Of a stretch of 64,000 nucleotides of DNA, positions 1-64,000 are shown piece by piece (the first letter of the stretch is position 1; the number at the start of each line of letters is the position of its first letter). The notes beneath the pieces are model-generated. The model was not told the DNA's origin, did no database searches, and saw only the letters and a list, made by a program, of their open reading frames with translations. A program made the translations under genes and the position numbers. The DNA is from Chloroflexota bacterium (GTDB taxonomy: Bacteria; Chloroflexota; Anaerolineae; Anaerolineales; Villigracilaceae). The stretch spans positions 62,001 to 126,000 of the forward strand of contig JACRBN010000024.1 of the NCBI GenBank assembly GCA_016213105.1. The letters run 5' to 3'.

Positions 1-275
1 CAGCGATCCACGATCAGCGTATGGCCTGGCAGCACGTCGAAGCGCAGCATGAAGTAGCCGCAGTTCGGACAGGTCTTGGCAATTGGCACATCCAGGTTGA
101 GCGACGGTGTGGCTTCGATCTCCGGGACGGCTTGTTGGGGCTGGTTCTTCAGCCAGCGCAGATACTCGTTCGACATGAGCCAGGTGCCCGAACACGTTTC
201 GCAGTGATAGGCGGGCAGGCCGTTTTCGAGTTCGATGGGGAGCAGGGTTTGGGTTTTGCAGACGGGACAGTTCAT
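1..275 (-). CDS. Zinc-ribbon protein (zf-TFIIB family), 3' end cut by window
   Basis: The reading frame starts at an ATG whose first base is 275 and runs off the left edge, so only about 91 N-terminal residues are visible. It begins MNCPVCKTQ, followed by HCETCSGTWL, which is the two CxxC knuckles plus the CxGxWL signature of the zf-TFIIB zinc-ribbon family. A second CPNCGY knuckle appears near residue 70, implying a second metal site. The family has no assigned enzymatic role. The protein is probably small, cytoplasmic and metal-binding. It is divergently oriented from the CBS-domain gene at 430. Confidence 0.75.
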   Translation of the reverse strand, partial: MNCPVCKTQTLLPIELENGLPAYHCETCSGTWLMSNEYLRWLKNQPQQAVPEIEATPSLNLDVPIAKTCPNCGYFMLRFDVLPGHTLIVDR

Positions 276-373
276 CGTTTCCCTCGCTGGGTCGGAGTGG
301 ATGGACATGATTATACCCGCATCGTTTTCCTGTTGCTTGGTGAATTCCTGCACACAAGGTTTTCGGAACTTTC

Positions 374-402
374 TTGTCATCTCCTGTGTTTAAGTCTATA
401 CT
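374..402 (+). promoter_or_regulatory. Sigma-70-type promoter for the CBS-pair gene
   Basis: TTGTCA at 374-379 and TATACT at 397-402 are separated by 17 bases. Transcription would start near 409. An AAAGGAG ribosome-binding site at 417-423 follows, then the ATG at 430. Confidence 0.65.
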
Positions 403-429
403 TTACAAAATTCAACAAAGGAGTTGCGT

Positions 430-864
430 ATGTCCACCGTGAGAGACATGATCCGTAAGAAGGGCAGAGAGGTCTTTTCGATCTCCCCCGATGCGACTGT
501 GTTCGATGCACTGAAACTGATGTCTGAGGATAATTCGGGTGCGCTGATGGTCATACAGGCTGGGAAGGTGGAGGGCATCCTTTCCGAACGCGACTGCATC
601 CGCAAAGTGGATTTGATGGGGCGCACCTCGCGCGAAACGAAAGTCAGCGAGATCATGACCAGCAAGGTCATTTATGTGGAAGCCGATCAGCCGCTCGAAG
701 AGTGCATGGCGCTGATGATCGACAAGGGTATTCGCCACCTGCCCGTTTTCGACAAGGGCGAGTTGATCGGCATCATCTCGGTTCGCGACGTGCTCAAGGA
801 AGTGGTCGATGTGCAGAAATTCCTGATCTCGCAGTTGGAACATTACATCACCGGCGGCGGATAA
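430..864 (+). CDS. CBS-domain pair protein
   Basis: The 144-residue protein consists almost only of two CBS motifs. The first is about residues 8-65 (DATVFDALKLM...GILSERDCIRK) and the second about 75-135 (EIMTSKVIYV...IGIISVRDVLKEV). Such stand-alone Bateman modules bind adenosine nucleotides or SAM and regulate partner proteins. The partner cannot be deduced here. The ATG at 430 is preferred over upstream starts because AAAGGAG sits 6 bases before it. The gene is monocistronic behind its own promoter, with the amidase 58 bases downstream. Confidence 0.85.
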   Translation: MSTVRDMIRKKGREVFSISPDATVFDALKLMSEDNSGALMVIQAGKVEGILSERDCIRKVDLMGRTSRETKVSEIMTSKVIYVEADQPLEECMALMIDKGIRHLPVFDKGELIGIISVRDVLKEVVDVQKFLISQLEHYITGGG

Positions 865-922
865 CAGGTGAAATCATCAGGGCGGGGAGGCATCCCCGCC
901 CTGAATTTTCAAGGAGGCGAGC

Positions 923-2422
923 ATGGAAGAATTGGGCATTTCCGACATTCGTTCCCAATTGCAATCCGGCGAGTTGACCGTGCGTCAACTCGTCGATTCG
1001 TATGTCGGGCGCATCGAGACGCATGACCAGCACGGTCCCAAGGTCAATTCGATCATCGAATTGAATCCGCAGGCGCATGAACTGGCTGATGAGCTGGATG
1101 CCGAACTACGCGTGGGCAAACTGCGCGGTCCCCTGCACGGCGTTCCCCTCCTGCTCAAGGACAATATCGACACCGCCGACCGGATGCAGACCACGGCGGG
1201 GTCGCTGGCCCTGGAGGGACACCACGCCAGCCGCGATGCCGGCCTGGTGGAGAAACTCCGCGCGGCGGGGGCGCTCCTCCTCGGCAAGACCAACCTGAGC
1301 GAATGGGCCAACTTCCGCGGGAAGCGCTCGATCAGCGGCTGGTCCTCGCGCGGCGGCCTGACCCGCAACCCGTACGCGCTGGATCGCTCCGCCTGCGGGT
1401 CATCCTCGGGGTCGGGCGCGGCGGTGGCGGCCAATTTCTGCGCTGCGGCGGTGGGCACCGAAACCGATGGCTCGATCATCTGTCCCGCGCAGACCAACGG
1501 CATCGTGGGCATCAAACCCACTCTGGGCCTGATCAGCCGTTCGGGCATCATCCCGATTGCCCACAGTCAGGATACGGCTGGCCCGATGGCGCGCACGGTG
1601 GCAGATGCGGCCATCCTGCTCGGGGCGCTGGCGGGGCCTGACAAACGGGACCCAGCCACACGGTCCAGTGCAAAAAGGGGGCTGACGGATTATTCCCTAT
1701 TGCTTGATCCCAATGGCCTCAGGGGGGCGCGCATTGGCGTGGCGCGCAGTCTGTTCGGCAGCGACAAACGCTTCCTCGACATTATGGACTCCAGCCTGGA
1801 TGCGATGAAGCAGGCGGGCGCAGTCCTGATCGATGTGGAATTGAAGTCCAGCGATGCGTTTGGCAAATCCGAGCTGGAGGTTCTGCTGTTCGAGTTCAAG
1901 GCTGACCTTAACGCGTACCTTTCCACTTGTAAGGATGTGGCCGTGCGTTCGATGCTGGATGTGATCCAATTCAACGAGGAACATCGCGGGCGGGTCATGC
2001 CGTATTTCGGGCAGGAATACATGCAGCAGGCTCAGGAGCGCGGGCCGTTGACCAGCAAAAGGTACCTGGCCGCCCTGGAGAAAAACCGCCGTCTGGCGCG
2101 CGCCGAAGGGCTGGATGCCGTTATGAAGAAGCGCCGCCTGGCCTGCATCGTGCTCCCGTCTGGCGGCACATCCTGGGTGATCGATCCTGTCAACGGCGAC
2201 GGCGGCAGAAACTGGGATATGGACAGCACCTCCCACGCGGCGGTGGCAGGCTATCCGCACATCACTGTGCCGGCGGGTTACGTGTTTGGCCTGCCGGTGG
2301 GCATTTCGTTCATCGGGCGCGCCTGGCAGGAGCCGACGTTGATCAAGCTGGCCTACGCCTTCGAACAAACGACAAAGGTGCGCAGGCCGCCGGAGTTCCT
2401 GCCCACGGCCAGACTGACATAA
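923..2422 (+). CDS. Amidase signature-family protein
   Basis: This 499-residue protein has the amidase-signature core. GVPLLLKDNIDT carries the catalytic Lys near residue 80. CGSSSGSGAAVAA is the Gly/Ser-rich signature with the cis-Ser, and TETDGSI carries the nucleophilic Ser. Length and order match AspG/GatA-like amide hydrolases acting on carboxamides. The GatB/GatC partners are absent and the C-terminal half (SHAAVAGYPHITVPAG, LPVGISFIGRAWQE) is typical of stand-alone amidases, so it is unlikely to be GatA. AAGGAGG lies just before the ATG. Substrate unknown. Confidence 0.88.
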   Translation: MEELGISDIRSQLQSGELTVRQLVDSYVGRIETHDQHGPKVNSIIELNPQAHELADELDAELRVGKLRGPLHGVPLLLKDNIDTADRMQTTAGSLALEGHHASRDAGLVEKLRAAGALLLGKTNLSEWANFRGKRSISGWSSRGGLTRNPYALDRSACGSSSGSGAAVAANFCAAAVGTETDGSIICPAQTNGIVGIKPTLGLISRSGIIPIAHSQDTAGPMARTVADAAILLGALAGPDKRDPATRSSAKRGLTDYSLLLDPNGLRGARIGVARSLFGSDKRFLDIMDSSLDAMKQAGAVLIDVELKSSDAFGKSELEVLLFEFKADLNAYLSTCKDVAVRSMLDVIQFNEEHRGRVMPYFGQEYMQQAQERGPLTSKRYLAALEKNRRLARAEGLDAVMKKRRLACIVLPSGGTSWVIDPVNGDGGRNWDMDSTSHAAVAGYPHITVPAGYVFGLPVGISFIGRAWQEPTLIKLAYAFEQTTKVRRPPEFLPTARLT

Positions 2423-2425
2423 AAT

Positions 2426-2457
2426 GAACGCGTCGACAGCCAAAAGTCGACGCGTTC
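2426..2457 (+). terminator. Hairpin after the amidase gene
   Basis: A perfect 12-bp stem, GAACGCGTCGAC at 2426-2437 and its complement at 2446-2457, has an 8-base loop and lies 3 bases after the amidase stop. No long T run follows directly, so termination is plausible but not certain. Confidence 0.6.
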
Positions 2458-2471
2458 CGGGTGGCATGAAA

Positions 2472-2503
2472 AAACTTTCCCGCCAGTTCTGGCGGGAAAG
2501 TTT
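2472..2503 (-). terminator. Rho-independent terminator of the PPIase gene
   Basis: A perfect 14-bp stem (2472-2485 with 2490-2503, loop GTTC) is followed on the minus strand by a T run. It sits 6 bases after the stop of the PPIase gene and could also stop leftover amidase transcription. Confidence 0.8.
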
Positions 2504-2508
2504 CGTGT

Positions 2509-3966
2509 TTAGGGCAATGGGGTCGGGGATTTCTTTGCATCGGCTGTGGCCGTGATGGCGGCTTCGGTTCCCACAGTGAAGAAGTTCGGTTCATCGGGGA
2601 CGTAGGGCAGCCAATCTTCCGCGATCGTCACGGTGTATTCCGTGCGCAGGGTTTGCAGGAATTCCGCGAAAGCGAAATCGCGCGCCTGCTGCCATTCCTC
2701 CGCGCTCAGGGGGCGGTTCTGGCGGGCAATGACCTGGATGATGTGATAGCCATATTCGCTCTGGACGGGCTGGCTGATCTCGCCAACCTTGAGGGCGAAG
2801 GCGGCCTCTTCGAAGGCAGCCACCATGGCGCCCTTGCCAAACCAGCCCAGGTCGCCGCCCTGGGCGCCCGAACCGGTGTCTGTCGAGAGCTCGACGGCCA
2901 GGGTGCCAAAATCCTCACCCTTGTTGATGCGTTCGATGATGGCCAGCGCGACGGCTTCATCGTTTACCAGGATGTGACGCGCCCAAACCTGTTCCTCGAC
3001 AGCAGAAACATCCTTGGTGACCTCTTCGTACAGCTTCTTGCGCAGGATGTCGGTCCTGAAGAAGACGCGATACTGTTCCTCGTTCAAGCCGTACTTGGCG
3101 AAGTAGGTCAGGCCCCTTTGATACTCGGTCTTGAAGCCTTCCAGGGTGTAGGGCGTGGAGGTGGGGAAGGGTGTCTCGGTCGGCAGGTTGGGGTCCACCG
3201 TCGGGGAGGGAGTGATGGAAGGGGTGGGCGACGAAGTGGCCGTCGGGGACGAGGTGGGGGTCTCGGTCGGCGGCGGTACCGTGGCGGTCGGCGTCAGGCT
3301 CGGCTCGATTGTCCCGGTCACCGTGGGGCCGCTGGTGGGCGTGCTGGAGGGTTCGAGGGTGGCCGTCGCTTCGGGGGTCGTCGTGATCGTGGGCGAGGGG
3401 GTGATGTAGTCGTAGATGTCGTCCGAGATCGTCGGGAAGACCGGCGGGGTGAAGGTGATGGTGGGAGTGGGGGAGCCGGCCGGGTAGAACTGGTATGCAT
3501 CCTGAACGGCTTCGTCGAGCTCCGCATCGGTCACCGTGATGCCGCGTTTGGCGGCCTCCTGGCGGATCAGTTCCTCGTTGATCATGGAATCGATCACGCC
3601 GTTGCCCAGCGTCTGCGGGTCATCGAGCTGCGCTTGGATCTGGTCGAGCTGCGCGCTCATGTCCATGCCAAACATTTGGGCAAACTGGCTGTATTGCATG
3701 TAGTTGTTGATCATGCCGGCGCGTTCGATGCGGACGCGGATTTGGAAATCCTTGCGGCTGATTTCTGTTTCGCCCACCGTGGCAACCGGCTTTTGCAGTT
3801 GGAAGAATTTTGCGTCCAGGTATCCGTACAGCAACATGCCAACCGTAAAAATCAGCAGACCGAAAAAGGCATATTTGATGAGCTTGACCTGGCGGCGTTC
3901 GCGTTCGAGGCGGGCAACGTGTTTCTTAGTGTGAACGACGGGCTTTTGGCCCCTGTCGTCTGCCAT
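2509..3966 (-). CDS. Membrane-anchored peptidyl-prolyl isomerase (SurA/PrsA type)
   Basis: The 485-residue protein has a short basic cytoplasmic head and one membrane segment near residues 26-48 (YAFFGLLIFTVGMLLYGYL). A SurA-like N-terminal helical region follows (VATVGETEISRKDF, INEELIRQEAAKRGITVTDAEL). Next is a long Thr/Pro/Ser-rich linker (about residues 160-255), then a parvulin (PPIC) domain with ARHILV, GGDLGWFGKG and YGYHIIQV. It probably assists folding of exported proteins outside the membrane. The linker insertion between chaperone and PPIC parts is longer than in typical PrsA. The start at 3966 is chosen because AAGGAG lies 7 bases upstream. The rps operon lies upstream on the same strand. 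Confidence 0.85.
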   Translation of the reverse strand: MADDRGQKPVVHTKKHVARLERERRQVKLIKYAFFGLLIFTVGMLLYGYLDAKFFQLQKPVATVGETEISRKDFQIRVRIERAGMINNYMQYSQFAQMFGMDMSAQLDQIQAQLDDPQTLGNGVIDSMINEELIRQEAAKRGITVTDAELDEAVQDAYQFYPAGSPTPTITFTPPVFPTISDDIYDYITPSPTITTTPEATATLEPSSTPTSGPTVTGTIEPSLTPTATVPPPTETPTSSPTATSSPTPSITPSPTVDPNLPTETPFPTSTPYTLEGFKTEYQRGLTYFAKYGLNEEQYRVFFRTDILRKKLYEEVTKDVSAVEEQVWARHILVNDEAVALAIIERINKGEDFGTLAVELSTDTGSGAQGGDLGWFGKGAMVAAFEEAAFALKVGEISQPVQSEYGYHIIQVIARQNRPLSAEEWQQARDFAFAEFLQTLRTEYTVTIAEDWLPYVPDEPNFFTVGTEAAITATADAKKSPTPLP

Positions 3967-3992
3967 ATTCTTTCTCCTTAAAAACATAATTC

Positions 3993-4023
3993 GGGGCATG
4001 GAGCGTGTGGCGCGCCATGCCCC
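3993..4023 (-). other. Intergenic hairpin between rpsR and the PPIase gene
   Basis: GGGGCATGG at 3993-4001 pairs with CCATGCCCC at 4015-4023. There is no T run after it on the minus strand, so it may only attenuate or protect mRNA. Confidence 0.4.
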
Positions 4024-4040
4024 GCGTTCCTGTCGGCGGG

Positions 4041-4316
4041 CTAGCCGCGATCCTCCCAGGCTCGCCCCGTGAAGGGCAGCAAGGCGATTTGTCGGGCTTT
4101 CTTGACTTCACCGGCCACGATCCGCTGATGGCGGGCGCAGTTGCCCGTCTGGCGGCGCGGACGAATCTTGCCTTCATCGGTGACGTAGCGCTTCAGCAGG
4201 TCGATCTTCTTGTAGTCGATGACCAGTTGTTTGTCGGCGCAGAAGGCGCAGGTTTTGGGTTTTGCAAAGAAACGGCGTTCGCCGCCTTCACTGTTTGATG
4301 TTTGTTCTTCAGCCAT
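4041..4316 (-). CDS. rpsR: 30S ribosomal protein S18
   Basis: The 91-residue protein has the S18 core: [29 protein letters not shown], then [14 protein letters not shown] and RQIALLPF. It binds S6 and 16S rRNA in the small subunit platform. It retains a Cys-rich zinc-binding-type S18 pattern (CxxC and a later C/H). It is the last gene of the rpsF-ssb-rpsR operon on the minus strand, 47 bases after ssb. Confidence 0.97.
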
Positions 4317-4363
4317 TATTTATTTACTCCAACTTTCCATTGCAGTCCCGCTGTAAGCCGGGA

Positions 4364-4783
4364 TTAGAACGGGAATTCATCCTCGTTGGCCGCGGGTTCT
4401 TCCAAGGGGGCGGCCTCTGATTCCTGTGCGTGGTTGCTTGCCGCATCGCGGCGGTCGCCCAGCATCATCATCTCGTTGGCAACGATCTCCACACTGGTGT
4501 GCTTGACGCCTTCCTTGTCGTCCCAGCGGCGGGTCTGCAAACGGCCCTCGATGTAGACCTGCTGGCCCTTCACGAGGTATTGCTTGCAAATCTCGGCCAG
4601 GTTGCCCCAGGCCACCACGTTGAACCATTCGGTTTCGCTGTGGCGTTCGCCGTCGGCGCTGTTCCACGAGCGGCTGACTGCCACCGTGAACGTGGTCACC
4701 GGACGGCCGGAGGGAGTGTAGCGCATTTCAGGATCGCGCCCCAGGTGGCCAATGATCATTACTTTATTCAAGCCTCGGCTCAT
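4364..4783 (-). CDS. ssb: Single-stranded DNA-binding protein
   Basis: The 139-residue protein has an N-terminal OB fold: NKVMIIGHLGRDPEMRYTPSG, FTVAVSR, TEWFNVVAWG and YIEGRLQTRRWDDKEG. A short acidic Ala/Glu tail ends in the DEFPF tip that recruits repair and replication partners. It acts as a tetramer on ssDNA. Position between rpsF and rpsR is the widespread bacterial arrangement and implies co-transcription. Confidence 0.97.
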   Translation of the reverse strand: MSRGLNKVMIIGHLGRDPEMRYTPSGRPVTTFTVAVSRSWNSADGERHSETEWFNVVAWGNLAEICKQYLVKGQQVYIEGRLQTRRWDDKEGVKHTSVEIVANEMMMLGDRRDAASNHAQESEAAPLEEPAANEDEFPF

Positions 4784-4822
4784 AGCATACTCCTTATACC
4801 GGGCAACCGTTCTCTAAAATAA

Positions 4823-5107
4823 TTATCCAACGAGCGTGAGCATGTGACGAATGACCGTTTCCTGGTAACGAATATTGCGTTCCAAGCCGGCGCTGGCAGA
4901 CGGATCGATGGAGATGTTCAACAGAACATACTGACCTTCGCGTTGCTTGCGGATCGAGTAGGCCAGCCTGCGGCGGCCCCACACATCCACCTTGTCCACG
5001 CTGCCACCGGATTCGGTCACCCAACCCTTGACACGGTCGAGCACGCCGTTAAAGGCGGTTTCGTCCAGATCGGGCTGGAAGATGCAAATCAATTCATAAT
5101 TGCGCAT
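4823..5107 (-). CDS. rpsF: 30S ribosomal protein S6
   Basis: The 94-residue protein begins MRNYELICIFQPDLDE and contains WGRRRLAYSIRKQREGQYVLL, the S6 signature. S6 forms a heterodimer with S18, encoded two genes downstream. GGAGG lies 8 bases before the ATG at 5107 and partly inside a leader hairpin that may mediate autoregulation. It is the first gene of the rpsF-ssb-rpsR operon. Confidence 0.97.
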   Translation of the reverse strand: MRNYELICIFQPDLDETAFNGVLDRVKGWVTESGGSVDKVDVWGRRRLAYSIRKQREGQYVLLNISIDPSASAGLERNIRYQETVIRHMLTLVG

Positions 5108-5118
5108 AGAGGATGCCT

Positions 5119-5172
5119 CCTTTCCATGGGATTGTTCCTGTTCTTGCCGTGGGCCAGCCAGGAACGGAAAGG
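5119..5172 (-). promoter_or_regulatory. Candidate S6:S18 autoregulatory leader
   Basis: On the minus strand the rpsF 5' untranslated region folds into CCTTTCC/GGAAAGG and GTTCCTG/CAGGAAC helices separated by a bulge, with a CACGG-containing loop. The base of the stem overlaps the rpsF ribosome-binding site. A leader hairpin that binds the S6:S18 complex is known upstream of many rpsF operons. The match here was judged by eye from pairing and position only. Confidence 0.45.
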
Positions 5173-5248
5173 CACGTAAGAAACGTACCTGACTTTAGCG
5201 GGCGGATTTTACCACAAAAAGCCTGTTCGTTTTGGCCGTTTTCCCGCC

Positions 5249-6310
5249 TCATCTCACGTAGATTGGGTTGCTGTAGATCCAGCCGCGCTTCCTTCCCAGA
5301 AAGCTGCGATGGGCTTCGATGCGGTACACGCCCGGCTCGGTGGTGATGTGCGCGCAGGACTGTTGATTCTTCCAGGTTTTCAGGATCTCCCCATCCCTGA
5401 CCAGGCGGATCTCGGCCAGGCTGGGCAGTTTGGCCTGCAGGGTCACGCCGCCCTGGGCGGGGAGTTCGTCGCCCATCTGGGCTGTCCTGTCGCGGCCTTG
5501 CGCCGTGAAGCGGAATCCGCGGGTGGGGGCGGGCAGGTCGTAGCCCACGAAGCAGTGACCCGCCGCCAGCGCCTCGTAGATCAGCTTCCTGTCGGCGGCC
5601 ACGTCGCCGTTGAGCGCCTCGGCGGTCATCACGTGCGTATTCACGCCGCGGAAATGGAACTCGTAGGGGAAGATGACGCGGCGGATGCCCGCCATCGAAA
5701 GGTGCAGGGCGTGCGCATCGGACCCGCCCAGGGCCACCACGCGTTTGCCCTCGTTGAGCAGTTCGTCCCATTTAGCCAGGGTGGAGGGGATCGGGCCGCG
5801 CGCGATGAACTGCGGGAAGAAGGCGTAGAAGGCGCCGTGCAGTTTGGTCGGCACGCGGGTCTTGAGTTCGCTCAGGGCATTCCACAATTCGATGCCCGTG
5901 TAGTTCTGCACCGACCAGTCGACCCACGAGATGTCGGTTTCGTGGAAGGCGGGCGCGGCGGGGTCGTCGGGGTGGGCGATGAAGGCCAGCCCGCCCGCCT
6001 CGCGCGCGCGGTCGATCAGCGCCTGCGGATCGTCGGCGAAGGCGGCCAGTTCGCGGTTGGCGCCGAAGACCAGCAGGTGATTCTTCTGCGGGTCGCGGTC
6101 CTGGTCGTGAACCTCCTCGCCGATCAGCATCAGCACGCGGCGGTTCTTCTCGCGGTAATAGCCCTCGAAGCCTTGGACGAGCACGTTATGGTCGGTGACG
6201 ATGACCACATCCACCCCTGCGCGGAAAGCCGCCCGCGCAATATCGCGGTGGGTGCCGCTGCCGTCCGAGTAGCGGGTGTGCATGTGCAGGTTGACGACGA
6301 TTTCTTGCAT
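5249..6310 (-). CDS. PHP-domain metal-dependent phosphoesterase-like protein
   Basis: The 353-residue protein opens with NLHMHTRYSDGSG, the first PHP metal-binding motif. VIVTDHN near residue 38, GEEVHD near 66, FIAHPDD near 108 and GGSDAH near 210 supply the remaining ligands. The C-terminal ~100 residues look like a beta-rich sensor or carbohydrate-binding-like domain with a VYRIEAH element. This architecture is like CehA/McbA-type PHP proteins. No signal peptide. Substrate unknown. The gene is divergent from secG and has GAGG before its ATG. Confidence 0.8.
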   Translation of the reverse strand: MQEIVVNLHMHTRYSDGSGTHRDIARAAFRAGVDVVIVTDHNVLVQGFEGYYREKNRRVLMLIGEEVHDQDRDPQKNHLLVFGANRELAAFADDPQALIDRAREAGGLAFIAHPDDPAAPAFHETDISWVDWSVQNYTGIELWNALSELKTRVPTKLHGAFYAFFPQFIARGPIPSTLAKWDELLNEGKRVVALGGSDAHALHLSMAGIRRVIFPYEFHFRGVNTHVMTAEALNGDVAADRKLIYEALAAGHCFVGYDLPAPTRGFRFTAQGRDRTAQMGDELPAQGGVTLQAKLPSLAEIRLVRDGEILKTWKNQQSCAHITTEPGVYRIEAHRSFLGRKRGWIYSNPIYVR

Positions 6311-6377
6311 GGGGCCTCATGGTGGGTGCCGAACCGCCGCCAGGGAAGGGCGGCGGATGAGAGAAATTTAAGTGTTG

Positions 6378-6407
6378 TTGACGGATTGCCTTGCGTACAG
6401 GTATAAT
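6378..6407 (+). promoter_or_regulatory. Promoter of secG
   Basis: TTGACG at 6378-6383 and TATAAT at 6402-6407 are 18 bases apart. The CAGGAGGC ribosome-binding site of secG follows. Confidence 0.75.
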
Positions 6408-6436
6408 GTGCCCGCTATTTTTCAGGAGGCACACGC

Positions 6437-6661
6437 ATGGAAACCTATTTGAATATCGCGCTGATTATAATCTCGGTCAGCCTGATCGCAAGCGTCATTC
6501 TGCAAAGCAAGGGTGCAGGTCTGGGCGGATTGACCGGAGCCGACACCGGTGGCGTGTTTACCGCCCGCCGCGGCATCGAGCGCGTTCTGTTTTGGATCAC
6601 GATTGGATTGAGCGCGCTCTTTTTCATCCTGGTCTTGATTAAGCTCGCCATTGGTGGTTAG
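6437..6661 (+). CDS. secG: Preprotein translocase subunit SecG
   Basis: The 74-residue protein has two membrane helices (about residues 3-20 and 50-70) joined by a loop with SKGAGLGGLTGADTGGVF, the conserved Gly-rich SecG loop. It is an accessory part of the SecYEG channel and assists SecA-driven export. AGGAGG lies before the ATG. A terminator follows closely, so secG is a single-gene transcript. Confidence 0.93.
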   Translation: METYLNIALIIISVSLIASVILQSKGAGLGGLTGADTGGVFTARRGIERVLFWITIGLSALFFILVLIKLAIGG

Positions 6662-6675
6662 GTAGGATCACACGA

Positions 6676-6740
6676 AGAAAGGCCGCCGCCGGCAGGCCTC
6701 GCGGACACGTTTCGCGGGCGGTGCGGCACGCGGCCTTTCT
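6676..6740 (+). terminator. Terminator after secG
   Basis: AGAAAGGCCGC at 6676-6686 pairs with GCGGCCTTTCT at 6730-6740, enclosing a GC-rich inner palindromic region. A short T-rich stretch follows. Confidence 0.7.
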
Positions 6741-6754
6741 TTATTGTCCCCTAT

Positions 6755-8446
6755 ATGAGACGCTTACGCTGGCAGATCCTGATCGTCGTTGTCACGCTGG
6801 TGGTTGTGGCCGTGTTGCTGGTGGGGCAGCAGCCCGTTGGGAATGTTTCCCTCCTGCCGCAGCCGACCACGGGCGGCGTGTATACCGAGGCGCTGGTCGG
6901 CTCGATGGGCCGCCTCAACCCGCTCCTCGACTGGAACAACGCCGCCGACCGCGACATCAACCGCCTGCTCTTTAGCGGGCTGATTCGATTCGATGAACGC
7001 GGCCTGCCGCGCCCCGACCTGGCCGAATCGTGGGGGACCTCGGCTGACGGCACCATCTATAACTTCACTCTGCGCCCGAACGCGGTCTGGCACGACGGCG
7101 CTCCCGTCACCGCCGACGATGTCATCTTCACCGTCGAGTTGATCAAGAGCAACGGCTCGCTCCTCCCGCAGGATGTGAAGGACTTGTGGTCGCAGATCGA
7201 AGTCAGGCGGCTCGACGATTACAACGTCAAGTTCACCCTGCCCGAGCCGTACGCGCCCTTCCTCGATTACGTCACCTTTGGCGTGCTGCCGAAGCACCTG
7301 CTCGAAAACGTCCCCGCCGACCAGCTCTCCACGGCGGACTTCAACCTGAAACCCGTCGGCACGGGGCCGTACAAGTTCGACCACCTGCTGGTCGAGGGCG
7401 GGCAGATCCAGGGCGTGGTGCTGGTGCTCAACGAGAGCTACTTCCTCGACAAACCCTTCATCCCGCAACTGGTTTTTCGCTATTATCCCGATTCGGCCAG
7501 CGCCTTCGACGCCTACCAGCAGGGAGAAGTGTTGGGCGTCAGCCAGGTCACCACGGATGTTCTGCCGCAGGTGTTGGCCGACCCGACCCTGGCTGTATAT
7601 ACCAGCCGCCTGCCGCAGGTCAGCCTGGTGCTCCTGAACCTGAACAACGCCTCGGTGCCCTTCCTGCAAGATGCCAAGGTGCGCCGCGCCCTGTTGATGG
7701 GCATCAACCGCAGCGCCATTATCTCGCGCTTCATGCAGGGACAGGCCATCATTGCCGACGGTCCGATCCTGCCCGGGTCCTGGGCCTATTATGACGGCAT
7801 CGAGCGCATCGAGTACGATCCCGATGCCGCGGCATCCCTCCTCAAAAGCGAGGGCTATCTCATCCCTGCCGCGGGCGGCGACGTGCGCGCCAAGGACGGC
7901 ATCTCCCTGACCTTCACGTTGCTGCACCCCGACGACGGATTCCACACCCAGATCGCCCAGACCATCCAGGCCAATTGGGGACGGATCGGCGTGCAGGTGG
8001 AGTTGCAGCCCGTTCCGTACGACCGCATGGTCTCGGATTACTTGGCTCCGCGCAACTACCAGGCCGCCCTGGCCGACCTGACCGTGTCCCGCACGCCCGA
8101 CCCCGACCCGTATCCGTTCTGGCACCAGGCCGAGGCCACGGGTGGACAGAACTATTCGCAGTGGGATGACCGCACCGCCAGCGAGTACCTCGAAGCCGCC
8201 CGCGTCCAGACCGATTTTGCCGCCCGCACGCGCCTGTATCACAATTTCCAGGTGATCTTCGCCAAGGAACTGCCCTCGCTGTTGTTGTATTATCCCGTTT
8301 ACACCTTTGCCGTGGATGGGCAGGTACAGGGGGTGCAGGTGGCTCCCATGTACGACACCAGCGACCGCCTGGCCTTCATCACCGATTGGTTCCTGGTCAC
8401 GCGCCGCTCCCTGGAGCAGACCCCCGAGCCGCCCATCGCTCCTTGA
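6755..8446 (+). CDS. ABC transporter substrate-binding protein, family 5 (peptide type)
   Basis: The 563-residue protein has an N-terminal hydrophobic segment (residues 7-24) and the SBP_bac_5 fold: GSMGRLNPLLDW, DLAESW, YNFTLRPNAVWHDGAPVTADDVIFT, GTGPYKF and RRALLMGINR. It should capture oligopeptides or similar solutes outside the membrane. No lipobox Cys is seen, so the N-terminus may act as an uncleaved anchor. No permease or ATPase genes are adjacent, so its transporter is elsewhere. No Shine-Dalgarno sequence precedes the ATG, 14 bases after the secG terminator. Confidence 0.88.
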   Translation: MRRLRWQILIVVVTLVVVAVLLVGQQPVGNVSLLPQPTTGGVYTEALVGSMGRLNPLLDWNNAADRDINRLLFSGLIRFDERGLPRPDLAESWGTSADGTIYNFTLRPNAVWHDGAPVTADDVIFTVELIKSNGSLLPQDVKDLWSQIEVRRLDDYNVKFTLPEPYAPFLDYVTFGVLPKHLLENVPADQLSTADFNLKPVGTGPYKFDHLLVEGGQIQGVVLVLNESYFLDKPFIPQLVFRYYPDSASAFDAYQQGEVLGVSQVTTDVLPQVLADPTLAVYTSRLPQVSLVLLNLNNASVPFLQDAKVRRALLMGINRSAIISRFMQGQAIIADGPILPGSWAYYDGIERIEYDPDAAASLLKSEGYLIPAAGGDVRAKDGISLTFTLLHPDDGFHTQIAQTIQANWGRIGVQVELQPVPYDRMVSDYLAPRNYQAALADLTVSRTPDPDPYPFWHQAEATGGQNYSQWDDRTASEYLEAARVQTDFAARTRLYHNFQVIFAKELPSLLLYYPVYTFAVDGQVQGVQVAPMYDTSDRLAFITDWFLVTRRSLEQTPEPPIAP

Positions 8447-8487
8447 CCCGGGCGGGCTGGCATCCCTTCCACCTACACGTAAAAATC

Positions 8488-8518
8488 ACTCGAAGCGCTG
8501 GCTGGCTTCGAGTTTTTT
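8488..8518 (+). terminator. Terminator after the solute-binding protein gene
   Basis: ACTCGAAGC at 8488-8496 pairs with GCTTCGAGT at 8505-8513 and is followed by a run of six T. Confidence 0.85.
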
Positions 8519-8570
8519 CTCCCAAAAGTGATAAGATTGGAAAATGACATTTTAAGAAATGAGGCCCCCC

Positions 8571-9938
8571 ATGTCTGACTTGCAAAAAGCATTGGAGTAC
8601 GCTCACCAGAACAACGAGCGCTTCCTGGAAGAACTCAAGGAAATTGTTGCCATCCCCTCCATTTCCACCACCCCCGAAAACAAGGAAGACGTGGCCCGCG
8701 CCGCCGAATGGCTGGCCGCGCAGCTGCGCTCCCTTGGCATGGACAAGGTCCAGATCATGCCCACGGGCGGGCATCCCGTCGTCTACGGCGAGTGGCTCGG
8801 CGCGGGCGCGGACAAGCCCACTGTGCTGATCTACGGCCACTACGATGTCCAGCCCGTGGACCCCATCGAATTATGGACCTCGGGTCCGTTCGAGGCCGTC
8901 CAGAAGGGCGACAACCTGTACGCGCGTGGCACGTCCGACATGAAGGGTCAGGTCGTGGCTTCGCTCAAGGCGGTCGAGTCCATCGTCAGGTGCGGGAAAT
9001 TGCCCGTCAACATCAAGTGGCTGATCGAGGGTGAGGAGGAGATCGGCTCCGAGCACCTGGATGCCTTCATCGCCGCCCACCAGGAATTGCTGGCCTGTGA
9101 CTTCTGCATCAACCCGGACGCGGGCATGATCGCCGCCGACAAACCGACCATCACCTACGGGCTGCGCGGCCTGATGTATGCTGAGGTGCGCGTCTACGGT
9201 CCCGACCGCGACCTGCACTCGGGCTTGTTCGGCGGCACGGTACACAACCCCGCCCAGGCGCTGATCGAACTCATCGCGGGCATGCACGATAAGAACGGCC
9301 GCGTCACCCTGCCTGGTTTCTACGACAAGGTGCGCGCCATCAGCCCCGAGGAGCACGCGGATTTCGGCCGGCTCCCGACCGACGAGCAGTTCTTCCTCGA
9401 CCAGACCCAAGTTCCCGCGCTGTGGGGCGAACCCGACTTCCTGCCTGCCGAGCGCACGGGTGCCCGCCCGACCCTCGAAGTCAACGGCTTCCTCTCGGGT
9501 TTCACGGGCCAGGGCAGCAAGACCGTCCTGCCCGCCTGGGCCATGGCCAAGATTTCCTGCCGCCTGGTGCCCGACCAGACCCCCGAAGAGGCTTATCAGC
9601 AGCTCGTCCAGTACATGGAAGCCAATGCGCCCAAGACCATCCGCTGGGAGGTGAAAAGCTTGCACAACGCGGGCGCGGCCATCACTGACCGTAACAACGT
9701 CGGCGTGCAGGCCATGGCGAAGGCTTTCGAGACGGTCTGGGGCGTCCAGCCGCTGTTCAAGCGCGAGGGCGGCTCGATCGGCGTGGTCGTCCAACTGCAA
9801 AATCACCTCGGCGCGGAATCGGTGCTGACCGGCTTCGGCCTGCCCGAGGACAATGTCCACTCGCCGAACGAAAAGCTGCACCTGCCCACCTGGCGCAAGG
9901 GCATCGACGCATTGATCCACTTTTTTTATAACGTATAG
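8571..9938 (+). CDS. M20-family dipeptidase/peptidase
   Basis: The 455-residue protein has the M20 zinc peptidase layout. VLIYGHYDVQP is the first metal motif, ARGTSDMKGQ follows, and IEGEEEIGS carries the catalytic Glu. The lid or dimerisation domain contains DLHSGLFGGTVHNPA, and late RREGGSIG-like and GLPEDNVHSPNE segments complete the site. It resembles the carnosinase/CNDP-like M20 subgroup, cleaving small peptides in the cytoplasm. The start at 8571 is preferred over 8559 because an AATGAGG element lies 6 bases upstream. Confidence 0.92.
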   Translation: MSDLQKALEYAHQNNERFLEELKEIVAIPSISTTPENKEDVARAAEWLAAQLRSLGMDKVQIMPTGGHPVVYGEWLGAGADKPTVLIYGHYDVQPVDPIELWTSGPFEAVQKGDNLYARGTSDMKGQVVASLKAVESIVRCGKLPVNIKWLIEGEEEIGSEHLDAFIAAHQELLACDFCINPDAGMIAADKPTITYGLRGLMYAEVRVYGPDRDLHSGLFGGTVHNPAQALIELIAGMHDKNGRVTLPGFYDKVRAISPEEHADFGRLPTDEQFFLDQTQVPALWGEPDFLPAERTGARPTLEVNGFLSGFTGQGSKTVLPAWAMAKISCRLVPDQTPEEAYQQLVQYMEANAPKTIRWEVKSLHNAGAAITDRNNVGVQAMAKAFETVWGVQPLFKREGGSIGVVVQLQNHLGAESVLTGFGLPEDNVHSPNEKLHLPTWRKGIDALIHFFYNV

Positions 9939-9942
9939 TTTA

Positions 9943-9975
9943 AGACCTGACAGGTTTCCAAAACCTGTCAGGTCT
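9943..9975. repeat. Short palindromic intergenic repeat
   Basis: A perfect 15-bp inverted repeat (9943-9957 with 9961-9975) has a CCA loop and contains CCTGACAGG-type arms. No T run follows. It behaves like a REP-type element between the M20 and DUF1385 genes. Confidence 0.7.
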
Positions 9976-9995
9976 ATTCTGGAGATTGAGACTTA

Positions 9996-10937
9996 ATGGA
10001 AGATCGAATTATCACCTACGGCGGACAGGCGGTCATCGAGGGCGTGATGATGCGCGGGCAGAAGGCCTTCGCCATCGCCATGCGCGCGCCCGACGGCACG
10101 ATTGCCGTCCACGAAGAGAAGCTGGCGGCGGTGTACCGCTCGGGCATCACCAAGGTCCCCTTCCTGCGTGGCGTGATCCTGCTGTGGGATGCGCTCGGCC
10201 TGGGCATGCGCGCCCTGACCATTTCGGCCAACACCCAGACCGGCGAGGATGAAAAGCTGGAAGGTCCCGCCCTGTATGCGACTCTGGCCCTGTCCCTGTC
10301 CATCGGCGTCGGCCTGTTCTTTTTGCTGCCTGCCGCCCTGGGTGGCTGGGTGGAGCACCTGCTGACACCCGCTGCCGGCGGTGGGGGAGTCCTGCCTGTG
10401 CCTGCCCCACTCCCCGCGCTCGCGCCTGCATCCTTGTGGCTTGGCAACCTGCTCGAAGGCATCGTCCGCCTCTTGCTGTTGATCGGCTACATCTGGGCCA
10501 TCGGCTTCATGCCCGACGTGAAGCGCCTGTTCGGTTATCACGGCGCGGAGCACAAGACCATCAACGCCTTCGAAGCCGGCGCGGAACTGACCCCCGCGTC
10601 GGTGTCGAAGTTTTCCATAGAGCATCCGCGCTGCGGCACGGCCTTCATGCTGACCCTGGTGCTGTTGTCGATTTTGGTCTTCACTGCGCTGGGGCCGCTG
10701 CCCATGTTCTGGCGTCTTGCCAGCCGCGTGCTGCTCATCCCCGTGCTGGCGGGCGTGGCCGTCGAATACATCCGCTGGACCGCCAACCACCTGCGCAATC
10801 CCATCGTGCAGTGGATGATCAAGCCCAACCTGGCCATGCAGCACCTGACCACCCGCGAACCCGACCTGCAAATGCTGGAGGTGGCGATCCAGTCCTTCCA
10901 AACCATGCGCAAGGCGGAGCAGGAGGCCGCGGCGTAG
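9996..10937 (+). CDS. DUF1385 integral membrane protein (YqhQ-like)
   Basis: The 313-residue protein begins with YGGQAVIEGVMMRG, the hallmark of DUF1385. YRSGITKVPFLRGVI follows, and after that several membrane helices. The conserved FGYHGAEHKTINAFE and HPRCGTAFML motifs (His/Cys-rich) are present near residues 177-215. Function is unknown; the family is a metal-dependent-enzyme-like membrane protein often found near prfA/rpmE in other bacteria. Here it follows an M20 peptidase and is closed by a terminator. Confidence 0.92.
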   Translation: MEDRIITYGGQAVIEGVMMRGQKAFAIAMRAPDGTIAVHEEKLAAVYRSGITKVPFLRGVILLWDALGLGMRALTISANTQTGEDEKLEGPALYATLALSLSIGVGLFFLLPAALGGWVEHLLTPAAGGGGVLPVPAPLPALAPASLWLGNLLEGIVRLLLLIGYIWAIGFMPDVKRLFGYHGAEHKTINAFEAGAELTPASVSKFSIEHPRCGTAFMLTLVLLSILVFTALGPLPMFWRLASRVLLIPVLAGVAVEYIRWTANHLRNPIVQWMIKPNLAMQHLTTREPDLQMLEVAIQSFQTMRKAEQEAAA

Positions 10938-10954
10938 GGCAATCGTATTTCACG

Positions 10955-10980
10955 AGGCAGGCAATCGCCTGCCTTTTTTT
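10955..10980 (+). terminator. Terminator after the DUF1385 gene
   Basis: An 8-bp stem AGGCAGGC/GCCTGCCT with an AATC loop is followed by seven T. Confidence 0.9.
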
Positions 10981-11003
10981 ATTTCCGCCTTAACTTCGGA
11001 TTC

Positions 11004-11009
11004 TATAAT
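11004..11009 (+). promoter_or_regulatory. -10 box giving a probable leaderless transcript
   Basis: TATAAT ends 6 bases before the ATG at 11016, and there is no ribosome-binding site between them. Transcription would start at or next to the start codon. No convincing -35 is seen at 17 bases. Confidence 0.5.
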
Positions 11010-11015
11010 CATCCC

Positions 11016-11915
11016 ATGAAACCGAAGCGAAACGCATGGCGGGTCTGGTTCATTCTGCTGGCCGTGATCGGCCTCAGCCTGGGCGGATATGGCGTGTATG
11101 CCGGCGACCGCCCCGCGCCCCTCCCGCTCAAGAAAAAGATCTTCGAAGGCGTGACCTATCGCCGCATGGTGCGATTGTCCCCGCGCCTGGTCATCATCCA
11201 CGTGCTGACCGTGGATACGCGCGCGAAGGGCCTGTACCTGTTCGTCACCCCGCGCGACAACGCCGAAGGCGACCCGCTCGACGCGCGCACCACCTCGCAG
11301 TTTTTGCAGGAGTACGACCTGCAGGTTGCCATCAACGGGGACGGCTTTACCCCGTGGTGGTCGCACACGCCCCTGGACTATTATCCGCACACGGGCGACC
11401 CCGTCACCCCGAACGGGTATTCCGCCTCGGGCGGGATCATCTACGCGCGCGGACTGGAAGACGATTCCCCCGAGCCGACCCTGTTCATCAGCCGCCGCAA
11501 TGCGCTCACCTTCAACAGGATGCCCGGGCGGGTCTATCACGCCATTTCGGGCGACCGCATGTTGGTGCAGGGCGGCCAACCCGTGGCGGACCTGGATAAC
11601 CTCATCCCCCATCCGCGCACGGCCATCGGCGCGAGTGCCAACGGACGCTGGCTGTACCTGGTGGTGGTGGACGGACGTCAGCCCTTCTACAGCGGCGGCA
11701 TGACCTTTGCCGAGCTGGCTGACCTGCTGGCTGACTTGGGCGCGGCCAACGCCATGAGCCTGGACGGCGGCGGCTCGTCCACGCTGGTGATCGAAGGCCC
11801 CGACGGCCTGCCGCAGCTCCTCAATTCTCCCATCGACCAGTACATTCCGGGTCATGAGCGGCCCGTTGCCAATCACTTCGGCATCTACCTGAAAAGCGCC
11901 CACCCGGACGATTGA
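11016..11915 (+). CDS. Phosphodiester glycosidase (NAGPA/DUF2233) family protein
   Basis: The 299-residue protein has an N-terminal membrane anchor or signal segment (residues 9-27). The NAGPA-like domain contains VAINGDGF, the NGYSASGG segment, HPRTAIGAS, VVVDGRQP and SLDGGGSSTLVIEG. Relatives hydrolyse N-acetylglucosamine phosphodiesters or act on cell-wall glycans. It probably works outside the membrane. The same domain forms the C-terminus of the protein at 14612, with aligned motifs, so the two are local paralogues. It appears to be translated from a leaderless mRNA. Confidence 0.85.
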   Translation: MKPKRNAWRVWFILLAVIGLSLGGYGVYAGDRPAPLPLKKKIFEGVTYRRMVRLSPRLVIIHVLTVDTRAKGLYLFVTPRDNAEGDPLDARTTSQFLQEYDLQVAINGDGFTPWWSHTPLDYYPHTGDPVTPNGYSASGGIIYARGLEDDSPEPTLFISRRNALTFNRMPGRVYHAISGDRMLVQGGQPVADLDNLIPHPRTAIGASANGRWLYLVVVDGRQPFYSGGMTFAELADLLADLGAANAMSLDGGGSSTLVIEGPDGLPQLLNSPIDQYIPGHERPVANHFGIYLKSAHPDD

Positions 11916-12035
11916 ATCCGCTTCGCGCGGGCGGCTGACGCCGAAGTACCACCCGTCATCCCTTGACCTGACACACGGCGGGGTGGTAAATTTCATGACA
12001 CCCACGGGGTGGTCACAGCCAAGCACCCAGGGAGT

Positions 12036-12609
12036 ATGATGATCAAAAAAAATTTCTGCCTATGTTTACTCCTGTTTCTTATGTCGGCTTGCGCCAATGA
12101 GAAGGAAAGCCGTCCACCAGCCAATCTTACGTCGCCTGCTGAAACGGGTCATCAGTTGATTGAACCTGCGCCATCAAACGATCAGGATGAGTTCAACAAA
12201 GAAACGAATTTCCAGAAAACATACAATCTCGAAAATCCGAACTCCATGATTGCATTCGAATCCCCTTATAAAGATTATGACACAGGAGATTGTATCCTCC
12301 TGAAAATGGAGAACCTCTCTGACAGCAGGATCGCACTTCCTGCGGAATTTGGCCTAAAAATGGTAGTGTTTGCCAATGGCGTCTGGGCAGAGGTGGGTAA
12401 CACGGCAAAATATATTTTTCCATCGGGAACGACGGGACAGGTGAGTATTCCTCCACGAGGAACAGATATTCCTGCCGTGATATTCATTCCTGCGTGTCCT
12501 GACCTGTCGAAGCAGACAGCCCCTATTGAGCTTTCGCATCCTTGTTGTGGGACAAGATGATCAAGAGAGGCAGGCCAGCGCTTACATCGATGCCGTACTT
12601 GATGATTGA
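12036..12609 (+). pseudogene. Lipoprotein gene with a frameshift near its 3' end
   Basis: The open frame from ATG 12036 (second ATG at 12039, nearer to ideal spacing from AGGGAG) stops at 12560 after IELSHPCCGTR. Its start is a lipoprotein signal (CLCLLLFLMSAC, Cys near residue 20). If one T of the TTT at 12532-12534 is removed, the reading continues IELRILVVGQDDQERQ to a stop at 12607-12609. The second version gives a beta-strand-like ending, as expected for an Ig-like surface domain. Either a real single-base insertion or a sequencing error is possible. Function unknown. Base composition is lower in GC than the neighbours. Confidence 0.6.
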
Positions 12610-12922
12610 TACGGGTAGAAAGATGGTGAATTTGTTACTCTTCCCCCAAAGTGCGCCACCGATTTTCGACAATATTGCACCACATGACCCTGCCCACGCG
12701 TAACGCCTGTACGGGACAGGTTTCCCATATCAGCGATGATGCCACGGATTTGGCCTGATGTTTTATCGCACGGCATCCCGAGCCGTTCTTTGGCTAGTGG
12801 GCCTGTTATGCTGGCTGCGAAGCGTCCCCGAAATGGGGTAGAGGGGGATATGATCCTTCGCTGGGACGCATGGCCCAGCTTGCCTGTGCGACATGCCCAA
12901 CTTATGCACTGAGGTAATTCGA
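12610..12922. other. Intergenic stretch with one copy of a direct repeat
   Basis: No convincing gene is seen. The stretch holds the first copy (about 12647-12718) of a ~70-base direct repeat. The second copy is at 14296-14365, on the other side of the propeller lipoprotein gene. Confidence 0.6.
12647..12718 (+). repeat. Direct repeat, copy 1
   Basis: It shares CAAAGTGCGC at its left end and the near-identical core TGACCCTGCCCACGCGTAAC followed by CCT-TACGGGACA with copy 2 at 14296-14365. The middle is diverged. Confidence 0.7.
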
Positions 12923-14266
12923 ATGAAACAAAAGAACCTGATTTTGCTTGTATGTGTCTCATTGATCGCTTGCGCCAGAATGGACGGTTTTGCCAATCTG
13001 ACGCCTGCTCCTATTGCGGCTGAAAGTCCAAGCGCCACGGCAATTCCTGTTTCAGCGACATTTGCAGGTTCAACTGCCACGCCTCTTACACTACACTTGC
13101 CTGCTACGAAAACGCCAATCCCTACGAGAGTTATTGACTATCCCAATCTTATTCCCATATCCGATGGCAAGGGAGGCTGTATTCCCCCATTGGTGGTTGC
13201 TGATTACCCGGGTTATGGAGAGGATCTCTCAACTCCCCAACCCGTAACACAAGCATTTCCGTCTGGCTGGGATAAGGTTTCGACGATTCCCGAAAAATTC
13301 CAGGGAAAATATGACATGCGGCTTATCCTGGCGCGCCCACAAAACGGCTATGATGAGTTCTGGATCGGCGTTTCCACTAATCCTGATAATGCTGAAAACA
13401 GTAACTATTTTATCTACCGCACCGACACAAAGGATTGGGCGCAAGCGCCGCAGCCTCCGAGCGGTAGCCTTTTCCTGGACGATCATTATGATCTGTGGGC
13501 GAAAGCAGTCTCCAAGGATAGGGTCACTTCCATCCTCTACCGGTTGGATGAAACCACTAATTTGTTTACCCCGGTTAAGGATAATGCGAACGTATTAAGC
13601 GATGGGGAGATTACGTCAAACATAAAGATCGATGGAGGTGGTCGTTTTTGGTTCATATTTAAAGATCTGTGGGAAAAGCAAGCCCTGTATAGCTTCGATC
13701 CAAAAACGCTTGAAGCAAAGCCGCGATTATCAGGGGACTTCGACAAATATATAGAGATGGATGAAACCAATGGCATGTATATACAGCAGTATGTATCTAA
13801 CCAGCAGTATGACTCCACCCAGCGGTGGGGATGGAAATTGATGCGATACGATCCAAATAATGGTTTGACAGAATCCGTGAATATTCCTTTCACGAGTGAT
13901 AGTTTTGGCGACATCTCCAGTATGTATTTGGATCACGAAGAACGTCTTTGGCTTAGCGACCTCGTGTGGTATCGCGCTGGTTCGTACGGGCTGGGTGGGG
14001 TTCCCCATATTGTTGTCCGTTCCCCCATTTTCATCGATTATATCGGCTTTCTTGGATATTATAGCTGGTTGAGACCCAAGGTTTTGTTCCAAAGCATTGA
14101 TGGCAGGCTATGGTATCAATCCTCCCGAGGAAATGCCTGGTTCGATCGAACTACGGGAGAGTGGTGTTTATTTACACCGCATAAATCGAACATTGTGGAA
14201 GATTCCCATCATAATCTGTGGATGCTGATTGGAAATGACATCTTCACACTTTCTTTGACCCAATAA
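12923..14266 (+). CDS. Lipoprotein with two-component-regulator-type propeller repeats
   Basis: The ~447-residue protein starts with a lipoprotein signal (ILLVCVSLIACAR; lipobox L-I-A-C). After a Thr/Pro-rich spacer it has repeats of the form D-x-x-x-x-L-W: DDHYDLWAKAV, DGGGRFWFIFKDL, DHEERLWLSDL, DGRLWYQSS, DSHHNLWMLIG. These resemble Reg_prop beta-propeller blades used as extracellular sensors. No kinase domain follows, so it is a free surface protein of unknown ligand. GAGG precedes the ATG at 12923. Codon use is more AT-rich than flanking genes and the gene is bracketed by direct repeats, which suggests acquisition or duplication. Confidence 0.7.
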   Translation: MKQKNLILLVCVSLIACARMDGFANLTPAPIAAESPSATAIPVSATFAGSTATPLTLHLPATKTPIPTRVIDYPNLIPISDGKGGCIPPLVVADYPGYGEDLSTPQPVTQAFPSGWDKVSTIPEKFQGKYDMRLILARPQNGYDEFWIGVSTNPDNAENSNYFIYRTDTKDWAQAPQPPSGSLFLDDHYDLWAKAVSKDRVTSILYRLDETTNLFTPVKDNANVLSDGEITSNIKIDGGGRFWFIFKDLWEKQALYSFDPKTLEAKPRLSGDFDKYIEMDETNGMYIQQYVSNQQYDSTQRWGWKLMRYDPNNGLTESVNIPFTSDSFGDISSMYLDHEERLWLSDLVWYRAGSYGLGGVPHIVVRSPIFIDYIGFLGYYSWLRPKVLFQSIDGRLWYQSSRGNAWFDRTTGEWCLFTPHKSNIVEDSHHNLWMLIGNDIFTLSLTQ

Positions 14267-14295
14267 TATTTTCAGGACTTATTGCAACCTTTGCT

Positions 14296-14365
14296 CAAAG
14301 TGCGCACCAATATCCATCAACTCTGCCCACCTGACCCTGCCCACGCGTAACACCTTTACGGGACA
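14296..14365 (+). repeat. Direct repeat, copy 2
   Basis: Partner of 12647-12718; see that entry. The TGACCCTGCCCACGCGTAAC core is identical in both copies. Confidence 0.7.
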
Positions 14366-14539
14366 TCCTCACTTGGACAAGCCGACCTGAAGCAAAAAAG
14401 GTTTACCACGGAGTACACAGAGTCCACAGAGAATTAAAGAGGGGCCTCCGTGATCTCCGTGTCCTCCGTGGTGAAAAAAGAATTCAAACAACAGTCTCTC
14501 AGATCGAAACCAGGGATTGAAAATCGCCCACACACACGA

Positions 14540-14568
14540 TTGAATCCACGCGCTTTCATTGGTAGAAT
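14540..14568 (+). promoter_or_regulatory. Promoter of the lysozyme-glycosidase fusion gene
   Basis: TTGAAT at 14540-14545 and TAGAAT at 14563-14568 are separated by 17 bases. A ribosome-binding site AAAGGAG follows. Confidence 0.6.
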
Positions 14569-14611
14569 GAAACCAACCGACCGGCGACAATAGACAGAAA
14601 AGGAGTGCTTC

Positions 14612-16528
14612 ATGAGTTACATCATTGGCCCTGACGTCAGTTTCTACCAGGATGAACCCAGCACGCCGCAGGGGATCGATTTCGTCAAGATGAAGGAGTC
14701 CGCGGAGTTCGTCATCATCCGCGCGGGTCAGAACCTGTGGGTCGATTCCGATTTCAAGTACAACTGGCAGCAGGCCAAACTGGCGGGACTGCCGCGCGGC
14801 TCCTACTGGTTCTACGACAGCCGCGCGGCGCCCAAGGCGCAGGCCGAGTTATGGGCCCAGCAATTCGAAGGGGACTTTGGGGAACTGCCCCTGTGCGCCG
14901 ATTTCGAAGACTCGTACAACGGGCCGTACAAGGGCTGGCGCAAGTGGTACGATTTTCTCGAACACCTCAAGACCCTCATCCCCGCTGGCAAGGAAATCTT
15001 CATCTACACGGCCTACTACTACTGGCGGGATAATGCGCCGGCGGCAGGCACCGCCAACCTCGAATACTTCCACCAGTATCCGCTCTGGATCGCCAATTAC
15101 AACACGACCACCCCGCTCGTGCCCAAACCCTGGGGCGCGGACGAGTGGACCTTCTGGCAGTACACCGACAACGGGGATGGATTGCTGTATGGCGTCGAAA
15201 GCCTGAACATCGATTTGAACCATTTCCACGGCGACAAGCAGGCCTTCATCGACCGCTTCGACATTTCCACACAGCCGCCTCCGCCGCCGCCCCCACCCCC
15301 GCCGCCTCCCCCGCCCGGCAAGGAATATCGCGTTACGGCCACCTCGCTGCGCGTCCGCACGGGGCCTGGCCTGAACTACGACATCCTCGGCATGTTGTAC
15401 AAGGATGAGATCGTCGAGGAGATCAGCGCCGTCCCAGACCAAAGCTGGCGTGAGATCATCCGCAGGTCCGACAGCCTGCGCGGCTGGAGTTCCGCCGAAT
15501 ACCTCGAACCCGTGGATGAGGAACCCCCGCCTCCTCCTCCGCCCCCGCCGCCTCCACCCGACGTGACCTTCTGGTACCGCGTCCCAGACACGACCCTGGC
15601 CGTGCGGGAAAGCGCCAGCGCCTCGGCCAACCTGCTCGGATACCTGGTCAGGGACGACGTAATCTCGTGCGTCAGCGACCCCGAGGAGGGTGACTGGGTG
15701 CAGCTCCGCCGCGTGGACGGGTTCACAGGCTGGAGCCTGAAGCGCACCCTCGTCCCGTTGGGTGCGGACCAGCCGACCTCCATCCGCCAGCGCATCTTCA
15801 ACAACACCGTCTACTTCCGCAAGGTGGTGACCGAGCCGCGCCTGAACGTCATCCACGTCCTATCCGTCGACCTGCGTTCGAGCATCCTGAGCTGCCTCGT
15901 CACCCCGTCCGACCACCCGAACGGCGACTTGTGCACACGCACCACATCGAGTTTCCTGGCAGAGTTCGGCGCCCAGATTGCCATCAACGGCGACGGTTTT
16001 GGCTATATCCTGGAAGGCAGCGGCTGTCCCGATGGCAGGGACCGCGTTAGGGTCAATGGCTTTGCCGCCTCGCGCGGAAAGGTCTACTCGAACGGGCGCG
16101 GCCCGACCGTCTACATCAACCGCAACAAGGTTATCCGCATCGACAAGCTGCAGGGCAAACCCTTCAACGCGGTCTCGGGGGATCGCATCATCGTCGTGAA
16201 GGGTAAACAGGCGCCCAACCTGGCGGACAACATCCCCAATCCGCGCACGGCGCTGGGCCTGTCCAAGAACGGCAAGGGCCTGACCCTGATGGTCGTGGAC
16301 GGCCGCCAGCCGCAGTACAGTGAAGGCGTGACCTTCCCCGAACTGGCCCAGTTAATGATTTCGCATGGCGCGTACGATGCCATCAACATGGATGGCGGGG
16401 GCTCCTCCGCGCTGGTCATCGAAGGCAGAGACGGCAACCCCGTCGTGTTGAACTCGCCCATCGACCAGAACGTCCCAGGCACCGAAAGGGCCGTCGCCAA
16501 CCACCTGGGCATCTTCATCCAGAAGTAA
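14612..16528 (+). CDS. GH25-like lysozyme, two SH3 domains and phosphodiester glycosidase in one protein
   Basis: The 638-residue protein has four parts. Residues ~1-205 are a GH25-type muramidase fold (GPDVSFYQD, FVIIRAGQ, GSYWFYDSR, the acidic CADFED, WTFWQYTDNG). A Pro-only linker leads to an SH3 domain (~235-295, RVRTGPGLNYDILG). A second Pro linker precedes a second SH3-like domain (~315-375, LAVRESASASANLLG). Residues ~385-638 are a NAGPA/DUF2233 glycosidase domain (IAINGDGF, NPRTALGLSKNG, VVDGRQP, NMDGGGSSALVIEG). It would be expected to work on peptidoglycan or surface glycans, yet no signal peptide is present. AAAGGAG precedes the ATG. Confidence 0.85.
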   Translation: MSYIIGPDVSFYQDEPSTPQGIDFVKMKESAEFVIIRAGQNLWVDSDFKYNWQQAKLAGLPRGSYWFYDSRAAPKAQAELWAQQFEGDFGELPLCADFEDSYNGPYKGWRKWYDFLEHLKTLIPAGKEIFIYTAYYYWRDNAPAAGTANLEYFHQYPLWIANYNTTTPLVPKPWGADEWTFWQYTDNGDGLLYGVESLNIDLNHFHGDKQAFIDRFDISTQPPPPPPPPPPPPPPGKEYRVTATSLRVRTGPGLNYDILGMLYKDEIVEEISAVPDQSWREIIRRSDSLRGWSSAEYLEPVDEEPPPPPPPPPPPPDVTFWYRVPDTTLAVRESASASANLLGYLVRDDVISCVSDPEEGDWVQLRRVDGFTGWSLKRTLVPLGADQPTSIRQRIFNNTVYFRKVVTEPRLNVIHVLSVDLRSSILSCLVTPSDHPNGDLCTRTTSSFLAEFGAQIAINGDGFGYILEGSGCPDGRDRVRVNGFAASRGKVYSNGRGPTVYINRNKVIRIDKLQGKPFNAVSGDRIIVVKGKQAPNLADNIPNPRTALGLSKNGKGLTLMVVDGRQPQYSEGVTFPELAQLMISHGAYDAINMDGGGSSALVIEGRDGNPVVLNSPIDQNVPGTERAVANHLGIFIQK

Positions 16529-16556
16529 CTTGTATAAGAAGTCTATCTAAAAAAAA

Positions 16557-16597
16557 CTCCCCCCATGCCGCCCAGTTCCTTGGGTGGCATGGGGGGA
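16557..16597. terminator. Bidirectional terminator
   Basis: An 18-bp stem (16557-16574 with 16580-16597, one G-T pair, loop GTTCC) lies between two convergent genes and is preceded by an A run that becomes a T run on the minus strand. Confidence 0.8.
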
Positions 16598-16613
16598 GCC
16601 ATATTTCCCTGCT

Positions 16614-17429
16614 TTAGAACGCGATCTCGCCGATTTGCTCGAAGTTCACGTCGAACAATTCTTCGGCTTCCATCTCGGCTTCGGCGTCGCCTGCATCGCC
16701 CGCACGCACGCCGCGGTCGCAGTAGCCGCGATAGGGGCAGTAGCCGCAGCGCTGGCGCTCCTCCGTCAGCGGGAAGGAGGCCGTCGTGGCGATTTCCCCC
16801 GCCAGCTTGACCAGCGCATCCCAGTCGCGTTGGAATTGTCCCGCATTGTAGGGGAGGATGGCCGGCTCGGCGGGGAATTCCGCGAACCAGTAGGTCATCG
16901 AGATCTGCTCTGGACCGAAGGGCTGGCCGCCGTTTAAATGGCTTCCCGCCTTCCCCAGCAGCGCGCGATAGACGCGGGTCTGCCAGCGCGGCGCGAGCCA
17001 CTCGTTCTTTGGACGCTTGCGATAGGTCTTCCAATCGTAGATCAGCGCCCGCCCTGCCTTGACCGCGATCAAATCGTATTTGGCCACCAGGCGGAAGGCT
17101 CCCAGCGGCGCGGACAGCGTCACCTCTGGGTATGTCGTGTAACCATCCAGGGGGAGATCCGCCTGCAGATAGTTTTCCCACCAGCGGGAGAGGTTCGCGC
17201 TGGTGGCCAGCCTGCCCACCTGTTCCGCGGGGATGCCGATCAAATGCTGCTGCACCAGGCGGTGGAAGGTCTCGCCCTCCTGCTGGTGTTTTTCGTTTTC
17301 CAATGCAGGCTCCGACTCGACGGCGGGATACTGCAACTGCTCCAGGTAGCGCAGTTGGAAGCGCCGCGGACAGTCCGCATAATCCTGCAGGGACGACTGG
17401 CTGAGCGTGCGAAGTTGTAAGGTTGGCAT
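16614..17429 (-). CDS. PD-(D/E)XK nuclease family protein (RecB/Cas4-like)
   Basis: The 271-residue protein begins SQSSLQDYADCPRRFQLRYL, the entry helix of RecB-family exonucleases, with one Cys. The metal site is KYDLIAVKAGRALIYDWKTYRKR, where D...DWK is the PD-(D/E)XK core. A Cys cluster CGYCPYRGYC near residue 235, with the early Cys, is the pattern of a 4Fe-4S nuclease domain as in AddB and Cas4. It is a stand-alone domain; no helicase or CRISPR gene is adjacent. It likely processes DNA ends. No clear ribosome-binding site is seen before the ATG. Confidence 0.82.
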   Translation of the reverse strand: MPTLQLRTLSQSSLQDYADCPRRFQLRYLEQLQYPAVESEPALENEKHQQEGETFHRLVQQHLIGIPAEQVGRLATSANLSRWWENYLQADLPLDGYTTYPEVTLSAPLGAFRLVAKYDLIAVKAGRALIYDWKTYRKRPKNEWLAPRWQTRVYRALLGKAGSHLNGGQPFGPEQISMTYWFAEFPAEPAILPYNAGQFQRDWDALVKLAGEIATTASFPLTEERQRCGYCPYRGYCDRGVRAGDAGDAEAEMEAEELFDVNFEQIGEIAF

Positions 17430-17438
17430 GGGTCTATT

Positions 17439-17468
17439 TTGCCACAGAAGGGGAGGCTATGCTATACT
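17439..17468 (+). promoter_or_regulatory. Promoter of the NYN-domain gene
   Basis: TTGCCA at 17439-17444 and TATACT at 17463-17468 are 18 bases apart. AGGAGG at 17481-17486 precedes the ATG at 17494. Confidence 0.65.
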
Positions 17469-17493
17469 TTGGAAAATTTCAGGAGGGCCCCGT

Positions 17494-18552
17494 ATGCCTC
17501 AGGATTCCCAGATTGCAGTATTCATTGACTTCGACAACATCGAAATGAGCGTGAGCGAGGTGCTCGGCAAGGGCACCGAAGTGGACTGGACGCGCGTGTT
17601 GCAGACCGCCACCCAGATGGGACGCGTGATCCTGCGCCGCGCCTACGCCGATTGGGCCGAGGCGGCCGACCAGCAGCGCACCCTGCTGGCCCAGGGCGTG
17701 GAGCTGATCCACGTCAACAGCCGCCGCGGGAAGAACGCCGCCGACATCCGCATCGTGATCGACGCGCTCGAGCTGCTGTACGCCGAGCAGAACACCTTCA
17801 CCCACGTCCTGCTGGTCTCGGGCGACGGCGACTTCACCGAACTGGTGCATCGCCTGCGCACACGCGGCAAGGTGGTGGTGGGGTTGGGCGTTAGCGGCCG
17901 CAGCGCCGAGTACCTGATCAACGCCTGCGACAAGTTCCTCTTCTACGACCGCCTGCCCGGTGTGAGCAAGGCCAAAAAGCCAACCCAGAACAATCATAAT
18001 GGTTCCAAGCCGAGCCAGCCCCGCGAGGCGCAGGCCCCTGCGTCCCCTGCTCCCGCCGAATCCGAGTCGACGCTGGATCAGTATGTCAAGGCGCTGGGGG
18101 GACATAAGATCCGCATCACGCCCACCGAGCATCGTCCCGCCATCATCTACAAACTGCATGACATGCTGGTCGCCAACCCGGGCCTGAGTTTCAATCAGCT
18201 CAAGGAGGCGACCCAGGCGTATTTCGCGAACCAGTCGCCCGCCGTCGAGCCGCAGTCCGTCCACGACACGGCCCACCAGCTTTTTCACACCTTCTGCTTC
18301 GAATTCGATGCCGACGACCACGAGCGCATCATGGATCGCAAGATGAAGTTCGCCGCCGGCATCCAGCGCGCCCTGGACCTGCTCGAACGCTGCGACCGCA
18401 AGATCCTCCACGTGCTGGTCAGCGACTACGGCGCGCCCGAAAACCTCGACAAGGAAGCCCTGGCGCACCTGCTCTACGGCGGCGTCCCCTCCCCGCGCGT
18501 CTTCGATCACATCACCCGCCTGCTCCAACCCGAGCCTGTGCCGGCGGTGTAA
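17494..18552 (+). CDS. NYN-domain (PIN-like) RNase family protein
   Basis: The 352-residue protein has a LabA/DUF88-type NYN domain in its first ~160 residues. The acidic residues are at VFIDFDN, GKNAADIRIVIDALEL and VSGDGDFTEL, the expected metal-dependent nuclease site. A low-complexity spacer (KKPTQNNHNGSKPSQ) leads to a helical C-terminal half (~195-350) that may be a winged-helix or LOTUS-like RNA-binding region. NYN proteins generally cleave RNA. The target is unknown. The upstream GTG/ATG in the same frame is rejected because AGGAGG and the promoter fit only the ATG at 17494. Confidence 0.85.
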   Translation: MPQDSQIAVFIDFDNIEMSVSEVLGKGTEVDWTRVLQTATQMGRVILRRAYADWAEAADQQRTLLAQGVELIHVNSRRGKNAADIRIVIDALELLYAEQNTFTHVLLVSGDGDFTELVHRLRTRGKVVVGLGVSGRSAEYLINACDKFLFYDRLPGVSKAKKPTQNNHNGSKPSQPREAQAPASPAPAESESTLDQYVKALGGHKIRITPTEHRPAIIYKLHDMLVANPGLSFNQLKEATQAYFANQSPAVEPQSVHDTAHQLFHTFCFEFDADDHERIMDRKMKFAAGIQRALDLLERCDRKILHVLVSDYGAPENLDKEALAHLLYGGVPSPRVFDHITRLLQPEPVPAV

Positions 18553-18566
18553 AACCCTCAATGCAA

Positions 18567-18598
18567 AAAAACTCCGAGACGCAGGTCTCGGAGTTTTT
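18567..18598. terminator. Bidirectional terminator between NYN and VWA genes
   Basis: A 14-bp stem, AAAAACTCCGAGAC with its complement, and a GCAG loop ends in T runs on both strands. Confidence 0.9.
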
Positions 18599-18601
18599 CG
18601 T

Positions 18602-19546
18602 TTACTTCTTCTGAGGCATGGACATGCCCTGCCGCACCGTGTGATAAAGACTCTCGGCTTTCAAATCGGCGAGCGCAAAGCAGGGACCCTTGAGGTGATC
18701 CGCCAGTTGCTGGGCCAGGCCCTGGTCGAAGGCGGCGTGTTCCATGTTGATGACGATGGAGCGCGTCTTCTCGTGGGCGATCAACTCGGCAAAGCGGAAG
18801 GATTCCTCCTGGGGCGGGAGCGTGCCCAGGGACACGTTGCCAGCCCCGTCGGTCAAGACGATCAGCAGCGGTTCCACGTCGGGGTGCAGGTGCTTCTCGT
18901 GGGTCAGCACATCGTGGGCCATGAACAATCCTGCCGAGAGCGGCGTCTTGCCGCCGACGGGGATGTCGACCAGCGCGCGCTGGGCCAGTTGTACCGAGTT
19001 GGTGGGGGGCAGCACCAGCGTGGCGCGGTCCTTCTGGAAGACGATCAGGCCGACGCGGTCACGGCGCTGGTAGGCGTCCGTCAGCAGGGACAGGATGGCG
19101 CCCTTGGTGGCGTTCATGCGTTCGGCCACGGCCATCGACCAGGATGCGTCCACCAGGAACAGCACCAGGTTCGAGACGCGCTTAACGCGGATCTTGCGCT
19201 GCAAGTCGCTGCGCTCGATGGCAAAGGCCAGGCGCTTGCGCTTCTCCGCGCGCTGCTTCTGGAACGGCGCGGCGGCGCGGAAAGTGGCATCGAAGGCGAT
19301 GTCGTCGCGTTTGTCCCCGGCGGGACGCGCCTTGATATAGCGGCCATGCTTGCGCTCGGTCTTGGTGAGCGAGCGGCGGCCGGCGTGTTTGCGGGCTAAT
19401 TTGTCGAGGGGGGTGTTGAGCTTGCGCGGCTGGAAGGCCTCACCAGGTTTGATCTTCTGCCCGCCCTCCCACCAGTTCGCGTTTGAGTGGGCGAACACGT
19501 CCTGCGGCATGGGCTGGGGTTGTCCCTGCTGAGGCCCTTCCTGCAC
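18602..19546 (-). CDS. VWA domain of a chelatase subunit (ChlD/BchD-like), -1 frame of chlI
   Basis: The 314-residue open part begins at a GTG (19546) with no good ribosome-binding site. The frame actually extends upstream to the A9 run in chlI, reading KNLSLEDEVQEGPQQ. A basic linker precedes a VWA domain with the MIDAS motif LVDASWSM near residue 148, plus GGKTPLSAG and LIVLTDGAGN. ChlD-type subunits bind the AAA subunit and help insert Mg or Co into tetrapyrroles. Most likely it is made as the C-terminal half of a ~686-residue ChlI-VWA protein after a -1 frameshift. Independent translation from GTG is less likely. Confidence 0.82.
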   Translation of the reverse strand: MQEGPQQGQPQPMPQDVFAHSNANWWEGGQKIKPGEAFQPRKLNTPLDKLARKHAGRRSLTKTERKHGRYIKARPAGDKRDDIAFDATFRAAAPFQKQRAEKRKRLAFAIERSDLQRKIRVKRVSNLVLFLVDASWSMAVAERMNATKGAILSLLTDAYQRRDRVGLIVFQKDRATLVLPPTNSVQLAQRALVDIPVGGKTPLSAGLFMAHDVLTHEKHLHPDVEPLLIVLTDGAGNVSLGTLPPQEESFRFAELIAHEKTRSIVINMEHAAFDQGLAQQLADHLKGPCFALADLKAESLYHTVRQGMSMPQKK

Positions 19547-19560
19547 TTCGTCTTCAAGAC

Positions 19561-20661
19561 TTAAGTTTTTTTTTCCTCTGGCTCACCCTGCTGGGACTCG
19601 GACTCTTCGCCTTCTTCCTCGTTCGGGACCGACTGACCCGCCAGCTGCTCGATGCGTTCCTGCAACTGTTCGGTGGTCATCTCGGCCTGCTGGAAGGGCG
19701 TGCGCTTGATGCGGTGCGGCAGGGCCAGTTCGGCGGCCAGGGCGATATCGTGATCGTTGATGCGCGTGCGGCCCTCGAAGGCGGCCTGGGCGCGCGCGGC
19801 CTTGAGGATCACCAGGTCGGCGCGGTGGCCGTCCACGTTGAGCGAGGCGGTCAGCGCGGCGATGGAGAGCAGGTCGCGGCTGGTGTACTTGACCTGGTCG
19901 ACCAGGTCGCGGGCGCGGGTGATCTTTTGGGAGAGTTCGAGCTCCCGCTCCAGCCAGACCTTGCGGAAGGCCTCGGCGTCGCGTTCATAGGACAAGTTGC
20001 GTTCCATGATGGTGACGCGTTCGCGCGCTTCGCGGATGCCGACGATCTCCACCGAAAGGGCGAAGCGGTCGAGCAGCTGCGGGCGCAGTTCGCCTTCCTC
20101 GGGGTTCATCGTGCCGACCAGGATGAAGCGGGCGGGATGCGCAAACGAGATGCCTTCGCGTTCGACGGTGTTGACGCCCATCGCGGCGGAATCCAGCAGC
20201 ACGTCCACAACGTGATCGTCGAGCAGGTTGACCTCGTCGATGTAGAGCAGGCCGCGGTTGGCGGAGGCCAGCACGCCCGGCTCGAAGTGGCGCTCGCCCT
20301 TCTGGATGGCCTGTTCGATGTCGAGCGTTCCGACCACGCGGTCCTCGGTGGCGGAGACGGGCAGGTTGACGAATGGGGTGGCGCGTTCGGCGGTGGGCAG
20401 TTTCCCGCCCGCGCTGAAGCGCTCCTTGCATTCGGTGCACCAGGTGGCGGGCCGCTCGGGATCGCAGCCGAAGCGGCAATCCTGCACGATCTGCACGCGG
20501 GGCAGCAGGGCCGCCAGCGCGCGCGCCGCGGTCGACTTGGCAGTCCCGCGTTCACCGCGGATGAGCACGCCGCCGATGCGGGTGTCCACTGCATTGAGAA
20601 TGAGCGCGCGTTTCATGCGCTCCTGTCCTACGATGGCTGTAAATGGGTAAATGGCAGGCAT
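19561..20661 (-). CDS. Chelatase AAA+ subunit (ChlI/BchI-like, Mg- or Co-chelatase)
   Basis: The 366-residue protein has Walker A GERGTAKSTAARAL, a Cys-bearing insert (CDPERPATWCTEC), the ATPFVNLPVSATEDRVVGTL segment and Walker B LLYIDEVNLLDD. Sensor elements MNPEEGELRPQLLDRF follow. The tail is a Glu/Gln/Ser-rich acidic linker ending EEKKT. It powers metal insertion into a porphyrin or corrin ring; no other tetrapyrrole gene is in the window, so the metal cannot be told. The start at 20661 has CGGAG upstream and its own promoter. The linker and A9 run suggest this is the short product of a frameshifting gene. Confidence 0.9.
   Translation of the reverse strand: MPAIYPFTAIVGQERMKRALILNAVDTRIGGVLIRGERGTAKSTAARALAALLPRVQIVQDCRFGCDPERPATWCTECKERFSAGGKLPTAERATPFVNLPVSATEDRVVGTLDIEQAIQKGERHFEPGVLASANRGLLYIDEVNLLDDHVVDVLLDSAAMGVNTVEREGISFAHPARFILVGTMNPEEGELRPQLLDRFALSVEIVGIREARERVTIMERNLSYERDAEAFRKVWLERELELSQKITRARDLVDQVKYTSRDLLSIAALTASLNVDGHRADLVILKAARAQAAFEGRTRINDHDIALAAELALPHRIKRTPFQQAEMTTEQLQERIEQLAGQSVPNEEEGEESESQQGEPEEKKT
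19564..19590 (-). promoter_or_regulatory. Probable -1 frameshift site linking chlI and the VWA frame
   Basis: On the minus strand nine A (19574-19566) give an A_AAA_AAA slippery heptamer in the chlI frame, two codons before its TAA. Slipping back one base continues AAC TTA AGT CTT GAA into the VWA frame. An AGGG-type Shine-Dalgarno-like element (in CAGGGTGAG) lies about 12-15 bases upstream, as in dnaX-type sites. No strong downstream hairpin was found. A missing A in the assembly (A10 read as A9) would give the same picture. Confidence 0.55.
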
Positions 20662-20680
20662 TATTTCACTCCGATGGGTG

Positions 20681-20708
20681 ATTATAACCCACACGTTACC
20701 TTCGGCAA
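20681..20708 (-). promoter_or_regulatory. Promoter of chlI
   Basis: On the minus strand TTGCCG (20708-20703) and TATAAT (20686-20681) are 16 bases apart. It is back to back with the rpsA-like promoter, the two -35 boxes being 3 bases apart. Confidence 0.65.
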
Positions 20709-20711
20709 GGG

Positions 20712-20740
20712 TTGCCAAGTTTATCATTCACTTGTATAAT
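20712..20740 (+). promoter_or_regulatory. Promoter of the S1 gene
   Basis: TTGCCA at 20712-20717, a 17-base spacer and TATAAT at 20735-20740 are present. This promoter rules out the longer upstream in-frame start at 20651. Confidence 0.75.
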
Positions 20741-20773
20741 CTGGCCTACAATTTTCTTAATCGGAGTCAGCCA

Positions 20774-22084
20774 GTGATTGACCAATATGATGCCCTAGAC
20801 GGGCAGGGGGCCGCTGAGGCGAACCCGCAGGGTGAACCCAACAACCACCAAAGCATGGAATCCCTTCTTCAGAGTGAATCGCTGAATGTGGACCTTCCAC
20901 AGGTCGGCGAAATTCGCAAAGGAATGATCGCCAGCATTGGTGTTAACCAGATCCTGGTCAGCATCGGTGCAAAGTCGGAAGGCGTGATCGCCGGGCGCGA
21001 ACTGGAGCAGTTAACCGATGATGAGCGCTCTGCGCTTCAGGTCGGCCAGGAAGTCGATGTCTACGTCGTCAATCCCGAGGATTCAAACGGGAACGTCGTT
21101 CTGTCCTTCAAGCGCGCACAGGAGCAAATCTCCTGGGCGAACGTGGAGAAGATGATCGCCGAGGAAACCGTCATCGACAGCAAGGTTGTCGGTTTCAACA
21201 AGGGCGGCTTGATCGTGCCTATCGGCGGCCTGCGCGGGTTCGTGCCCGCATCGCAGATCAGCGCGATGCGCCGCTCGATGGCCCAGGGCGATACGCCCGA
21301 GCAGCGCTGGCAGAAGATGGTCGGCGACCCGATCTCGGTGCGCATCATCGAAGTCGACCGCGAACGCCGCCGCCTGATCCTCTCCGAGCGCGCCACCAGC
21401 ACCGAGACCCGCCAGTCCCTCAAGGATCGCGTCATCAGCGAACTCGAGGAAGGCAAGTCCTACACGGGACGCGTCACCAGCCTGGCAGACTTCGGCGCCT
21501 TCGTCAACGTCAACGGAGCCGACGGCCTCGTGCATCTCTCCGAGATTTCCTGGGACCGCGTTCAGCATCCCAAGGAAGTCCTCGAAGTCGGGCAGGAAGT
21601 CAAGGTCAAGGTCATCAACATCGACCGCGAGAAGCGCCGCATCGGCCTCTCGATCCGCTCCATGCAGGAAGATCCGTGGGCGGCCCGCGTTGCCAAGTTC
21701 AGCGTCGGTCAGTTGGTCGAGGGTGCCATCACCCGCCTGACCAAGTTCGGCGCGTTTGCCCGCCTGGAAGGCGATATCGAAGGCCTGATCCATATCTCCG
21801 AGATCAGCGACCATCGCATCGAACATCCCAAGGAAGCCATCCGCGAAGGGGAAGTCAAGACCCTGCGCGTCATTCGTATCGATCACGATCAGCACCGCAT
21901 CGGCCTGAGCCTCCGCAAGGTGGACTCGGCGGCCTTTGCCGACAAGGATTTCAAAATGCTGGCCGAGGAATTCCGCAGTGAAGCGGACGAAGAGGTCGAA
22001 CCCTCCGAAGCCTCCGAGCCCGATGAGGCCCAGCCCTCCACGCCTGACGAGGCCCCCAGCCCCAGCGGCGAGAGTGAAGCGTAA
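20774..22084 (+). CDS. rpsA: 30S ribosomal protein S1 (four S1 domains)
   Basis: The 436-residue protein begins at a GTG, 7 bases after GGAG at 20763-20766. After an acidic N-terminus it has four S1 OB-fold repeats, starting near residues 38, 120, 205 and 290. The third and fourth are the best conserved: YTGRVTSLADFGAFVNVNG, GLVHLSEISWDRV, VEGAITRLTKFGAFARL and GLIHISEISDHRI. It ends in a Glu/Pro/Ser-rich tail. It aids mRNA docking on the ribosome. Four domains rather than the six of Proteobacteria is common in other phyla. Confidence 0.9.
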   Translation: MIDQYDALDGQGAAEANPQGEPNNHQSMESLLQSESLNVDLPQVGEIRKGMIASIGVNQILVSIGAKSEGVIAGRELEQLTDDERSALQVGQEVDVYVVNPEDSNGNVVLSFKRAQEQISWANVEKMIAEETVIDSKVVGFNKGGLIVPIGGLRGFVPASQISAMRRSMAQGDTPEQRWQKMVGDPISVRIIEVDRERRRLILSERATSTETRQSLKDRVISELEEGKSYTGRVTSLADFGAFVNVNGADGLVHLSEISWDRVQHPKEVLEVGQEVKVKVINIDREKRRIGLSIRSMQEDPWAARVAKFSVGQLVEGAITRLTKFGAFARLEGDIEGLIHISEISDHRIEHPKEAIREGEVKTLRVIRIDHDQHRIGLSLRKVDSAAFADKDFKMLAEEFRSEADEEVEPSEASEPDEAQPSTPDEAPSPSGESEA

Positions 22085-22093
22085 AAATGGAAC

Positions 22094-22117
22094 AGAGCGC
22101 ACCCCAGGGTGCGCTCT
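22094..22117 (+). terminator. Hairpin after rpsA
   Basis: AGAGCGCACCC at 22094-22104 and its complement at 22107-22117 sit 10 bases after the rpsA stop. The T run is weak. The hairpin overlaps the possible upstream start (22087) of the next gene, which argues against that start. Confidence 0.6.
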
Positions 22118-22125
22118 TCCCTAAC

Positions 22126-23214
22126 ATGCCTCTCCTCGTAGATTCCCACAACGACATCGCCTGGAATATGCTTGCCTACGGCCGCGATTACACCCGCGCG
22201 GTTGCTCAAACGCGTCAGTTGGAGGCGGGCTCGCAGGTGGTGGCCGTCAATGAAGATTGTCTCATCGGCTGGCCCGAGTATCAGCGCGGACAGGTGGCCG
22301 TGGCCTTTGCCTCGCTGTATGCGCCGCCCATGCGCCGCGCCTCGAACGAGCTGGACAAACGCTTCGCCTACCGCACCTCGGACGAGGCTAACCGCCTGTA
22401 CCGTCAGCAGTTGACCACCTACCGCCGCCTGTCCGACACCCACCCCTACAAATTCCAACTGATCGCCTCGCGCGCCGACCTGAAGCTGATCCTCGACCAC
22501 TGGCTGACTCCCAGCGAGGACGGGCATCCGGTCGGATTGGTGCCTTCAATGGAGGGCGCCGATGGCATCCGCAACATCGCCGAGTTGGAGGAGTGGTACG
22601 AGATGGGGCTGCGCATCATCGGCCTGGCCTGGGTGGGAACGCGCTATTCGGGCGGCTGGAAGGAACCAGGTCCGCTCTCGGAAGAGGGCCGCGCCCTGCT
22701 CTCCGCGATGGCCGATTACAACTTCGTGCTCGATCTCAGCCACATGGACGAGCCTGCCATGCTCGAAGCCCTCGACCGCTATCCAGGCCCGATCATCGCC
22801 ACGCACGGTAACTGCCTGGCCCTGCTCCCCAACTTCCCCAGCAACCGCCAGTTCTCGGATCGCGTTCTGAACGGACTGATCGAGCGCGACGGGGTGGTGG
22901 GGGTGGTGCCGTTCAACGGTTACCTCAAGGTCGGCTGGACGGCGTCCGCGAGCCGCCGCGAGGAGGTGCCCCTGTCGGCGCTGGTCGATCACATCGACCA
23001 CATTTGCCAACTGGCGGGCGATTCCCTGCACGCGGGCATCGGCTCGGATTTCGACGGCGGATTCGGACTGCAATCCGTGCCGCCTGAAATTGACACGATT
23101 GCCGACCTGCAAAAGGTCGGGCCGCTTTTGGCGGAACGGGGCTATTCGGAAGGGGATATCGCCAATATCCTCGGCGGGAATTGGATTTCCCGCCTGCAAA
23201 AGGACCTGCCCTGA
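22126..23214 (+). CDS. Membrane dipeptidase (M19 renal-dipeptidase family)
   Basis: The 362-residue protein has the M19 metal ligands: VDSHNDIAW at the N-terminus, the conserved SMEGADGI, TRYSGGW, DLSHMDEPA, IIATHGNC and GIGSDFDGGFG. The protein hydrolyses dipeptides with a binuclear zinc centre. No signal peptide is present, so it is cytoplasmic. ATG 22126 is chosen because the upstream ATG (22087) lies inside the rpsA terminator hairpin. No strong ribosome-binding site is seen. The next, frameshifted membrane gene starts 1 base after its stop. Confidence 0.88.
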   Translation: MPLLVDSHNDIAWNMLAYGRDYTRAVAQTRQLEAGSQVVAVNEDCLIGWPEYQRGQVAVAFASLYAPPMRRASNELDKRFAYRTSDEANRLYRQQLTTYRRLSDTHPYKFQLIASRADLKLILDHWLTPSEDGHPVGLVPSMEGADGIRNIAELEEWYEMGLRIIGLAWVGTRYSGGWKEPGPLSEEGRALLSAMADYNFVLDLSHMDEPAMLEALDRYPGPIIATHGNCLALLPNFPSNRQFSDRVLNGLIERDGVVGVVPFNGYLKVGWTASASRREEVPLSALVDHIDHICQLAGDSLHAGIGSDFDGGFGLQSVPPEIDTIADLQKVGPLLAERGYSEGDIANILGGNWISRLQKDLP

Positions 23215-23215
23215 T

Positions 23216-23703
23216 ATGACCCAAAATACTCTTTCCGCCTCGACGCCTGTCGAACCCTCGCGCTTCGAAACGCCCCTGCGGATGCGCGTCCGCGTCGGCT
23301 TGGTGCTGACCCTGTTTGGGCTGTTCGTGTTCATGGTGGGAGCCAAGCCTGCCTGGTTTGGCTGGGACCGCAGTCCCGTGGTGGGCTTCGTGCAGATCAT
23401 CGTCTTCCTGACCGGCCTGGGCTGATCTGCCTGGGTGGGTACGCCGGCCTGCTGGCCCTGTGGAAGGGCATGGAGCGTTCCATCGCGGCGGACATCGGCC
23501 TGCGCCTGGTGGGCACGGGCTTCGTGATCGCCATCTTCGCGGGCATGGCCGACATCTTTGGGATGGGGTCGCACAGCCTGCCGAACGTCCCATATTTCGG
23601 GCCTGTGCAGGCCACGGGCGTGTTGATCGGCGAGATCGTCATCGCGCTGGGTTTCCTGTTGATGGTGCCCTTCCGCGCCGACCAGCAGGCGGGACAGAAA
23701 TAA
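23216..23703 (+). pseudogene. Small membrane protein gene interrupted by a frameshift
   Basis: The frame from ATG 23216 gives two hydrophobic segments (VGLVLTLFGLFVFMVGA and VGFVQIIVFLTGLG) and stops at 23423-23425. The -1 frame continues without loss of hydrophobic pattern: LICLGGYAGLLALWKGMERS, then GFVIAIFAGMADIFGMG and IGEIVIALGFLLMVPF, ending at 23703. Adding one G to GGG at 23419-23421 restores a ~162-residue four-helix membrane protein. It may be a real mutation or an assembly error. Function unknown. It is adjacent to the M19 gene and closed by a terminator. Confidence 0.65.
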
Positions 23704-23720
23704 TCTATTGCGAAACTGAC

Positions 23721-23752
23721 AGCGGCCTCGAATTTCGAGGCCGCTTTTTTTA
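23721..23752 (+). terminator. Terminator after the frameshifted membrane gene
   Basis: AGCGGCCTCG at 23721-23730 and its complement at 23736-23745 surround a 5-base loop and are followed by a T run. It may also serve the convergent DUF4349 gene. Confidence 0.88.
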
Positions 23753-23763
23753 TACGGTGGGGG

Positions 23764-25032
23764 TCAGGCTTTCCTGCGGATTCGGCGGACGATCCAAACG
23801 ACGGCCCACACGACCAGCGCAAGAGGCAGCACCACGATCAAGGCCCAGATGGCCAGGTCACCGAAGAAGTATCCCAGCGCGACCAGGAATCGGCTGGCGT
23901 TCTCGACCGTGGCGGAAGGCCGCCAGGCGAGCGGAGTGCGCTCAGGCGGCGGTGGGGTGGTGGAGAGCGAGACCGTCAGCGTGGCCAGGGCGGCCTGGTT
24001 TTCGAGGTATTGCTTGCGCCCCAACGCCTGCTCGATTTGCTCCTGTACCTTGCCGCGCTCGATGCTGACCTGCAAGGCTTCTTCGACGGTCTGCGCCTTT
24101 TCCGTCAGTTGGTCGAGTTGGGCCAGGGTGGTCTGCAGGCCTTTCAACCGCCCTTCCAGATCGATGTATTCTTCGGTGACATCGCGGCCCTGGATGTTCT
24201 CACGCAGCACCTGGCTGCCCAGGGCCTTGACGCGCCCCAGCAGGGCGTCGAACTGGTCGGCAGGCACGCGAATGGTGATCTCGGCCGAACGCCACTCGTC
24301 TGCGTTGTCGGCGGAGGATTTCAGCACGTAGCCGCCCGTTTCCTTCGCCAGGGCTGCAACCTGTTCGAGGCTGGTTTCGACATCGGGGACGATCAATCCC
24401 AGGTCGCCTGTCACCACTACCAGGCGCTCCCCGCCGGACGGCAGGGAGGTCTCGTTCATCAGGAGGTCAGCAGGGACATCGATGCTGCGCGCCACGCCGA
24501 AATGCTCGACGATGCCCCGGCGGGTGGCCTGGATCGGCAGGGCCGAGACGCCTGCGCCCCAGCCCGCGCCGAGCGGATAGTCATAGGTGATGCTGACCAG
24601 CACCTCGTCCCCACCCTGGCCTGGATTTTCGCGCGGCAGGCAGGTGTGGAAATCGGCGTCATAAGCATAGCCTGGATGGTCGCTGCATACCGTGACATCC
24701 AACGCGGCGGGGAATTGGTCCCGGTCCCAGGCAGTGTCCATTTCGGACTGCGCGTAGGCAGTGATTGACTTTAGGCGCGCAACTTCCTCGGCGGAATCCG
24801 ATTTGCAGCCGCTCTGGCAATAGGCGGAGTCGTATTCTTGAGTGACTGCATAGCGGATTGCCTGCCTGGCCGCTTCGTTGACCGTCCACCAGGCCCAGGC
24901 CATGCGCCCCGCCTCGACCAGCAAGGGGGATAACAGCAGCAGGGCGATGAGCAGCGCTTGCCTGCGGCGGGCGAATTGGATGGCCGACTGTCCGGCTTGG
25001 GTGCAGGTTTGTGTTAGAGATGGGAAGTTCAT
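23764..25032 (-). CDS. TadE-like N-terminus fused to DUF4349
   Basis: The 422-residue protein has an early membrane helix (ALLIALLLLSPLLVEAGRMAW) followed by TVNEAARQAIRYAV, the pattern of TadE/TadG pilus-assembly proteins, and a Cys-containing periplasmic region. From about residue 200 it is a DUF4349 domain: VTGDLGLIVPDVETSLEQV, a GGYV segment, IRVPADQFDALLGRV, then a long coiled coil (DLEGRLKGLQTTLAQLDQL) and a C-terminal membrane helix. AAAGGAG precedes ATG 25032. DUF4349 function is unknown. It may form an extracytoplasmic coiled-coil structure anchored at both ends. Confidence 0.75.
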   Translation of the reverse strand: MNFPSLTQTCTQAGQSAIQFARRRQALLIALLLLSPLLVEAGRMAWAWWTVNEAARQAIRYAVTQEYDSAYCQSGCKSDSAEEVARLKSITAYAQSEMDTAWDRDQFPAALDVTVCSDHPGYAYDADFHTCLPRENPGQGGDEVLVSITYDYPLGAGWGAGVSALPIQATRRGIVEHFGVARSIDVPADLLMNETSLPSGGERLVVVTGDLGLIVPDVETSLEQVAALAKETGGYVLKSSADNADEWRSAEITIRVPADQFDALLGRVKALGSQVLRENIQGRDVTEEYIDLEGRLKGLQTTLAQLDQLTEKAQTVEEALQVSIERGKVQEQIEQALGRKQYLENQAALATLTVSLSTTPPPPERTPLAWRPSATVENASRFLVALGYFFGDLAIWALIVVLPLALVVWAVVWIVRRIRRKA

Positions 25033-25094
25033 GGGATCCGCTCCTTTGCAATGAAAACACACCACGGGGCGCGTGGTTCGATTGCGCTGTGGGG

Positions 25095-25120
25095 ATTATA
25101 TAATACCCGAGTGCGGTATA
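25095..25120. repeat. Short form of the palindromic promoter repeat
   Basis: TATAATACCCGAGTGCGGTA equals the two ends of the full elements at 41665-41731 and 44072-44136 joined at their ACCC words, as if the hairpin had been cleanly deleted or never inserted. On the minus strand it places a TATAAT (25100-25095) as a -10 box for the DUF4349 gene. Confidence 0.6.
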
Positions 25121-25195
25121 CCCAGCGCGGCCACACATTGGGCTTTCCACCTTTTCAAAAACTTAATTTTCAAGCGGGCGTGAGCATACGCCCAT

Positions 25196-25588
25196 TCAGC
25201 CCGGCGCTTGGTGCTCCGCTGGCATCGGCCAGAATAGGTTCAGCAGCCGCGTGTTGAGTTTCAGGAGAGGCCTGCCCACCTTGAGCGCGGTCTCCTTGAG
25301 CCATTTGAACAGGAACGGCTTGCGCAGGACGATCAGGGCTAGGATGAAGACGAACAACAGCAGGCCGAAGAATATGGCGTAAAGGATGGCTGATAGAATG
25401 GCCAAAATAGCCCAGAGGGGCAGGGTAAACGGCACAATCACCCAGGCATATGGGTGATAAGTCTTCTTTTCCTCGTCTCCGTTTGGCAGGCGTTTGTTGT
25501 GGAAGTGTGTAAACGCCGCCATCGCCCATATCACCACGACCCCCAGGCAACAGCTCCCGCCGCATTGTTGCCAGTACTTGAATAACAT
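25196..25588 (-). CDS. Small membrane protein of unknown function
   Basis: This 130-residue protein has a Cys-rich N-terminus (WQQCGGSCCLG) on a first membrane segment, a polar loop with HFHNKRLPNG, then a long hydrophobic double helix (WVIVPFTLPLWAILAILSAILY and LLLFVFILALIV). The C-terminus is basic and amphipathic. AGGGAG lies before ATG 25588. I do not recognise the family. It stands alone between the TadE/DUF4349 gene and a regulator. Confidence 0.65.
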   Translation of the reverse strand: MLFKYWQQCGGSCCLGVVVIWAMAAFTHFHNKRLPNGDEEKKTYHPYAWVIVPFTLPLWAILAILSAILYAIFFGLLLFVFILALIVLRKPFLFKWLKETALKVGRPLLKLNTRLLNLFWPMPAEHQAPG

Positions 25589-25699
25589 TTTATCTCCCTG
25601 ATGGTAATCTCCCCTGAGCACCTTTTTATTATATGGGATTTTCGGTCATTTTGTTGCCCCCAATTTTTCCGTCAAGAAATGTCAAGTCACAAGCCTGAC

Positions 25700-26296
25700 C
25701 TACACAGCGATCCAGCCGCCGCGCACGCCCTGGCGCACGGCTTCGGCGCGGTTGGTGACGTTCAGCTTGGTGAAGATGGACGAGACGTGGAATTTGACGG
25801 TGTGTTCGCTGATGCCCAGCTCCGCCGCGATCTGTTTGTTGGCGCGGCCTTGCGCGAGCAATCCCAGCACTTCGATCTCGCGTTCGCTCAGGGTGGGATG
25901 GGCCGAGTCCGCGCTGCGGGTGGGGCGGGTGTTGATGAACTGCGGGGCGCTGACGACCAGTCCCTCGGCCAGGGCGTGGATGGCGGCCAGCAGTTCATCG
26001 CGGGAGGCCTCCAGCGGGAGCGCGCCCCAGGCTCCGCCAGCGCGGGCCAAAGCCTGGACCGTGGGGCGGTCCTCCGTCAAGGCGAGGACGGCGGCGCCTG
26101 GAACAGAATCAGGCCCGAGGTCCAGGAAGGATGCGGAGGCGGAGGCGTGGATGACCACGTCCACCTCCGCATCGCTCAGGTCGGGGGAGTCCAGCCGCTC
26201 GGCTTCGCCCACGATCTGCACATCGGAGTCGGCCAGCAGGGCGCGTAATCCAAGGCGCAGGGCGGGGATGGGCGCGATCAGCAGGACGCGGGTCAA
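25700..26296 (-). CDS. LuxR/NarL-type response regulator with an atypical receiver
   Basis: The 198-residue protein begins at a TTG 1 base after the stop of the protease gene, preceded by GAGAGGA. The C-terminal LuxR helix-turn-helix is clear (LSEREIEVLGLLAQGRANKQIAAELGISEHTVKFHVSSIF). The N-terminal part has a receiver-like outline but reads LLIAPIPALRLG where an acidic pair is expected, and DVVIHASAS where the phosphorylated Asp should be. So it is probably not controlled by phosphorylation. It is co-transcribed with, and may sense or regulate, the HtrA-like protease. Confidence 0.8.
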   Translation of the reverse strand: MTRVLLIAPIPALRLGLRALLADSDVQIVGEAERLDSPDLSDAEVDVVIHASASASFLDLGPDSVPGAAVLALTEDRPTVQALARAGGAWGALPLEASRDELLAAIHALAEGLVVSAPQFINTRPTRSADSAHPTLSEREIEVLGLLAQGRANKQIAAELGISEHTVKFHVSSIFTKLNVTNRAEAVRQGVRGGWIAV

Positions 26297-26297
26297 A

Positions 26298-27149
26298 TTA
26301 CTTCCTCTCGCCGACGGTGACGTGGACGGTTTGGGGCTGGCCGCCGCGCAGGATATCCACGGCGGTGGGCTGGCCGACGGTGGCGCTGGTGAGGGCCGCG
26401 AATAGGTCATCGGCGTCCTGGAGGGCGTGGGCGTTGATCTGGGTGAGGATGTCGCCAACCAGCAGGCCGCCCTTTTCGGCGGGGCCGTCCTTTTCGAGCC
26501 AGAGCACGAGCAGGCCCGCTTCGACCGGCTGGGTGCGGACGCCGAGGTAGCCGCGTTTGACGGTGCCATGCTTGGCGAGCGACTCGGCGATCAGCCAGGC
26601 CACGCTGACGGGGATGGTGAGGGCTTCGCCGCGCGTCAGTCCCGAGGTGTTGAGGCCGAGCACACGCCCGTCCACATCGACCAGCGGGCCGCCCGAGAAG
26701 CCAGGGTAGGGCACGGTTTCGGTGGTCAGGAACTGGTCGAGCAGGCCGCCGCGCCAGGTGCGGGCGGGGCCGCCGATAGCGGTGACGATGCCGAAGGAGG
26801 CCTGCATGCCCGCCGCGGAGGGACGCCCGAGGGCGAGCACGAGCTGGCCGATCTTGGGGTCTTTGGCGGTCTTGGCGGGGGTCAGGGATTTTTCGGCCAG
26901 GCGCAGCAGGGCCAGGTCACTGCCCGGGTCGCGGCCGGCGAGGGTCGCGGGCGCGGAACTGCCGTCGGGCAGGCCGATGCGGATATCCTCGTCGCGGGTG
27001 ACAACGTGGTCGGCGGTCAGGACGAGGTCGGCGGCGTAGGCGATGCCGCTGGCAGGGAACTTGCGGCGCGCGTCGACGGTGAGGGTGTAGGCGGAGGCCG
27101 CTTCGACAGCGGCGGTCAGTCCAGTGGATAAGGTTTGGATGTCACTCAT
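26298..27149 (-). CDS. HtrA-like trypsin/PDZ serine protease without signal peptide
   Basis: The 283-residue protein has a trypsin-like domain with the triad TADHVV (His), GSDLALL (Asp) and PGFSGGPL (Ser). A PDZ domain follows (GYLGVRTQ, KGGLLVGDILTQINAHAL, TAVDILRGG). Unlike periplasmic DegP/HtrA it has no signal peptide or anchor and is shorter, so it is probably cytoplasmic or exported another way. AAGGAG precedes ATG 27149. The next gene begins 1 base after its stop, with coupled translation likely. Confidence 0.86.
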   Translation of the reverse strand: MSDIQTLSTGLTAAVEAASAYTLTVDARRKFPASGIAYAADLVLTADHVVTRDEDIRIGLPDGSSAPATLAGRDPGSDLALLRLAEKSLTPAKTAKDPKIGQLVLALGRPSAAGMQASFGIVTAIGGPARTWRGGLLDQFLTTETVPYPGFSGGPLVDVDGRVLGLNTSGLTRGEALTIPVSVAWLIAESLAKHGTVKRGYLGVRTQPVEAGLLVLWLEKDGPAEKGGLLVGDILTQINAHALQDADDLFAALTSATVGQPTAVDILRGGQPQTVHVTVGERK

Positions 27150-27297
27150 GGTTGCTCCTTTTATATCACGTGAAGATAGGAGCATTGTAAGAGTTTCATC
27201 CCGCGCGCGCATCGGGCGAATGGGGGGGAGGGGGGACCAGTCGTTTGGGGAGGGAAGGTTGAAGGTCGAAGGGCACGGGGTAACCCTTGCTGAACCA

Positions 27298-27882
27298 CTA
27301 CCGTGAAGTGTCTGAAGCCTTTCTTTGCTTAAGCTTCTCGTATTCCATGGCCAATTCATTCAAGTCGGCATCGTTTTGTGCGTTGCCATCATTGTTGTTT
27401 CTTCTGTAGACTTTATTGAATCTCGCCATGACAATCTTGGGATTCATTTCAGGGTGACTGACTTGTAGATGGACAAATAGGACGTTGTATTCTGTTTTGT
27501 GTTGGCAGAAGGGGCACTTTACAAGCTTATCTTGCCTCAACTCGTATTCATCCCTGAAAGTTATATTCTCTTTTGAGGAATGTTTTTTTGCGCTCCCTGG
27601 GATTTTCTTTTTTTGAGAACCCTTGAATTTGTTTGGTGCTGGAATGTTATTGTGCTTTGCATTTTTTCGATAAGGTAGCGGGGCTGTCCCTAATCTTTCA
27701 TAGAGACTAGATTGTTGCTCCTCTTGTAATAAATCTGGGTTAATCAGAATACCACTCTCATCAATTACGTGTTTATTTATTTCATTGCTTATATTCGTGT
27801 TGTGGATTTCCAAACCATCCAGTATTGGTATGGGTTTATTTATAGAATCTTGCAGAGGTTTGTTGTCAGCATTATCTGTCAT
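27298..27882 (-). CDS. Zinc-finger-containing protein of unknown function in AT-rich island
   Basis: The ~194-residue protein has an Asn/Asp-rich disordered N-terminal half, a Lys-rich stretch (FKGSQKKKIPGSAKKHSSK), and then a C2H2-type motif, CPFCQHKTEYNVLFVHLQVSH. A Lys-rich coiled tail ends it. The motif suggests nucleic-acid binding. I do not recognise the family. CGGAGAT lies 3 bases before ATG 27882; longer starts at 27915 and 27936 lack such a site. It lies downstream of the TIR-like gene on the same strand and shares its low GC content. Confidence 0.6.
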   Translation of the reverse strand: MTDNADNKPLQDSINKPIPILDGLEIHNTNISNEINKHVIDESGILINPDLLQEEQQSSLYERLGTAPLPYRKNAKHNNIPAPNKFKGSQKKKIPGSAKKHSSKENITFRDEYELRQDKLVKCPFCQHKTEYNVLFVHLQVSHPEMNPKIVMARFNKVYRRNNNDGNAQNDADLNELAMEYEKLKQRKASDTSR

Positions 27883-28076
27883 TTTATCTCCGATTGATAA
27901 GCTCAATTGAGACATATTTATGGCAACGCTTCGCACGCAATCCCGTTATTATCCTCGTCTATTTTGTGGACGTCGCTGGTGCCAACTGAAACGCAGTAAT
28001 TGGAGCAGGGCAGTACCGTGGGCCGAGGGCGAGGATAGCAGACATGAGGGAGAGACGGCTGAACCTTGTTCTATTT

Positions 28077-29012
28077 TCATTTGCTGTCAGATTGCTCTAG
28101 AACACCTTTGATTGTTAAAGCTAAATCGCTCTCAAATTTCACCATTCCAGGAGGCGTGTAAGCATATTGAATATACCGTATATGTTTTAGGTCAAAGGGG
28201 ACGTCTTCAGGATTCTGGGTAATAAGTATTACTGGTCTGCCCATGGCATGGGCTAACCCAATTTCGTAAAAAACATTCGGGTTTTTGTTTGTACAGTCAG
28301 CAACAATAATAGTCGCTTGCGCAATAGCAGAATATATCTCATTCATGATCGACTGTTCGGAAAAGAAATCGTCAGCACGCGCAACAGTAAGGCCGAGAGA
28401 ATTTGATACATTTTTTATATGATCATGATAAATAGGATTAAGCCCTTGTGAAAATGGCATTAGGATAAACAAGTCATACGTGTATTTTTCGTCAGGTTCG
28501 CCGAAGATTGTTTTAGCGAATTTGACTATCCAGTTTCTAGGCCTTCCTCTGGGGACAACGATAACACCAGAAATTTCCATAATATCAATAATAACTTTTG
28601 TTATAACATCAAAAGATTTTTTGTTGGATGGTATTTCAGTAATTTTTATTATTTGCTCTTTTAGTCGTCGGTATTCTACGGAACTGTTGCGTTCAAGATA
28701 AAGCATTATTTTCTTGAAATAGTCAACATCTTTAATGATAGCGGCCCAGGTTTTAGCGAGTTCGGAATCGTTGTTGTCGTGTATAGCTTTTCCGAGCTTT
28801 TTTCCTATTGGAGTTAAGATATATTTGCCTTTATCGCCATCTAGCACACCGATATATTTGAGGAAATTTGTATTCGAAGAAACAGAAGCATAAGCAAGAT
28901 CGTGACCTTTTGCTAATACAACAGAATCGATAATAGTACCTTCTACATAAAAGGCATGAATAATGGACTGTATTTCTGGATATGATTTCTTAGGAACGGG
29001 AAAGGTTTCCAT
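28077..29012 (-). CDS. Winged-helix plus TIR-like/nucleoside deoxyribosyltransferase-like protein
   Basis: The 311-residue protein has an N-terminal helical region (~1-180) with a winged-helix-like stretch (YASVSSNTNFLKYIGVLDGD...YILTPIGKKLG). The C-terminal domain (~185-300) carries FILMPFSQGLNPIYHDHI, RADDFF, ATIIVADCTNKNPNVFYEIG, LAHAMGRPVILITQ and PFDLKHIRYIQY. The NPNVFYEiGlAHA stretch resembles the family of TIR/nucleoside deoxyribosyltransferase-like NAD- or nucleotide-processing domains found in defence proteins. The Glu in FYEIG is the likely catalytic residue. A defence or stress role is inference. AGGAA precedes the ATG. Strongly AT-rich compared with neighbours. Confidence 0.65.
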   Translation of the reverse strand: METFPVPKKSYPEIQSIIHAFYVEGTIIDSVVLAKGHDLAYASVSSNTNFLKYIGVLDGDKGKYILTPIGKKLGKAIHDNNDSELAKTWAAIIKDVDYFKKIMLYLERNSSVEYRRLKEQIIKITEIPSNKKSFDVITKVIIDIMEISGVIVVPRGRPRNWIVKFAKTIFGEPDEKYTYDLFILMPFSQGLNPIYHDHIKNVSNSLGLTVARADDFFSEQSIMNEIYSAIAQATIIVADCTNKNPNVFYEIGLAHAMGRPVILITQNPEDVPFDLKHIRYIQYAYTPPGMVKFESDLALTIKGVLEQSDSK

Positions 29013-29396
29013 TGTTTTTTCCTATGTGCGCTGGGATGTTATTTCAGGCTCAAATCATAGTCAAATAATTTATTAGTTCCTTAAATGGAGAGTCTCTCGG
29101 CCGTAAATATTCAGAATGGACAGTCCAATCATTATGATTGGAAAATCGCTAAAATTCCCAATGCGTTTCTAAAGCCTTTCGTAAGTCAACTTTTCCATGC
29201 GTCTTGAAGAGATTGTACACTTGATTTCATCGTTTGCAAATATCAAAGTCCCCATTTTGCATGATTAAAAGCCATACCGCCCAACCCCTTCGCTCCCTCC
29301 AAATCGCCACCTGATTGACGCGGCGCATGGCGCTTTGGAGGGCGGACCTGCCGTATAACCAGCCTTCTCGTGATATATTACCCCGCGAGGTGAACT
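29013..29396. other. Intergenic stretch, no gene seen
   Basis: It contains a small perfect hairpin (TCCAATCA at 29124-29131 with TGATTGGA at 29135-29142) and a longer imperfect one (CTCCAAATCGCCA near 29296 with TGGCGCTTTGGAG near 29328-29340). The right part returns to normal GC content, so the island boundary lies near 29250-29300. Confidence 0.5.
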
Positions 29397-29843
29397 ATGC
29401 GACCAAACAAAAGCAGACGAGCAATTCTGATGGCGGGCGTGGCGGGTTTGTCCACGCTGGGGACGATGGCGTGTTGGGAGGCGGCGAGGCTGCCGGGCGG
29501 GTTGGGGGAGTTGGCGGGAGAGCGCCTCGAATTTTCCCTATGGCAAGTGTTGGGACTCCTGGCGGTCGTGGCGCTGTTATGCCTGATGCTCTTTCTGCCG
29601 TTCGCCTTCGTGATCCACAATTGGGATGAGTCCCATTTTGGGCGGGAGGGGGCGCTGCGCTGGGTGCTCTTTGGGATCGTGCTCGGGTCGCTGGCGCAGC
29701 TGCGTCATTTTGTTCCCTGGGGTGGCGTGAAGGCGGGCTTTGGTTCCTTTTTCCTCGAGCAGCTGCTTAGCCTGGCGCTGGGGTTCGCGATGTATTCCAG
29801 CGCGTATTTTGTGGCGTTCAAGTTGGTGAAAAGAAGGCCGTGA
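29397..29843 (+). CDS. Small integral membrane protein, function unknown
   Basis: The 148-residue protein has a hydrophobic N-terminal segment and three further helices (WQVLGLLAVVALLCLMLFLPFAF; GALRWVLFGIVLGSLAQL; LLSLALGFAMYSSAYFVAFKL). Between helices it has HNWDESHFGREG, which might bind metal. GAGGTG lies before the ATG at 29397 and a TATATT box lies near 29372. I do not recognise the family. It borders the AT-rich island but has normal GC. Confidence 0.65.
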   Translation: MRPNKSRRAILMAGVAGLSTLGTMACWEAARLPGGLGELAGERLEFSLWQVLGLLAVVALLCLMLFLPFAFVIHNWDESHFGREGALRWVLFGIVLGSLAQLRHFVPWGGVKAGFGSFFLEQLLSLALGFAMYSSAYFVAFKLVKRRP

Positions 29844-29847
29844 GCAG

Positions 29848-29870
29848 GCCGCGGATTGGAAATCCGCGGC
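29848..29870. repeat. REP-type palindrome GCCGCGGATT
   Basis: GCCGCGGATT and AATCCGCGGC enclose GGA. The same palindrome with a GCA loop recurs at 30440-30462, and shorter relatives (GCGGATTTGCAATCCGC) occur near 38551-38569. Confidence 0.7.
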
Positions 29871-30117
29871 GAGCATTGATCATGGAAAATCCCTGAGTCT
29901 GTTGGATTTTGTGGTTGGAGTGTCTTTCGCGCAGACCGTCCACGAATAAACGAACAACTACTGTCCCAAATTCGAGCATTCGTGGCCCATTCGTGGATGG
30001 TATATAGCAACACCACAAATTCTGGTAGAACCAGGCAAATCCGCCGCGAGCTTCGAGAAGGACAGCCGAAACTAAAAATCCCCGCCATAGGGCAGGGATT
30101 TTTTGGTTGGGGGAGGG

Positions 30118-30372
30118 TTATTTGCGGCGGGTGAAGAGGCCGACGATGAAGAGCAGCACGATCGCGCCGAGGATGGCGACCAGCAGGCTGGGCAGGTTGA
30201 AGCCGGTCACGCCTGGGAAGCCGAAGAAGTTGACGATGTACCCGCCGAGGAAGGCGCCGATGATGCCGACGATGATGTTGGCGAGGGCGCCCATTTTGGC
30301 GTTCTTTTTCATGATGATGCTGGCGATCCAGCCTGCCAGCGCGCCGAAGATGATCCAGAGGATGAAATTCAT
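30118..30372 (-). CDS. GlsB/YeaQ/YmgE-family stress membrane protein
   Basis: The 84-residue protein is three hydrophobic helices with conserved Gly: WIIFGALAGWIASIIM, NIIVGIIGAFLGGYIVN and LLVAILGAIVLLFIVGLF. This is the transglycosylase-associated (Tag) family of small stress-linked inner-membrane proteins. AAAGGAG lies before the ATG at 30372. A terminator-like stem lies just after the stop in 30078-30103 (imperfect). Confidence 0.9.
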   Translation of the reverse strand: MNFILWIIFGALAGWIASIIMKKNAKMGALANIIVGIIGAFLGGYIVNFFGFPGVTGFNLPSLLVAILGAIVLLFIVGLFTRRK

Positions 30373-30439
30373 GAGAGTCTCCTTTTCTAAGTTGAGCGAT
30401 TTCGAAATTGTATCACTTTCGCCCTTTTGTTGGCTGGTT

Positions 30440-30462
30440 GCCGCGGATTGCAAATCCGCGGC
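30440..30462. repeat. REP-type palindrome GCCGCGGATT, second copy
   Basis: GCCGCGGATT and AATCCGCGGC enclose GCA. It lies directly before the tandem tRNA-Glu fragments. Confidence 0.7.
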
Positions 30463-30478
30463 GAGCACGGACTTTTTT

Positions 30479-30607
30479 CCCAGTGCCTCCACGGAGATTC
30501 GAATAGCATTCCCCCTGCGGGGACTACGGCCCTTCGACTGCGCCGCGAAGAACGCGCGGCTCCGCTCAGGGCGTAGAAAACAAAAAAGCCGCTTGCGCAG
30601 CTTTTTT
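30479..30607 (-). repeat. Tandem tRNA-Glu 3'-end unit 1 (outermost)
   Basis: The unit contains the last ~25 bases of tRNA-Glu (T-loop plus acceptor strand) and the following CTGGG. In place of the 5' T-stem it has an inserted GC hairpin (CCCCGCAGGGG-like). This copy also has an extra ~45-base GC palindrome (GAAGAACGCGCGGC). An imperfect AAGC-GC terminator hairpin with A/T runs ends it. Confidence 0.75.
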
Positions 30608-30694
30608 CCCAGTGCCTCCACGGAGATTCGAATAGCATCCCCCCCTGCGGGGACTCGGGTCTTAAATCAAAAAGCCGCTTATACAGCGGCTTTT
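30608..30694 (-). repeat. Tandem tRNA-Glu 3'-end unit 2
   Basis: Same layout as the neighbouring units, 87 bases long. Its terminator stem AAAAGCCGCT with AGCGGCTTTT is perfect. Confidence 0.75.
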
Positions 30695-30779
30695 CCCAGT
30701 GCCTCCACGGAGATTCGAATAGCATCCCCCCTGCGGGGACTCGGGTCTTAAACAAAAAAGCCGCTTGCGCAGCTTTTTT
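30695..30779 (-). repeat. Tandem tRNA-Glu 3'-end unit 3 (next to the gene)
   Basis: 85 bases long, same layout, ending at the intact tRNA. The CCCAGTGCC start word is shared by all units and by the intact gene. Confidence 0.75.
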
Positions 30780-30784
30780 CCCAG

Positions 30785-30857
30785 TGCCTCCACGGAGATT
30801 CGAACTCCGGTCTTAACCTTGAAAGGGTTGCGTCCTGGGCCTCTAGACGATGGAGGC
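30785..30857 (-). tRNA. tRNA-Glu (anticodon TTC)
   Basis: The 73-base gene on the minus strand has a 7-bp acceptor stem GCCTCCA/TGGAGGC, a CTTTCAA anticodon loop and the T-arm GGAG-TTCGAAT-CTCC. The anticodon TTC reads Glu codons. CCA is not encoded. A TTGACG-17-TACAAT promoter lies just upstream. Three truncated copies of its 3' end follow downstream. Confidence 0.95.
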
Positions 30858-30875
30858 GTTTTTTTAAGCGGGCGG

Positions 30876-30904
30876 ATTGTATCATCCACCCGCGGGGTCG
30901 TCAA
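30876..30904 (-). promoter_or_regulatory. Promoter of tRNA-Glu
   Basis: On the minus strand TTGACG (30904-30899), a 17-base spacer and TACAAT (30881-30876). The start site would be about 10 bases before the mature tRNA. Confidence 0.8.
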
Positions 30905-30925
30905 GCATTTTTTGCACGAAAAAGA

Positions 30926-30959
30926 AAACCTCGGAGGCCTGCGCAGGCCTCCGAGGTTT
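30926..30959 (-). terminator. Terminator of the SLH protein gene
   Basis: A perfect 34-base palindrome (AAACCTCGGAGGCCTGC and its complement) lies 7 bases after the SLH gene stop and ends in an A/T-rich stretch on the minus strand. Confidence 0.8.
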
Positions 30960-30966
30960 GTCAGCG

Positions 30967-33300
30967 CTACGGCATGTTCAGGTTGAAGGTGGCTTGCAGG
31001 AAGATGGCCATCTGGGCGCGGGTGACGGGATTCTTGGGGCAGAAGTTGCCGCCGCCGCAGCCGACGGTGATGCCTTCGGCGGCCAGTTGCTTGATCCAGT
31101 CCGCGGCCCAATAGGTGATTGGGACATCCGCAAAGCCGGTGCTCGCGCCCGCATCGGGCGGGACGTAGCCCGCGCCGTGCTCGGCGCTGAGGAGGAATAC
31201 CGCCATCATCTCGCGGGTGACGCTGGCGGTGGGACAGAATTTACCGCCGCCGCAGCCGCCGGTGATGCCTTCGGCCGCCAACTGCTTGATCCAGTCTGCG
31301 GCCCAGTGGGTGACGGGCACATCCGTGAAGCCGGTGCTGCTGCCCGCATCGGGCGGGACGTAGCTGGTGCCGTGTTTGGCCTTCAGCAGGAAGACCGCCA
31401 TCTGGTCGCGCGTCACATTGTTGTTCGGACAGTAGCGCAGCGGGTTCGTTTTGCAGCCGCCCGTGATCTGGGCGACATAGATCGACTCGACCTGCTTCCA
31501 GGCCCAGTGTGTGGTGGGCACATCCGAGAAGGTGGCGCGCTTGATCTGGTAGGACTGGCCGCGGGTGAAGTCGCCGTTGTCCACGCCGATGTCGCCCAGC
31601 GGGTGGAGGTTGAAATCCACGATGCTGTCGTCGTCGATCAGGTCCAGGCGCAGGGTGCCGTTCCCGCCGTAGCCGGTATTGACGGTCACGGTGTACATGG
31701 CGCCCGATCCGCTGACCGGGTTGATCGAGGCGCCGCCCACGCCGTCGGCGATCAGGGCGAAGTCGCCCGCGTCCACGCCCGTGACAGGCTCGGTGAAGGT
31801 GACGCTGAACCCGACCGACGCGGCGGCGGTGGGGCTGGCGTTCAGGCGATTGATGGAGACAACCAGCGGGAGCGAGGTGGTGTAGAAGATGGCGTTGTCG
31901 GTGCTGGTGGAGACCAGGTTGGTGTTGCCCATTTGATCGATGATGAGGCCAGCGGGGATGACGGCCGAGACGAAGTCCCCGTCGGTCAGGCCCGCGATGG
32001 TGACCGTGAAGTGCATGTCGTCGCCGCTGTTGATCACGGTGACGACGGGCAGACCGGCCATGCCGCTGATGTCCACGTCGGTGTTTTCGAAGCCGGTGAC
32101 CGGTTCGCTGAAGACCACGTCATAGGTGAGCGGGCTGAGGTAGGTCGGGTCGGGCTGCTGGGCGCCCTGGTCGATGGTGACGGTCGGCGGCTCGTTGTCG
32201 ATCTGGACGAAGTTCAGGTCGCCGTTGGACGAGTCATAGTAGGCCAGGGTGGGATGGCCGCCCACCTCGAGCAGGGAGGAGTAGCTGGAGGCGACATCGT
32301 CCGCGTTGCCGGGCGTGTCCCAGGTGACGCCGTCCGCGTCGAGAGCGCCTACGTAGCGGGGACCCGTGCCGCTCTGGTAGCTGATGGCAGGGTTGCCGCC
32401 GATCACTTCGAGGCAGCTGAAAGCGCCGAGATTGCCCGTCTCGATGGTGACGGGCGCGCCCCAGGCGGCGCCGTCCGCGTCGGTGGCGCGCACGTATTCG
32501 AGAGAGGCGGTCGAAGTGCCTGGGTCCTGGTAGCTGACGGCCGGGTTGCCGTTGACGACGGCCAGCGAGGTGTACAGTCCGCTGTTGCCCGTGTCCAGGG
32601 TGAGCGACGCGCCCCAGTTCCCGCCGTTCGCATCGAGGGAGCGCACGTATTTAAGCTCGCCCAACGTGCGGTCGTAGTAGCTGATGGCCGGGCGGCCGTT
32701 TACCTGGGCCAGGGAGGTGTATTCGCCCACCAGGTTGTCCGAATCCACGCTGATGGGGAAGCCCCAACCTGTCCCATTGGCATCCGTGGCGCGGACGTAT
32801 TTGAGGTCGTTGTTGGTGTAGTCGAAGTAGCTGATGGCCGGGTTGCCGTTGATGACGACCAGGGAGGTGTACAGCCCGACGTTATCCGTCGCATCCACGC
32901 TGATGGGGTCGCCCCAGGTTGTCCCATTTGCATCGTCGGCGCGGACGTAGCGCAGGGTGTTGCTGGCGTAGTAGCTGATGGCGGGGTTGCCGTTGACGAT
33001 GGCCAGCGAGAGGTGTGAGCCGACCGCCCCCGCGCTGTCGAGCACGATGGGCGTATCCCAGGTGTCGCCTGCGCTATCTGCGGCGCGCACGAATCTGAGC
33101 TCGCTGTTGGTGGCGTTGTAGTAGGCGATGGCGGGATGCCCGTTCGACATGGTCATGGAGGCGTACATCCCGACCACTCCGCTGCTATCCACGGTGATGG
33201 GCGCGTTCCAGTAGACGGTGGCGTGGGCCGACCTGGTCGGGAGCAGGGCGAGAAACACGAAGACCAGCAACATTCTTGGAATGGAGGATTTTTTTAACAT
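30967..33300 (-). CDS. S-layer homology (SLH) surface protein with propeller-like repeats
   Basis: The ~777-residue secreted protein starts with a signal peptide (MLLVFVFLALLPTRSAHA). About eight ~46-residue repeats follow (PAISYYD...LKYVRA.DANG..W), likely a beta-propeller. An Ig-like segment comes next (PPTVTIDQGAQQPDPTYLSP, VVFSEPVTGFENTDVDI). Three C-terminal SLH domains carry FTDVP.THWA.DWI, ITGGC, and R.QMAVFLL. The Cys in each GGC and FCP motif suggests disulfides. SLH domains normally bind secondary cell-wall polymers. ATG 33300 fits AAAGGA better than 33306. Confidence 0.88.
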   Translation of the reverse strand: MLKKSSIPRMLLVFVFLALLPTRSAHATVYWNAPITVDSSGVVGMYASMTMSNGHPAIAYYNATNSELRFVRAADSAGDTWDTPIVLDSAGAVGSHLSLAIVNGNPAISYYASNTLRYVRADDANGTTWGDPISVDATDNVGLYTSLVVINGNPAISYFDYTNNDLKYVRATDANGTGWGFPISVDSDNLVGEYTSLAQVNGRPAISYYDRTLGELKYVRSLDANGGNWGASLTLDTGNSGLYTSLAVVNGNPAVSYQDPGTSTASLEYVRATDADGAAWGAPVTIETGNLGAFSCLEVIGGNPAISYQSGTGPRYVGALDADGVTWDTPGNADDVASSYSSLLEVGGHPTLAYYDSSNGDLNFVQIDNEPPTVTIDQGAQQPDPTYLSPLTYDVVFSEPVTGFENTDVDISGMAGLPVVTVINSGDDMHFTVTIAGLTDGDFVSAVIPAGLIIDQMGNTNLVSTSTDNAIFYTTSLPLVVSINRLNASPTAAASVGFSVTFTEPVTGVDAGDFALIADGVGGASINPVSGSGAMYTVTVNTGYGGNGTLRLDLIDDDSIVDFNLHPLGDIGVDNGDFTRGQSYQIKRATFSDVPTTHWAWKQVESIYVAQITGGCKTNPLRYCPNNNVTRDQMAVFLLKAKHGTSYVPPDAGSSTGFTDVPVTHWAADWIKQLAAEGITGGCGGGKFCPTASVTREMMAVFLLSAEHGAGYVPPDAGASTGFADVPITYWAADWIKQLAAEGITVGCGGGNFCPKNPVTRAQMAIFLQATFNLNMP

Positions 33301-33413
33301 GGACATCTTCCTTTCGCAGGTGAAAAACGGCGGCGGGTCCAGGGAAGCGATGAGCCTTCGCGGGCGGGAGGTAATCCGCGCCCATGCTTTGCCCGATGTC
33401 ACCGCCAAAAAAA

Positions 33414-33447
33414 CAAGGGTCGGGTGAATTGTATCACCCGGCCCTTG
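33414..33447 (-). terminator. Terminator of the cPGS-like gene
   Basis: A 14-bp stem, CAAGGGTCGGGTGA with TCACCCGGCCCTTG (one G-T pair), is followed on the minus strand by a T run. Confidence 0.85.
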
Positions 33448-33489
33448 CTCTCGCGCAGGATTTGTCGATCCGGCGAATCCGCCCTGGAA

Positions 33490-34812
33490 TTACTTCTTCT
33501 TGCCGAATTTCTTCTTCAGGATGTCTTGCAGGGTCGGCTGGCCGATCTCCTGGAGTTCATAGCGCACGCGCTGGTAGGGTTTTTTGATCTTGATGACGCG
33601 CGTCAGGTCGATGGGCGTGCCGATGATGACCAGGTCGACGTCGGATTTGTTGATGGTGGTCTCGAGGTCCTTCATCTGCGCTTCGCCATAGCCCATGGCG
33701 GGCAGGATCGGGCCGGTCTTGGGATACTTTTTGTAAGTGGCGGCGATGGATTTGACCGCGAACGGGCGCGGGTCGACGATCTCGGCGGCGCCGAAGCGGC
33801 GGGCGGCCACGTAGCCGGCCCCGTAGGCCATTTCGCCGTGGGTCAGGGTCGGGCCGTCTTCGACGACCAGCACGCGCTTGCCCTGGATGGCGGCGGGATC
33901 GTCCACGAAGAGCGGGGAGGCGCCTTCGATGACGATGGCGTGCGGGTTCAACTTGCGCAGGTTCTCGCGCACGGCGATAACCTTGTCGGCGTCGGCAGTG
34001 TCGACCTTGTTGATGACGAATACGTCGGCGGCGCGCACGTTGGTCTCACCGGGGTGATAGGAGACCTCGTGCCCGGCGCGGTGCGGGTCGGCCACCACGA
34101 TCTGCAGGTCCGAGACGTAGAAGGGGAAGTCGTTGTTGCCGCCGTCCCACAGGATGATGTCCACTTCCTGTTCGGCCGCGCGCAGGATCTTCTCGTAATC
34201 CACGCCGGCGTAGACGATCACGCCATTGTCGATGTGGGGTTCATATTCCTCGCGTTCCTCGATGGTGCATTCGTGCTTGTCGAGGTCGGCGTAGTCGGCG
34301 AAGCGCTGCACTTCCTGTTTGACCAGGTCGCCGTAGGGCATGGGGTGGCGGATGGCCGCGACCTTGTAGCCCATTTCGCGCAGGATGAGCGAAACGCGGC
34401 GGGTGGTCTGGCTCTTGCCCGAGCCGGTGCGCACGGCGCAAACCGAGACGACCGGCTTGGTGGATTTGATCTGGGTGTAGTGCGTGCCCATCAGGCGGAA
34501 GTCCGCGCCCAGGGCGTTGACCAGGCTGGCCTTGTGCATCACGTACTCGTGCGGCACGTCGCTGTAGGCGAAGATGACCTGTTCGACGTTGTGCTTCTTG
34601 ATCAGCGCGGGCAGTTCCTCCTCGGCGTGGATCGGGATGCCCTTCGGGTACAGCGAGCCTGCCAACTGCTTGGGATAGCGGCGGCCTTCGATGTCCGGGA
34701 TCTGTGTTGCAGTGAACGCCACGACTTCATAATCCGCGTTGTCGCGGAAGAAGGTATTGAAGTTGTGGAAGTCGCGCCCGGCGGCGCCCATGATGATGGT
34801 TTTGATAGGCAT
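33490..34812 (-). CDS. Cyclic 2,3-diphosphoglycerate synthetase-like GTPase/ATPase
   Basis: The 440-residue protein has an N-terminal Rossmann-like part (IIMGAAGRDFHNFNTFFRDN), then a P-loop VSVCAVRTGSGKSQTTRRVS near residue 131. Other motifs are IRHPMPYGDL, LWDGGNNDFPFY and VINKVDTADADKV. This is the layout of archaeal cPGS-type proteins, which are widespread in thermophiles and Chloroflexota. Whether it makes cyclic 2,3-diphosphoglycerate here is unproven. Its C-terminus is Lys-rich. It is monocistronic. Confidence 0.82.
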   Translation of the reverse strand: MPIKTIIMGAAGRDFHNFNTFFRDNADYEVVAFTATQIPDIEGRRYPKQLAGSLYPKGIPIHAEEELPALIKKHNVEQVIFAYSDVPHEYVMHKASLVNALGADFRLMGTHYTQIKSTKPVVSVCAVRTGSGKSQTTRRVSLILREMGYKVAAIRHPMPYGDLVKQEVQRFADYADLDKHECTIEEREEYEPHIDNGVIVYAGVDYEKILRAAEQEVDIILWDGGNNDFPFYVSDLQIVVADPHRAGHEVSYHPGETNVRAADVFVINKVDTADADKVIAVRENLRKLNPHAIVIEGASPLFVDDPAAIQGKRVLVVEDGPTLTHGEMAYGAGYVAARRFGAAEIVDPRPFAVKSIAATYKKYPKTGPILPAMGYGEAQMKDLETTINKSDVDLVIIGTPIDLTRVIKIKKPYQRVRYELQEIGQPTLQDILKKKFGKKK

Positions 34813-34924
34813 GGAATGCTCCTATATTGAAATGTCTCTCTGAGGACAGTGTCCGAAGACGCCCGGCTTTGGGTTTTGAGCCTCTTCGTTTTTACCCAGA
34901 AGGACATGATTCACATGTGATTGT

Positions 34925-35016
34925 ATGTCGTTGCGAGGGCGCTCTTGTTCTTCGCCCGAAGCAATCTCCCGCGAAGGGGAGGCTGCTTCGCCGCCATTGG
35001 CGGCCCGCAGCGACAT
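34925..35016. repeat. Compound palindromic repeat with GTCGTTGCG ends
   Basis: Outer arms ATGTCGTTGCG (left) and CGCAGCGACAT (right) enclose inner CGAAGCAATCTCCC facing GGGGAGGCTGCTTCG. It has a BIME-like nested hairpin layout and lies between the cPGS-like gene and argS. Confidence 0.65.
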
Positions 35017-35035
35017 CAAGCTTAATTCTAAAAAT

Positions 35036-35073
35036 AAAACAGGCTAAACGTAAAGGTACGTTTAGCCTGTTTT
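35036..35073 (-). terminator. argS terminator
   Basis: A 17-bp stem, AAAACAGGCTAAACGTA with its complement, loop AAGG, begins right at the argS stop and ends in T runs on both strands. Confidence 0.9.
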
Positions 35074-36894
35074 TTACATTACATCGGGCGCCTGGATGTC
35101 GAGCAGACGCAGGGAATTGGCAATGGTCTGCCTGGCGGCGGCCACCAGCCTCAGACGGGCGTTGCGGGCCGACTCGTCGTCCGTTTGCAGGACGGGCACG
35201 GCGTGGTAGAACGAGTGGAATGTGTTGGCCAGGTCGTAGGCGTACATGGCCATTACCATCGGGCGGTATTCGTTGGCGGCCTGTTCCACCGCGGCGGGAA
35301 ATTTCGAGATCTGTTCGATCAGCTCGACCTCGTGTTTGGTCAGTTCATAGTCGAAGGTCGAGGGTCGAAGGTCTGACATTTGACCTTCGACTTTCGACTT
35401 TTTAAGGATCGAGGTAGCGCGCACGTGCGCGTTTTGGATGTACGGTCCCGTGCGTCCATCGAAGGAGAGCGCCTCGTTCATGTCGAAGACGATGTCCTTG
35501 TTGTTGTCCACCGACAGGATGGAGTAGGCCAGCGCGCCCAGTCCAATCTGCGCGGCGATGGCCTCGCGTTCGCTCGCGGGGATGTCGCCGCTCTTCTCGG
35601 ATTCCACGGCCAGCACGCGCTTGACCGCCTCGTCGGCCACATCCTTGAACAGGATGACGCGGCCCTTCCGCGCCGACATTGCGCCCTCGGGCAGGGTGAT
35701 GTATCCATACGGAAGATGGTAGCACTTGGCGGCCTGCGGGAAGCCCCACATCTCCAAAATCTTGAAGGCCTGCTGGAAGTGCAGGCTCTGGCGGAAGTCC
35801 ACCACGTAGATCGAGCGGTCGACGTGATATTGCTCGAACTTGACGCGGGCCAGCGCCAGGTCCTTGGTCAGGTACAGGGTGGTGCCGTCGCTGCGCAGCA
35901 GCACCGCGGTGCGATATTTTTCCTTGGCCAGCCCGAGCTTCTCGTCGATCTTGACGATCACCGCGCCGCCCTGGGGGCGTTCATCGGTGGCGATGCCGCG
36001 GGCGACCAATTCCTCGACGATGCCCTTGGATGGTTCGTCCACTTCGCTCTCGTAGAACCAGACATCCATCTTCACGTCGAGCGTGTTCAGGATGTCGCGC
36101 ATTTCCTCCAGACTCCACTCGCGGGTCTCCAGCCACAGGGCGCGCACCTCGGCGTCGCCCGCGTCCCATTTGCGATACATCTCGCGCCGTTCGGCGTCGT
36201 AGGCTTCGCGCTGGGCGGTTTGCTCGGGCGTTTCATCATCCTTCTTTTCGAGCAGGGCGGTGGCCTCGGCGTAGATTTTCAGCAGCCATTGTCCGCGCTC
36301 ATGCACGCCCGCAGGCTCCTGGCCCTTGTAGAATTTGTTGTAAGCCCACATGACCGTGATCACGCCCAGGCCCAGGTCGCCCGGGTACGAGGCGCGGATG
36401 GTCTCGAAGCCCGCGAACTGGGTCAGGCGCGCCAGCGACTCGCCCAGGATGGTGGTGCGGTAATGGCCGATGTGGAAGGAGTGATGCGTGTTGGGCTGGC
36501 AGTACTCGACCATGACCCGTTCCCCTTTGGCGGCGCCCCGCCCAAAGTCCGCGCCCGCGGCCAGGACGGTATCCACGACGCGGCGGGCATAGGCCGACGT
36601 CTCGAAGTAGACGTTGAGGTAGCCCTTGACCGCTTCGACGTGGCTGATGCCCTCCACACTTCCCATCTGGAGTTTGACCTGCTCGGCCAATTCCTGCGCG
36701 CGCTGCGGGACGGGTTTGCCCGTGCTTTTGCCGGCGCGGGCTTCATCTGCCGCGGTCTGGAAGAATGAAGTGGACACGCCCCATTCGCCCGAGAAGGGGA
36801 TGGCGCTCCACTTGAGCGGCGCCAGCGCGATGTCGTTTGCGGCGCAAAAGGCCTTGATCTTGTCTTCGATGGTTTGCTGGATGTCGTTGAACAT
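35074..36894 (-). CDS. argS: Arginyl-tRNA synthetase
   Basis: The 606-residue class I enzyme has the N-terminal additional domain, HHSFHIGH (HIGH motif), YPGDLGLGVI and the MSARKG signature in the KMSKS position. A C-terminal DALR-type anticodon domain (YDLANTFHSFYHAVPVL) completes it. It charges tRNA-Arg. An unusual in-frame segment (about residues 498-516, KSKVEGQMSDLRPSTFDYE) is encoded by a palindromic repeat; see the repeat entry. ATG 36894 is used; an upstream TTG (36936) also lacks a good ribosome-binding site. Confidence 0.95.
   Translation of the reverse strand: MFNDIQQTIEDKIKAFCAANDIALAPLKWSAIPFSGEWGVSTSFFQTAADEARAGKSTGKPVPQRAQELAEQVKLQMGSVEGISHVEAVKGYLNVYFETSAYARRVVDTVLAAGADFGRGAAKGERVMVEYCQPNTHHSFHIGHYRTTILGESLARLTQFAGFETIRASYPGDLGLGVITVMWAYNKFYKGQEPAGVHERGQWLLKIYAEATALLEKKDDETPEQTAQREAYDAERREMYRKWDAGDAEVRALWLETREWSLEEMRDILNTLDVKMDVWFYESEVDEPSKGIVEELVARGIATDERPQGGAVIVKIDEKLGLAKEKYRTAVLLRSDGTTLYLTKDLALARVKFEQYHVDRSIYVVDFRQSLHFQQAFKILEMWGFPQAAKCYHLPYGYITLPEGAMSARKGRVILFKDVADEAVKRVLAVESEKSGDIPASEREAIAAQIGLGALAYSILSVDNNKDIVFDMNEALSFDGRTGPYIQNAHVRATSILKKSKVEGQMSDLRPSTFDYELTKHEVELIEQISKFPAAVEQAANEYRPMVMAMYAYDLANTFHSFYHAVPVLQTDDESARNARLRLVAAARQTIANSLRLLDIQAPDVM
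35349..35405. repeat. Palindromic repeat inserted in frame within argS
   Basis: Inverted words AGTCGAAGGTCG/GTCGAAGGTC on the left and GACCTTCGAC/TTTCGACT on the right surround a TGACATT centre. It encodes about 19 residues that do not look like ArgS. A related GGTTGAAGGTCGAAGG fragment lies near 27258-27272. Confidence 0.65.
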
Positions 36895-37019
36895 GTTTTG
36901 ACCGTTGATGGGGTGCTTGAATTTTCTGTCTGGCAAAGTGTACTGATGGGAAAAATTATATCAGGTAACTCAATGCGAGAGTGCGGGATGCTGAGCCTGG
37001 CGCCAGGCAGATAACAAAA

Positions 37020-37043
37020 AACGGGAGTCTTGCGACTCCCGTT
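37020..37043 (-). terminator. rpsT terminator
   Basis: AACGGGAGTC (37020-37029) pairs with GACTCCCGTT (37034-37043), and a T run follows on the minus strand. Confidence 0.9.
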
Positions 37044-37062
37044 GCGGGTGTGAAAGAGGAAA

Positions 37063-37335
37063 TTATTCGCTCTTCTTCGCCGTGGACGCGAGTTGCTTTA
37101 CCAGGCGGCTCTTGCGACGCGCAGCGTTGTTCCGATGGATGACGCCCTTCAGGACAGCCTTGTCGAGGGCGCTGACGGCCTTCATGACGGCTTCCTTGGA
37201 TTCGGGAGTGCCTTCTTCCATTGCGTAGCGGGCCTGGGAGATCGCCGTGCGGGTAGAGCCGCGGCCAACGCGGTTGCGCAGGCGGCGCTTCTCGTTCTGA
37301 CGGTTACGTTTAATTTGAGACTTGATGTTAGCCAA
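37063..37335 (-). CDS. rpsT: 30S ribosomal protein S20
   Basis: The 90-residue basic protein begins at TTG (37335), 7 bases after GGAGG, as MANIKSQIKRNRQNEKRRLRNR. It contains VGRGSTRTAISQARYA and KGVIHRNNAARRKSRLVKQL, the S20 signature. It binds the 5' domain of 16S rRNA. The TTG start is supported by the perfectly placed ribosome-binding site and the usual S20 N-terminus. Confidence 0.95.
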   Translation of the reverse strand: MANIKSQIKRNRQNEKRRLRNRVGRGSTRTAISQARYAMEEGTPESKEAVMKAVSALDKAVLKGVIHRNNAARRKSRLVKQLASTAKKSE

Positions 37336-37419
37336 GGTCGTTCCTCCAAAATATACTTGCCATTCTTGATAGCGGCACAGTATTTTACTTGAGGGGCGTG
37401 TTTTTGTCCAGAAAAAGAA

Positions 37420-37446
37420 CCCCCGACTTTCATCGAAAATCGGGGG
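37420..37446 (-). terminator. Terminator of the LysM gene
   Basis: CCCCCGA and TCGGGGG arms with an inner CTTTC/GAAAA pairing are followed on the minus strand by TTCTTTTT. Confidence 0.8.
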
Positions 37447-37497
37447 CACGGGCTGTCTTTGCGCCCTGACTGCCAACTTCGAAGCGTTCAGGGTAGT

Positions 37498-37520
37498 CTG
37501 CGGGATTTCAAATCCCGCAG
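37498..37520. repeat. REP-type palindrome CTGCGGGATTT
   Basis: CTGCGGGATTT (37498-37508) and AAATCCCGCAG (37510-37520) form a near-perfect palindrome in the gap between rpsT and the LysM gene. Confidence 0.6.
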
Positions 37521-37558
37521 GAGCGCGATGCAGACCGAAGTCCGCGTTCCGCTCACGA

Positions 37559-38341
37559 TCAGGGCGTGGGGGTGATCGAGGGTGTGACGGTGAAGACCGA
37601 GGTGAAGGTTGGGAAGAGCGTGCCCGGGGTGACCGGTGTGCTGGTCGGCGGGCGGGTGGCGGTGGCGGTCACCAGGTTGACCGGGATGACCAGTTTTTGT
37701 CCGATGAAGATGGTGTTTACATCTTGGAGCTCGTTGAGTTTAACGATCTCCTCGGGGGTACTGTTGAATTTGGCCGCGATGAGCGCAATGGTGTCACCGG
37801 CTTGCACGTAATAATCGATCTTGGTGCCGCGCGGCAGGTCAGCCGGGATGGGAGTAGCGGTGGGCAGGGGCATGCCCGGGTAGGGCAGGTGCAGCTTCTG
37901 ACCGGGATACACGTTGAGAGTGCCCGGGTCGACGCTGAAATCCGCGCCCTCGACGGAGTAGCCATTGAGCAAAACGATCAGCGACAGGCCGTCATCGCCC
38001 AGGTTGAATTTTTCGATGATGATCGCCAGGTATTCACCCTCCTGGACGATGTAATCGAAGGGCGCCGACGGGGTGGGCGTGAATGTGATCGTGGGAGTCA
38101 ATGTCTCGGTCGAGGTGGCGGTGGACGTGAAGGTGACCGTCGCCGAGGGGGTGACCGTCGGGGTGGGGGTGTCGGTGGCGAAGATCGCGCTCAATGGCTG
38201 GCTGGGACCCATCAGCCAAACGATCAGGCTGATGATGCCGCCCAGGATCAGCAAGGCGGCCAGACCATAGATGATGAACGGTCCCTGGGCCTTCCTGCGC
38301 TTGCGATAGGAGCTGATAACATCAGAAGTAGGTTTATTCAT
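37559..38341 (-). CDS. Membrane-anchored protein with two LysM domains
   Basis: The 260-residue protein has a basic cytoplasmic head, one membrane helix (FIIYGLAALLILGGIISLIVW) and a Thr/Pro/Ser linker. Two LysM domains follow (YIVQEGEYLAIIIEKF...YPGQKLHLPY; YYVQAGDTIALIAAKFNSTPEEI...FIGQKLVIPV), then a second Thr/Pro tail. LysM binds peptidoglycan or chitin-like glycans. AAAAGGA precedes ATG 38341. It is likely a cell-wall-associated tether of unknown partner. Confidence 0.85.
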   Translation of the reverse strand: MNKPTSDVISSYRKRRKAQGPFIIYGLAALLILGGIISLIVWLMGPSQPLSAIFATDTPTPTVTPSATVTFTSTATSTETLTPTITFTPTPSAPFDYIVQEGEYLAIIIEKFNLGDDGLSLIVLLNGYSVEGADFSVDPGTLNVYPGQKLHLPYPGMPLPTATPIPADLPRGTKIDYYVQAGDTIALIAAKFNSTPEEIVKLNELQDVNTIFIGQKLVIPVNLVTATATRPPTSTPVTPGTLFPTFTSVFTVTPSITPTP

Positions 38342-38689
38342 GATCAATCCTTTTCAGCCGGGCGGACTGAGAGTTCCCACCCACGCATGGGCGTAATTCT
38401 ACCTGAACTTTTGGGCTTTTTGGGAAGGGTTTCAAAGATGCGCGTAGGCAAAAGCCTTGCGAAGGTTGGGGGTGAAACAGAACCCGGGTTGAAATCAGGA
38501 TTTTGCATCCAATGCGTTTCATGTTCCTGCCATCACCTTCGCAACGCTCCTCGCGGATTTGCAATCCGCCGCTGGCCGCTGGATTGCAAATCCAGCGGGA
38601 GCATTTGGAAACAGCACCCGGGTTGAAATCAGGATTTTGCATCCAACCCATTTCCTGTCCCTGCCATCACCTTCGCAAGGCTGTATGTC
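38342..38689. other. Intergenic stretch filled by a MITE-like element
   Basis: The 348 bases contain the 230-bp element at 38453-38682 and nothing that looks like a gene. Confidence 0.7.
38453..38682. mobile_element. MITE-like element with CCTTGCGAAGGT inverted ends
   Basis: Ends are AGCCTTGCGAAGGT (38453-38466) and its exact complement ACCTTCGCAAGGCT (38669-38682). Inside are two near-identical 75-base direct repeats (38474-38548 and 38608-38682) separated by REP hairpins with GCGGATTTGCAATCCGC and GCTGGATTGCAAATCCAGC. It encodes no protein. A shorter relative is at 43599-43691. Confidence 0.7.
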
Positions 38690-41566
<2,877 letters not shown>

Positions 41567-41827
41567 AGACTCCTCTGTTGAGCCAAATAATTATAGCACA
41601 TATGTTTCAACAATAAACGATTCCACCGCCAAATTCAGATGATTCAGCGGCTTTTGATTATATAATACCCACGGGTGAAAATTGCGCTTTCTGCAGCTCT
41701 AAAAGAGCGCAATTTTCACCCGAGTGCGGTAACCAACCACATTGATACAGACATGTTATACTGACGTGAAACTTCTCAAATCCGACGGGGTTATTTCTTG
41801 CAAACCTCGTCGGTAAGGTTTAAGCCA
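41567..41827. other. Intergenic stretch with a palindromic element
   Basis: Holds the uvrA promoter region and the full palindromic element at 41665-41731, followed by the leader of the sigma-factor gene. TTATAC near 41756 could be its -10. Confidence 0.5.
41665..41731. repeat. Palindromic element (CGGGTGAAAATTGCGC), full copy 1
   Basis: Perfect 17-bp arms CGGGTGAAAATTGCGCT (41672-41688) and complement (41706-41722) enclose a 17-base loop. Flanks ATACCCA on the left and AGTGCGGTA on the right match copy 2 (44072-44136, opposite orientation). Confidence 0.8.
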
Positions 41828-42400
41828 TTGTCAGAGACCGAGCTTAGAGACGATGAGATCCTGACGCTTACTTCCCAGGGTGACAAGGATGCCTTTGGGA
41901 TGCTGTACGAGCGTTACGTGGACCGCATCTTCAACTATGTGTATTACCGAACGGGGAACCTCCATGACGCGGAGGATTTAACCGCGCGCGTGTTTCAGCG
42001 CGCGATGAATCATATCCATTCGTATACAGACCGCGGCGTCCCCTTCTCTGCCTGGCTCTATCGCATCGCCCACAACCTGGTGGCCAACTGGCATCGTGAC
42101 CGCAGTCGCAAGCAGGAAATCCCGCTCAACGACCTGCCGATCCTGCCCTCCAGGGGCGATCAGCCCGAGACGAAACTGGTTCACTCGCAGGAGCAGGATT
42201 CCCTCCTGCGACTCATCCGCCGCCTGCCGCCCGACCGCCAGCAGTTGCTGATCCTCAAGTTCGTCGAGGACATGTCCAACGCCGAAATCGGGCAGATTAT
42301 GGGACGCAGTGAAGGGGCCGTGAAAAGCCTCTATCATCGTACACTACTGGCGCTGCGCGACCAGATAGGTGATCATCCCATAACCTTAGAAGGAGAGTAA
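41828..42400 (+). CDS. ECF-type RNA polymerase sigma factor
   Basis: The ~190-residue protein has sigma region 2 (DAFGMLYERYVDRIFNYVYYRTGNLHDAEDLTARVF) and region 4 (RRLPPDRQQLLILKFVEDMSNAEIGQIMGRSEGAVKSLYHR). It directs RNA polymerase to a special promoter set, usually in response to envelope stress. The start is uncertain: a TTG at 41828 follows AAGG by 8 bases, and another in-frame TTG is at 41798. It ends 3 bases before degV, so they are co-transcribed. Confidence 0.85.
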   Translation: MSETELRDDEILTLTSQGDKDAFGMLYERYVDRIFNYVYYRTGNLHDAEDLTARVFQRAMNHIHSYTDRGVPFSAWLYRIAHNLVANWHRDRSRKQEIPLNDLPILPSRGDQPETKLVHSQEQDSLLRLIRRLPPDRQQLLILKFVEDMSNAEIGQIMGRSEGAVKSLYHRTLLALRDQIGDHPITLEGE

Positions 42401-42403
42401 GCC

Positions 42404-43252
42404 ATGCTGCGTATTGTGACTGACGGGGCGGTGGACATGCCGTTCGAGTGGTTCGAGGAATACGGGATCAACCGCATTCCGATCAACGTTCACTTTGGGG
42501 AGGAAAAAACCTACCTTCAGGACGTGGAACTGAGCCTCAATGATTTCTACAAGCTGGTGGATGGAAAGAACCTGCCGCATCCCAAGACCTCCCAGCCTTC
42601 GCCCCATCAATTCGTGGAATATTACAGGAAGATCGCGCAGCCGGGCGATACCATCCTCTCCATTCACATCACCAGCAAGCTCTCGGGCACCTACGCCTCG
42701 GCTGTCGCGGCGGCGGAAGAGGTGAAGGGCACGTTCAACGTGATCCCTGTGGACACATTGGGCGGTTCGCTGGGCACGGGCTTCATGTGCCGCTCCGCCC
42801 GCCTGATGGAACGCGCCGGCAAAAGTGTGGAGGAGATCGTGCGCCACATCGAGGCCCTCCGCTCCAAGACCTTGATCATCCTCACGCTGGATACCCTCGA
42901 CTATGCCCGCCGCAGCGGACGGGTGGGGACGCTTTCGGCGGCGCTGGCCTCCGTGCTGAACGTCAAGCCGATTGCCGTGCTGAAGGATGGCCTGGTCGAC
43001 ATGGTCGACCGCGTCCGCACCCGCAAGGCGGCCCTCGAGCGCGTGCTGGACATGGCCAGGCAGGCCTATGGCGACCAGCCCGTATTCCTGGGAGTGGTGC
43101 ACGCCCGCGACCTGGTCTCGGGACAGAGCATGCTCGACGAAGCCAAAAAGCGTTTAAACGTCAAGGAAAGTTTCCTGACCGATCTTTCGATCTCCCTGGC
43201 CATCAACTTCGGACCTGGCACGGTGGGAGTAGTTCTGTACCCCGCGGAGTAA
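42404..43252 (+). CDS. DegV family fatty-acid-binding protein
   Basis: The 282-residue protein begins LRIVTDGAVDMPFEWFEEYGINRIPINVHFGEE. It contains KTSQPSPHQF, ITSKLSGTYASA, IPVDTLGGSLGTG and LDTLDYARRSGRVG, all DegV hallmarks. DegV-family members bind a fatty acid; in Gram-positives the FakB relatives hand it to a kinase. GAAGGAG before its ATG lies within the 3' end of the sigma gene. Link with the sigma factor is unclear. Confidence 0.9.
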   Translation: MLRIVTDGAVDMPFEWFEEYGINRIPINVHFGEEKTYLQDVELSLNDFYKLVDGKNLPHPKTSQPSPHQFVEYYRKIAQPGDTILSIHITSKLSGTYASAVAAAEEVKGTFNVIPVDTLGGSLGTGFMCRSARLMERAGKSVEEIVRHIEALRSKTLIILTLDTLDYARRSGRVGTLSAALASVLNVKPIAVLKDGLVDMVDRVRTRKAALERVLDMARQAYGDQPVFLGVVHARDLVSGQSMLDEAKKRLNVKESFLTDLSISLAINFGPGTVGVVLYPAE

Positions 43253-43256
43253 TTGA

Positions 43257-43526
43257 ATGACCTCAAGCAAGATGACGGAATCCGAATCCGAGTTGAACGA
43301 ACTGGAAGCCCACCTGGCTGGGATGCTCAAACCGCTGGCGCCTTCGAGCAACGTGACCCAGCGCCTGCGCCGGCGCATTCACATGCCGCAGCGCTCCGAG
43401 ATCGTGATGCGCTTCAACCAATGGCGTTCGCTGTTCATCGCGTTGGGCGGTGCGCTTTCGGGCATCCTGTTGTTCATCACCGTGGCGCGCGCCCTGTTCC
43501 ACTTGATGGGACGTCGCAGCGGGTGA
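43257..43526 (+). CDS. Small single-pass membrane protein
   Basis: The 89-residue protein has an acidic N-terminus (TESESELNELEAHL), a basic stretch (VTQRLRRRIHMPQR) and one membrane helix (LFIALGGALSGILLFITVARALF). It starts 4 bases after the degV stop. In an operon with an ECF sigma factor it could act as an anti-sigma or membrane partner, but it lacks a recognisable zinc anti-sigma motif. Confidence 0.65.
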   Translation: MTSSKMTESESELNELEAHLAGMLKPLAPSSNVTQRLRRRIHMPQRSEIVMRFNQWRSLFIALGGALSGILLFITVARALFHLMGRRSG

Positions 43527-43540
43527 TGGGTTGGAAAAGC

Positions 43541-43578
43541 AAAACGGACTCTGGTGATGCCAGGGTCCGTTTTTTGTT
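43541..43578 (+). terminator. Terminator of the sigma-degV operon
   Basis: AAAACGGACTCTGG and its complement (one G-T pair) surround TGATG, followed by T run. Confidence 0.9.
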
Positions 43579-43598
43579 CTGTTGATGCCGCCAGCCAC

Positions 43599-43691
43599 CC
43601 TTGCGAAGGTTCCTTTTTTGACAAAAGAATGTCGGCAACCACAATTTTACTTGCAGCAATCCATTTGGATGCTGCAAGAACCTTCGCAAGG
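43599..43691. mobile_element. Short MITE-like element with CCTTGCGAAGGTTC ends
   Basis: CCTTGCGAAGGTTC (43599-43612) and GAACCTTCGCAAGG (43678-43691) are exact complements. An inner hairpin CTTGCAGC...GCTGCAAG with ATCCA/TGGAT nests inside. Same ends as the element at 38453-38682. Confidence 0.7.
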
Positions 43692-43719
43692 TTGTATCAA
43701 ACGTGACCTGCGTTTTGCT

Positions 43720-44058
43720 TCAGTCTTCGAAATCGGGCAGGAGCGCCTGGCAGAGGGTGCGCGCTTCGGCCATCAGGTCGGCGTCCACGGGGAGCTTGAA
43801 CTCTTCGGTGACGCGCACGGTCAGATGGTCCGCGATCAACCTCAGGGCGGGGGAGAGGGTTGTGTCCTCCTTGATGAGATTCAGCAAGTCGTAGGCGCTC
43901 AGGCTGGGGGGGCGGTTTCCCTGACGGGTCAGGTATTCCCGAATGGCAATGCCCGCGGCGCGGCGGGCGCAGACGCGCATCTGGCCTTCATTCTTTTGAA
44001 TGCGGGCCTGGGCGGCGCGTTCGAATTCCACTTTCAGGTCGTTTGTCCAATCGCTCAT
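43720..44058 (-). CDS. Small conserved-looking protein of unknown function
   Basis: The 112-residue protein starts MSDWTNDLKVEFERAAQARIQKNEGQMRV in outline and is rich in helices and Arg/Glu. It includes RRAAGIAIREYL and LIADHLTVRVTEEFKLP. I do not recognise the family. A TATAAT (44071-44066) ends 7 bases before ATG 44058, with no ribosome-binding site, so translation is probably from a leaderless mRNA. The -10 overlaps the end of the palindromic element at 44072-44136. Confidence 0.65.
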   Translation of the reverse strand: MSDWTNDLKVEFERAAQARIQKNEGQMRVCARRAAGIAIREYLTRQGNRPPSLSAYDLLNLIKEDTTLSPALRLIADHLTVRVTEEFKLPVDADLMAEARTLCQALLPDFED

Positions 44059-44071
44059 ATCGTGGATTATA

Positions 44072-44136
44072 TACCGCACTCGGGTGAAAATTGCGCTTTT
44101 TTAGAGGTGGAAAGCGCAATTTTCACCCGTGGGTAT
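44072..44136. repeat. Palindromic element (CGGGTGAAAATTGCGC), full copy 2
   Basis: Perfect 19-bp arms CGGGTGAAAATTGCGCTTT (44081-44099) and complement (44111-44129) enclose an 11-base loop. In reverse orientation it matches copy 1 (41665-41731) including both flanks. Confidence 0.8.
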
Positions 44137-44197
44137 TAATATAATACGCGCGGCCCAAAAATTATCCTTTTCTCATTTTGGAGGGACGCAATTTGCG

Positions 44198-44214
44198 ACC
44201 GCACTGGGTATAAT
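44198..44214 (+). promoter_or_regulatory. ACCGCACT-GGG-TATAAT promoter-like motif before the S41 gene
   Basis: TATAAT at 44209-44214 is preceded by ACCGCACTGGG. This is the same ACCGCACT word that borders the palindromic elements. No -35 box is clear. Confidence 0.4.
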
Positions 44215-44238
44215 CCTTCAAACTTGACGGAGGAAGAA

Positions 44239-46707
44239 ATGCGTTACCTTTTATTTCGGTCGTTTTCGCTGATGATCATCCTGGGGCTTGTGCTTTCGGC
44301 CTGCGGACAAAAGCAGCAGGTTCTGCCTGCGCCTGTGGCGTCCAGTGATGAGCCGGTGCAGGTCACGGGGACGTTCACGATCACCAATGACTTTGTGTTT
44401 ACCTATTACGTGGAAAATGCCGTGGCCCTGCTGGACATGCACGGCTTCGTGCTGCGCGATGAGGAATGGGAACTGCCCGCCGACTCGCAGGTGCTCGGCC
44501 GCCTGGTCTATGACCCCGAGGCCAAAAGCGGCACCTTCGACCTGAGTCTGCCCGCCCTGCCGCGCGGCGAATTCAACGACGTGGACCAGGACGGGAACGA
44601 GGATGCGGGCGTGCAGATCTTTGCCGTCGGTTATTCCCCGAACCTGTATGGGGGGCCGTTCTCCGAGGGCGATGACCGTTCGCGCGGCTGGCCCTCGTAC
44701 CTGGCTTCGGTGCAGACCGACGCGGAGAACAACGACGAGGTCATCGGCGGCAAGCTGGTGGTCTGGTCGCCCGATGCGGAGCAGCAATTCCCAACGGGTT
44801 TCGGCAAGGACGGCCTGCTCTTCACAGAGGATGATCCCGTGGCGGACATTGGCGCGGGGTACAGCGTGGTCGACCTGGATCGAAGTCCGTTTTATTTCAT
44901 CCAAACCCCCGCCCCCGAGCTGACCCTGTACGAGCCTGCCGACGTGACGCTCAAGGATTTCTCGTCCCAATCCTACACGGAAGCCTTCGACAACATGTTT
45001 GAGATCGCGCGCAGGGAATACGCCTTCAACGGCGTGGAGGGCAAGCAGCCCGACTGGGACGCCTTGTATGCGGAGCTTCAGCCGCGCGTCGAACAGGCGG
45101 AAAAGGAGCAGGATCCCAACGCCTTTTACCTGGCCCTGCGCGACTTTACCTGGGCCTTCCAGGACGGTCACGTGGGCCTGGAAGGCGGCGAGTACGAAGC
45201 GGCCGATTTCAACGGTCTGGTCACGGGCGGATTTGGCTTTGCTGTGCGCGAGTTGGACGATGGCCGCGTGGTGGTGATCTTCGTGCTGGACAGCAGTCCC
45301 GCCACCGACGCGGGCATCCTGGTCGGGGCGCAGGTGACGGCCTTTGGCGGCAAGCCGATCTCCGAAGCGATCAGCAGCGCGACCTCCTATGCCCTGCAAT
45401 CCTCGGATTTAGCCGTGCGCTACCAGAAGACGCGTTATCTGCTGCGCGCCAGGCCTGGCACCCAGGTCGAGGTCACCTTCATCAATCCCGACGGCGCGGA
45501 ACAAACCGCCACGCTGACCGCCATCGAGGAGCTGGAATCGTTCAGCCGCACCTCGGTCTACTTCGGCGCGGAGACCGACCCGCTGCTGCCGGTCGAGTCG
45601 AAGCTGATCACGCAGGATAACGCCCAGATCGGCTACATCCGCATCCACAGCAACAACGACGACCTGAACCTGGTCATCCGCCTGTTCGAACGCGCGTTGC
45701 AGGAATTCGAGGCGCGCGAGGTGACCGGCCTGGTGATCGACATGCGCACCAACAACGGCGGCGCGCCGCTCGGGCTGGCGGGCTTCCTGACCGACCAGGA
45801 GATCCCGCTGGGACAGTTGGAATATTACAGCGAGTCCACGGGCCAGTTCGAGGCCGAGGGCGCGCGCCAGAAGATTTATCCCAATGAAAACCAATATCGC
45901 TTCGACAACCTGGTGCTGCTGGTGGGGCAGGCCTGTTACAGCGCCTGCGAGATCGAGGCCTACGGCTTCAGCCAGGTGCCTGGCATGGTGACGGTCGGCC
46001 AGTATCCGACGGGCGGCGTGGAGGCGGAGGTCGCGCGCGGCCAGTTTGCCCTGCCCGCGGGCTTCTCCCTGCAAATCCCCACGGGACGCTTCAGCCTGCC
46101 CGACGGGAGCATCTTCCTCGAAGGCCAGGGCGTGGTGCCGAACCTGCGCGTACCCGTGGATGCCACCACCGTCTACTCGACCGAGGATGTGGTGCTGCAG
46201 GCCGGCCTGGATGCCGTGCTGCAACCCCTGGGCAGCGGCCTGACGCCCTCGGGCGCCCCGCAAGTTGCCTCCGTTGACGAGGCCCTGTCGGCGCTGTCGG
46301 GCGGCGCCTCCTTCCTCGAAGGCCTGGCGCGCGAGACGCACGACGCCGCGGAATACAAGCAGCCCGGCCGCCTGGCTTTCACGGTCCCGCTCGACCCGTC
46401 CACGGCGGCGGTCTGGGCTTATGCCTGGTGCGCCAGCGATGCGGCCACGCTGGAACAGAATTTTGCGGACATCACGCTCCAATTCGTGCTGGATGGGGAG
46501 CAAATTCCGCTCGAACAATTCGCCGTCTATGACACGGACGCCAGCGGCAAAAGCTGCCGCCTGTACTACACCTCCCTGAGCGACTGGCCCGCAGGCGAAC
46601 ATCACCTCACCACCACCGCCACGTTCAAGTCCGTCATCAACGACGGCACAGCGGATTTCCCGGCAGGGGATTACATTCTCGAATATACGGTGTACGTCAA
46701 GCCGTAA
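44239..46707 (+). CDS. Large lipoprotein with PDZ and S41-type peptidase domains
   Basis: The 822-residue protein has a lipoprotein signal (MIILGLVLSACGQ, lipobox L-S-A-C). A beta-rich N-terminal part is followed by a tricorn/C-terminal-processing-like core: a helical DGHVGLEG segment, a PDZ region (SPATDAGILVGAQVTAFGG), and the S41 domain (GYIRIHSNNDDL, LVIDMRTNNGGAP, GQACYSACEIEAY with the putative catalytic Ser). A C-terminal domain (~640-822) of unknown type completes it. The CtpA catalytic Lys is not obvious, so a tricorn-like or inactive site is possible. GGAGG precedes ATG 44239. Confidence 0.82.
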   Translation: MRYLLFRSFSLMIILGLVLSACGQKQQVLPAPVASSDEPVQVTGTFTITNDFVFTYYVENAVALLDMHGFVLRDEEWELPADSQVLGRLVYDPEAKSGTFDLSLPALPRGEFNDVDQDGNEDAGVQIFAVGYSPNLYGGPFSEGDDRSRGWPSYLASVQTDAENNDEVIGGKLVVWSPDAEQQFPTGFGKDGLLFTEDDPVADIGAGYSVVDLDRSPFYFIQTPAPELTLYEPADVTLKDFSSQSYTEAFDNMFEIARREYAFNGVEGKQPDWDALYAELQPRVEQAEKEQDPNAFYLALRDFTWAFQDGHVGLEGGEYEAADFNGLVTGGFGFAVRELDDGRVVVIFVLDSSPATDAGILVGAQVTAFGGKPISEAISSATSYALQSSDLAVRYQKTRYLLRARPGTQVEVTFINPDGAEQTATLTAIEELESFSRTSVYFGAETDPLLPVESKLITQDNAQIGYIRIHSNNDDLNLVIRLFERALQEFEAREVTGLVIDMRTNNGGAPLGLAGFLTDQEIPLGQLEYYSESTGQFEAEGARQKIYPNENQYRFDNLVLLVGQACYSACEIEAYGFSQVPGMVTVGQYPTGGVEAEVARGQFALPAGFSLQIPTGRFSLPDGSIFLEGQGVVPNLRVPVDATTVYSTEDVVLQAGLDAVLQPLGSGLTPSGAPQVASVDEALSALSGGASFLEGLARETHDAAEYKQPGRLAFTVPLDPSTAAVWAYAWCASDAATLEQNFADITLQFVLDGEQIPLEQFAVYDTDASGKSCRLYYTSLSDWPAGEHHLTTTATFKSVINDGTADFPAGDYILEYTVYVKP

Positions 46708-46729
46708 AAGAAAGAAGAAAGAGGAAAGA

Positions 46730-46760
46730 AAGACGGGCTGCTCAGCGAGCAGCCCGTCTT
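46730..46760 (+). terminator. Hairpin after the S41 gene
   Basis: A perfect 14-bp stem (46730-46743 with 46747-46760) around AGC; only a weak T-rich stretch follows. Confidence 0.65.
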
Positions 46761-46775
46761 GGTCTTATGTTCCAT

Positions 46776-46847
46776 CCGAAAATCCTCGGAGTGCGGACTT
46801 CAGTCCGCAATCGCAGCGCAGACTAAAGTCTGCATTCCGATTTTCGG
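46776..46847. repeat. Three-way-junction palindromic element
   Basis: Outer arms CCGAAAATC (46776-46784) and GATTTTCGG (46839-46847) enclose two separate hairpins: TGCGGACT/AGTCCGCA (46792-46809) and GCAGACT/AGTCTGC (46818-46833). Confidence 0.65.
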
Positions 46848-46855
46848 AAATTCTC

Positions 46856-47539
46856 TCAATCCACAAAACGATACTTCAACAGCGTCCAGACCGCCTCGAA
46901 GGCATCCTTGAGCTTGATCTTCTTGCCCTCGGTATAATCGCGCGGATTGAAGGAGATCGGCACCTCGTAGATGCGGTAGCGGCGTTTGAGCACCTTGGCG
47001 GTGAACTCAGGCTCGAAGTCGAAGCGTTTGGCGTGGATCGGCATCCCATCGACCACTTTGCGGCGGAAGACCTTGTAGCCCGTCTCCATGTCGGTCAGGA
47101 TGGTATCGTACAGGATGTTGGTCATGAAGGTCAGCATATAGTTGGCGATCATGTGCCAGAACATGGCCACCCGCCGCGGTCCGCCCAGGAAACGAGAGCC
47201 GTACACCACATCGGCCAGGCCCTCATCCAGCGGCTTGAGCAGGGCGGGGTAGTCGCGCGGATCGTACTCCAGGTCGGCGTCCTGAATGAGCATGATCTCG
47301 CCCTGTGCGGCATTCATGCCGGTGCGCAGGGCGCCGCCCTTGCCCTGGTTCTTCTCGTGCAGGATGACGCGCACGCCATCCCTGCCATCCAGGCTGGGCA
47401 GGATGTCGCGTGTGCCGTCCACCGAGCCGTCGTCGACGAGGATGATCTCGTCAGCCAGCCCGGTCGCATGGACGCGCTTGACGATCTCCTCGATGCTGTT
47501 CTTTTCGTTGTACACGGGGATGATGACGGAAAGTTTCAT
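46856..47539 (-). CDS. Family 2 glycosyltransferase (dolichol-phosphate mannosyltransferase-like)
   Basis: The 227-residue protein begins KLSVIIPVYNEKNSIEEIV, then LVDDGSVDGTRDIL, GKGGALRTGM, LIQDADLEYDPRDYP and GSRFLGG, the GT2 DPM1-like pattern. It has no membrane helices, so it likely works with a separate anchor protein, transferring a sugar to polyprenyl phosphate. A TATAAT box (minus strand, 47554-47549) ends 9 bases before the ATG, and no ribosome-binding site is seen, so a leaderless mRNA is possible. Confidence 0.9.
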   Translation of the reverse strand: MKLSVIIPVYNEKNSIEEIVKRVHATGLADEIILVDDGSVDGTRDILPSLDGRDGVRVILHEKNQGKGGALRTGMNAAQGEIMLIQDADLEYDPRDYPALLKPLDEGLADVVYGSRFLGGPRRVAMFWHMIANYMLTFMTNILYDTILTDMETGYKVFRRKVVDGMPIHAKRFDFEPEFTAKVLKRRYRIYEVPISFNPRDYTEGKKIKLKDAFEAVWTLLKYRFVD

Positions 47540-47702
47540 AGTGGCGGGATTATATCATCCCGGACAGGAACGGGAAAAATCCCGACCAGCGCGGGCGCGC
47601 TGGAGGCCAGGCCGTTCCAGGCGATGTCTGGCTGCGCGGGGACATCAGGTCTGCCAATTCGCTGGAATTTGCAACACCATGACCTGCCAAAAAGAATCAG
47701 GC

Positions 47703-47735
47703 TTGACAAAAATGGGGGGGAGGGTAGTATACAAT
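47703..47735 (+). promoter_or_regulatory. Promoter of the propeller-protein gene
   Basis: TTGACA at 47703-47708 faces TAGTAT/TATACAAT between 47725 and 47735, spacing 16-19. The spacer is G-rich. Confidence 0.55.
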
Positions 47736-47784
47736 GGTTTGAAGTTCATAAATGATCGGGGGAAACCCCAAAGGGAGCAAAACC

Positions 47785-49137
47785 ATGAAAAAGACACGCA
47801 AATCAAACGGAACGTTGGAAACCCTGCTGGTGATCGGGCTGATTTTGATCATCCCGCTGTTCTTCGTGATCCGCACGGCCGCGGAGCAAAACGCCGCGCA
47901 GAACACGCCTGTACCCTCCCAGCCGATGGAAGTAAATACCCCCGCCCTGCCCACCGCCGCAAACACGGCAGAGGACAGCGCCATGAAGCCCCAGCAGCCG
48001 CCCGCCTGCACTTTCCCGCTGGCGCAAACAACGACAGAAGAGTCAACGTCACAAAAGTACACTTTTTTCAACCCTCAGGTGGTTTACACCCCTAACCCCA
48101 ATGATAGTGATGTAGAAATTGTGGACTGGCTGCCAGACAATCAACAGGTGTTGATTGTGCAAAATATCAAAGGTGTTCCCCAACAGAAAATTGAGTTGTT
48201 CGATTCAGAAACAGGGGAAAGGAAAGTTTACGCCACACGCGAACAGACCGAACAACCCCCATCTTGGAATCAAGAATCTGAAGCGGTAATATATCCAGTC
48301 AAACATATTATTGCATTCAAGAATAACATCCCGGAAACCACACGTCAAGTATGGGTGAGTCACGGAAATCCCGACGCAGCGCAAATGCTTGCAAATAACC
48401 TACCGCAGTTTGCCGTGGTGGTTAAGCCGGGCAACGGACAAATTGCCTATTTCTCCAACAAGCAAATATCCAAGAAAAATGAAGTAATGCAAAGTATGGC
48501 GTCTGCGCCTTTTGACTTGGAGCAGTGGAACTACCGCAATTTGAAAAGCGGCATATTCCCTTTAATGTACGACATGACCTGGCGTCCTGGCTCCTCACAG
48601 GTTTTTCTCTATACGTTTGCCGATGGAGACCCAGGCTATACATTTCTTCTGGATGTTGATAGCGGGGAGATTTGCGAATTAAATCTTGATGGTTGGGCAG
48701 TGACAGCCCGCTGGAGTCCGAATGGGCGTTATTTGGCAATTGATAGATCGCAATCTACCGACCGTCCAGTTAATCCGACCGTTCTAACTGTGCTTGATAC
48801 AGTCACAGGAAACATATATACACCCAAGGTCATTTCACAAGAATTGGATGGAGAACGCAATATAGTAGGTCTTGCTTGGGGCCCAGATAACCGCCATTTG
48901 ATCGTTCTTGGAGCATTGTTACCTAGTCGCTCATGTGTTTCGGATTGCTACCCCGATGTCAGGTTGTATTTGGTTGATTTCCTTTCAGGTCAAGTTGATG
49001 CTGTACTTCCTGACAGCAAATTCGTCATAAACGACATGGGTACAAATTTGGCCTGGTCACCAAATGGCTCAAAAATTGTCGCCCTATGCTGGCCAGGCTT
49101 ATTATGTAATGCTTCAGTTCAAATCAACGGGCAATAA
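47785..49137 (+). CDS. Signal-anchored beta-propeller (TolB/WD40-like) protein
   Basis: The ~450-residue protein has a signal-anchor (LLVIGLILIIPLFFVIRT) and a Thr/Pro spacer. Repeats each carry a W.P or W.PDG-like motif: VDWLPDNQQVLIV, MTWRPGSSQVFLY, ARWSPNGRYLAID, LAWGPDNRHLIVLG and LAWSPNGSKIVALC. These are PD40-type propeller blades. The repeats probably face outside the membrane and bind a ligand or scaffold. AAGGGAG lies before ATG 47785. Its codon use is more AT-rich than flanking genes. It overlaps the next gene by a TAATG. Confidence 0.7.
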   Translation: MKKTRKSNGTLETLLVIGLILIIPLFFVIRTAAEQNAAQNTPVPSQPMEVNTPALPTAANTAEDSAMKPQQPPACTFPLAQTTTEESTSQKYTFFNPQVVYTPNPNDSDVEIVDWLPDNQQVLIVQNIKGVPQQKIELFDSETGERKVYATREQTEQPPSWNQESEAVIYPVKHIIAFKNNIPETTRQVWVSHGNPDAAQMLANNLPQFAVVVKPGNGQIAYFSNKQISKKNEVMQSMASAPFDLEQWNYRNLKSGIFPLMYDMTWRPGSSQVFLYTFADGDPGYTFLLDVDSGEICELNLDGWAVTARWSPNGRYLAIDRSQSTDRPVNPTVLTVLDTVTGNIYTPKVISQELDGERNIVGLAWGPDNRHLIVLGALLPSRSCVSDCYPDVRLYLVDFLSGQVDAVLPDSKFVINDMGTNLAWSPNGSKIVALCWPGLLCNASVQINGQ

Positions 49138-49148
49138 TGGGGGATACC

Positions 49149-49781
49149 ATGCGCTATAAAAAAACACTTCTGGTTGCTTTCTTCCTTTCCCTGTTTGTTT
49201 TGCAACAGACGCAAGTCAGCGCTAGATTTTCGACCAACGAGAAGAATGAATTGCAGCCCAGCATAATTCATGCAAATGGAATACCCGCTCAATTGTATAT
49301 CACTGTGGCGCACTTAGATGACGACAATTATCCAAAATATGAAAACGGCACTATGGTGAAATGTGAATCGGGTGATACTTTAATCGAAATTTATCTCCAG
49401 AATACTTCCACCACCGCCTGGAACGCCGATGACATCGAAGTCGGTTATCACTGGGGTGATGGCTATTGGCAGCTTGCGACTCTTGATCAAAGTTTTCCCG
49501 CGATTCCAGCAGGGAATGAATTCCCAGGTTTACAACCGCAGCAAGCCCCGCTTGTCATTACCGTTATTCCGCCCTCTATCAGCGGAAGCGAAACGTACAC
49601 CCTGCATTTGGATTTGCGTCGGAAAGGCGGCGCATGGTTTTCATTGGGCGGTTGGCCCGACGCGCAGATCGCGGTCACGGTGACTGGTGGGGCTACCGCA
49701 ACGCCCACGGCCACGGCGATCCAGTCCACGCTGGTGCCGAATCTGGAGGACTTGCCCGCCTTCCCATTCCTTCCAAATTGA
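49149..49781 (+). CDS. Secreted protein of unknown function
   Basis: The 210-residue protein has a signal peptide (TLLVAFFLSLFVLQQTQVSA) and a beta-rich body with PKYENGTMVKCESGD and EVGYHWGDGYWQL. A Thr/Pro tail ends it. ATG 49149 follows GGGGGAT by 5 bases; the upstream ATG (49137) overlaps the previous stop. It is translationally coupled to the propeller gene and may be its partner. I do not recognise the family. Confidence 0.6.
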   Translation: MRYKKTLLVAFFLSLFVLQQTQVSARFSTNEKNELQPSIIHANGIPAQLYITVAHLDDDNYPKYENGTMVKCESGDTLIEIYLQNTSTTAWNADDIEVGYHWGDGYWQLATLDQSFPAIPAGNEFPGLQPQQAPLVITVIPPSISGSETYTLHLDLRRKGGAWFSLGGWPDAQIAVTVTGGATATPTATAIQSTLVPNLEDLPAFPFLPN

Positions 49782-49832
49782 CCGGGCCATAGGCCTTCTT
49801 TTGGAATGGCCTTGAATTTTTGGGCCAAATCA

Positions 49833-49861
49833 TTACAATTAATTTTGACTTTTCATATAAA
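49833..49861 (+). promoter_or_regulatory. Promoter of the Lrp/AsnC gene
   Basis: TTACAA at 49833-49838 and TATAAA at 49856-49861 are 17 bases apart. Confidence 0.55.
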
Positions 49862-49893
49862 CTCGAAACATAGTTGACTTCGAGGTGTGATTC

Positions 49894-50376
49894 ATGATAA
49901 AAAATTCACAGAACACCATGCTGGATGATGTCGATAAAGCCGCCCTGCGTGCCCTGCAAGACGATGGCCGTTTGACCAACGTCGACCTGGCGCGCCGCAT
50001 CAATCTCTCCACGCCGGCCACCCATGCGCGCGTGCGGCGGCTGGAGAAGGACGGCTACATCCGCAAGTACGCGGCCGTGGTGGACCGCGAGAAGGCCGGC
50101 TACGACCTGCTGTGCTTCATCCACATCAGCATGCAAATGCACCAGTTGGAACAGGTCGAGAATTTCCGCAGGCTGGTGCAGGACATGCCCGAAGTGCTCG
50201 AATGTCATCACATCACCGGCGAATACGATTACCTGCTCAAGGTGGTGCTGCGCAACCGCAAGGACCTGGAGCGTTTCGTGGTCGACCGCCTGACGCCCAT
50301 CCCGGGCGTGGCGCGCATCCACACCAGCCTGGTGTTCACGGAAGTAAAATCCACGACCGCGCTGCCCCTGGAGTAA
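49894..50376 (+). CDS. Lrp/AsnC-family transcriptional regulator
   Basis: The 160-residue protein has an N-terminal winged helix (LDDVDKAALRALQDDGRLTNVDLARRINLSTPATHARVRRLEKDGYI) and a C-terminal RAM ligand-binding domain (VLECHHITGEYDYLLKVVLR, IPGVARIHTSLVF). Lrp-type proteins sense amino acids and control their metabolism. The downstream glutamate dehydrogenase-CBS and panB genes fit such a role. GAGGTG lies before the ATG. The AhpD-like gene is 7 bases downstream. Confidence 0.93.
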   Translation: MIKNSQNTMLDDVDKAALRALQDDGRLTNVDLARRINLSTPATHARVRRLEKDGYIRKYAAVVDREKAGYDLLCFIHISMQMHQLEQVENFRRLVQDMPEVLECHHITGEYDYLLKVVLRNRKDLERFVVDRLTPIPGVARIHTSLVFTEVKSTTALPLE

Positions 50377-50383
50377 TGAGAAT

Positions 50384-50734
50384 ATGCCTACGAAACTCGA
50401 TGAATTCCGCGCCTACCGTCAACGCATGAACGACCGCATCCTGGAGATCGACCACCTCGGCATCAAGCGCTTCTTCAACCTGGATACCGCCGCCTACAAG
50501 GACGCCGCGCTGGACGGCAAGACCAAGGAACTGCTGGGGCTGGTCGCTTCGGCGGTGCTGCGCTGCAACGACTGCATCGACTATCACCTGATCCAGTGCG
50601 TGGACGCGGGCTGGACGGACGCCGAACTGTACGAGGCCCTGAACGTGGCGCTCATCGTCGGCGGCAGCATCGTCATCCCGCACATGCGGCACGCGGTCGA
50701 GACCATCGATACGCTGCGCGCAGAACAAGGATAA
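50384..50734 (+). CDS. Carboxymuconolactone decarboxylase/AhpD-like protein
   Basis: The 116-residue protein has the CMD fold with a CxxC-x-x-x-H redox motif, AVLRCNDCIDYH, near residue 60, and a helical AGWTDAELYEALNVALIVGG segment. AhpD-like proteins are small thiol hydroperoxidases or redox carriers. It follows the Lrp gene by 7 bases, so they are co-transcribed. A terminator hairpin follows. Confidence 0.85.
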   Translation: MPTKLDEFRAYRQRMNDRILEIDHLGIKRFFNLDTAAYKDAALDGKTKELLGLVASAVLRCNDCIDYHLIQCVDAGWTDAELYEALNVALIVGGSIVIPHMRHAVETIDTLRAEQG

Positions 50735-50739
50735 ATCTT

Positions 50740-50775
50740 AAGCAGGTCATGCTCAGGCGCGACCTGCTTTATTTT
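50740..50775 (+). terminator. Terminator between the AhpD-like gene and panB
   Basis: AAGCAGGTC (50740-50748) and GACCTGCTT (50761-50769) surround a 12-base loop and are followed by a T-rich run. Confidence 0.75.
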
Positions 50776-50794
50776 TCAACCAATGGAGGCACCA

Positions 50795-51649
50795 ATGACC
50801 GAACCGCGCAAGAAAATGACCCTGCCCAGCCTGTTCAAGAAGATGGCAGACAAACAGCCCATCACCTGGCTGACCTGTTACGACTACCCCACTGCGTACA
50901 TGCAGGACCAGGCAGGCGTGGACATGATCCTGGTGGGCGACAGCCTCGGCATGACCATGCTTGGCTACGACTCGACCCTGCCCGTCACGATGGAAGACAT
51001 GATCCGCCACTCGGCGGCGGTGCGGCGCGGCGCGCCCAACGTCTGGCTGGTGGGCGACATGCCCTACATGAGCTACCAGCCCAGCGTCGAGACGGCCATC
51101 CGCAATGCGGGCCGCTTCATGGCCGAAGCCGGCTGTGACTGCATCAAGCTGGAAGGCGGCGTGGCGATGGCCGACCGCATCAAGGGCATCGTGGATGCGG
51201 GCATACCCGCCATCGGCCACCTGGGACTCACGCCCCAATCCGCCTCGGCTCTGGGTGGGTTCCGTTTGCAGGGCAAATCCGCCGTCCTGGCCAAGAAGAT
51301 CGTGGACGATGCCAAGGCGCTCGAAGAGGCGGGCGCGTTCTGCATCCTGCTCGAACTGGTGCCCGACCGACTGTGCCAGCTCATCACCGAGCGCGCCAAC
51401 AACTGCATCATCATGTCGCTGGGGTCGGGCCCGCACGCCCACGGCCAGTTGTTGATCTACCACGACGCCTTCGCGCTGTATCCCAAGTTCAAGCCACGCA
51501 TGGCCAAGGTCTTCGCCGACGCGGGCGCGGTCATCCGCGAGGGACTGAACGCCTACGTCAAGGAAGTCACCGAGAAGACCTTCCCCGCCAGGGAAAACTG
51601 GTTCCCCATGCCAGACGAAGAGTACGATGAACTGTTGAAGATGCTGTAA
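50795..51649 (+). CDS. panB: 3-methyl-2-oxobutanoate hydroxymethyltransferase
   Basis: The 284-residue protein has TWLTCYDYPTAYMQDQAGVDMILVGDSLGMTMLGYD, where the D at GDSLG binds Mg. KLEGG and IPAIGHLGLTPQS continue the PanB barrel. It converts 2-ketoisovalerate to ketopantoate for pantothenate and CoA. Start 50795 is preferred because TGGAGG lies 5-6 bases upstream; 50783 is inside that site. No panC or panD is adjacent. Confidence 0.95.
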   Translation: MTEPRKKMTLPSLFKKMADKQPITWLTCYDYPTAYMQDQAGVDMILVGDSLGMTMLGYDSTLPVTMEDMIRHSAAVRRGAPNVWLVGDMPYMSYQPSVETAIRNAGRFMAEAGCDCIKLEGGVAMADRIKGIVDAGIPAIGHLGLTPQSASALGGFRLQGKSAVLAKKIVDDAKALEEAGAFCILLELVPDRLCQLITERANNCIIMSLGSGPHAHGQLLIYHDAFALYPKFKPRMAKVFADAGAVIREGLNAYVKEVTEKTFPARENWFPMPDEEYDELLKML

Positions 51650-51687
51650 GACGGATTGCCAATCCGCCCCACAAAAGGAACCCAAAT

Positions 51688-52950
51688 ATGACTGACCTCC
51701 AATCCCTGCTCAAGATCGACTCCAACCGCCTGGACGCCATCAACGCGGTGCTGCTGGATCCCAACTCGCGTGTGATGAAGGCTTTTCTCGATGTGGTCGC
51801 CAAATACGGCACGCCCGAGGAGATCAACCGCAAGCACCGCGAGTCGCGCAAGATGGAAAACCTCTTCAAACAGGTCGAGGCCCGGGCGCCCGAATACCTC
51901 AAAGACCTCCACTGGCTGATCGAACAACGCGACAGGGGCGCCTTCCTCCCGGTCGCGGACTACAGGCACAAGGTGCTGGGCGAAGCGGCGAAGACGATCC
52001 ACTTCAAGGATGAGTACGCCGTCACCCTCGAAGTCTCGGCCCTGCAATACTTCCCGTGGGTGCGCGTCATGGCCGAACAGGCCATCGCCAACCAGACACT
52101 GGTGCCCGGGCGCTTCATTGCCGTGCGCAAGATGAAGGAATCCGAAACCGATGGCGACCTGCCCGCCATCGTGGCCGCGCTGGACATCATCGGCGCATCC
52201 TTCGTCGAGACGCTCGACACCAAGGGCACGGACGGCTCCAATCCGCACCTGGGCGGGCCTGCCACCATCACGGGCTACTTTGGCGGCATCGGCCAGCCCA
52301 ATGACCATGCCCTGATGTGGCTGGACGAGTTCCTGTATTACTACACCAATTTCGGCGTCCAGCACGTGCTCAACTTCAATGCGGGCACGATCCTGCTCGG
52401 CTTCATGCTCTACAAACTGGGCGTGGACATCCAGTTCAAGATCTCGGTCTTCTTCGGCTCGGACAATCCCTATCACGCGCTGTGGATCATGAGCATGGCC
52501 AAGCTGTTCAGCCGCGACGACGGCACCAGTCCGCTGATCGGCTTCAACTGGTCGAACTCGATCAACAACGAGACGATGGAGTTGACCGCCGACTTCCGCA
52601 AGGCGCTGGGCTTCGAACAGGTGGTGCGCTTCGAACATCACATCACCGAGACCTACAAGAGCATCGTGCTCCAGCCGTACAACCGCCGCGACGAACTGGT
52701 GCAGATCGCCGACCACGTGGCGAACATCGCCGCCAAACACGAGGGCGGCGACCCCGAGTTGGAGCAGACCCTGGCCCATCCGTCCGACATCCTGGATTAC
52801 TTCCGCGCCAAGGATGAGGTCATCGCCAGCGGCGACTGGGACAACCTGCAGCGCAACTTCATCGAGAAGGTCAACGCCTGCAACCGCTCCGCCTGGGACC
52901 TGACGAAGGCCGGGCTGAGCTTCGTGGCGGCCAGGAATTTGCACAAATAA
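51688..52950 (+). CDS. Conserved-looking protein of unknown function (420 residues)
   Basis: I do not recognise the family. It is soluble with no signal or membrane segment. It has a helical N-terminal ~110 residues, then a region with YFPWVRVMAEQAIANQTLVPGRFIAV-type core strands split by KMKESETDGDLPAIVAA. A central motif is GTDGSNPHLGGPATITGYFGG and FGVQHVLNFNAGTILLGFMLY. AAAGGA lies before ATG 51688. It is between panB and the glutamate dehydrogenase-CBS gene on the same strand, suggesting a linked metabolic role. Confidence 0.6.
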   Translation: MTDLQSLLKIDSNRLDAINAVLLDPNSRVMKAFLDVVAKYGTPEEINRKHRESRKMENLFKQVEARAPEYLKDLHWLIEQRDRGAFLPVADYRHKVLGEAAKTIHFKDEYAVTLEVSALQYFPWVRVMAEQAIANQTLVPGRFIAVRKMKESETDGDLPAIVAALDIIGASFVETLDTKGTDGSNPHLGGPATITGYFGGIGQPNDHALMWLDEFLYYYTNFGVQHVLNFNAGTILLGFMLYKLGVDIQFKISVFFGSDNPYHALWIMSMAKLFSRDDGTSPLIGFNWSNSINNETMELTADFRKALGFEQVVRFEHHITETYKSIVLQPYNRRDELVQIADHVANIAAKHEGGDPELEQTLAHPSDILDYFRAKDEVIASGDWDNLQRNFIEKVNACNRSAWDLTKAGLSFVAARNLHK

Positions 52951-52997
52951 ATGGTAATTGGTGCATGGTAATTACCTGTTACCAATTACCATGCACC
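52951..52997. repeat. GGTAATTGGT palindrome before the GDH gene
   Basis: ATGGTAATTGGT (52951-52962) pairs with ACCAATTACCAT (52981-52992), and GGTGCATGGTAATT pairs with the overlapping AATTACCATGCACC (52984-52997). Two alternative stems compete. Confidence 0.65.
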
Positions 52998-53011
52998 CCA
53001 ATGGAGTGTGA

Positions 53012-54871
53012 ATGATCCCACAACGAATGTCCACCTACCTGCGCGAGCGCCTGCCCGAATCCACCTGGGACAAGCGCCTCGTCCGCGATGCAAACCTGTG
53101 TTTCCTCGAATTCGACTCGACCGACGTGGACCAGCTCGCCCGTCTTGGCATCGCGGTGGATGCACTCGGTCCGTACCGCGTCATCTGCATGTGGGACGAA
53201 GTCTCATCCCTCGAAATCGGCGGCTACCTGGTGGTGGACAATCTCGCCATGGGCAGGCCCTCGATGGGCGGCATCCGCATGTCGCCCGAGGTGACGCCCG
53301 CGGCCATCCACAACCTGGCGCGCGGCATGACGCTCAAGAATGCCGCGGCGCACCTGCCCTACGGCGGCGGGAAGTCGGGCATCGTCGCCGAGCATGGATT
53401 GACGCCCGAACAGCACAGCGAGGTCCTCCGCGGCTGGGCGCATCTCATCTATCGCTACCGCGACATCTACCTGCCCGGCCCCGACGTGGGCACCAACGAC
53501 GCCGACATGAAGACCATCGCCATCGAGAACGGCATCGACCATGCCCTCTCCAAGCCGGCCGACATGGGCGGCAACCGCATCGACCAGCTCGGCGCGGCGG
53601 CGGGCGGCACGGTCATCGCCCTGCAGGCCCTGCTCGAAGAATTGCCGCGGCTGAAAGTCCTGCCGCAGTTCGAGGCGCTGAGCATCCCCGCGGAAGTGAC
53701 CGTCTTGATCCAGGGCTTCGGCGCCGTCGGGGCGCATTCCGCCCGCATCCTGCGCGAACGCCTGCCCGCCGCGAAGGTCATCGGCATCTCCGACGCCGAT
53801 GGCTATCTGCACGACCCGAACGGGCTGCCGCTGGATGAACTCTTCGGACGCTGGCAGCGGGACGGCATTGTCACGCGCCGCTACTTCCTCGACCAGATGT
53901 CGGCGGGACGCGGCGGCTCGCTCAAGTATTCGACCGAGCCCAACGACCTGCTGCGCGAGAGCGCCTTCTGCCTGATCCCCGCCGCGCCCATCGCCAACTA
54001 CCTCGACATCGACGCCGCCTCCAAACCATCCATGACCGTCGACCGCATGGGGCGCTGGGTCGTCAGCGTGGAGGGCGCGAACACCTACTCGCCCGATCCT
54101 GTCCGCAAGGCCGCGCGCGCCCGCATGGAGCAGGCCGTCTACCGCCAGCGCGGAACCTTGATCGCTACCGATTACCTGGTCAACTCGGGCGGCGTCATCT
54201 TTGCCGCGCAGGAGAAGCTGATCAAGACCCCCGACGAACTGCGCATTCCGCAGGAGATGCTCGGGAACCGCCAGGCCGTGGACGGCTGGCTGCAAGCCCA
54301 TGCCGCCGAATTTGCCGCGCTGGCCGAAAAACGCCGCATCGCAGGCGACCGACACCGCGAGGAAGCCATTCGCCGCAACATGCGCGAGCTGGTTGACCTG
54401 CTCATCGCCGACTCGGACCTGCTGCCCTGTCACGCCGCCGAACGCATCAGCGTGCGCCGCATCGCCGCCAGGGAAAGCGGGCGCACCGCCGCCGACCTGA
54501 TGGAATCCCTGCCGACCATCGAGGTCAGCTGTTCCCTGCAGGAAGCCGCCGCCAAACTGGTCGAGGCGGGCAGTCCCATCCTGGCGGTGGTCACCTCCCA
54601 GGGCGGGCTGGCGGGCGTTCTCACCGAATGGGACGTCACCCGCGCCACGGCGCAGGGCGCGCCCGATTCCCAGCCCAGCGCCGAAGTCATGACGCAGGAC
54701 GTTGTCACCTGTCCGCCCGAGGCGGGCATCCTCGACATGCTGCGCCTGCTCGAATTGCACAAGATCTCTGCCATGCCCGTCGTGGAGGAGGGCCACGTGC
54801 GCGGCATGGTCAGCGCCGACCTGCTGGCGAAGAAGTCGCTGGCGCGGCTGCTGCAATCCCAGGTCGAATAG
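53012..54871 (+). CDS. Glutamate dehydrogenase fused to a C-terminal CBS pair
   Basis: The 619-residue protein has a Glu/Leu/Phe/Val dehydrogenase core: GRPSMGGIRMSPEVT, HLPYGGGKSGIVAEH (catalytic Lys), GPDVGTNDADMKTIA, the Rossmann site VLIQGFGAVGAHSARIL near residue 228, and VNSGGVIFAAQEKLI. A ~100-residue helical stretch links to a CBS pair at about residues 505-610 (VSCSLQEAAAKLVEAG, GVLTEWDVTRAT, MTQDVVTCPPEAG, HKISAMPVVEEGHVRGMVSADLL). It would interconvert glutamate and 2-oxoglutarate with NAD(P). The CBS part probably adds nucleotide control. TGGAGTG precedes the ATG. Confidence 0.9.
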   Translation: MIPQRMSTYLRERLPESTWDKRLVRDANLCFLEFDSTDVDQLARLGIAVDALGPYRVICMWDEVSSLEIGGYLVVDNLAMGRPSMGGIRMSPEVTPAAIHNLARGMTLKNAAAHLPYGGGKSGIVAEHGLTPEQHSEVLRGWAHLIYRYRDIYLPGPDVGTNDADMKTIAIENGIDHALSKPADMGGNRIDQLGAAAGGTVIALQALLEELPRLKVLPQFEALSIPAEVTVLIQGFGAVGAHSARILRERLPAAKVIGISDADGYLHDPNGLPLDELFGRWQRDGIVTRRYFLDQMSAGRGGSLKYSTEPNDLLRESAFCLIPAAPIANYLDIDAASKPSMTVDRMGRWVVSVEGANTYSPDPVRKAARARMEQAVYRQRGTLIATDYLVNSGGVIFAAQEKLIKTPDELRIPQEMLGNRQAVDGWLQAHAAEFAALAEKRRIAGDRHREEAIRRNMRELVDLLIADSDLLPCHAAERISVRRIAARESGRTAADLMESLPTIEVSCSLQEAAAKLVEAGSPILAVVTSQGGLAGVLTEWDVTRATAQGAPDSQPSAEVMTQDVVTCPPEAGILDMLRLLELHKISAMPVVEEGHVRGMVSADLLAKKSLARLLQSQVE

Positions 54872-54897
54872 CGGCGGAAGCCTGCAATCCTGATAAA

Positions 54898-54931
54898 AAA
54901 AATCCCCGACGTAACCGCGTCGGGGATTTTT
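54898..54931. terminator. Bidirectional terminator after GDH-CBS
   Basis: ATCCCCGACG (54902-54911) and CGTCGGGGAT (54918-54927) with flanking A and T runs serve both the GDH gene and the convergent lipoprotein gene. Confidence 0.85.
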
Positions 54932-54946
54932 GTTGAAACGGGAGGG

Positions 54947-55687
54947 TTATTCGATGGTAAAGCTCAGGGTTTCACCGTATGGAACGCCATCCAGGAAGGC
55001 TTCCACCGTATACGTGCCGACGGCGTGCCCCGATTCGTTCGGGCTGAACGTGAACCCGAAATAACCCGAGCCAGATTCCGTGGCCGTGGTCGTCAACTCC
55101 TGCGCCTGGCCCTCATAGGTGAAGACCACCTTGATCTGGGCACCCGCTTTGATGTTGGCCACCTCGACGGAGACGCTGGCGATGTCCATCACACCAAAGC
55201 TCGTGGTCGGGTTGATCGGGCTGGAATTGTCGCCCAGGTTTTCAGCGATCACAACGTTGACGATCCTGGGGGTGGGGTCGCCTTCCACGGTAAATGTGAC
55301 GGTTTTGGCCAGCACATTATTCAGATACACTTCGGCCGTGTACGCGCCCGGGGTGTGCCCAAACTCACTGGGCTGCAGGCTGAAACCGTAATAGCCCGAG
55401 CCCTCCTCATCGGCGGTCAGGGTGGTGTCTTCGTAGAGTTCCCCGCCCAGTTTGTACTGAACCTGCACCGTGGTGCCCACCACCAGGTCCGAGACTTCAA
55501 CGGACAGGTAGATCGTGTCGGCGGGCTGGTAGCTGGAGGTCGGGTCGACGGGCTGGAAATTTTCGGCCAGGCTCCTGGCCGTCACCACCTCGCCGATGGC
55601 GGGCGGACCGCTGCTGCCGCAGGCCAGCGAAAGGAGAAACGGAATGACCAGCGCAAACAGGGCAGGAAGCAGTTTGTTGCGTTTCAT
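54947..55687 (-). CDS. Lipoprotein with two tandem Ig-like repeats
   Basis: The 246-residue protein has a lipoprotein signal (LVIPFLLSLACGSS). Two copies of a ~95-residue repeat follow. The first is SLAENFQPVDPTSSYQPADT...TTVQVQYKLGGELYED...SGYYGFSLQPSEFGHTPGAYTAEVYL. The second is NLGDNSSPINPTTSFGVMDI...IKVVFTYEGQAQELT...SGYFGFTFSPNESGHAVGTYTVEAFL. Each looks like an Ig-type sandwich. It is probably a surface adhesion or binding protein of unknown ligand. AAAGGA lies before ATG 55687. Confidence 0.75.
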   Translation of the reverse strand: MKRNKLLPALFALVIPFLLSLACGSSGPPAIGEVVTARSLAENFQPVDPTSSYQPADTIYLSVEVSDLVVGTTVQVQYKLGGELYEDTTLTADEEGSGYYGFSLQPSEFGHTPGAYTAEVYLNNVLAKTVTFTVEGDPTPRIVNVVIAENLGDNSSPINPTTSFGVMDIASVSVEVANIKAGAQIKVVFTYEGQAQELTTTATESGSGYFGFTFSPNESGHAVGTYTVEAFLDGVPYGETLSFTIE

Positions 55688-55838
55688 GAGGGTGATCCTT
55701 TTGTACGGAAATGGGTGACGAAATGTCACTTATAATGAGTATACTCCCGGCTCCATGATGAACCGCTTAACAATCTTGTAGGTATATGAGATACCAGAGT
55801 TGGCGGTCGAATTTGGCTGTTTGGAAGGAGAAACTGTC

Positions 55839-56015
55839 ATGCTCATGAAAATCCTGAAAAACAAATATGTCATTGCCTGGGTTATCGTCTTTGCGCTCCT
55901 GACCCTCATCGGCATCTTCGCTCTGGACACTTCCTGGTGGGAGTCCGGCCTGTACTCTGCCATCCTGTCTGCCGTGGGAGTGGGCGGCTTTTGGTGGAAG
56001 GAAGAAGTCTGGTAG
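55839..56015 (+). CDS. Small single-helix membrane protein
   Basis: The 58-residue protein is a basic start (MLMKILKNK), one strong helix (VIAWVIVFALLTLIGIFAL) and a Trp-rich second hydrophobic part (WWESGLYSAILSAVGVGGFWW). AAGGAG lies 8 bases before ATG 55839. Function unknown. The gene ends 35 bases before the MerR-type gene and may be co-transcribed. Confidence 0.6.
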   Translation: MLMKILKNKYVIAWVIVFALLTLIGIFALDTSWWESGLYSAILSAVGVGGFWWKEEVW

Positions 56016-56050
56016 TTTTTCCTGCCCTGGGTGGGACATTTGACTGCCCC

Positions 56051-56797
56051 ATGAAACCTTTTCGCACCTCCGACCTGGCCCGCGCCGTGGGCATTCATCC
56101 CAATACCGTCCGCCTCTACGTGGATTGGGGCTTGATTCCGCCTGTCGAGCGGAATGAATCAGGCTATCGGCTTTTCACGCAAAAGCATCTGGATTGTCTG
56201 CGTCTGGCGCGGATGATCTATTCATCTGAGTATCCAGGTCGGGATTTGCGGGCTTCGAGCAACGAGATCATCCAACATGCCGTCGTGGATGATTGGACTG
56301 GCGCATTGGAAAAAGCGCGCGAACATTTGGCTGCGGTGAAAGCCGAGTTGAAGTCTGCCAATCAAGCTGCGAAGTTACTTGAACACTGGGCGCAAAACAT
56401 GGCAGCGGAGTCAGATGGGGAGCCGCTGGTAATGGGTGAAGTTTCGAAGTTACTCGGCGTCAGCATGGATATGCTCCGCAACTGGGAACGCAATGGACTC
56501 ATCAGCGTGCGGCGCAACTCTTACAATAATTATCGCCTCTTCAGTAAAAGGGACATCGAACGCCTGCAAGTTATCCGTATGTTGAGCCATGCGGGCTACA
56601 GTCACATGGCAATGCTGAGGATGTTCATTGAATTGGATGGGGGGAAAACGCGCGGCTTGAAGAAGGTCCTCGATACGCCGCGCGAGGATGAAGACATCTT
56701 CACCGCCGCCGACCACTTACTGTCCACCCTGCATGGTCAGGAAAAACTGGCGAAGAATGTCATCAAGTTGATTAAAGAGATTATCAAGGCAGGGTAG
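56051..56797 (+). CDS. Regulator with two MerR-type DNA-binding domains
   Basis: The 248-residue protein has one MerR helix-turn-helix at the N-terminus (FRTSDLARAVGIHPNTVRLYVDWGLIPPVERNESGYRLFTQ). A second begins near residue 132 (LVMGEVSKLLGVSMDMLRNWERNGLISVRRNSYNNYRLFSKRDIE). Between them is a coiled-coil stretch. Classic MerR proteins have only one such domain. It lies convergent to the aldo/keto reductase pair and may control them. No clear ribosome-binding site lies before ATG 56051. Base composition is lower in GC than nearby. Confidence 0.78.
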   Translation: MKPFRTSDLARAVGIHPNTVRLYVDWGLIPPVERNESGYRLFTQKHLDCLRLARMIYSSEYPGRDLRASSNEIIQHAVVDDWTGALEKAREHLAAVKAELKSANQAAKLLEHWAQNMAAESDGEPLVMGEVSKLLGVSMDMLRNWERNGLISVRRNSYNNYRLFSKRDIERLQVIRMLSHAGYSHMAMLRMFIELDGGKTRGLKKVLDTPREDEDIFTAADHLLSTLHGQEKLAKNVIKLIKEIIKAG

Positions 56798-56818
56798 TCA
56801 AATCGAAATAAATAAATA

Positions 56819-56853
56819 TTGCTCAGTCGCGAGTCAAGCCCGCGACTGAGCAA
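56819..56853. terminator. Terminator between MerR and AKR genes
   Basis: TTGCTCAGTCGCG (56819-56831) and its complement (56841-56853) surround a 9-base loop between convergent genes. Confidence 0.8.
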
Positions 56854-56873
56854 ACTAAACATACGGTCTTTCT

Positions 56874-57863
56874 TCACCGCCCCAAAATACGGCTAATCTC
56901 AACCATCTGATCCGAGTTCAGCGGACCGAATTCCATAGCTTTGGAATTTTCCTCCACTTGTTTGACCGTGCGGAAGCCAGGGATGGGAATGGTCTTGAGA
57001 CTGCGCGCCCACAGCCAGGCTAAAGCTCCCTGTGAAATGGAGCGCCCATTGCTGGCGAGGATTTCGCGGATCGCGTCGACTTTCTTCATGTAGTCCGCGC
57101 TGGCTTTGCCGTCCTTGAAATACTTCATCCACTCCGGGCTTTTCTGCCCACGCACATCGTCGGCAGATGGCCTGACATCGCCAACATATTTTCCAGTCAG
57201 CAATCCCATCGCCAGCGGACCGCGATTGATTACCGCCAGATTTTCTCGTTCACAGATGGCGATGATGGCGGCGTTATCATCCAACACATTCAACTCGGAT
57301 TGAATGGTCGCGCAATGTTCGCCGCCTGCAAAAAATTCTGCGCTCTTGGGGAAGTCGGTGCTCCAGCCATAGGCGCAAATTTTTTCTTCAGCCACCAGTT
57401 CTTCGAGCGTATCACGCATGGGACCAGCCTTCTCGGCTGGGAAACCGTTGTCGTGGAACTGGTACAGGTCGATGTAATCCGTATCCAGCCGTCGCAGTGA
57501 ATCTTCACAGGCTTGGCGGATGCCCGCTGGGGTGGTGTCACTACCCGTTACCTGACGGGTGGATTCGTCGAACACTGCGTTGAATTTGGTGGCGATCACC
57601 ACCTGTTCGCGCCGACCTTTCAGGGCTTGCCCCAGAACCCTTTCACTGTGACCTGCGCCATAAACATTGGCGGTATCAAAGAAGGTCACGCCCAAATCGA
57701 GAGCAGCGTGAATGGCGCGGGTGGACTCGTTATCGTCAACTTCGCCCCAGCCCAAGGGTGTCTCGCCTGCCCAGAAGGGGCCGCCGATTGCCCAACAGCC
57801 CATTCCCATCGTGCTGACTTCGATGTTCGAACGTCCAAGTGTTCTTGTCAATTTTGCTTTCAT
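56874..57863 (-). CDS. Aldo/keto reductase (copy 1)
   Basis: The 329-residue protein has the AKR barrel: GMGCWAIGGPFW, GVTFFDTANVYGAGHSERVLGQALKG, with Asp and Tyr of the tetrad, VVIATKF (Lys) and DYIDLYQFHDNG (His). The C-terminal NADPH-binding region has ALAWLWARSLKTIPIPGFRTVKQVEEN. It reduces aldehydes or ketones with NADPH. It is a tandem paralogue of the gene at 57884, sharing near-identical C-terminal wording. ATG 57863 follows TGGAGA. Both AKR genes are on one strand, 20 bases apart. Confidence 0.92.
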   Translation of the reverse strand: MKAKLTRTLGRSNIEVSTMGMGCWAIGGPFWAGETPLGWGEVDDNESTRAIHAALDLGVTFFDTANVYGAGHSERVLGQALKGRREQVVIATKFNAVFDESTRQVTGSDTTPAGIRQACEDSLRRLDTDYIDLYQFHDNGFPAEKAGPMRDTLEELVAEEKICAYGWSTDFPKSAEFFAGGEHCATIQSELNVLDDNAAIIAICERENLAVINRGPLAMGLLTGKYVGDVRPSADDVRGQKSPEWMKYFKDGKASADYMKKVDAIREILASNGRSISQGALAWLWARSLKTIPIPGFRTVKQVEENSKAMEFGPLNSDQMVEISRILGR

Positions 57864-57883
57864 GTTTTTCTCCATTATACAAT

Positions 57884-58888
57884 TCAGGATCGACCCAGAA
57901 TGCGGTCAATCTCAGCCATTTGACTTGAATTCAGCGGACCGAACTCCATTGCCTTGCAATTCTCCTCGACCTGCGCGACGGTCTTGAAGCCGGGAATCGG
58001 CACCGTCAGCGGACTGCGCGCCCAGATCCAAGCCAGCGCGCCCTGGGTGAGGGTCCTGCCGCCGCTGGTCAGCACCTCGCGGATGGAGGCCAGTTTGTCG
58101 AGCCAATCCTGGGTGGGTTTGCCGCCCTTGAAACCAGGATGCCACTCGGCATGGTGGCGCACGTCATCATCGGCAAAGGTGCTGGTGGGGGCGAACTTGC
58201 CCGTCAGCAGCCCCATCCCCAGCGGGCCGCGGTTGATGCTGGCGAGATTCCATTCCTCGCACAGGGCCAGCAGTTCCATGTTGCCATCCAGCACGCTCAA
58301 TTGCTGTTGGACGACGCTGCAATTCGGCGAGGTGGAAAAGGCTTTGACAGCGTCGATGCGGTCGGTGCTCCACCCGTAGGCGCGGATCTTGCCCTGCTTC
58401 ACCAAATCTTCCAGCACTTCGCGGGCTTCCAGCGCGCGCTCGACCGTCAGGCCCCAAACGTGCAGTTGGTACACGTCGATGTAGTCGGTGCCCAGGCGTT
58501 TCAGGCTGGTCTCCGCGCTCTCGCGTAGGCGGCTGGCCACATTGCTATCCTCTTCCTTGTCGTCGTAGAAGATCACGGCTTTGGCGGCTTCGTCCACCTG
58601 ATAACCAAACTTGGTGGCGATGACGATCTTGTCCCGTTTGCCCTTGAAGGCTTGCGCCAGCAGGCGTTCGCTGTGACCTGCGCCGTAGTTGGCGGCGGTA
58701 TCGAAGAAGGTCGCGCCCAGTTCAAACGCGCGGTGAATGGCGCGCAGGGACTCGGCGTCGTCCACGCCGCTCCAGCCAGCGGGGGAGCCGTTGAAGGTCC
58801 AGGGTCCGCCCACCGCCCAGCATCCCAGGCCGAGGGCGCTGACTTCGATTCCAGAACGTCCGAGAGTACGAGTGAGTTTTGCAGTCAT
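57884..58888 (-). CDS. Aldo/keto reductase (copy 2)
   Basis: The 334-residue protein has the same tetrad region as copy 1 (GATFFDTAANYGAGHSERLLAQAFKG, IVIATKFGYQ, DYIDVYQLHVWG) and the ending AWIWARSPLTVPIPGFKTVAQVEEN. It is upstream of copy 1 on the minus strand, with 20 bases between, so both are likely one transcript. AAAGGA lies before ATG 58888. The pair differ most in the substrate loops, suggesting different carbonyl substrates. Confidence 0.92.
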   Translation of the reverse strand: MTAKLTRTLGRSGIEVSALGLGCWAVGGPWTFNGSPAGWSGVDDAESLRAIHRAFELGATFFDTAANYGAGHSERLLAQAFKGKRDKIVIATKFGYQVDEAAKAVIFYDDKEEDSNVASRLRESAETSLKRLGTDYIDVYQLHVWGLTVERALEAREVLEDLVKQGKIRAYGWSTDRIDAVKAFSTSPNCSVVQQQLSVLDGNMELLALCEEWNLASINRGPLGMGLLTGKFAPTSTFADDDVRHHAEWHPGFKGGKPTQDWLDKLASIREVLTSGGRTLTQGALAWIWARSPLTVPIPGFKTVAQVEENCKAMEFGPLNSSQMAEIDRILGRS

Positions 58889-58999
58889 GATTGTTTCCTT
58901 TCGGGTTCTATTTTACGCCGATATTGCCGACATCCCACCCGACTTTGAGTAGTAAAATGACTGCACCCACCACAACGAAAATCGGAAAGGTCGTTACGC

Positions 59000-59926
59000 A
59001 TGTCGGAGAATTTGAGTCAGGGGACTTGGACAGGGGCAAGACAGACCATGGCAGCCTGGACGAGGGTTATCGATTCTTTGGAAAACGTTCCCGCCGATTA
59101 CAAGTATTTCTTCGAAGAACGAAACATCGCGGGCCAAAGTTTTCCGTTCACCCTGTTTGCGCCTTCACTCGTGAAATCCAAAGGAAAAACCACTGAAAAA
59201 ATGGTTTGTGATATGGATGACGCCATTCACATTCTTGAGCGAAAGGATGGTCAGGTTATCGCAAAGAGTTATCCATATCAAGATGTTTGCATGTTGGAGA
59301 TGGGCAGCATTCTGCTCAGTTCTTGGCTGACCGTCAGCGGAATCACCGACACGGGCGCGGCAGATACTTCCACCATTGACTTCAACACGTCGGGCTTTCG
59401 TTACTACGAACTCTTCCTGAAAAAACTTCGCCCTTCGCTTGAAGACGTTCGCGAAGGGCAGTCAAGAGCGGAACAGGGCAAATTCGATTATTTGTCCACG
59501 CTGAACTTCAAACTTATGAACTACGGACGAAACAGCCTAATCGGCGGGGAAACCGTTCGGCAGGTCATCCTACAGCCCGAAATCAAGAAACCCGTTTGGG
59601 CAATGCTCGGGGACCTGTTCCAAAAGCTGGTCACGCCGCCGCATCTGACTGTGTTGACAAGTCACGAACTGATTCTGATCGAAGATGTCGGGCGCGGCAG
59701 GAAGGCACACGAGTCACAATACGGCGGCATCTGGCAGTATATTCCGCTGCAAAGCATTCAATCGGCGGACTGGTCAGAAACAGGGGATGACTGTTTGACT
59801 CTTTCGCTCACAGTCACCCCTCATCAGACCATCGAAAAAATCTTTTCCGTTGGCACCCAGACTGAACTGAGACAGTGCTGCGTCCAGCTACAGGAAACAA
59901 TTGGGGGAAACCAGGACTTTGCCTAA
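59000..59926 (+). CDS. Protein of unknown function (308 residues)
   Basis: I do not recognise the family. It is a soluble protein with IDSLENVPADYKYFFEERN, a VCDMDDAIHILERKDGQVI strand pair, MGSILLSSWLTVSG and LTVLTSHELILIEDVG near the C-terminus, reminiscent of PH-like folds used as two copies. AAAGG lies 10 bases before ATG 59000. It is divergent from the AKR genes and upstream of the class II uvrA. GC content is below that of neighbours. Confidence 0.6.
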   Translation: MSENLSQGTWTGARQTMAAWTRVIDSLENVPADYKYFFEERNIAGQSFPFTLFAPSLVKSKGKTTEKMVCDMDDAIHILERKDGQVIAKSYPYQDVCMLEMGSILLSSWLTVSGITDTGAADTSTIDFNTSGFRYYELFLKKLRPSLEDVREGQSRAEQGKFDYLSTLNFKLMNYGRNSLIGGETVRQVILQPEIKKPVWAMLGDLFQKLVTPPHLTVLTSHELILIEDVGRGRKAHESQYGGIWQYIPLQSIQSADWSETGDDCLTLSLTVTPHQTIEKIFSVGTQTELRQCCVQLQETIGGNQDFA

Positions 59927-60008
59927 ATCGGTCAGGGCGCATCAGTCTCCATAACTCTCCACTTGCCCACCAGGGTTGTACAATGGAAATAAAAACAGCG
60001 GAGAACAA

Positions 60009-62531
60009 ATGAATTCCAACATCATCATTCGCAACGCCCGCCTGCACAACCTCAAAAACGTGACCCTTGAAATTCCCAAGAACCAGCTCGTCGTCATGAC
60101 GGGACTATCGGGATCGGGCAAGTCCACGCTGGCATTCGACATCCTGCACAAGGAAAGCCTGCGCCAGTTGTTCGAGTCCCTCGGCATCGTCACGGATGGA
60201 CTCGCCAAACCGCCCGTGGACTCCATCGTCGGCTTGTCACCCTCCATCAGCGTTGACCAGCACCTGACGAATCACAGTCCCCGCTCGACGGTTGGAACCG
60301 TCACCGAAGTCTTCACCTATCTGCGGGTTTTGTTCGCCCGTCTCGGTCATCGCCCCTGCCCAAAGTGTGGAAATGATGTCCCACCGCCCACCTACGAATC
60401 CGCCGACGAAAACTGGCAGGATGAATCCGACGAAAGCCCCGATGGTTCCTATCCCTGCCCGCATTGCGGCGCGGCTGTGCCTGAGATGGGCATGGCAAAC
60501 TTCTCGTTCAACAAGCCCGCGGGAGCCTGCCCGATCTGCACGGGCTTGGGCGTGGTCCGCCAGCCCATTGTCAGCCGCCTCGTGGACGAGAGCAAGAGCA
60601 TCCCAGAACTTCCCGTCGACGGCTGGATCGAGTTCCACGGTAACCACTACAGCCAGATCATGAAGAACGCGGGCAAGTATTTCGGTTTCGAGTTCGACAC
60701 GTCCAAACCCGTCAAGGATTTCACCCCCACCCAACGCGACCTCTTTTTGTACGGCAGCGACAGCCCGCAGTTCCGCCGCCACTATCCTAATGTCAAGCCA
60801 CCCGCCACCAACGCGCAGGGACGCTTCGAGGGCGTGGTCACCAACCTTCAGCGCCGCTACAACGAGCACGCCACCAACGCCGCCTATCTCGAAAAGCTGG
60901 AGCACCTCTTCACGACCCAGCCCTGCCTCGATTGCGAAGGCACGCGCCTGCGCCCCGAAAGCCGCGCCGTCACTGTGGCGGGCGAGACCATCATCAAGAT
61001 TTCGCACCTGCCGCTCAACGACCTCGACGCGTGGATCAAGTCCCTGCCGCCGCATTTCACCGCCGAGGAAATGCGCATCGCCCAATCGATTTTGGATGAC
61101 CTGTTCGAGCGCGTCGGGCGACTGCTGGAAGTGGGAGTCGGCTACCTGAGTTTGGAACGCTCCTCGCCGACTCTTTCTGCGGGCGAAGCCCAACGCCTGC
61201 GGCTGGCTGCCCTGCTCGGGTCTGGTCTGACGGGCGTGCTTTACATCCTCGACGAGCCGACGATTGGTCTGCACTCCCGCGACACCGCGAGGCTGATCAA
61301 CGTCATGCGCCGTCTGCGCGATTTGGGCAACACCGTGCTGGTGGTGGAGCACGACCTTGACCTGATCAAAGCCGCCGATTATCTGATCGACGTCGGACCT
61401 GGCGCTGGCAAGCACGGCGGACAGATCGTCGCGGCTGGCACGCCCGCCGAAGTGGCGCAAACGAAAGGCTCGCTGACGGGTGAGTTTCTCGCGGGGATCA
61501 CGTCCGTCCCGATCCCAGAACATCGCCGCGAACCCAATCACAAAGCGCTGATCATCAACGGGGCGCGCCAATTCAACCTGCACAACCTGACAGTGAAGAT
61601 TCCACTCGGGCTGTTGGTTGCCGTCACGGGCGTCTCAGGCTCGGGCAAGTCCTCGCTGATCTTTGACATCCTCGACCTCGCCGCGCGTCAAAAACTGAAC
61701 GGCGCGAACGAGATCCCAGGCGAACACGACTCCATCACGGGCTGGGATCATATCGACAAAGTCATCACCATCGACCAGGCGCACATCGGGCGCATCCCGC
61801 GCTCGAACGCCGCGACTTATTCCGACACGTTCACGCCCATCCGCGAGACCTTTGCCGCCACGCCCGAAGCCAAGAAGAATAAGATCACCGCGCGGCATTT
61901 CTCGTTCAACGTCCCAGGCGGACGCTGTGAACGCTGCGAAGGCGCGGGCACGTTGACGGTCAAGATGCACTTCCTGCCCGATGTTGAGGTGCGCTGTCCC
62001 GCCTGCCGCGGACGCCGCTTCAAGAAAGAAACTCTCGCCGTCAAGTATCGCGGCTACGATATTTCGCAGGTGCTGAACATGACAGTCGAAGAAGCGCTGG
62101 CTTTGTTCGCCGATGTCCCCGCCGCTCAATCCCGCCTGAAAGTGATGTCCGATGTCGGATTGGGCTACCTGCAACTCGGTCAGCCCGCGACAACTTTATC
62201 TGGCGGCGAAGCTCAGCGCGTCAAACTCGCCAAGGAACTCGGACGCCGCTCGACGGGTCGCACCCTCTACTTGCTCGACGAACCGACCACGGGTCTGCAT
62301 CCCGCTGACACCGTCCGCCTGCTCGAAGTCCTGCAAAGATTGGTGGACGCGGGCAACAGCGTCCTCGTCGTCGAACACAACCTCGATTTGGTCAAGGCAG
62401 CGGATTGGGTCATCGACCTCGGTCCCGAAGGCGGCATGGCAGGCGGTCAACTCCTCGCCCAAGGCACCCCCGAAGATGTGGCGAAGGTGAAGGGGTCGTA
62501 CACGGGTCAGTGTTTGATGGGGATGCTATAG
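60009..62531 (+). CDS. UvrA paralogue, class II (UvrA2) ABC ATPase
   Basis: The 840-residue protein has both UvrA ABC modules ([41 protein letters not shown]), signature LSAGEAQRLRLAAL and [18 protein letters not shown], and the zinc modules CPKCGNDVPPP...CPHCG and CERCEGAGTLTVKM. It is ~120 residues shorter than the class I protein at 38690 and the region between Walker A and signature 1 that binds UvrB is reduced. Class II UvrA proteins are linked to drug and DNA-damage tolerance. CGGAGAA lies before ATG 60009. Confidence 0.92.
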   Translation: MNSNIIIRNARLHNLKNVTLEIPKNQLVVMTGLSGSGKSTLAFDILHKESLRQLFESLGIVTDGLAKPPVDSIVGLSPSISVDQHLTNHSPRSTVGTVTEVFTYLRVLFARLGHRPCPKCGNDVPPPTYESADENWQDESDESPDGSYPCPHCGAAVPEMGMANFSFNKPAGACPICTGLGVVRQPIVSRLVDESKSIPELPVDGWIEFHGNHYSQIMKNAGKYFGFEFDTSKPVKDFTPTQRDLFLYGSDSPQFRRHYPNVKPPATNAQGRFEGVVTNLQRRYNEHATNAAYLEKLEHLFTTQPCLDCEGTRLRPESRAVTVAGETIIKISHLPLNDLDAWIKSLPPHFTAEEMRIAQSILDDLFERVGRLLEVGVGYLSLERSSPTLSAGEAQRLRLAALLGSGLTGVLYILDEPTIGLHSRDTARLINVMRRLRDLGNTVLVVEHDLDLIKAADYLIDVGPGAGKHGGQIVAAGTPAEVAQTKGSLTGEFLAGITSVPIPEHRREPNHKALIINGARQFNLHNLTVKIPLGLLVAVTGVSGSGKSSLIFDILDLAARQKLNGANEIPGEHDSITGWDHIDKVITIDQAHIGRIPRSNAATYSDTFTPIRETFAATPEAKKNKITARHFSFNVPGGRCERCEGAGTLTVKMHFLPDVEVRCPACRGRRFKKETLAVKYRGYDISQVLNMTVEEALALFADVPAAQSRLKVMSDVGLGYLQLGQPATTLSGGEAQRVKLAKELGRRSTGRTLYLLDEPTTGLHPADTVRLLEVLQRLVDAGNSVLVVEHNLDLVKAADWVIDLGPEGGMAGGQLLAQGTPEDVAKVKGSYTGQCLMGML

Positions 62532-62537
62532 AAACAG

Positions 62538-62572
62538 CAGACTTCCGAAGTTTTGGAAACTTCGGAAGTCTG
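62538..62572. repeat. CAGACTTCCGAAGTTT palindrome
   Basis: Perfect 16-bp arms (62538-62553 with 62557-62572) around TGG, 6 bases after the UvrA2 stop. No T run. Confidence 0.7.
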
Positions 62573-62594
62573 GAATGATATGCCGACGTATTGA

Positions 62595-62623
62595 GTAGGG
62601 GCGGAGCATTGCTCCGCCCCTAC
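62595..62623. repeat. GTAGGGGCGGA palindrome, copy 1
   Basis: GTAGGGGCGGAGC and GCTCCGCCCCTAC around ATT. A related copy lies at 63294-63321, on the other side of the methyltransferase gene. Confidence 0.7.
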
Positions 62624-62642
62624 TGATATGATTTTTCGTATG

Positions 62643-63275
62643 CTACATCTTCCTCGCCACAATAAAACATTCCCTGAGCGGGCGAACGGACAGATCTTCC
62701 TGTTCGATCATTTGAAAGCCCGCGCTTGTAATTGTCGCCGCCAAACTGGAGGCGCTGAAAAAAGTAATCGAGGGAATTAATCCCAGTTTGGATAAAACGA
62801 ATATGGGGACATTCATCAAAACGCTGACAACTGCCTTCTCTCCCAAGCAGGGTGTCGCAGAGATGAAGATGCCTCCAGGTTTCAGCAACTGATTGACCCT
62901 GTCCATAACCTGTGCGGAATCTTCCACCAAATGCAATATGCTCAGAGACAGGATCACATCAAACGATTCCTTCCCCAGGCTTTCATCGAATATCGTCGCT
63001 TGCGTAAAGCCGATGTTTTTTATTTTTTGCTCATCAGCTTTGCTTCGGGCAATCTCAATCATATTCGAGGAAATATCAATCCCGCGGACATCTTTAGCCA
63101 TGCTGGCGATTTCAAGGGCGATTGACCCTGTCGCACATCCATAGTCCAGGACGATACTGTTGGCTGTGAGATATTTTTTCGTCCTTTCGATGATTTTGAG
63201 ATCGTTTTCTCCAAGGCTCACGCCTGGCGTATCCCAATTCTTTGCCAACTGATTCCACATCTTTTCTGATTTCAT
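62643..63275 (-). CDS. Class I SAM-dependent methyltransferase
   Basis: The 210-residue protein has motif I IVLDYGCATGSIALEI near residue 38, DVRGIDISSNMIEIA (motif II), and ESFDVILSLSILHLV (motif IV), followed by LLKPGGIFISATPC. It is a small-molecule or protein methyltransferase of unknown substrate. Its codons are more AT-rich than neighbours. The gene is flanked by two copies of the GTAGGGGCGGA palindrome. The C-terminus may carry a membrane-associated loop (VPIFVLSKLGLIPSITFF). Confidence 0.85.
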   Translation of the reverse strand: MKSEKMWNQLAKNWDTPGVSLGENDLKIIERTKKYLTANSIVLDYGCATGSIALEIASMAKDVRGIDISSNMIEIARSKADEQKIKNIGFTQATIFDESLGKESFDVILSLSILHLVEDSAQVMDRVNQLLKPGGIFISATPCLGEKAVVSVLMNVPIFVLSKLGLIPSITFFSASSLAATITSAGFQMIEQEDLSVRPLRECFIVARKM

Positions 63276-63293
63276 GTTTCACCTATCAATACC

Positions 63294-63321
63294 GTAGGGG
63301 CGGACGGCCGTCCGCCCCTAC
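63294..63321. repeat. GTAGGGGCGGA palindrome, copy 2
   Basis: GTAGGGGCGGACGG and its exact complement meet without a loop (63294-63307 and 63308-63321). Confidence 0.7.
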
Positions 63322-63325
63322 ATTT

Positions 63326-64000
63326 TTATCCACAAATCGCGATGATCACATTCCCCTGCTTGTGACCACCCTCCACATACCTGTGCGCCTCGGCTGCCTG
63401 TTCCATCGGGAAGGATTTATCAACGCTGGCTTTGATCTTCCCTTCTTCAACCAGCTTCTTGACGAAGACCAAACTTTCGGATGTCTCATTCGCAAAGGAA
63501 CAAATGACTTTTTGCTTGCTGCCCGTGAGCGAAGTCCACTGCATTTGCAGAAGCGCCTTCATCTTGAAACTTGCTAAAAGGTAAATCCCGTTCGGCGTGA
63601 GCGAACGCCTGACACGTGAAAACGAACTCCTGCCGAGGATGTCGAAGACCAGGTCGTAGGTCTCGCCGTTTTGGGTGAAGTCCTCTTTGGTGTAGTCGAT
63701 GACCTTGTCCGCGCCGAGGGATTTTACGAATTCCAATCGCGGTTTGCCGCAGACTCCAGTTACTTCCGCGCCGAAATGTTTGGCAAGCTGCACCGCCATC
63801 GAGCCGATCCCGCCCGAAGCGCCATTGATGAGGACTTTCTGTCCGCGCTGGAGGTTTGCCTTCGCCAGTAGACTCGTCGCCATGACCGCCCCATAAGGCA
63901 GGGTGGCAGCCTCTTCATAGCTCAGGTTGACAGGTTTGAGCGCCACAGTCCCAGTTTCTGGTATGCAGATATATTCGGCATTGGCTCCCATGTTCATTCC
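63326..64000 (-). CDS. Quinone-oxidoreductase-like zinc-binding dehydrogenase, 5' end cut by window
   Basis: About 224 residues are visible, missing the N-terminal catalytic part. Visible are AEYICIPETGTVALKP, PYGAVMATSLL, the NAD(P)-binding GASGGIGSMAVQLAKHFGAEVTGVCG and KVIDYTKEDF. It resembles MDR-family quinone oxidoreductases. The frame is open to the right edge. Confidence 0.87.
   Translation of the reverse strand, partial: GMNMGANAEYICIPETGTVALKPVNLSYEEAATLPYGAVMATSLLAKANLQRGQKVLINGASGGIGSMAVQLAKHFGAEVTGVCGKPRLEFVKSLGADKVIDYTKEDFTQNGETYDLVFDILGRSSFSRVRRSLTPNGIYLLASFKMKALLQMQWTSLTGSKQKVICSFANETSESLVFVKKLVEEGKIKASVDKSFPMEQAAEAHRYVEGGHKQGNVIIAICG

Follow-up and report, generated by a model that had tools for sequence, protein, structure and literature searches.

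A low-GC gene fusing a predicted tandem winged-helix module to a TIR/nucleoside-deoxyribosyltransferase-like domain in a Chloroflexota bacterium: a candidate DNA-triggered abortive-infection effector

Introduction

Two adjoining genes at positions 27298–29012 of the window, by which is meant the whole 64,000-nucleotide stretch of Chloroflexota DNA analysed here, are much poorer in GC than their surroundings, and raise the question of whether they form a compact DNA-sensing or abortive-infection module, as a preliminary description had proposed, or whether they are better understood separately. Our answer is that gene A, the upstream gene, could be a self-contained effector of abortive infection, triggered by DNA and cleaving NAD or another nucleotide, with gene B as an unrelated passenger, a reading for which we find belief and doubt evenly balanced. 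Computation provides the open reading frames, the predicted folds and the homologies, the conservation of the glutamate, the placement at a variable low-GC site and a reader–HEPN gene pair in related bacteria, from which we infer DNA binding, substrate, activation and a role in defence for gene A.

A low-GC variable site beside a tRNA gene

The site is made up of the following features.

27255–30743, no strand assigned: variable segment from the conserved HtrA-type gene to tRNA-Glu (blastn of locus L051 against the window; ORFs of L051)
28077–29012, minus strand: gene A, 311 aa, in which a tandem winged-helix module is fused to a TIR/NDT-like enzyme domain (ORF, AGGA before the ATG, domain evidence)
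27298–27882, minus strand: gene B, 194 aa, with one C2H2-type finger (the ORF 27298–27936 gives 212 aa if read from the GTG at 27936; the ATG at 27882, which follows GGAG, makes the better start)
30479–30857, minus strand: tRNA-Glu (30784–30857) with three extra copies of its 3' end (25-base copies from 30479, 30608 and 30695)

The two low-GC genes of the preliminary description are present as open reading frames on the same, minus strand, gene A upstream of gene B, and the GC content of 27298–29012 is 0.389 versus 0.598 in the remainder of the window. Of 1246 overlapping sliding windows as long as the island, 7 lie at or below 0.389, a count which includes the island's own. That the genes sit between housekeeping genes is roughly right, since an HtrA-type trypsin/PDZ protease does lie on one side, whereas the opposite flank consists of a 148-aa ORF with no Pfam assignment and tRNA-Glu. 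In G233, a sister species and the sole other genome compared within the genus, the HtrA gene and tRNA-Glu are kept and enclose GAF–GGDEF and SpoIIAA-like genes instead of genes A and B; because different genes are carried between conserved flanks, the interval is taken to be a variable site. The extra tRNA-Glu 3'-end copies are possible remnants of an integration site.

The spacer between genes A and B (27937–28076) has a GC content of 0.529, above that of the island genes; it was considered as a mobile repeat and this was ruled out, as it is single copy in the genome. No recognised defence genes adjoin gene A among the ORFs scanned, and neither a CD-NTase nor a ThsA partner, of the kind belonging to CBASS or Thoeris, was found in a Pfam scan of the seven neighbouring ORFs.

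The C-terminal domain of gene A

28077–28490, minus strand: TIR/nucleoside-deoxyribosyltransferase-like domain, residues 175–311 of gene A (pLDDT, VIA, PADLOC)
28263–28265, minus strand: codon of E250, which lies in NPNVFYE and is the candidate for the catalytic glutamate (aligned to the glutamate of YELG in Rcl)

The C-terminal half of gene A is confidently predicted to adopt a TIR/nucleoside-deoxyribosyltransferase (NDT) fold with the expected glutamate, E250. This bears out the TIR/deoxyribosyltransferase-like domain with an NPNVFYE region that had been described, as the Pfam and PADLOC matches, the structural model, the VIA comparison and E250 agree, and fold prediction with structure search likewise returns a TIR/NDT fold in which the glutamate is present. 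From residue 181 onwards, pLDDT in the model (alignment A6) mostly exceeds 90. The PADLOC TIR effector profile PDLC00733 matches the domain with an E-value of 1.3e-9, no curated cut-off being printed for it, and outscores the weak PF05014 match, which at E 3.4e-4 and 21.2 bits falls below the curated cut-off of 28.8. Both Foldseek and VIA match the domain to NDTs, MilB and DNPH1. The VIA scores of a Hydra TIR domain (4w8g, Z 15.1, 2.8 Å, 120 residues aligned), MilB (4ohr, Z 14.6, 2.6 Å, 128 aligned), the SPARTA TIR (8ifl, Z 14.6, 2.4 Å, 124 aligned), the SARM1 TIR (9mw2, Z 14.6, 2.5 Å, 120 aligned) and DNPH1 (8rpt, Z 14.0, 2.7 Å, 123 aligned) all lie within 1.1 Z of one another. The TIR/NDT clan also contains housekeeping nucleotide hydrolases, whose fold scores are equal.

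At the sequence level gene A matches Rcl (E 0.0012), with E250 aligned to the Rcl glutamate, which we take to be the catalytic residue, and a glutamate occupies this position in 20 of 20 rows in an alignment of order-level matches. When ten relatives of the domain were scanned, one Macro fusion (E 1.4e-10) and one DUF4062 fusion (E 1.4e-24) were found, both above cut-off, together with NERD and OmpR-type winged-helix matches below it. Relatives are also present in phage and plasmid records and in viral contigs.

The N-terminal tandem winged-helix module

28503–29012, minus strand: tandem winged-helix module, FokI/BspD6I-like, a predicted DNA reader, residues 1–170 of gene A (AlphaFold2, Foldseek, VIA, family alignment)

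A winged-helix N-terminus had been thought probable, and two such domains are now predicted. The AlphaFold2 model of this module has a pLDDT of 85.4 and a pTM of 0.82, was built on four sequences, and stood out from its companions as one of five models (pLDDT 85.4 versus 63.7–71.3); the fold was read from the alignment A9 model alone because the A6 model is of low confidence in that half. In Foldseek, FokI gave the best query-normalised TM among the 50 rows shown (TMq 0.56, the next being 0.36), ranking 32nd by an E-value of 0.072, and no N-terminal match reached 0.001, for which reason rows to methyltransferases and other proteins, and viral rows, were dismissed. Among the 50 rows listed by VIA, the module is spanned only by Nt.BspD6I (158 residues, 3.4 Å, Z 9.2) and FokI (169 residues, 4.0 Å, Z 9.1), while single winged helices, of the MarR type among others, equal or exceed these scores, up to Z 10.4. 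A FokI-like arrangement of two or more winged helices is thus found in the module, distantly (3.4–4.0 Å) and in a four-sequence model.

The FokI likeness of the modelled module is structural only. The Pfam family FokI_D1 (PF02981) was unlisted for five family members at an E limit of 10, with HMMER filters dropping most matches above about 0.1, and Pfam returned no notable family for the N-terminal domain. FokI_D1 also gave no match in 199 genomes of the class, a negative that carries no weight. A profile search of solved structures for the N-terminal module gave FwdD as its sole and weak row (E 0.29). DUF5343 was considered as a candidate; there was no Pfam row for PF17278, and hhalign of alignment A2 against the genome's DUF5343 protein gave a weak match (probability 28%, 66 columns). 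In the first recognition helix, S45 and N47 are invariant in all five family members. According to PMC11037411, the winged helix that was originally recognised in FokI seems not to touch DNA.

As a whole, gene A has no family in NCBIfam and no match in G233. PF13271, the DUF4062/Swarozyc TIR-like NADase family, gave no row for it at E ≤ 1. Among 301 genomes of the order, its own genome is the only row spanning both halves, and in a single-protein pattern search of genome contigs none of 25 pattern matches was confirmed. The suggestion that it is not named in known systems holds for the exact architecture, which is absent from the libraries searched, and does not hold for the two halves, both of which belong to known, defence-rich classes.

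A reader family with a HEPN-like partner

The N-terminal module is one of a small family without a name, whose other members occur as stand-alone genes in four other bacterial genomes, and a profile built from these four readers alone recovers gene A with an E-value of 1.1e-15, the next control ORF being at 1.1. In all four loci (L036, L037, L038 and L137) the reader is directly followed, at gaps of 4–32 bp, by a HEPN-like gene, of HEPN/DUF4145-like type, which carries an R-x4-H motif and in which IRNAADHG is invariant. These unnamed pairs have a GC content of 0.388–0.414 versus 0.539–0.562 in their flanks; an AbiEii-type gene lies near one pair and an HNH gene near another. The N-terminal profile found only its own genome among 400, found its own genome and one stand-alone reader (G743) in a second set of 396, and confirmed three loci in a scan of genome contigs. 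In viral contigs none of 80 pattern matches was confirmed, and there was no match in plasmids and phages.

No HEPN-like gene with R-x4-H adjoins gene A, gene B coming next instead, and the HEPN protein was matched in none of 56 genomes, its host's included, in a search run with no positive control. The idea that the N-terminal parts of the HEPN proteins are paralogues of the reader was unsupported. In a haloarchaeal plasmid, a distant HEPN relative adjoins a possible multi-winged-helix protein, whose resemblance to the reader is weak (E 0.08; hhalign E 0.02, probability 2%). Since the reader of gene A is homologous to stand-alone genes that precede HEPN, the window looks like an effector swap, in which the same reader has been fused to a TIR-like enzyme and the HEPN partner replaced.

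Gene B as a neighbour

27442–27522, minus strand: C2H2-type zinc finger of gene B (CPFC ... HLQVSH; zf-Di19; residues 139–165 of the 212-aa frame)

Gene B does contain the zinc finger attributed to it, a single CxxC-x12-H-x4-H finger matching Pfam zf-Di19 with an E-value of 7.1e-4, below the curated cut-off. Its homolog in G233 has the same residue at 85 of 165 aligned positions and keeps the finger cysteines and histidines. A search of 301 genomes of the order for gene B at E ≤ 0.01 gave matches in four, of which two are convincing (its own and G233, E 4.8e-49); the rows in G146 and G299 (E 0.004 and 0.01) have stop codons within them and were set aside as chance. At E ≤ 0.001 it was found only in its own genome among 298 genomes of the class, a sample that evidently lacks G233. 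There were no convincing relatives in plasmids and viral contigs, and no match when gene B and its homolog were searched against solved structures.

The G233 homolog sits at another locus without gene A. The proposal that genes A and B form a pair was dropped because this sole convincing relative lies elsewhere without gene A; co-occurrence in other genomes, which had been set as the test beforehand, failed in the genomes examined, and the recurrent companion of gene A's N-terminal module is instead the HEPN-like protein. Gene B is probably an independent neighbour, an unrelated passenger of the variable segment.

A possible mechanism and its relation to known systems

In the mechanism proposed for gene A, the N-terminal module, of the FokI/BspD6I recognition type, would read a feature of foreign or damaged DNA, and DNA binding would assemble or free the C-terminal domain, which may then use E250 to cut NAD+, or a different nucleotide, at its N-glycosidic bond; this cleavage would halt the infected cell. 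Gene A would thereby be the fused, TIR-type counterpart of the two-gene reader and HEPN-like module of the same class, and a function in DNA sensing or abortive infection, as first suggested, is plausible.

The fold is shared with the TIR NADase effectors (TIR-STING of CBASS, SPARTA TIR-APAZ, SpbK and ThsB of Thoeris), with VIA Z-scores of 13.3–14.6 for SPARTA chains and 13.8 for SfSTING, as are the glutamate in the expected place and a modular fusion of sensor and enzyme; gene A, however, has tandem winged helices as its sensor, and the neighbouring ORFs scanned showed no match to a cyclase, Argonaute or ThsA. NDT-like N-glycosidases (Rcl/DNPH1, MilB and nucleoside deoxyribosyltransferases; the ‘DrHyd’ of PMC9503650) resemble it in sequence and fold scores, whereas gene A falls below the PF05014 cut-off, has the N-terminal winged-helix module and lies in a variable low-GC context. 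Tandem winged helices are also known from the recognition domain of FokI and BspD6I and from multi-wHTH modules related to it, those of DndG, SspB and BrxA (PMC10853773, PMC12839542). Compared with FokI, on which it superposes at full length, as on Nt.BspD6I, the module of gene A has two winged helices rather than three, is shorter by about 105 residues than the stretch it matches, and lacks the nuclease. The reader and HEPN loci share with gene A the homologous module and the low-GC insert, and differ in that their putative effector is a separate gene. Anantharaman et al. (2013; PMC3710099) describe proteins in which AbiJ-NTD1 is fused to a HEPN of the DUF4145 type and others in which it is fused to a nucleoside deoxyribosyltransferase, while AbiJ-NTD2, 3 and 5 are fused to TIR. 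The AbiJ-NTD architectures follow the same logic as gene A and its relatives, and differ in that the N-terminal domain of gene A is a predicted tandem winged helix.

Alternative explanations

Gene A might instead be metabolic or regulatory, a winged-helix regulator whose NDT/Rcl-like domain serves salvage by sensing or hydrolysing nucleotides. The PF05014 and Rcl matches, weak as the former is, the equal fold closeness of MilB and DNPH1 to TIR domains, and the commonness of winged helices in regulators all fit this; we consider it unlikely, given the absence of a match in the sister species, the variable low-GC site, the better score of the PADLOC profile, and the occurrence of domain relatives in phage and plasmid records, in viral contigs and in Macro and DUF4062 fusions. 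Rather poor prospects also attach to the proposal of a compact two-gene system with the zinc-finger protein as sensor, antitoxin or regulator of the TIR-like enzyme: the genes share a strand and a low GC content, only 194 bp separate the end of gene A from the better start of gene B, and the finger is of a nucleic-acid-binding type, set against which are the GC-richer spacer, the isolated gene B of G233 and the HEPN-like gene, rather than a zinc finger, beside the relatives of the N-terminal module at four of four loci.

The Retron-Eco1 effector, of retron type II, joins an NDT and a winged helix as gene A does, so that gene A could be a degenerate or orphan effector of this type whose reverse transcriptase and msDNA have been lost. 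PMC12548924 lists NDT-like and winged-helix parts among the genes of retron operons. This explanation is disfavoured as very improbable, since Pfam found no reverse transcriptase in the seven neighbouring ORFs (23.7–33.4 kb; overlapping opposite-strand ORFs lay outside the scan), Rfam found only tRNA and no retron RNA family in 24–33 kb, although an msr may be missing from Rfam, and relatives of the N-terminal module precede HEPN-like genes, not a reverse transcriptase. Another reading, improbable in our view, is that the reader senses modified DNA such as N6-methyladenine, like the winged helices of type IV restriction enzymes, making the protein a modification-dependent suicide effector; FokI and BspD6I, the full-length fold match, read unmodified sequence, which argues against it. 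In its favour, nuclease-fused winged helices serve as 6mA readers according to PMC11037411, and no methyltransferase match was seen among the nearby ORFs scanned.

Implications

Taking gene A as a DNA-triggered effector together with the reader and HEPN loci, we tentatively propose, with doubt outweighing belief, that there is a family of low-GC defence cassettes, so far without a name, which share a single tandem winged-helix DNA reader of FokI type and differ in an exchangeable killing part. In four genomes of the class this part would be a HEPN-like RNase with a gene of its own, and the distant haloarchaeal HEPN relative may be set beside these; here it would be a TIR/NDT-type NADase joined in cis to the reader. 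The reader and HEPN gene pair can be searched for and tested in its own right. If the proposal for gene A is true, DNA reading as in restriction enzymes and cell suicide by a TIR NADase would be joined in one small protein, the DNA feature able to trigger a TIR effector could be tested with a single purified protein, and a restriction-enzyme-like reader would set off suicide chemistry rather than DNA cutting.

The low-GC island and its two genes

The preliminary description had placed two same-strand genes in a low-GC island, and both the placement and the composition were confirmed.

Genes of the island (window coordinates)
28077-29012, minus strand: gene A, upstream gene, 311 aa; predicted N-terminal tandem winged-helix module (the putative DNA reader) and C-terminal TIR/nucleoside deoxyribosyltransferase (NDT)-like domain
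27298-27936, minus strand: gene B, downstream zinc-finger gene, 212 aa with a GTG start

The two-gene stretch has a GC content of 0.389, compared with 0.598 in the remaining window, and among 1246 overlapping sliding windows of the same size 7 are at least as low, windows on the island itself being counted. For gene B, the ATG at 27882, which is preceded by GGAG and gives a protein of 194 aa, is a more likely start than the GTG.

Gene B encodes one CxxC/H-x4-H finger with a basic, lysine-rich stretch N-terminal to it, and is a real gene, restricted to the genus in the sets searched. Compared with its homolog in the sister species (G233, the one other genome available for the genus), 85 of 165 aligned residues are identical, and the differences by codon position (63, 34 and 95) are as expected for a protein under constraint; dN is 0.35, while synonymous change is saturated, such that dN/dS is not computable. 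The two genes had also been proposed to form a pair; however, the G233 homolog lies on another contig without gene A, adjoining small genes with no Pfam match, and gene B is therefore not a conserved partner of gene A. In that sister-species locus (L035, 9041-10516) the homolog comes after a pair of small, overlapping genes with no Pfam match, in a low-GC stretch, and one gene of the pair has a membrane-like segment, as judged by eye.

The variable site, a possible integration hot spot

The HtrA-type gene (86% identical to that of the window) and the tRNA-Glu are both kept in G233 within long syntenic flanks, and the interval between them is occupied there by GAF-GGDEF and SpoIIAA-like proteins, genes A and B being absent. 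In the window the 3' end of the tRNA-Glu is present as 25-base copies at 30479, 30608 and 30695, besides 30780, whereas blastn found a single such place in the 19.9 kb fetched from G233.

Repeat array
30449-30857: tRNA-Glu 3'-end repeats, units of ~86 bp with hairpin-like AT-rich ends

These repeats may be remnants of repeated integration at the tRNA, and the site is consistent with a tRNA-side integration hot spot; no integrase was seen there.

Elsewhere in the window, a stretch of the sister genome is 89% identical to a 958-aa ORF at 38690-41566 and 66% identical to a UvrA-type gene (59976-62531, 851 aa); as one stretch matches both ORFs, the window probably carries two UvrA-like genes.

The TIR/NDT-like domain of gene A

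The NDT Pfam family matches gene A below cut-off (E 3.4e-4), and the PADLOC TIR effector profile matches it at E 1.3e-9. PHROGs matches comprise four functionally uncharacterised families (E 8e-24 to 7e-6) and a deoxyribosyltransferase family (3.7e-4). Among solved structures the gene A sequence found Rcl (E 0.0012), whose YELG motif contains a glutamate that aligns with E250, the candidate catalytic residue, in the YEIG of gene A. The C-terminal model, built from 21 sequences, has high confidence from roughly residue 181 onwards, dropping over residues 211-230 and at the extreme end. It gave seven Foldseek matches at E <= 0.001, namely SARM1/TIR-1, NDT and a Hydra TIR domain, and VIA-align structure comparison gave Z scores of 15.1 for the Hydra TIR domain, 14.6 each for MilB, SPARTA TIR and SARM1 TIR, and 14.0 for DNPH1. 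By VIA-align's own rule rows less than 1 Z apart count as tied, so the fold can be called TIR/NDT with no finer split possible. All 20 rows of the order-level alignment have Glu at the E250 position; NPNVFYE was one of two patterns with which the viral relatives were fetched, and its conservation among them thus proves nothing. The predicted TIR/NDT fold of gene A and its glutamate are supported by these comparisons.

This domain is common. A search of 301 genomes from the order matched gene A at E <= 0.001 in 58, including two (G251 and G213) where the match is confined to the N-terminal half, and the domain was matched in 53 of 50,697 phage and 87 of 72,556 plasmid records; in IMG/VR, 104 of 136 pattern matches were confirmed, 80 of which were kept. 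Pfam searches of ten relatives revealed attached FGE-sulfatase, DUF4062 (1.4e-24), Macro (1.4e-10) and TPR domains, with PF05014 above cut-off in one, OmpR-type winged helix, NERD and DUF5919 below cut-off, and one relative lacking any Pfam match. The PADLOC TIR effector profile matched all nine relatives chosen from many more (E 3e-13 to 6.5e-5).

Fusions of the TIR/NDT-like domain
L015, 1393-2604: relative fused to a Macro domain
L011, 1450-2547: relative fused to DUF4062

Judged by eye, about a dozen of the IMG/VR contigs L054-L076 carry a gene for a ~280-aa protein in which a C-terminal TIR/NDT-like domain is preceded by a distinct N-terminal domain, common to these proteins and with an MFNLIV-like start.

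The predicted winged-helix reader and the HEPN-like partner of its relatives

The N-terminal half of gene A has no good Pfam match. Searches of the order and of genome contigs found the same three relatives (G251, G262 and G213); another, G743, belongs to a different order, 2 of 396 class genomes matching with our own included. Across the phylum our genome was the sole match in 400, and no relatives were found in the phages, plasmids and viral contigs searched. A profile of the four readers without gene A recovered gene A at E 1.1e-15, the next control ORF scoring 1.1.

In all four other genomes the module has a gene of its own (240-250 aa; the G743 start was set by homology, its frame staying open farther upstream), followed after 4-32 bp by a gene for a 319-321-aa protein. 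These partners share an invariant KYLGHIRNAADHG, an R-x4-H motif, and match DUF4145 weakly and below cut-off (E 0.0019 to 0.13); DUF4145 belongs to the HEPN families (PMC3710099). Each of the four pairs has a low GC content (0.388-0.414 versus 0.539-0.562 in the flanks).

Unnamed low-GC cassettes of reader and HEPN-like gene (invariant IRNAADHG) in the window's class
L036, 291-2015
L037, 7402-9121
L038, 8581-10295
L137, 10669-12396

Neighbours were scanned for the pairs of L037, L038 and L137: one pair has an AbiEii-type gene nearby, another has an HNH gene, and two ORFs by the third gave TPR-type and weak rows only.

The HEPN-like protein has one distant relative in 72,556 plasmid records (22.8% identity over 83%), on Haladaptatus plasmid NZ_CP119793.1, where the motif is R-x5-H.

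Haladaptatus locus
L138, 1910-6336: HEPN-like gene preceded by a ResIII/XPB-type helicase gene, with a gene for a 501-aa protein converging from the other side

By eye, the 501-aa protein has a similar tail and resembles repeated winged helices, but its matches to the reader are weak (profile E 0.08; hhalign E 0.02, probability 2%), so this locus is a lead and not a result.

The best of five N-terminal models, built from residues 1-173 of gene A together with three relatives, reached pLDDT 85.4 and pTM 0.82 (63.7-71.3 pLDDT for the remaining four) and consists of two winged helices connected by helices. Foldseek returned nothing at E <= 0.001; among its best 50 matches FokI (E 0.072, rank 32) had the top query TM score, 0.56, followed by 0.36. 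VIA-align found mostly single winged helices (Z 9.1-10.4, approximately residues 8-86), and among the matches listed the whole module was spanned only by Nt.BspD6I (three entries, 150-158 residues, 3.2-3.4 A, Z 9.1-9.2) and FokI (169 residues, 4.0 A, Z 9.1). In a published classification the DNA-binding part of FokI joins the DndG and SspB multi-wHTH modules, and fast-evolving proteins of 2-4 wHTHs akin to these are reported from defence operons (PMC10853773); BrxA has also been described as structurally homologous to FokI DNA-binding domains (PMC12839542). Separately, one end of contig C6 in the window's genome carries a DUF5343 gene (156-563), the sole one in 41 genomes searched.

Precedents and proposed mechanism

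Among the best matches in the open-licence literature, neither a fusion of FokI-type tandem winged helices to TIR/NDT nor the reader-plus-HEPN pair was described, though either may have been published elsewhere. In some retrons NDT-like and winged-helix parts are joined in one effector, and such retrons are the nearest named combination to gene A; no reverse transcriptase, as in retrons, was found among the scanned ORFs around gene A. Both parts are listed for retrons in PMC12548924. A precedent for sensor–effector swapping of this kind is offered by AbiJ-NTD architectures, in which AbiJ-NTD1 carries either a DUF4145 HEPN or NDT as its fusion partner, depending on the protein, and TIR is fused to further AbiJ-NTDs (PMC3710099). 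TIR, DrHyd (NDT-like) and SLOG have been united in one clade, and those of its active members that have been characterised target N-glycosidic bonds (PMC9503650); a preprint reports that DUF4062, a TIR-like relative, works as an NADase in defence against phages (PMC13174449).

Gene A is most likely a DNA-triggered effector that cleaves NAD+ or nucleotides; computation supports the folds of both halves and the glutamate, and we infer ligand, substrate, coupling and anti-phage benefit alike. The reader half would bind a DNA feature, the enzyme half would then cleave NAD+ or another nucleotide through E250, and this cleavage would stop the cell and end the infection. For the TIR/NDT-like family, the Macro and DUF4062 fusions hint at NAD/ADP-ribose chemistry.
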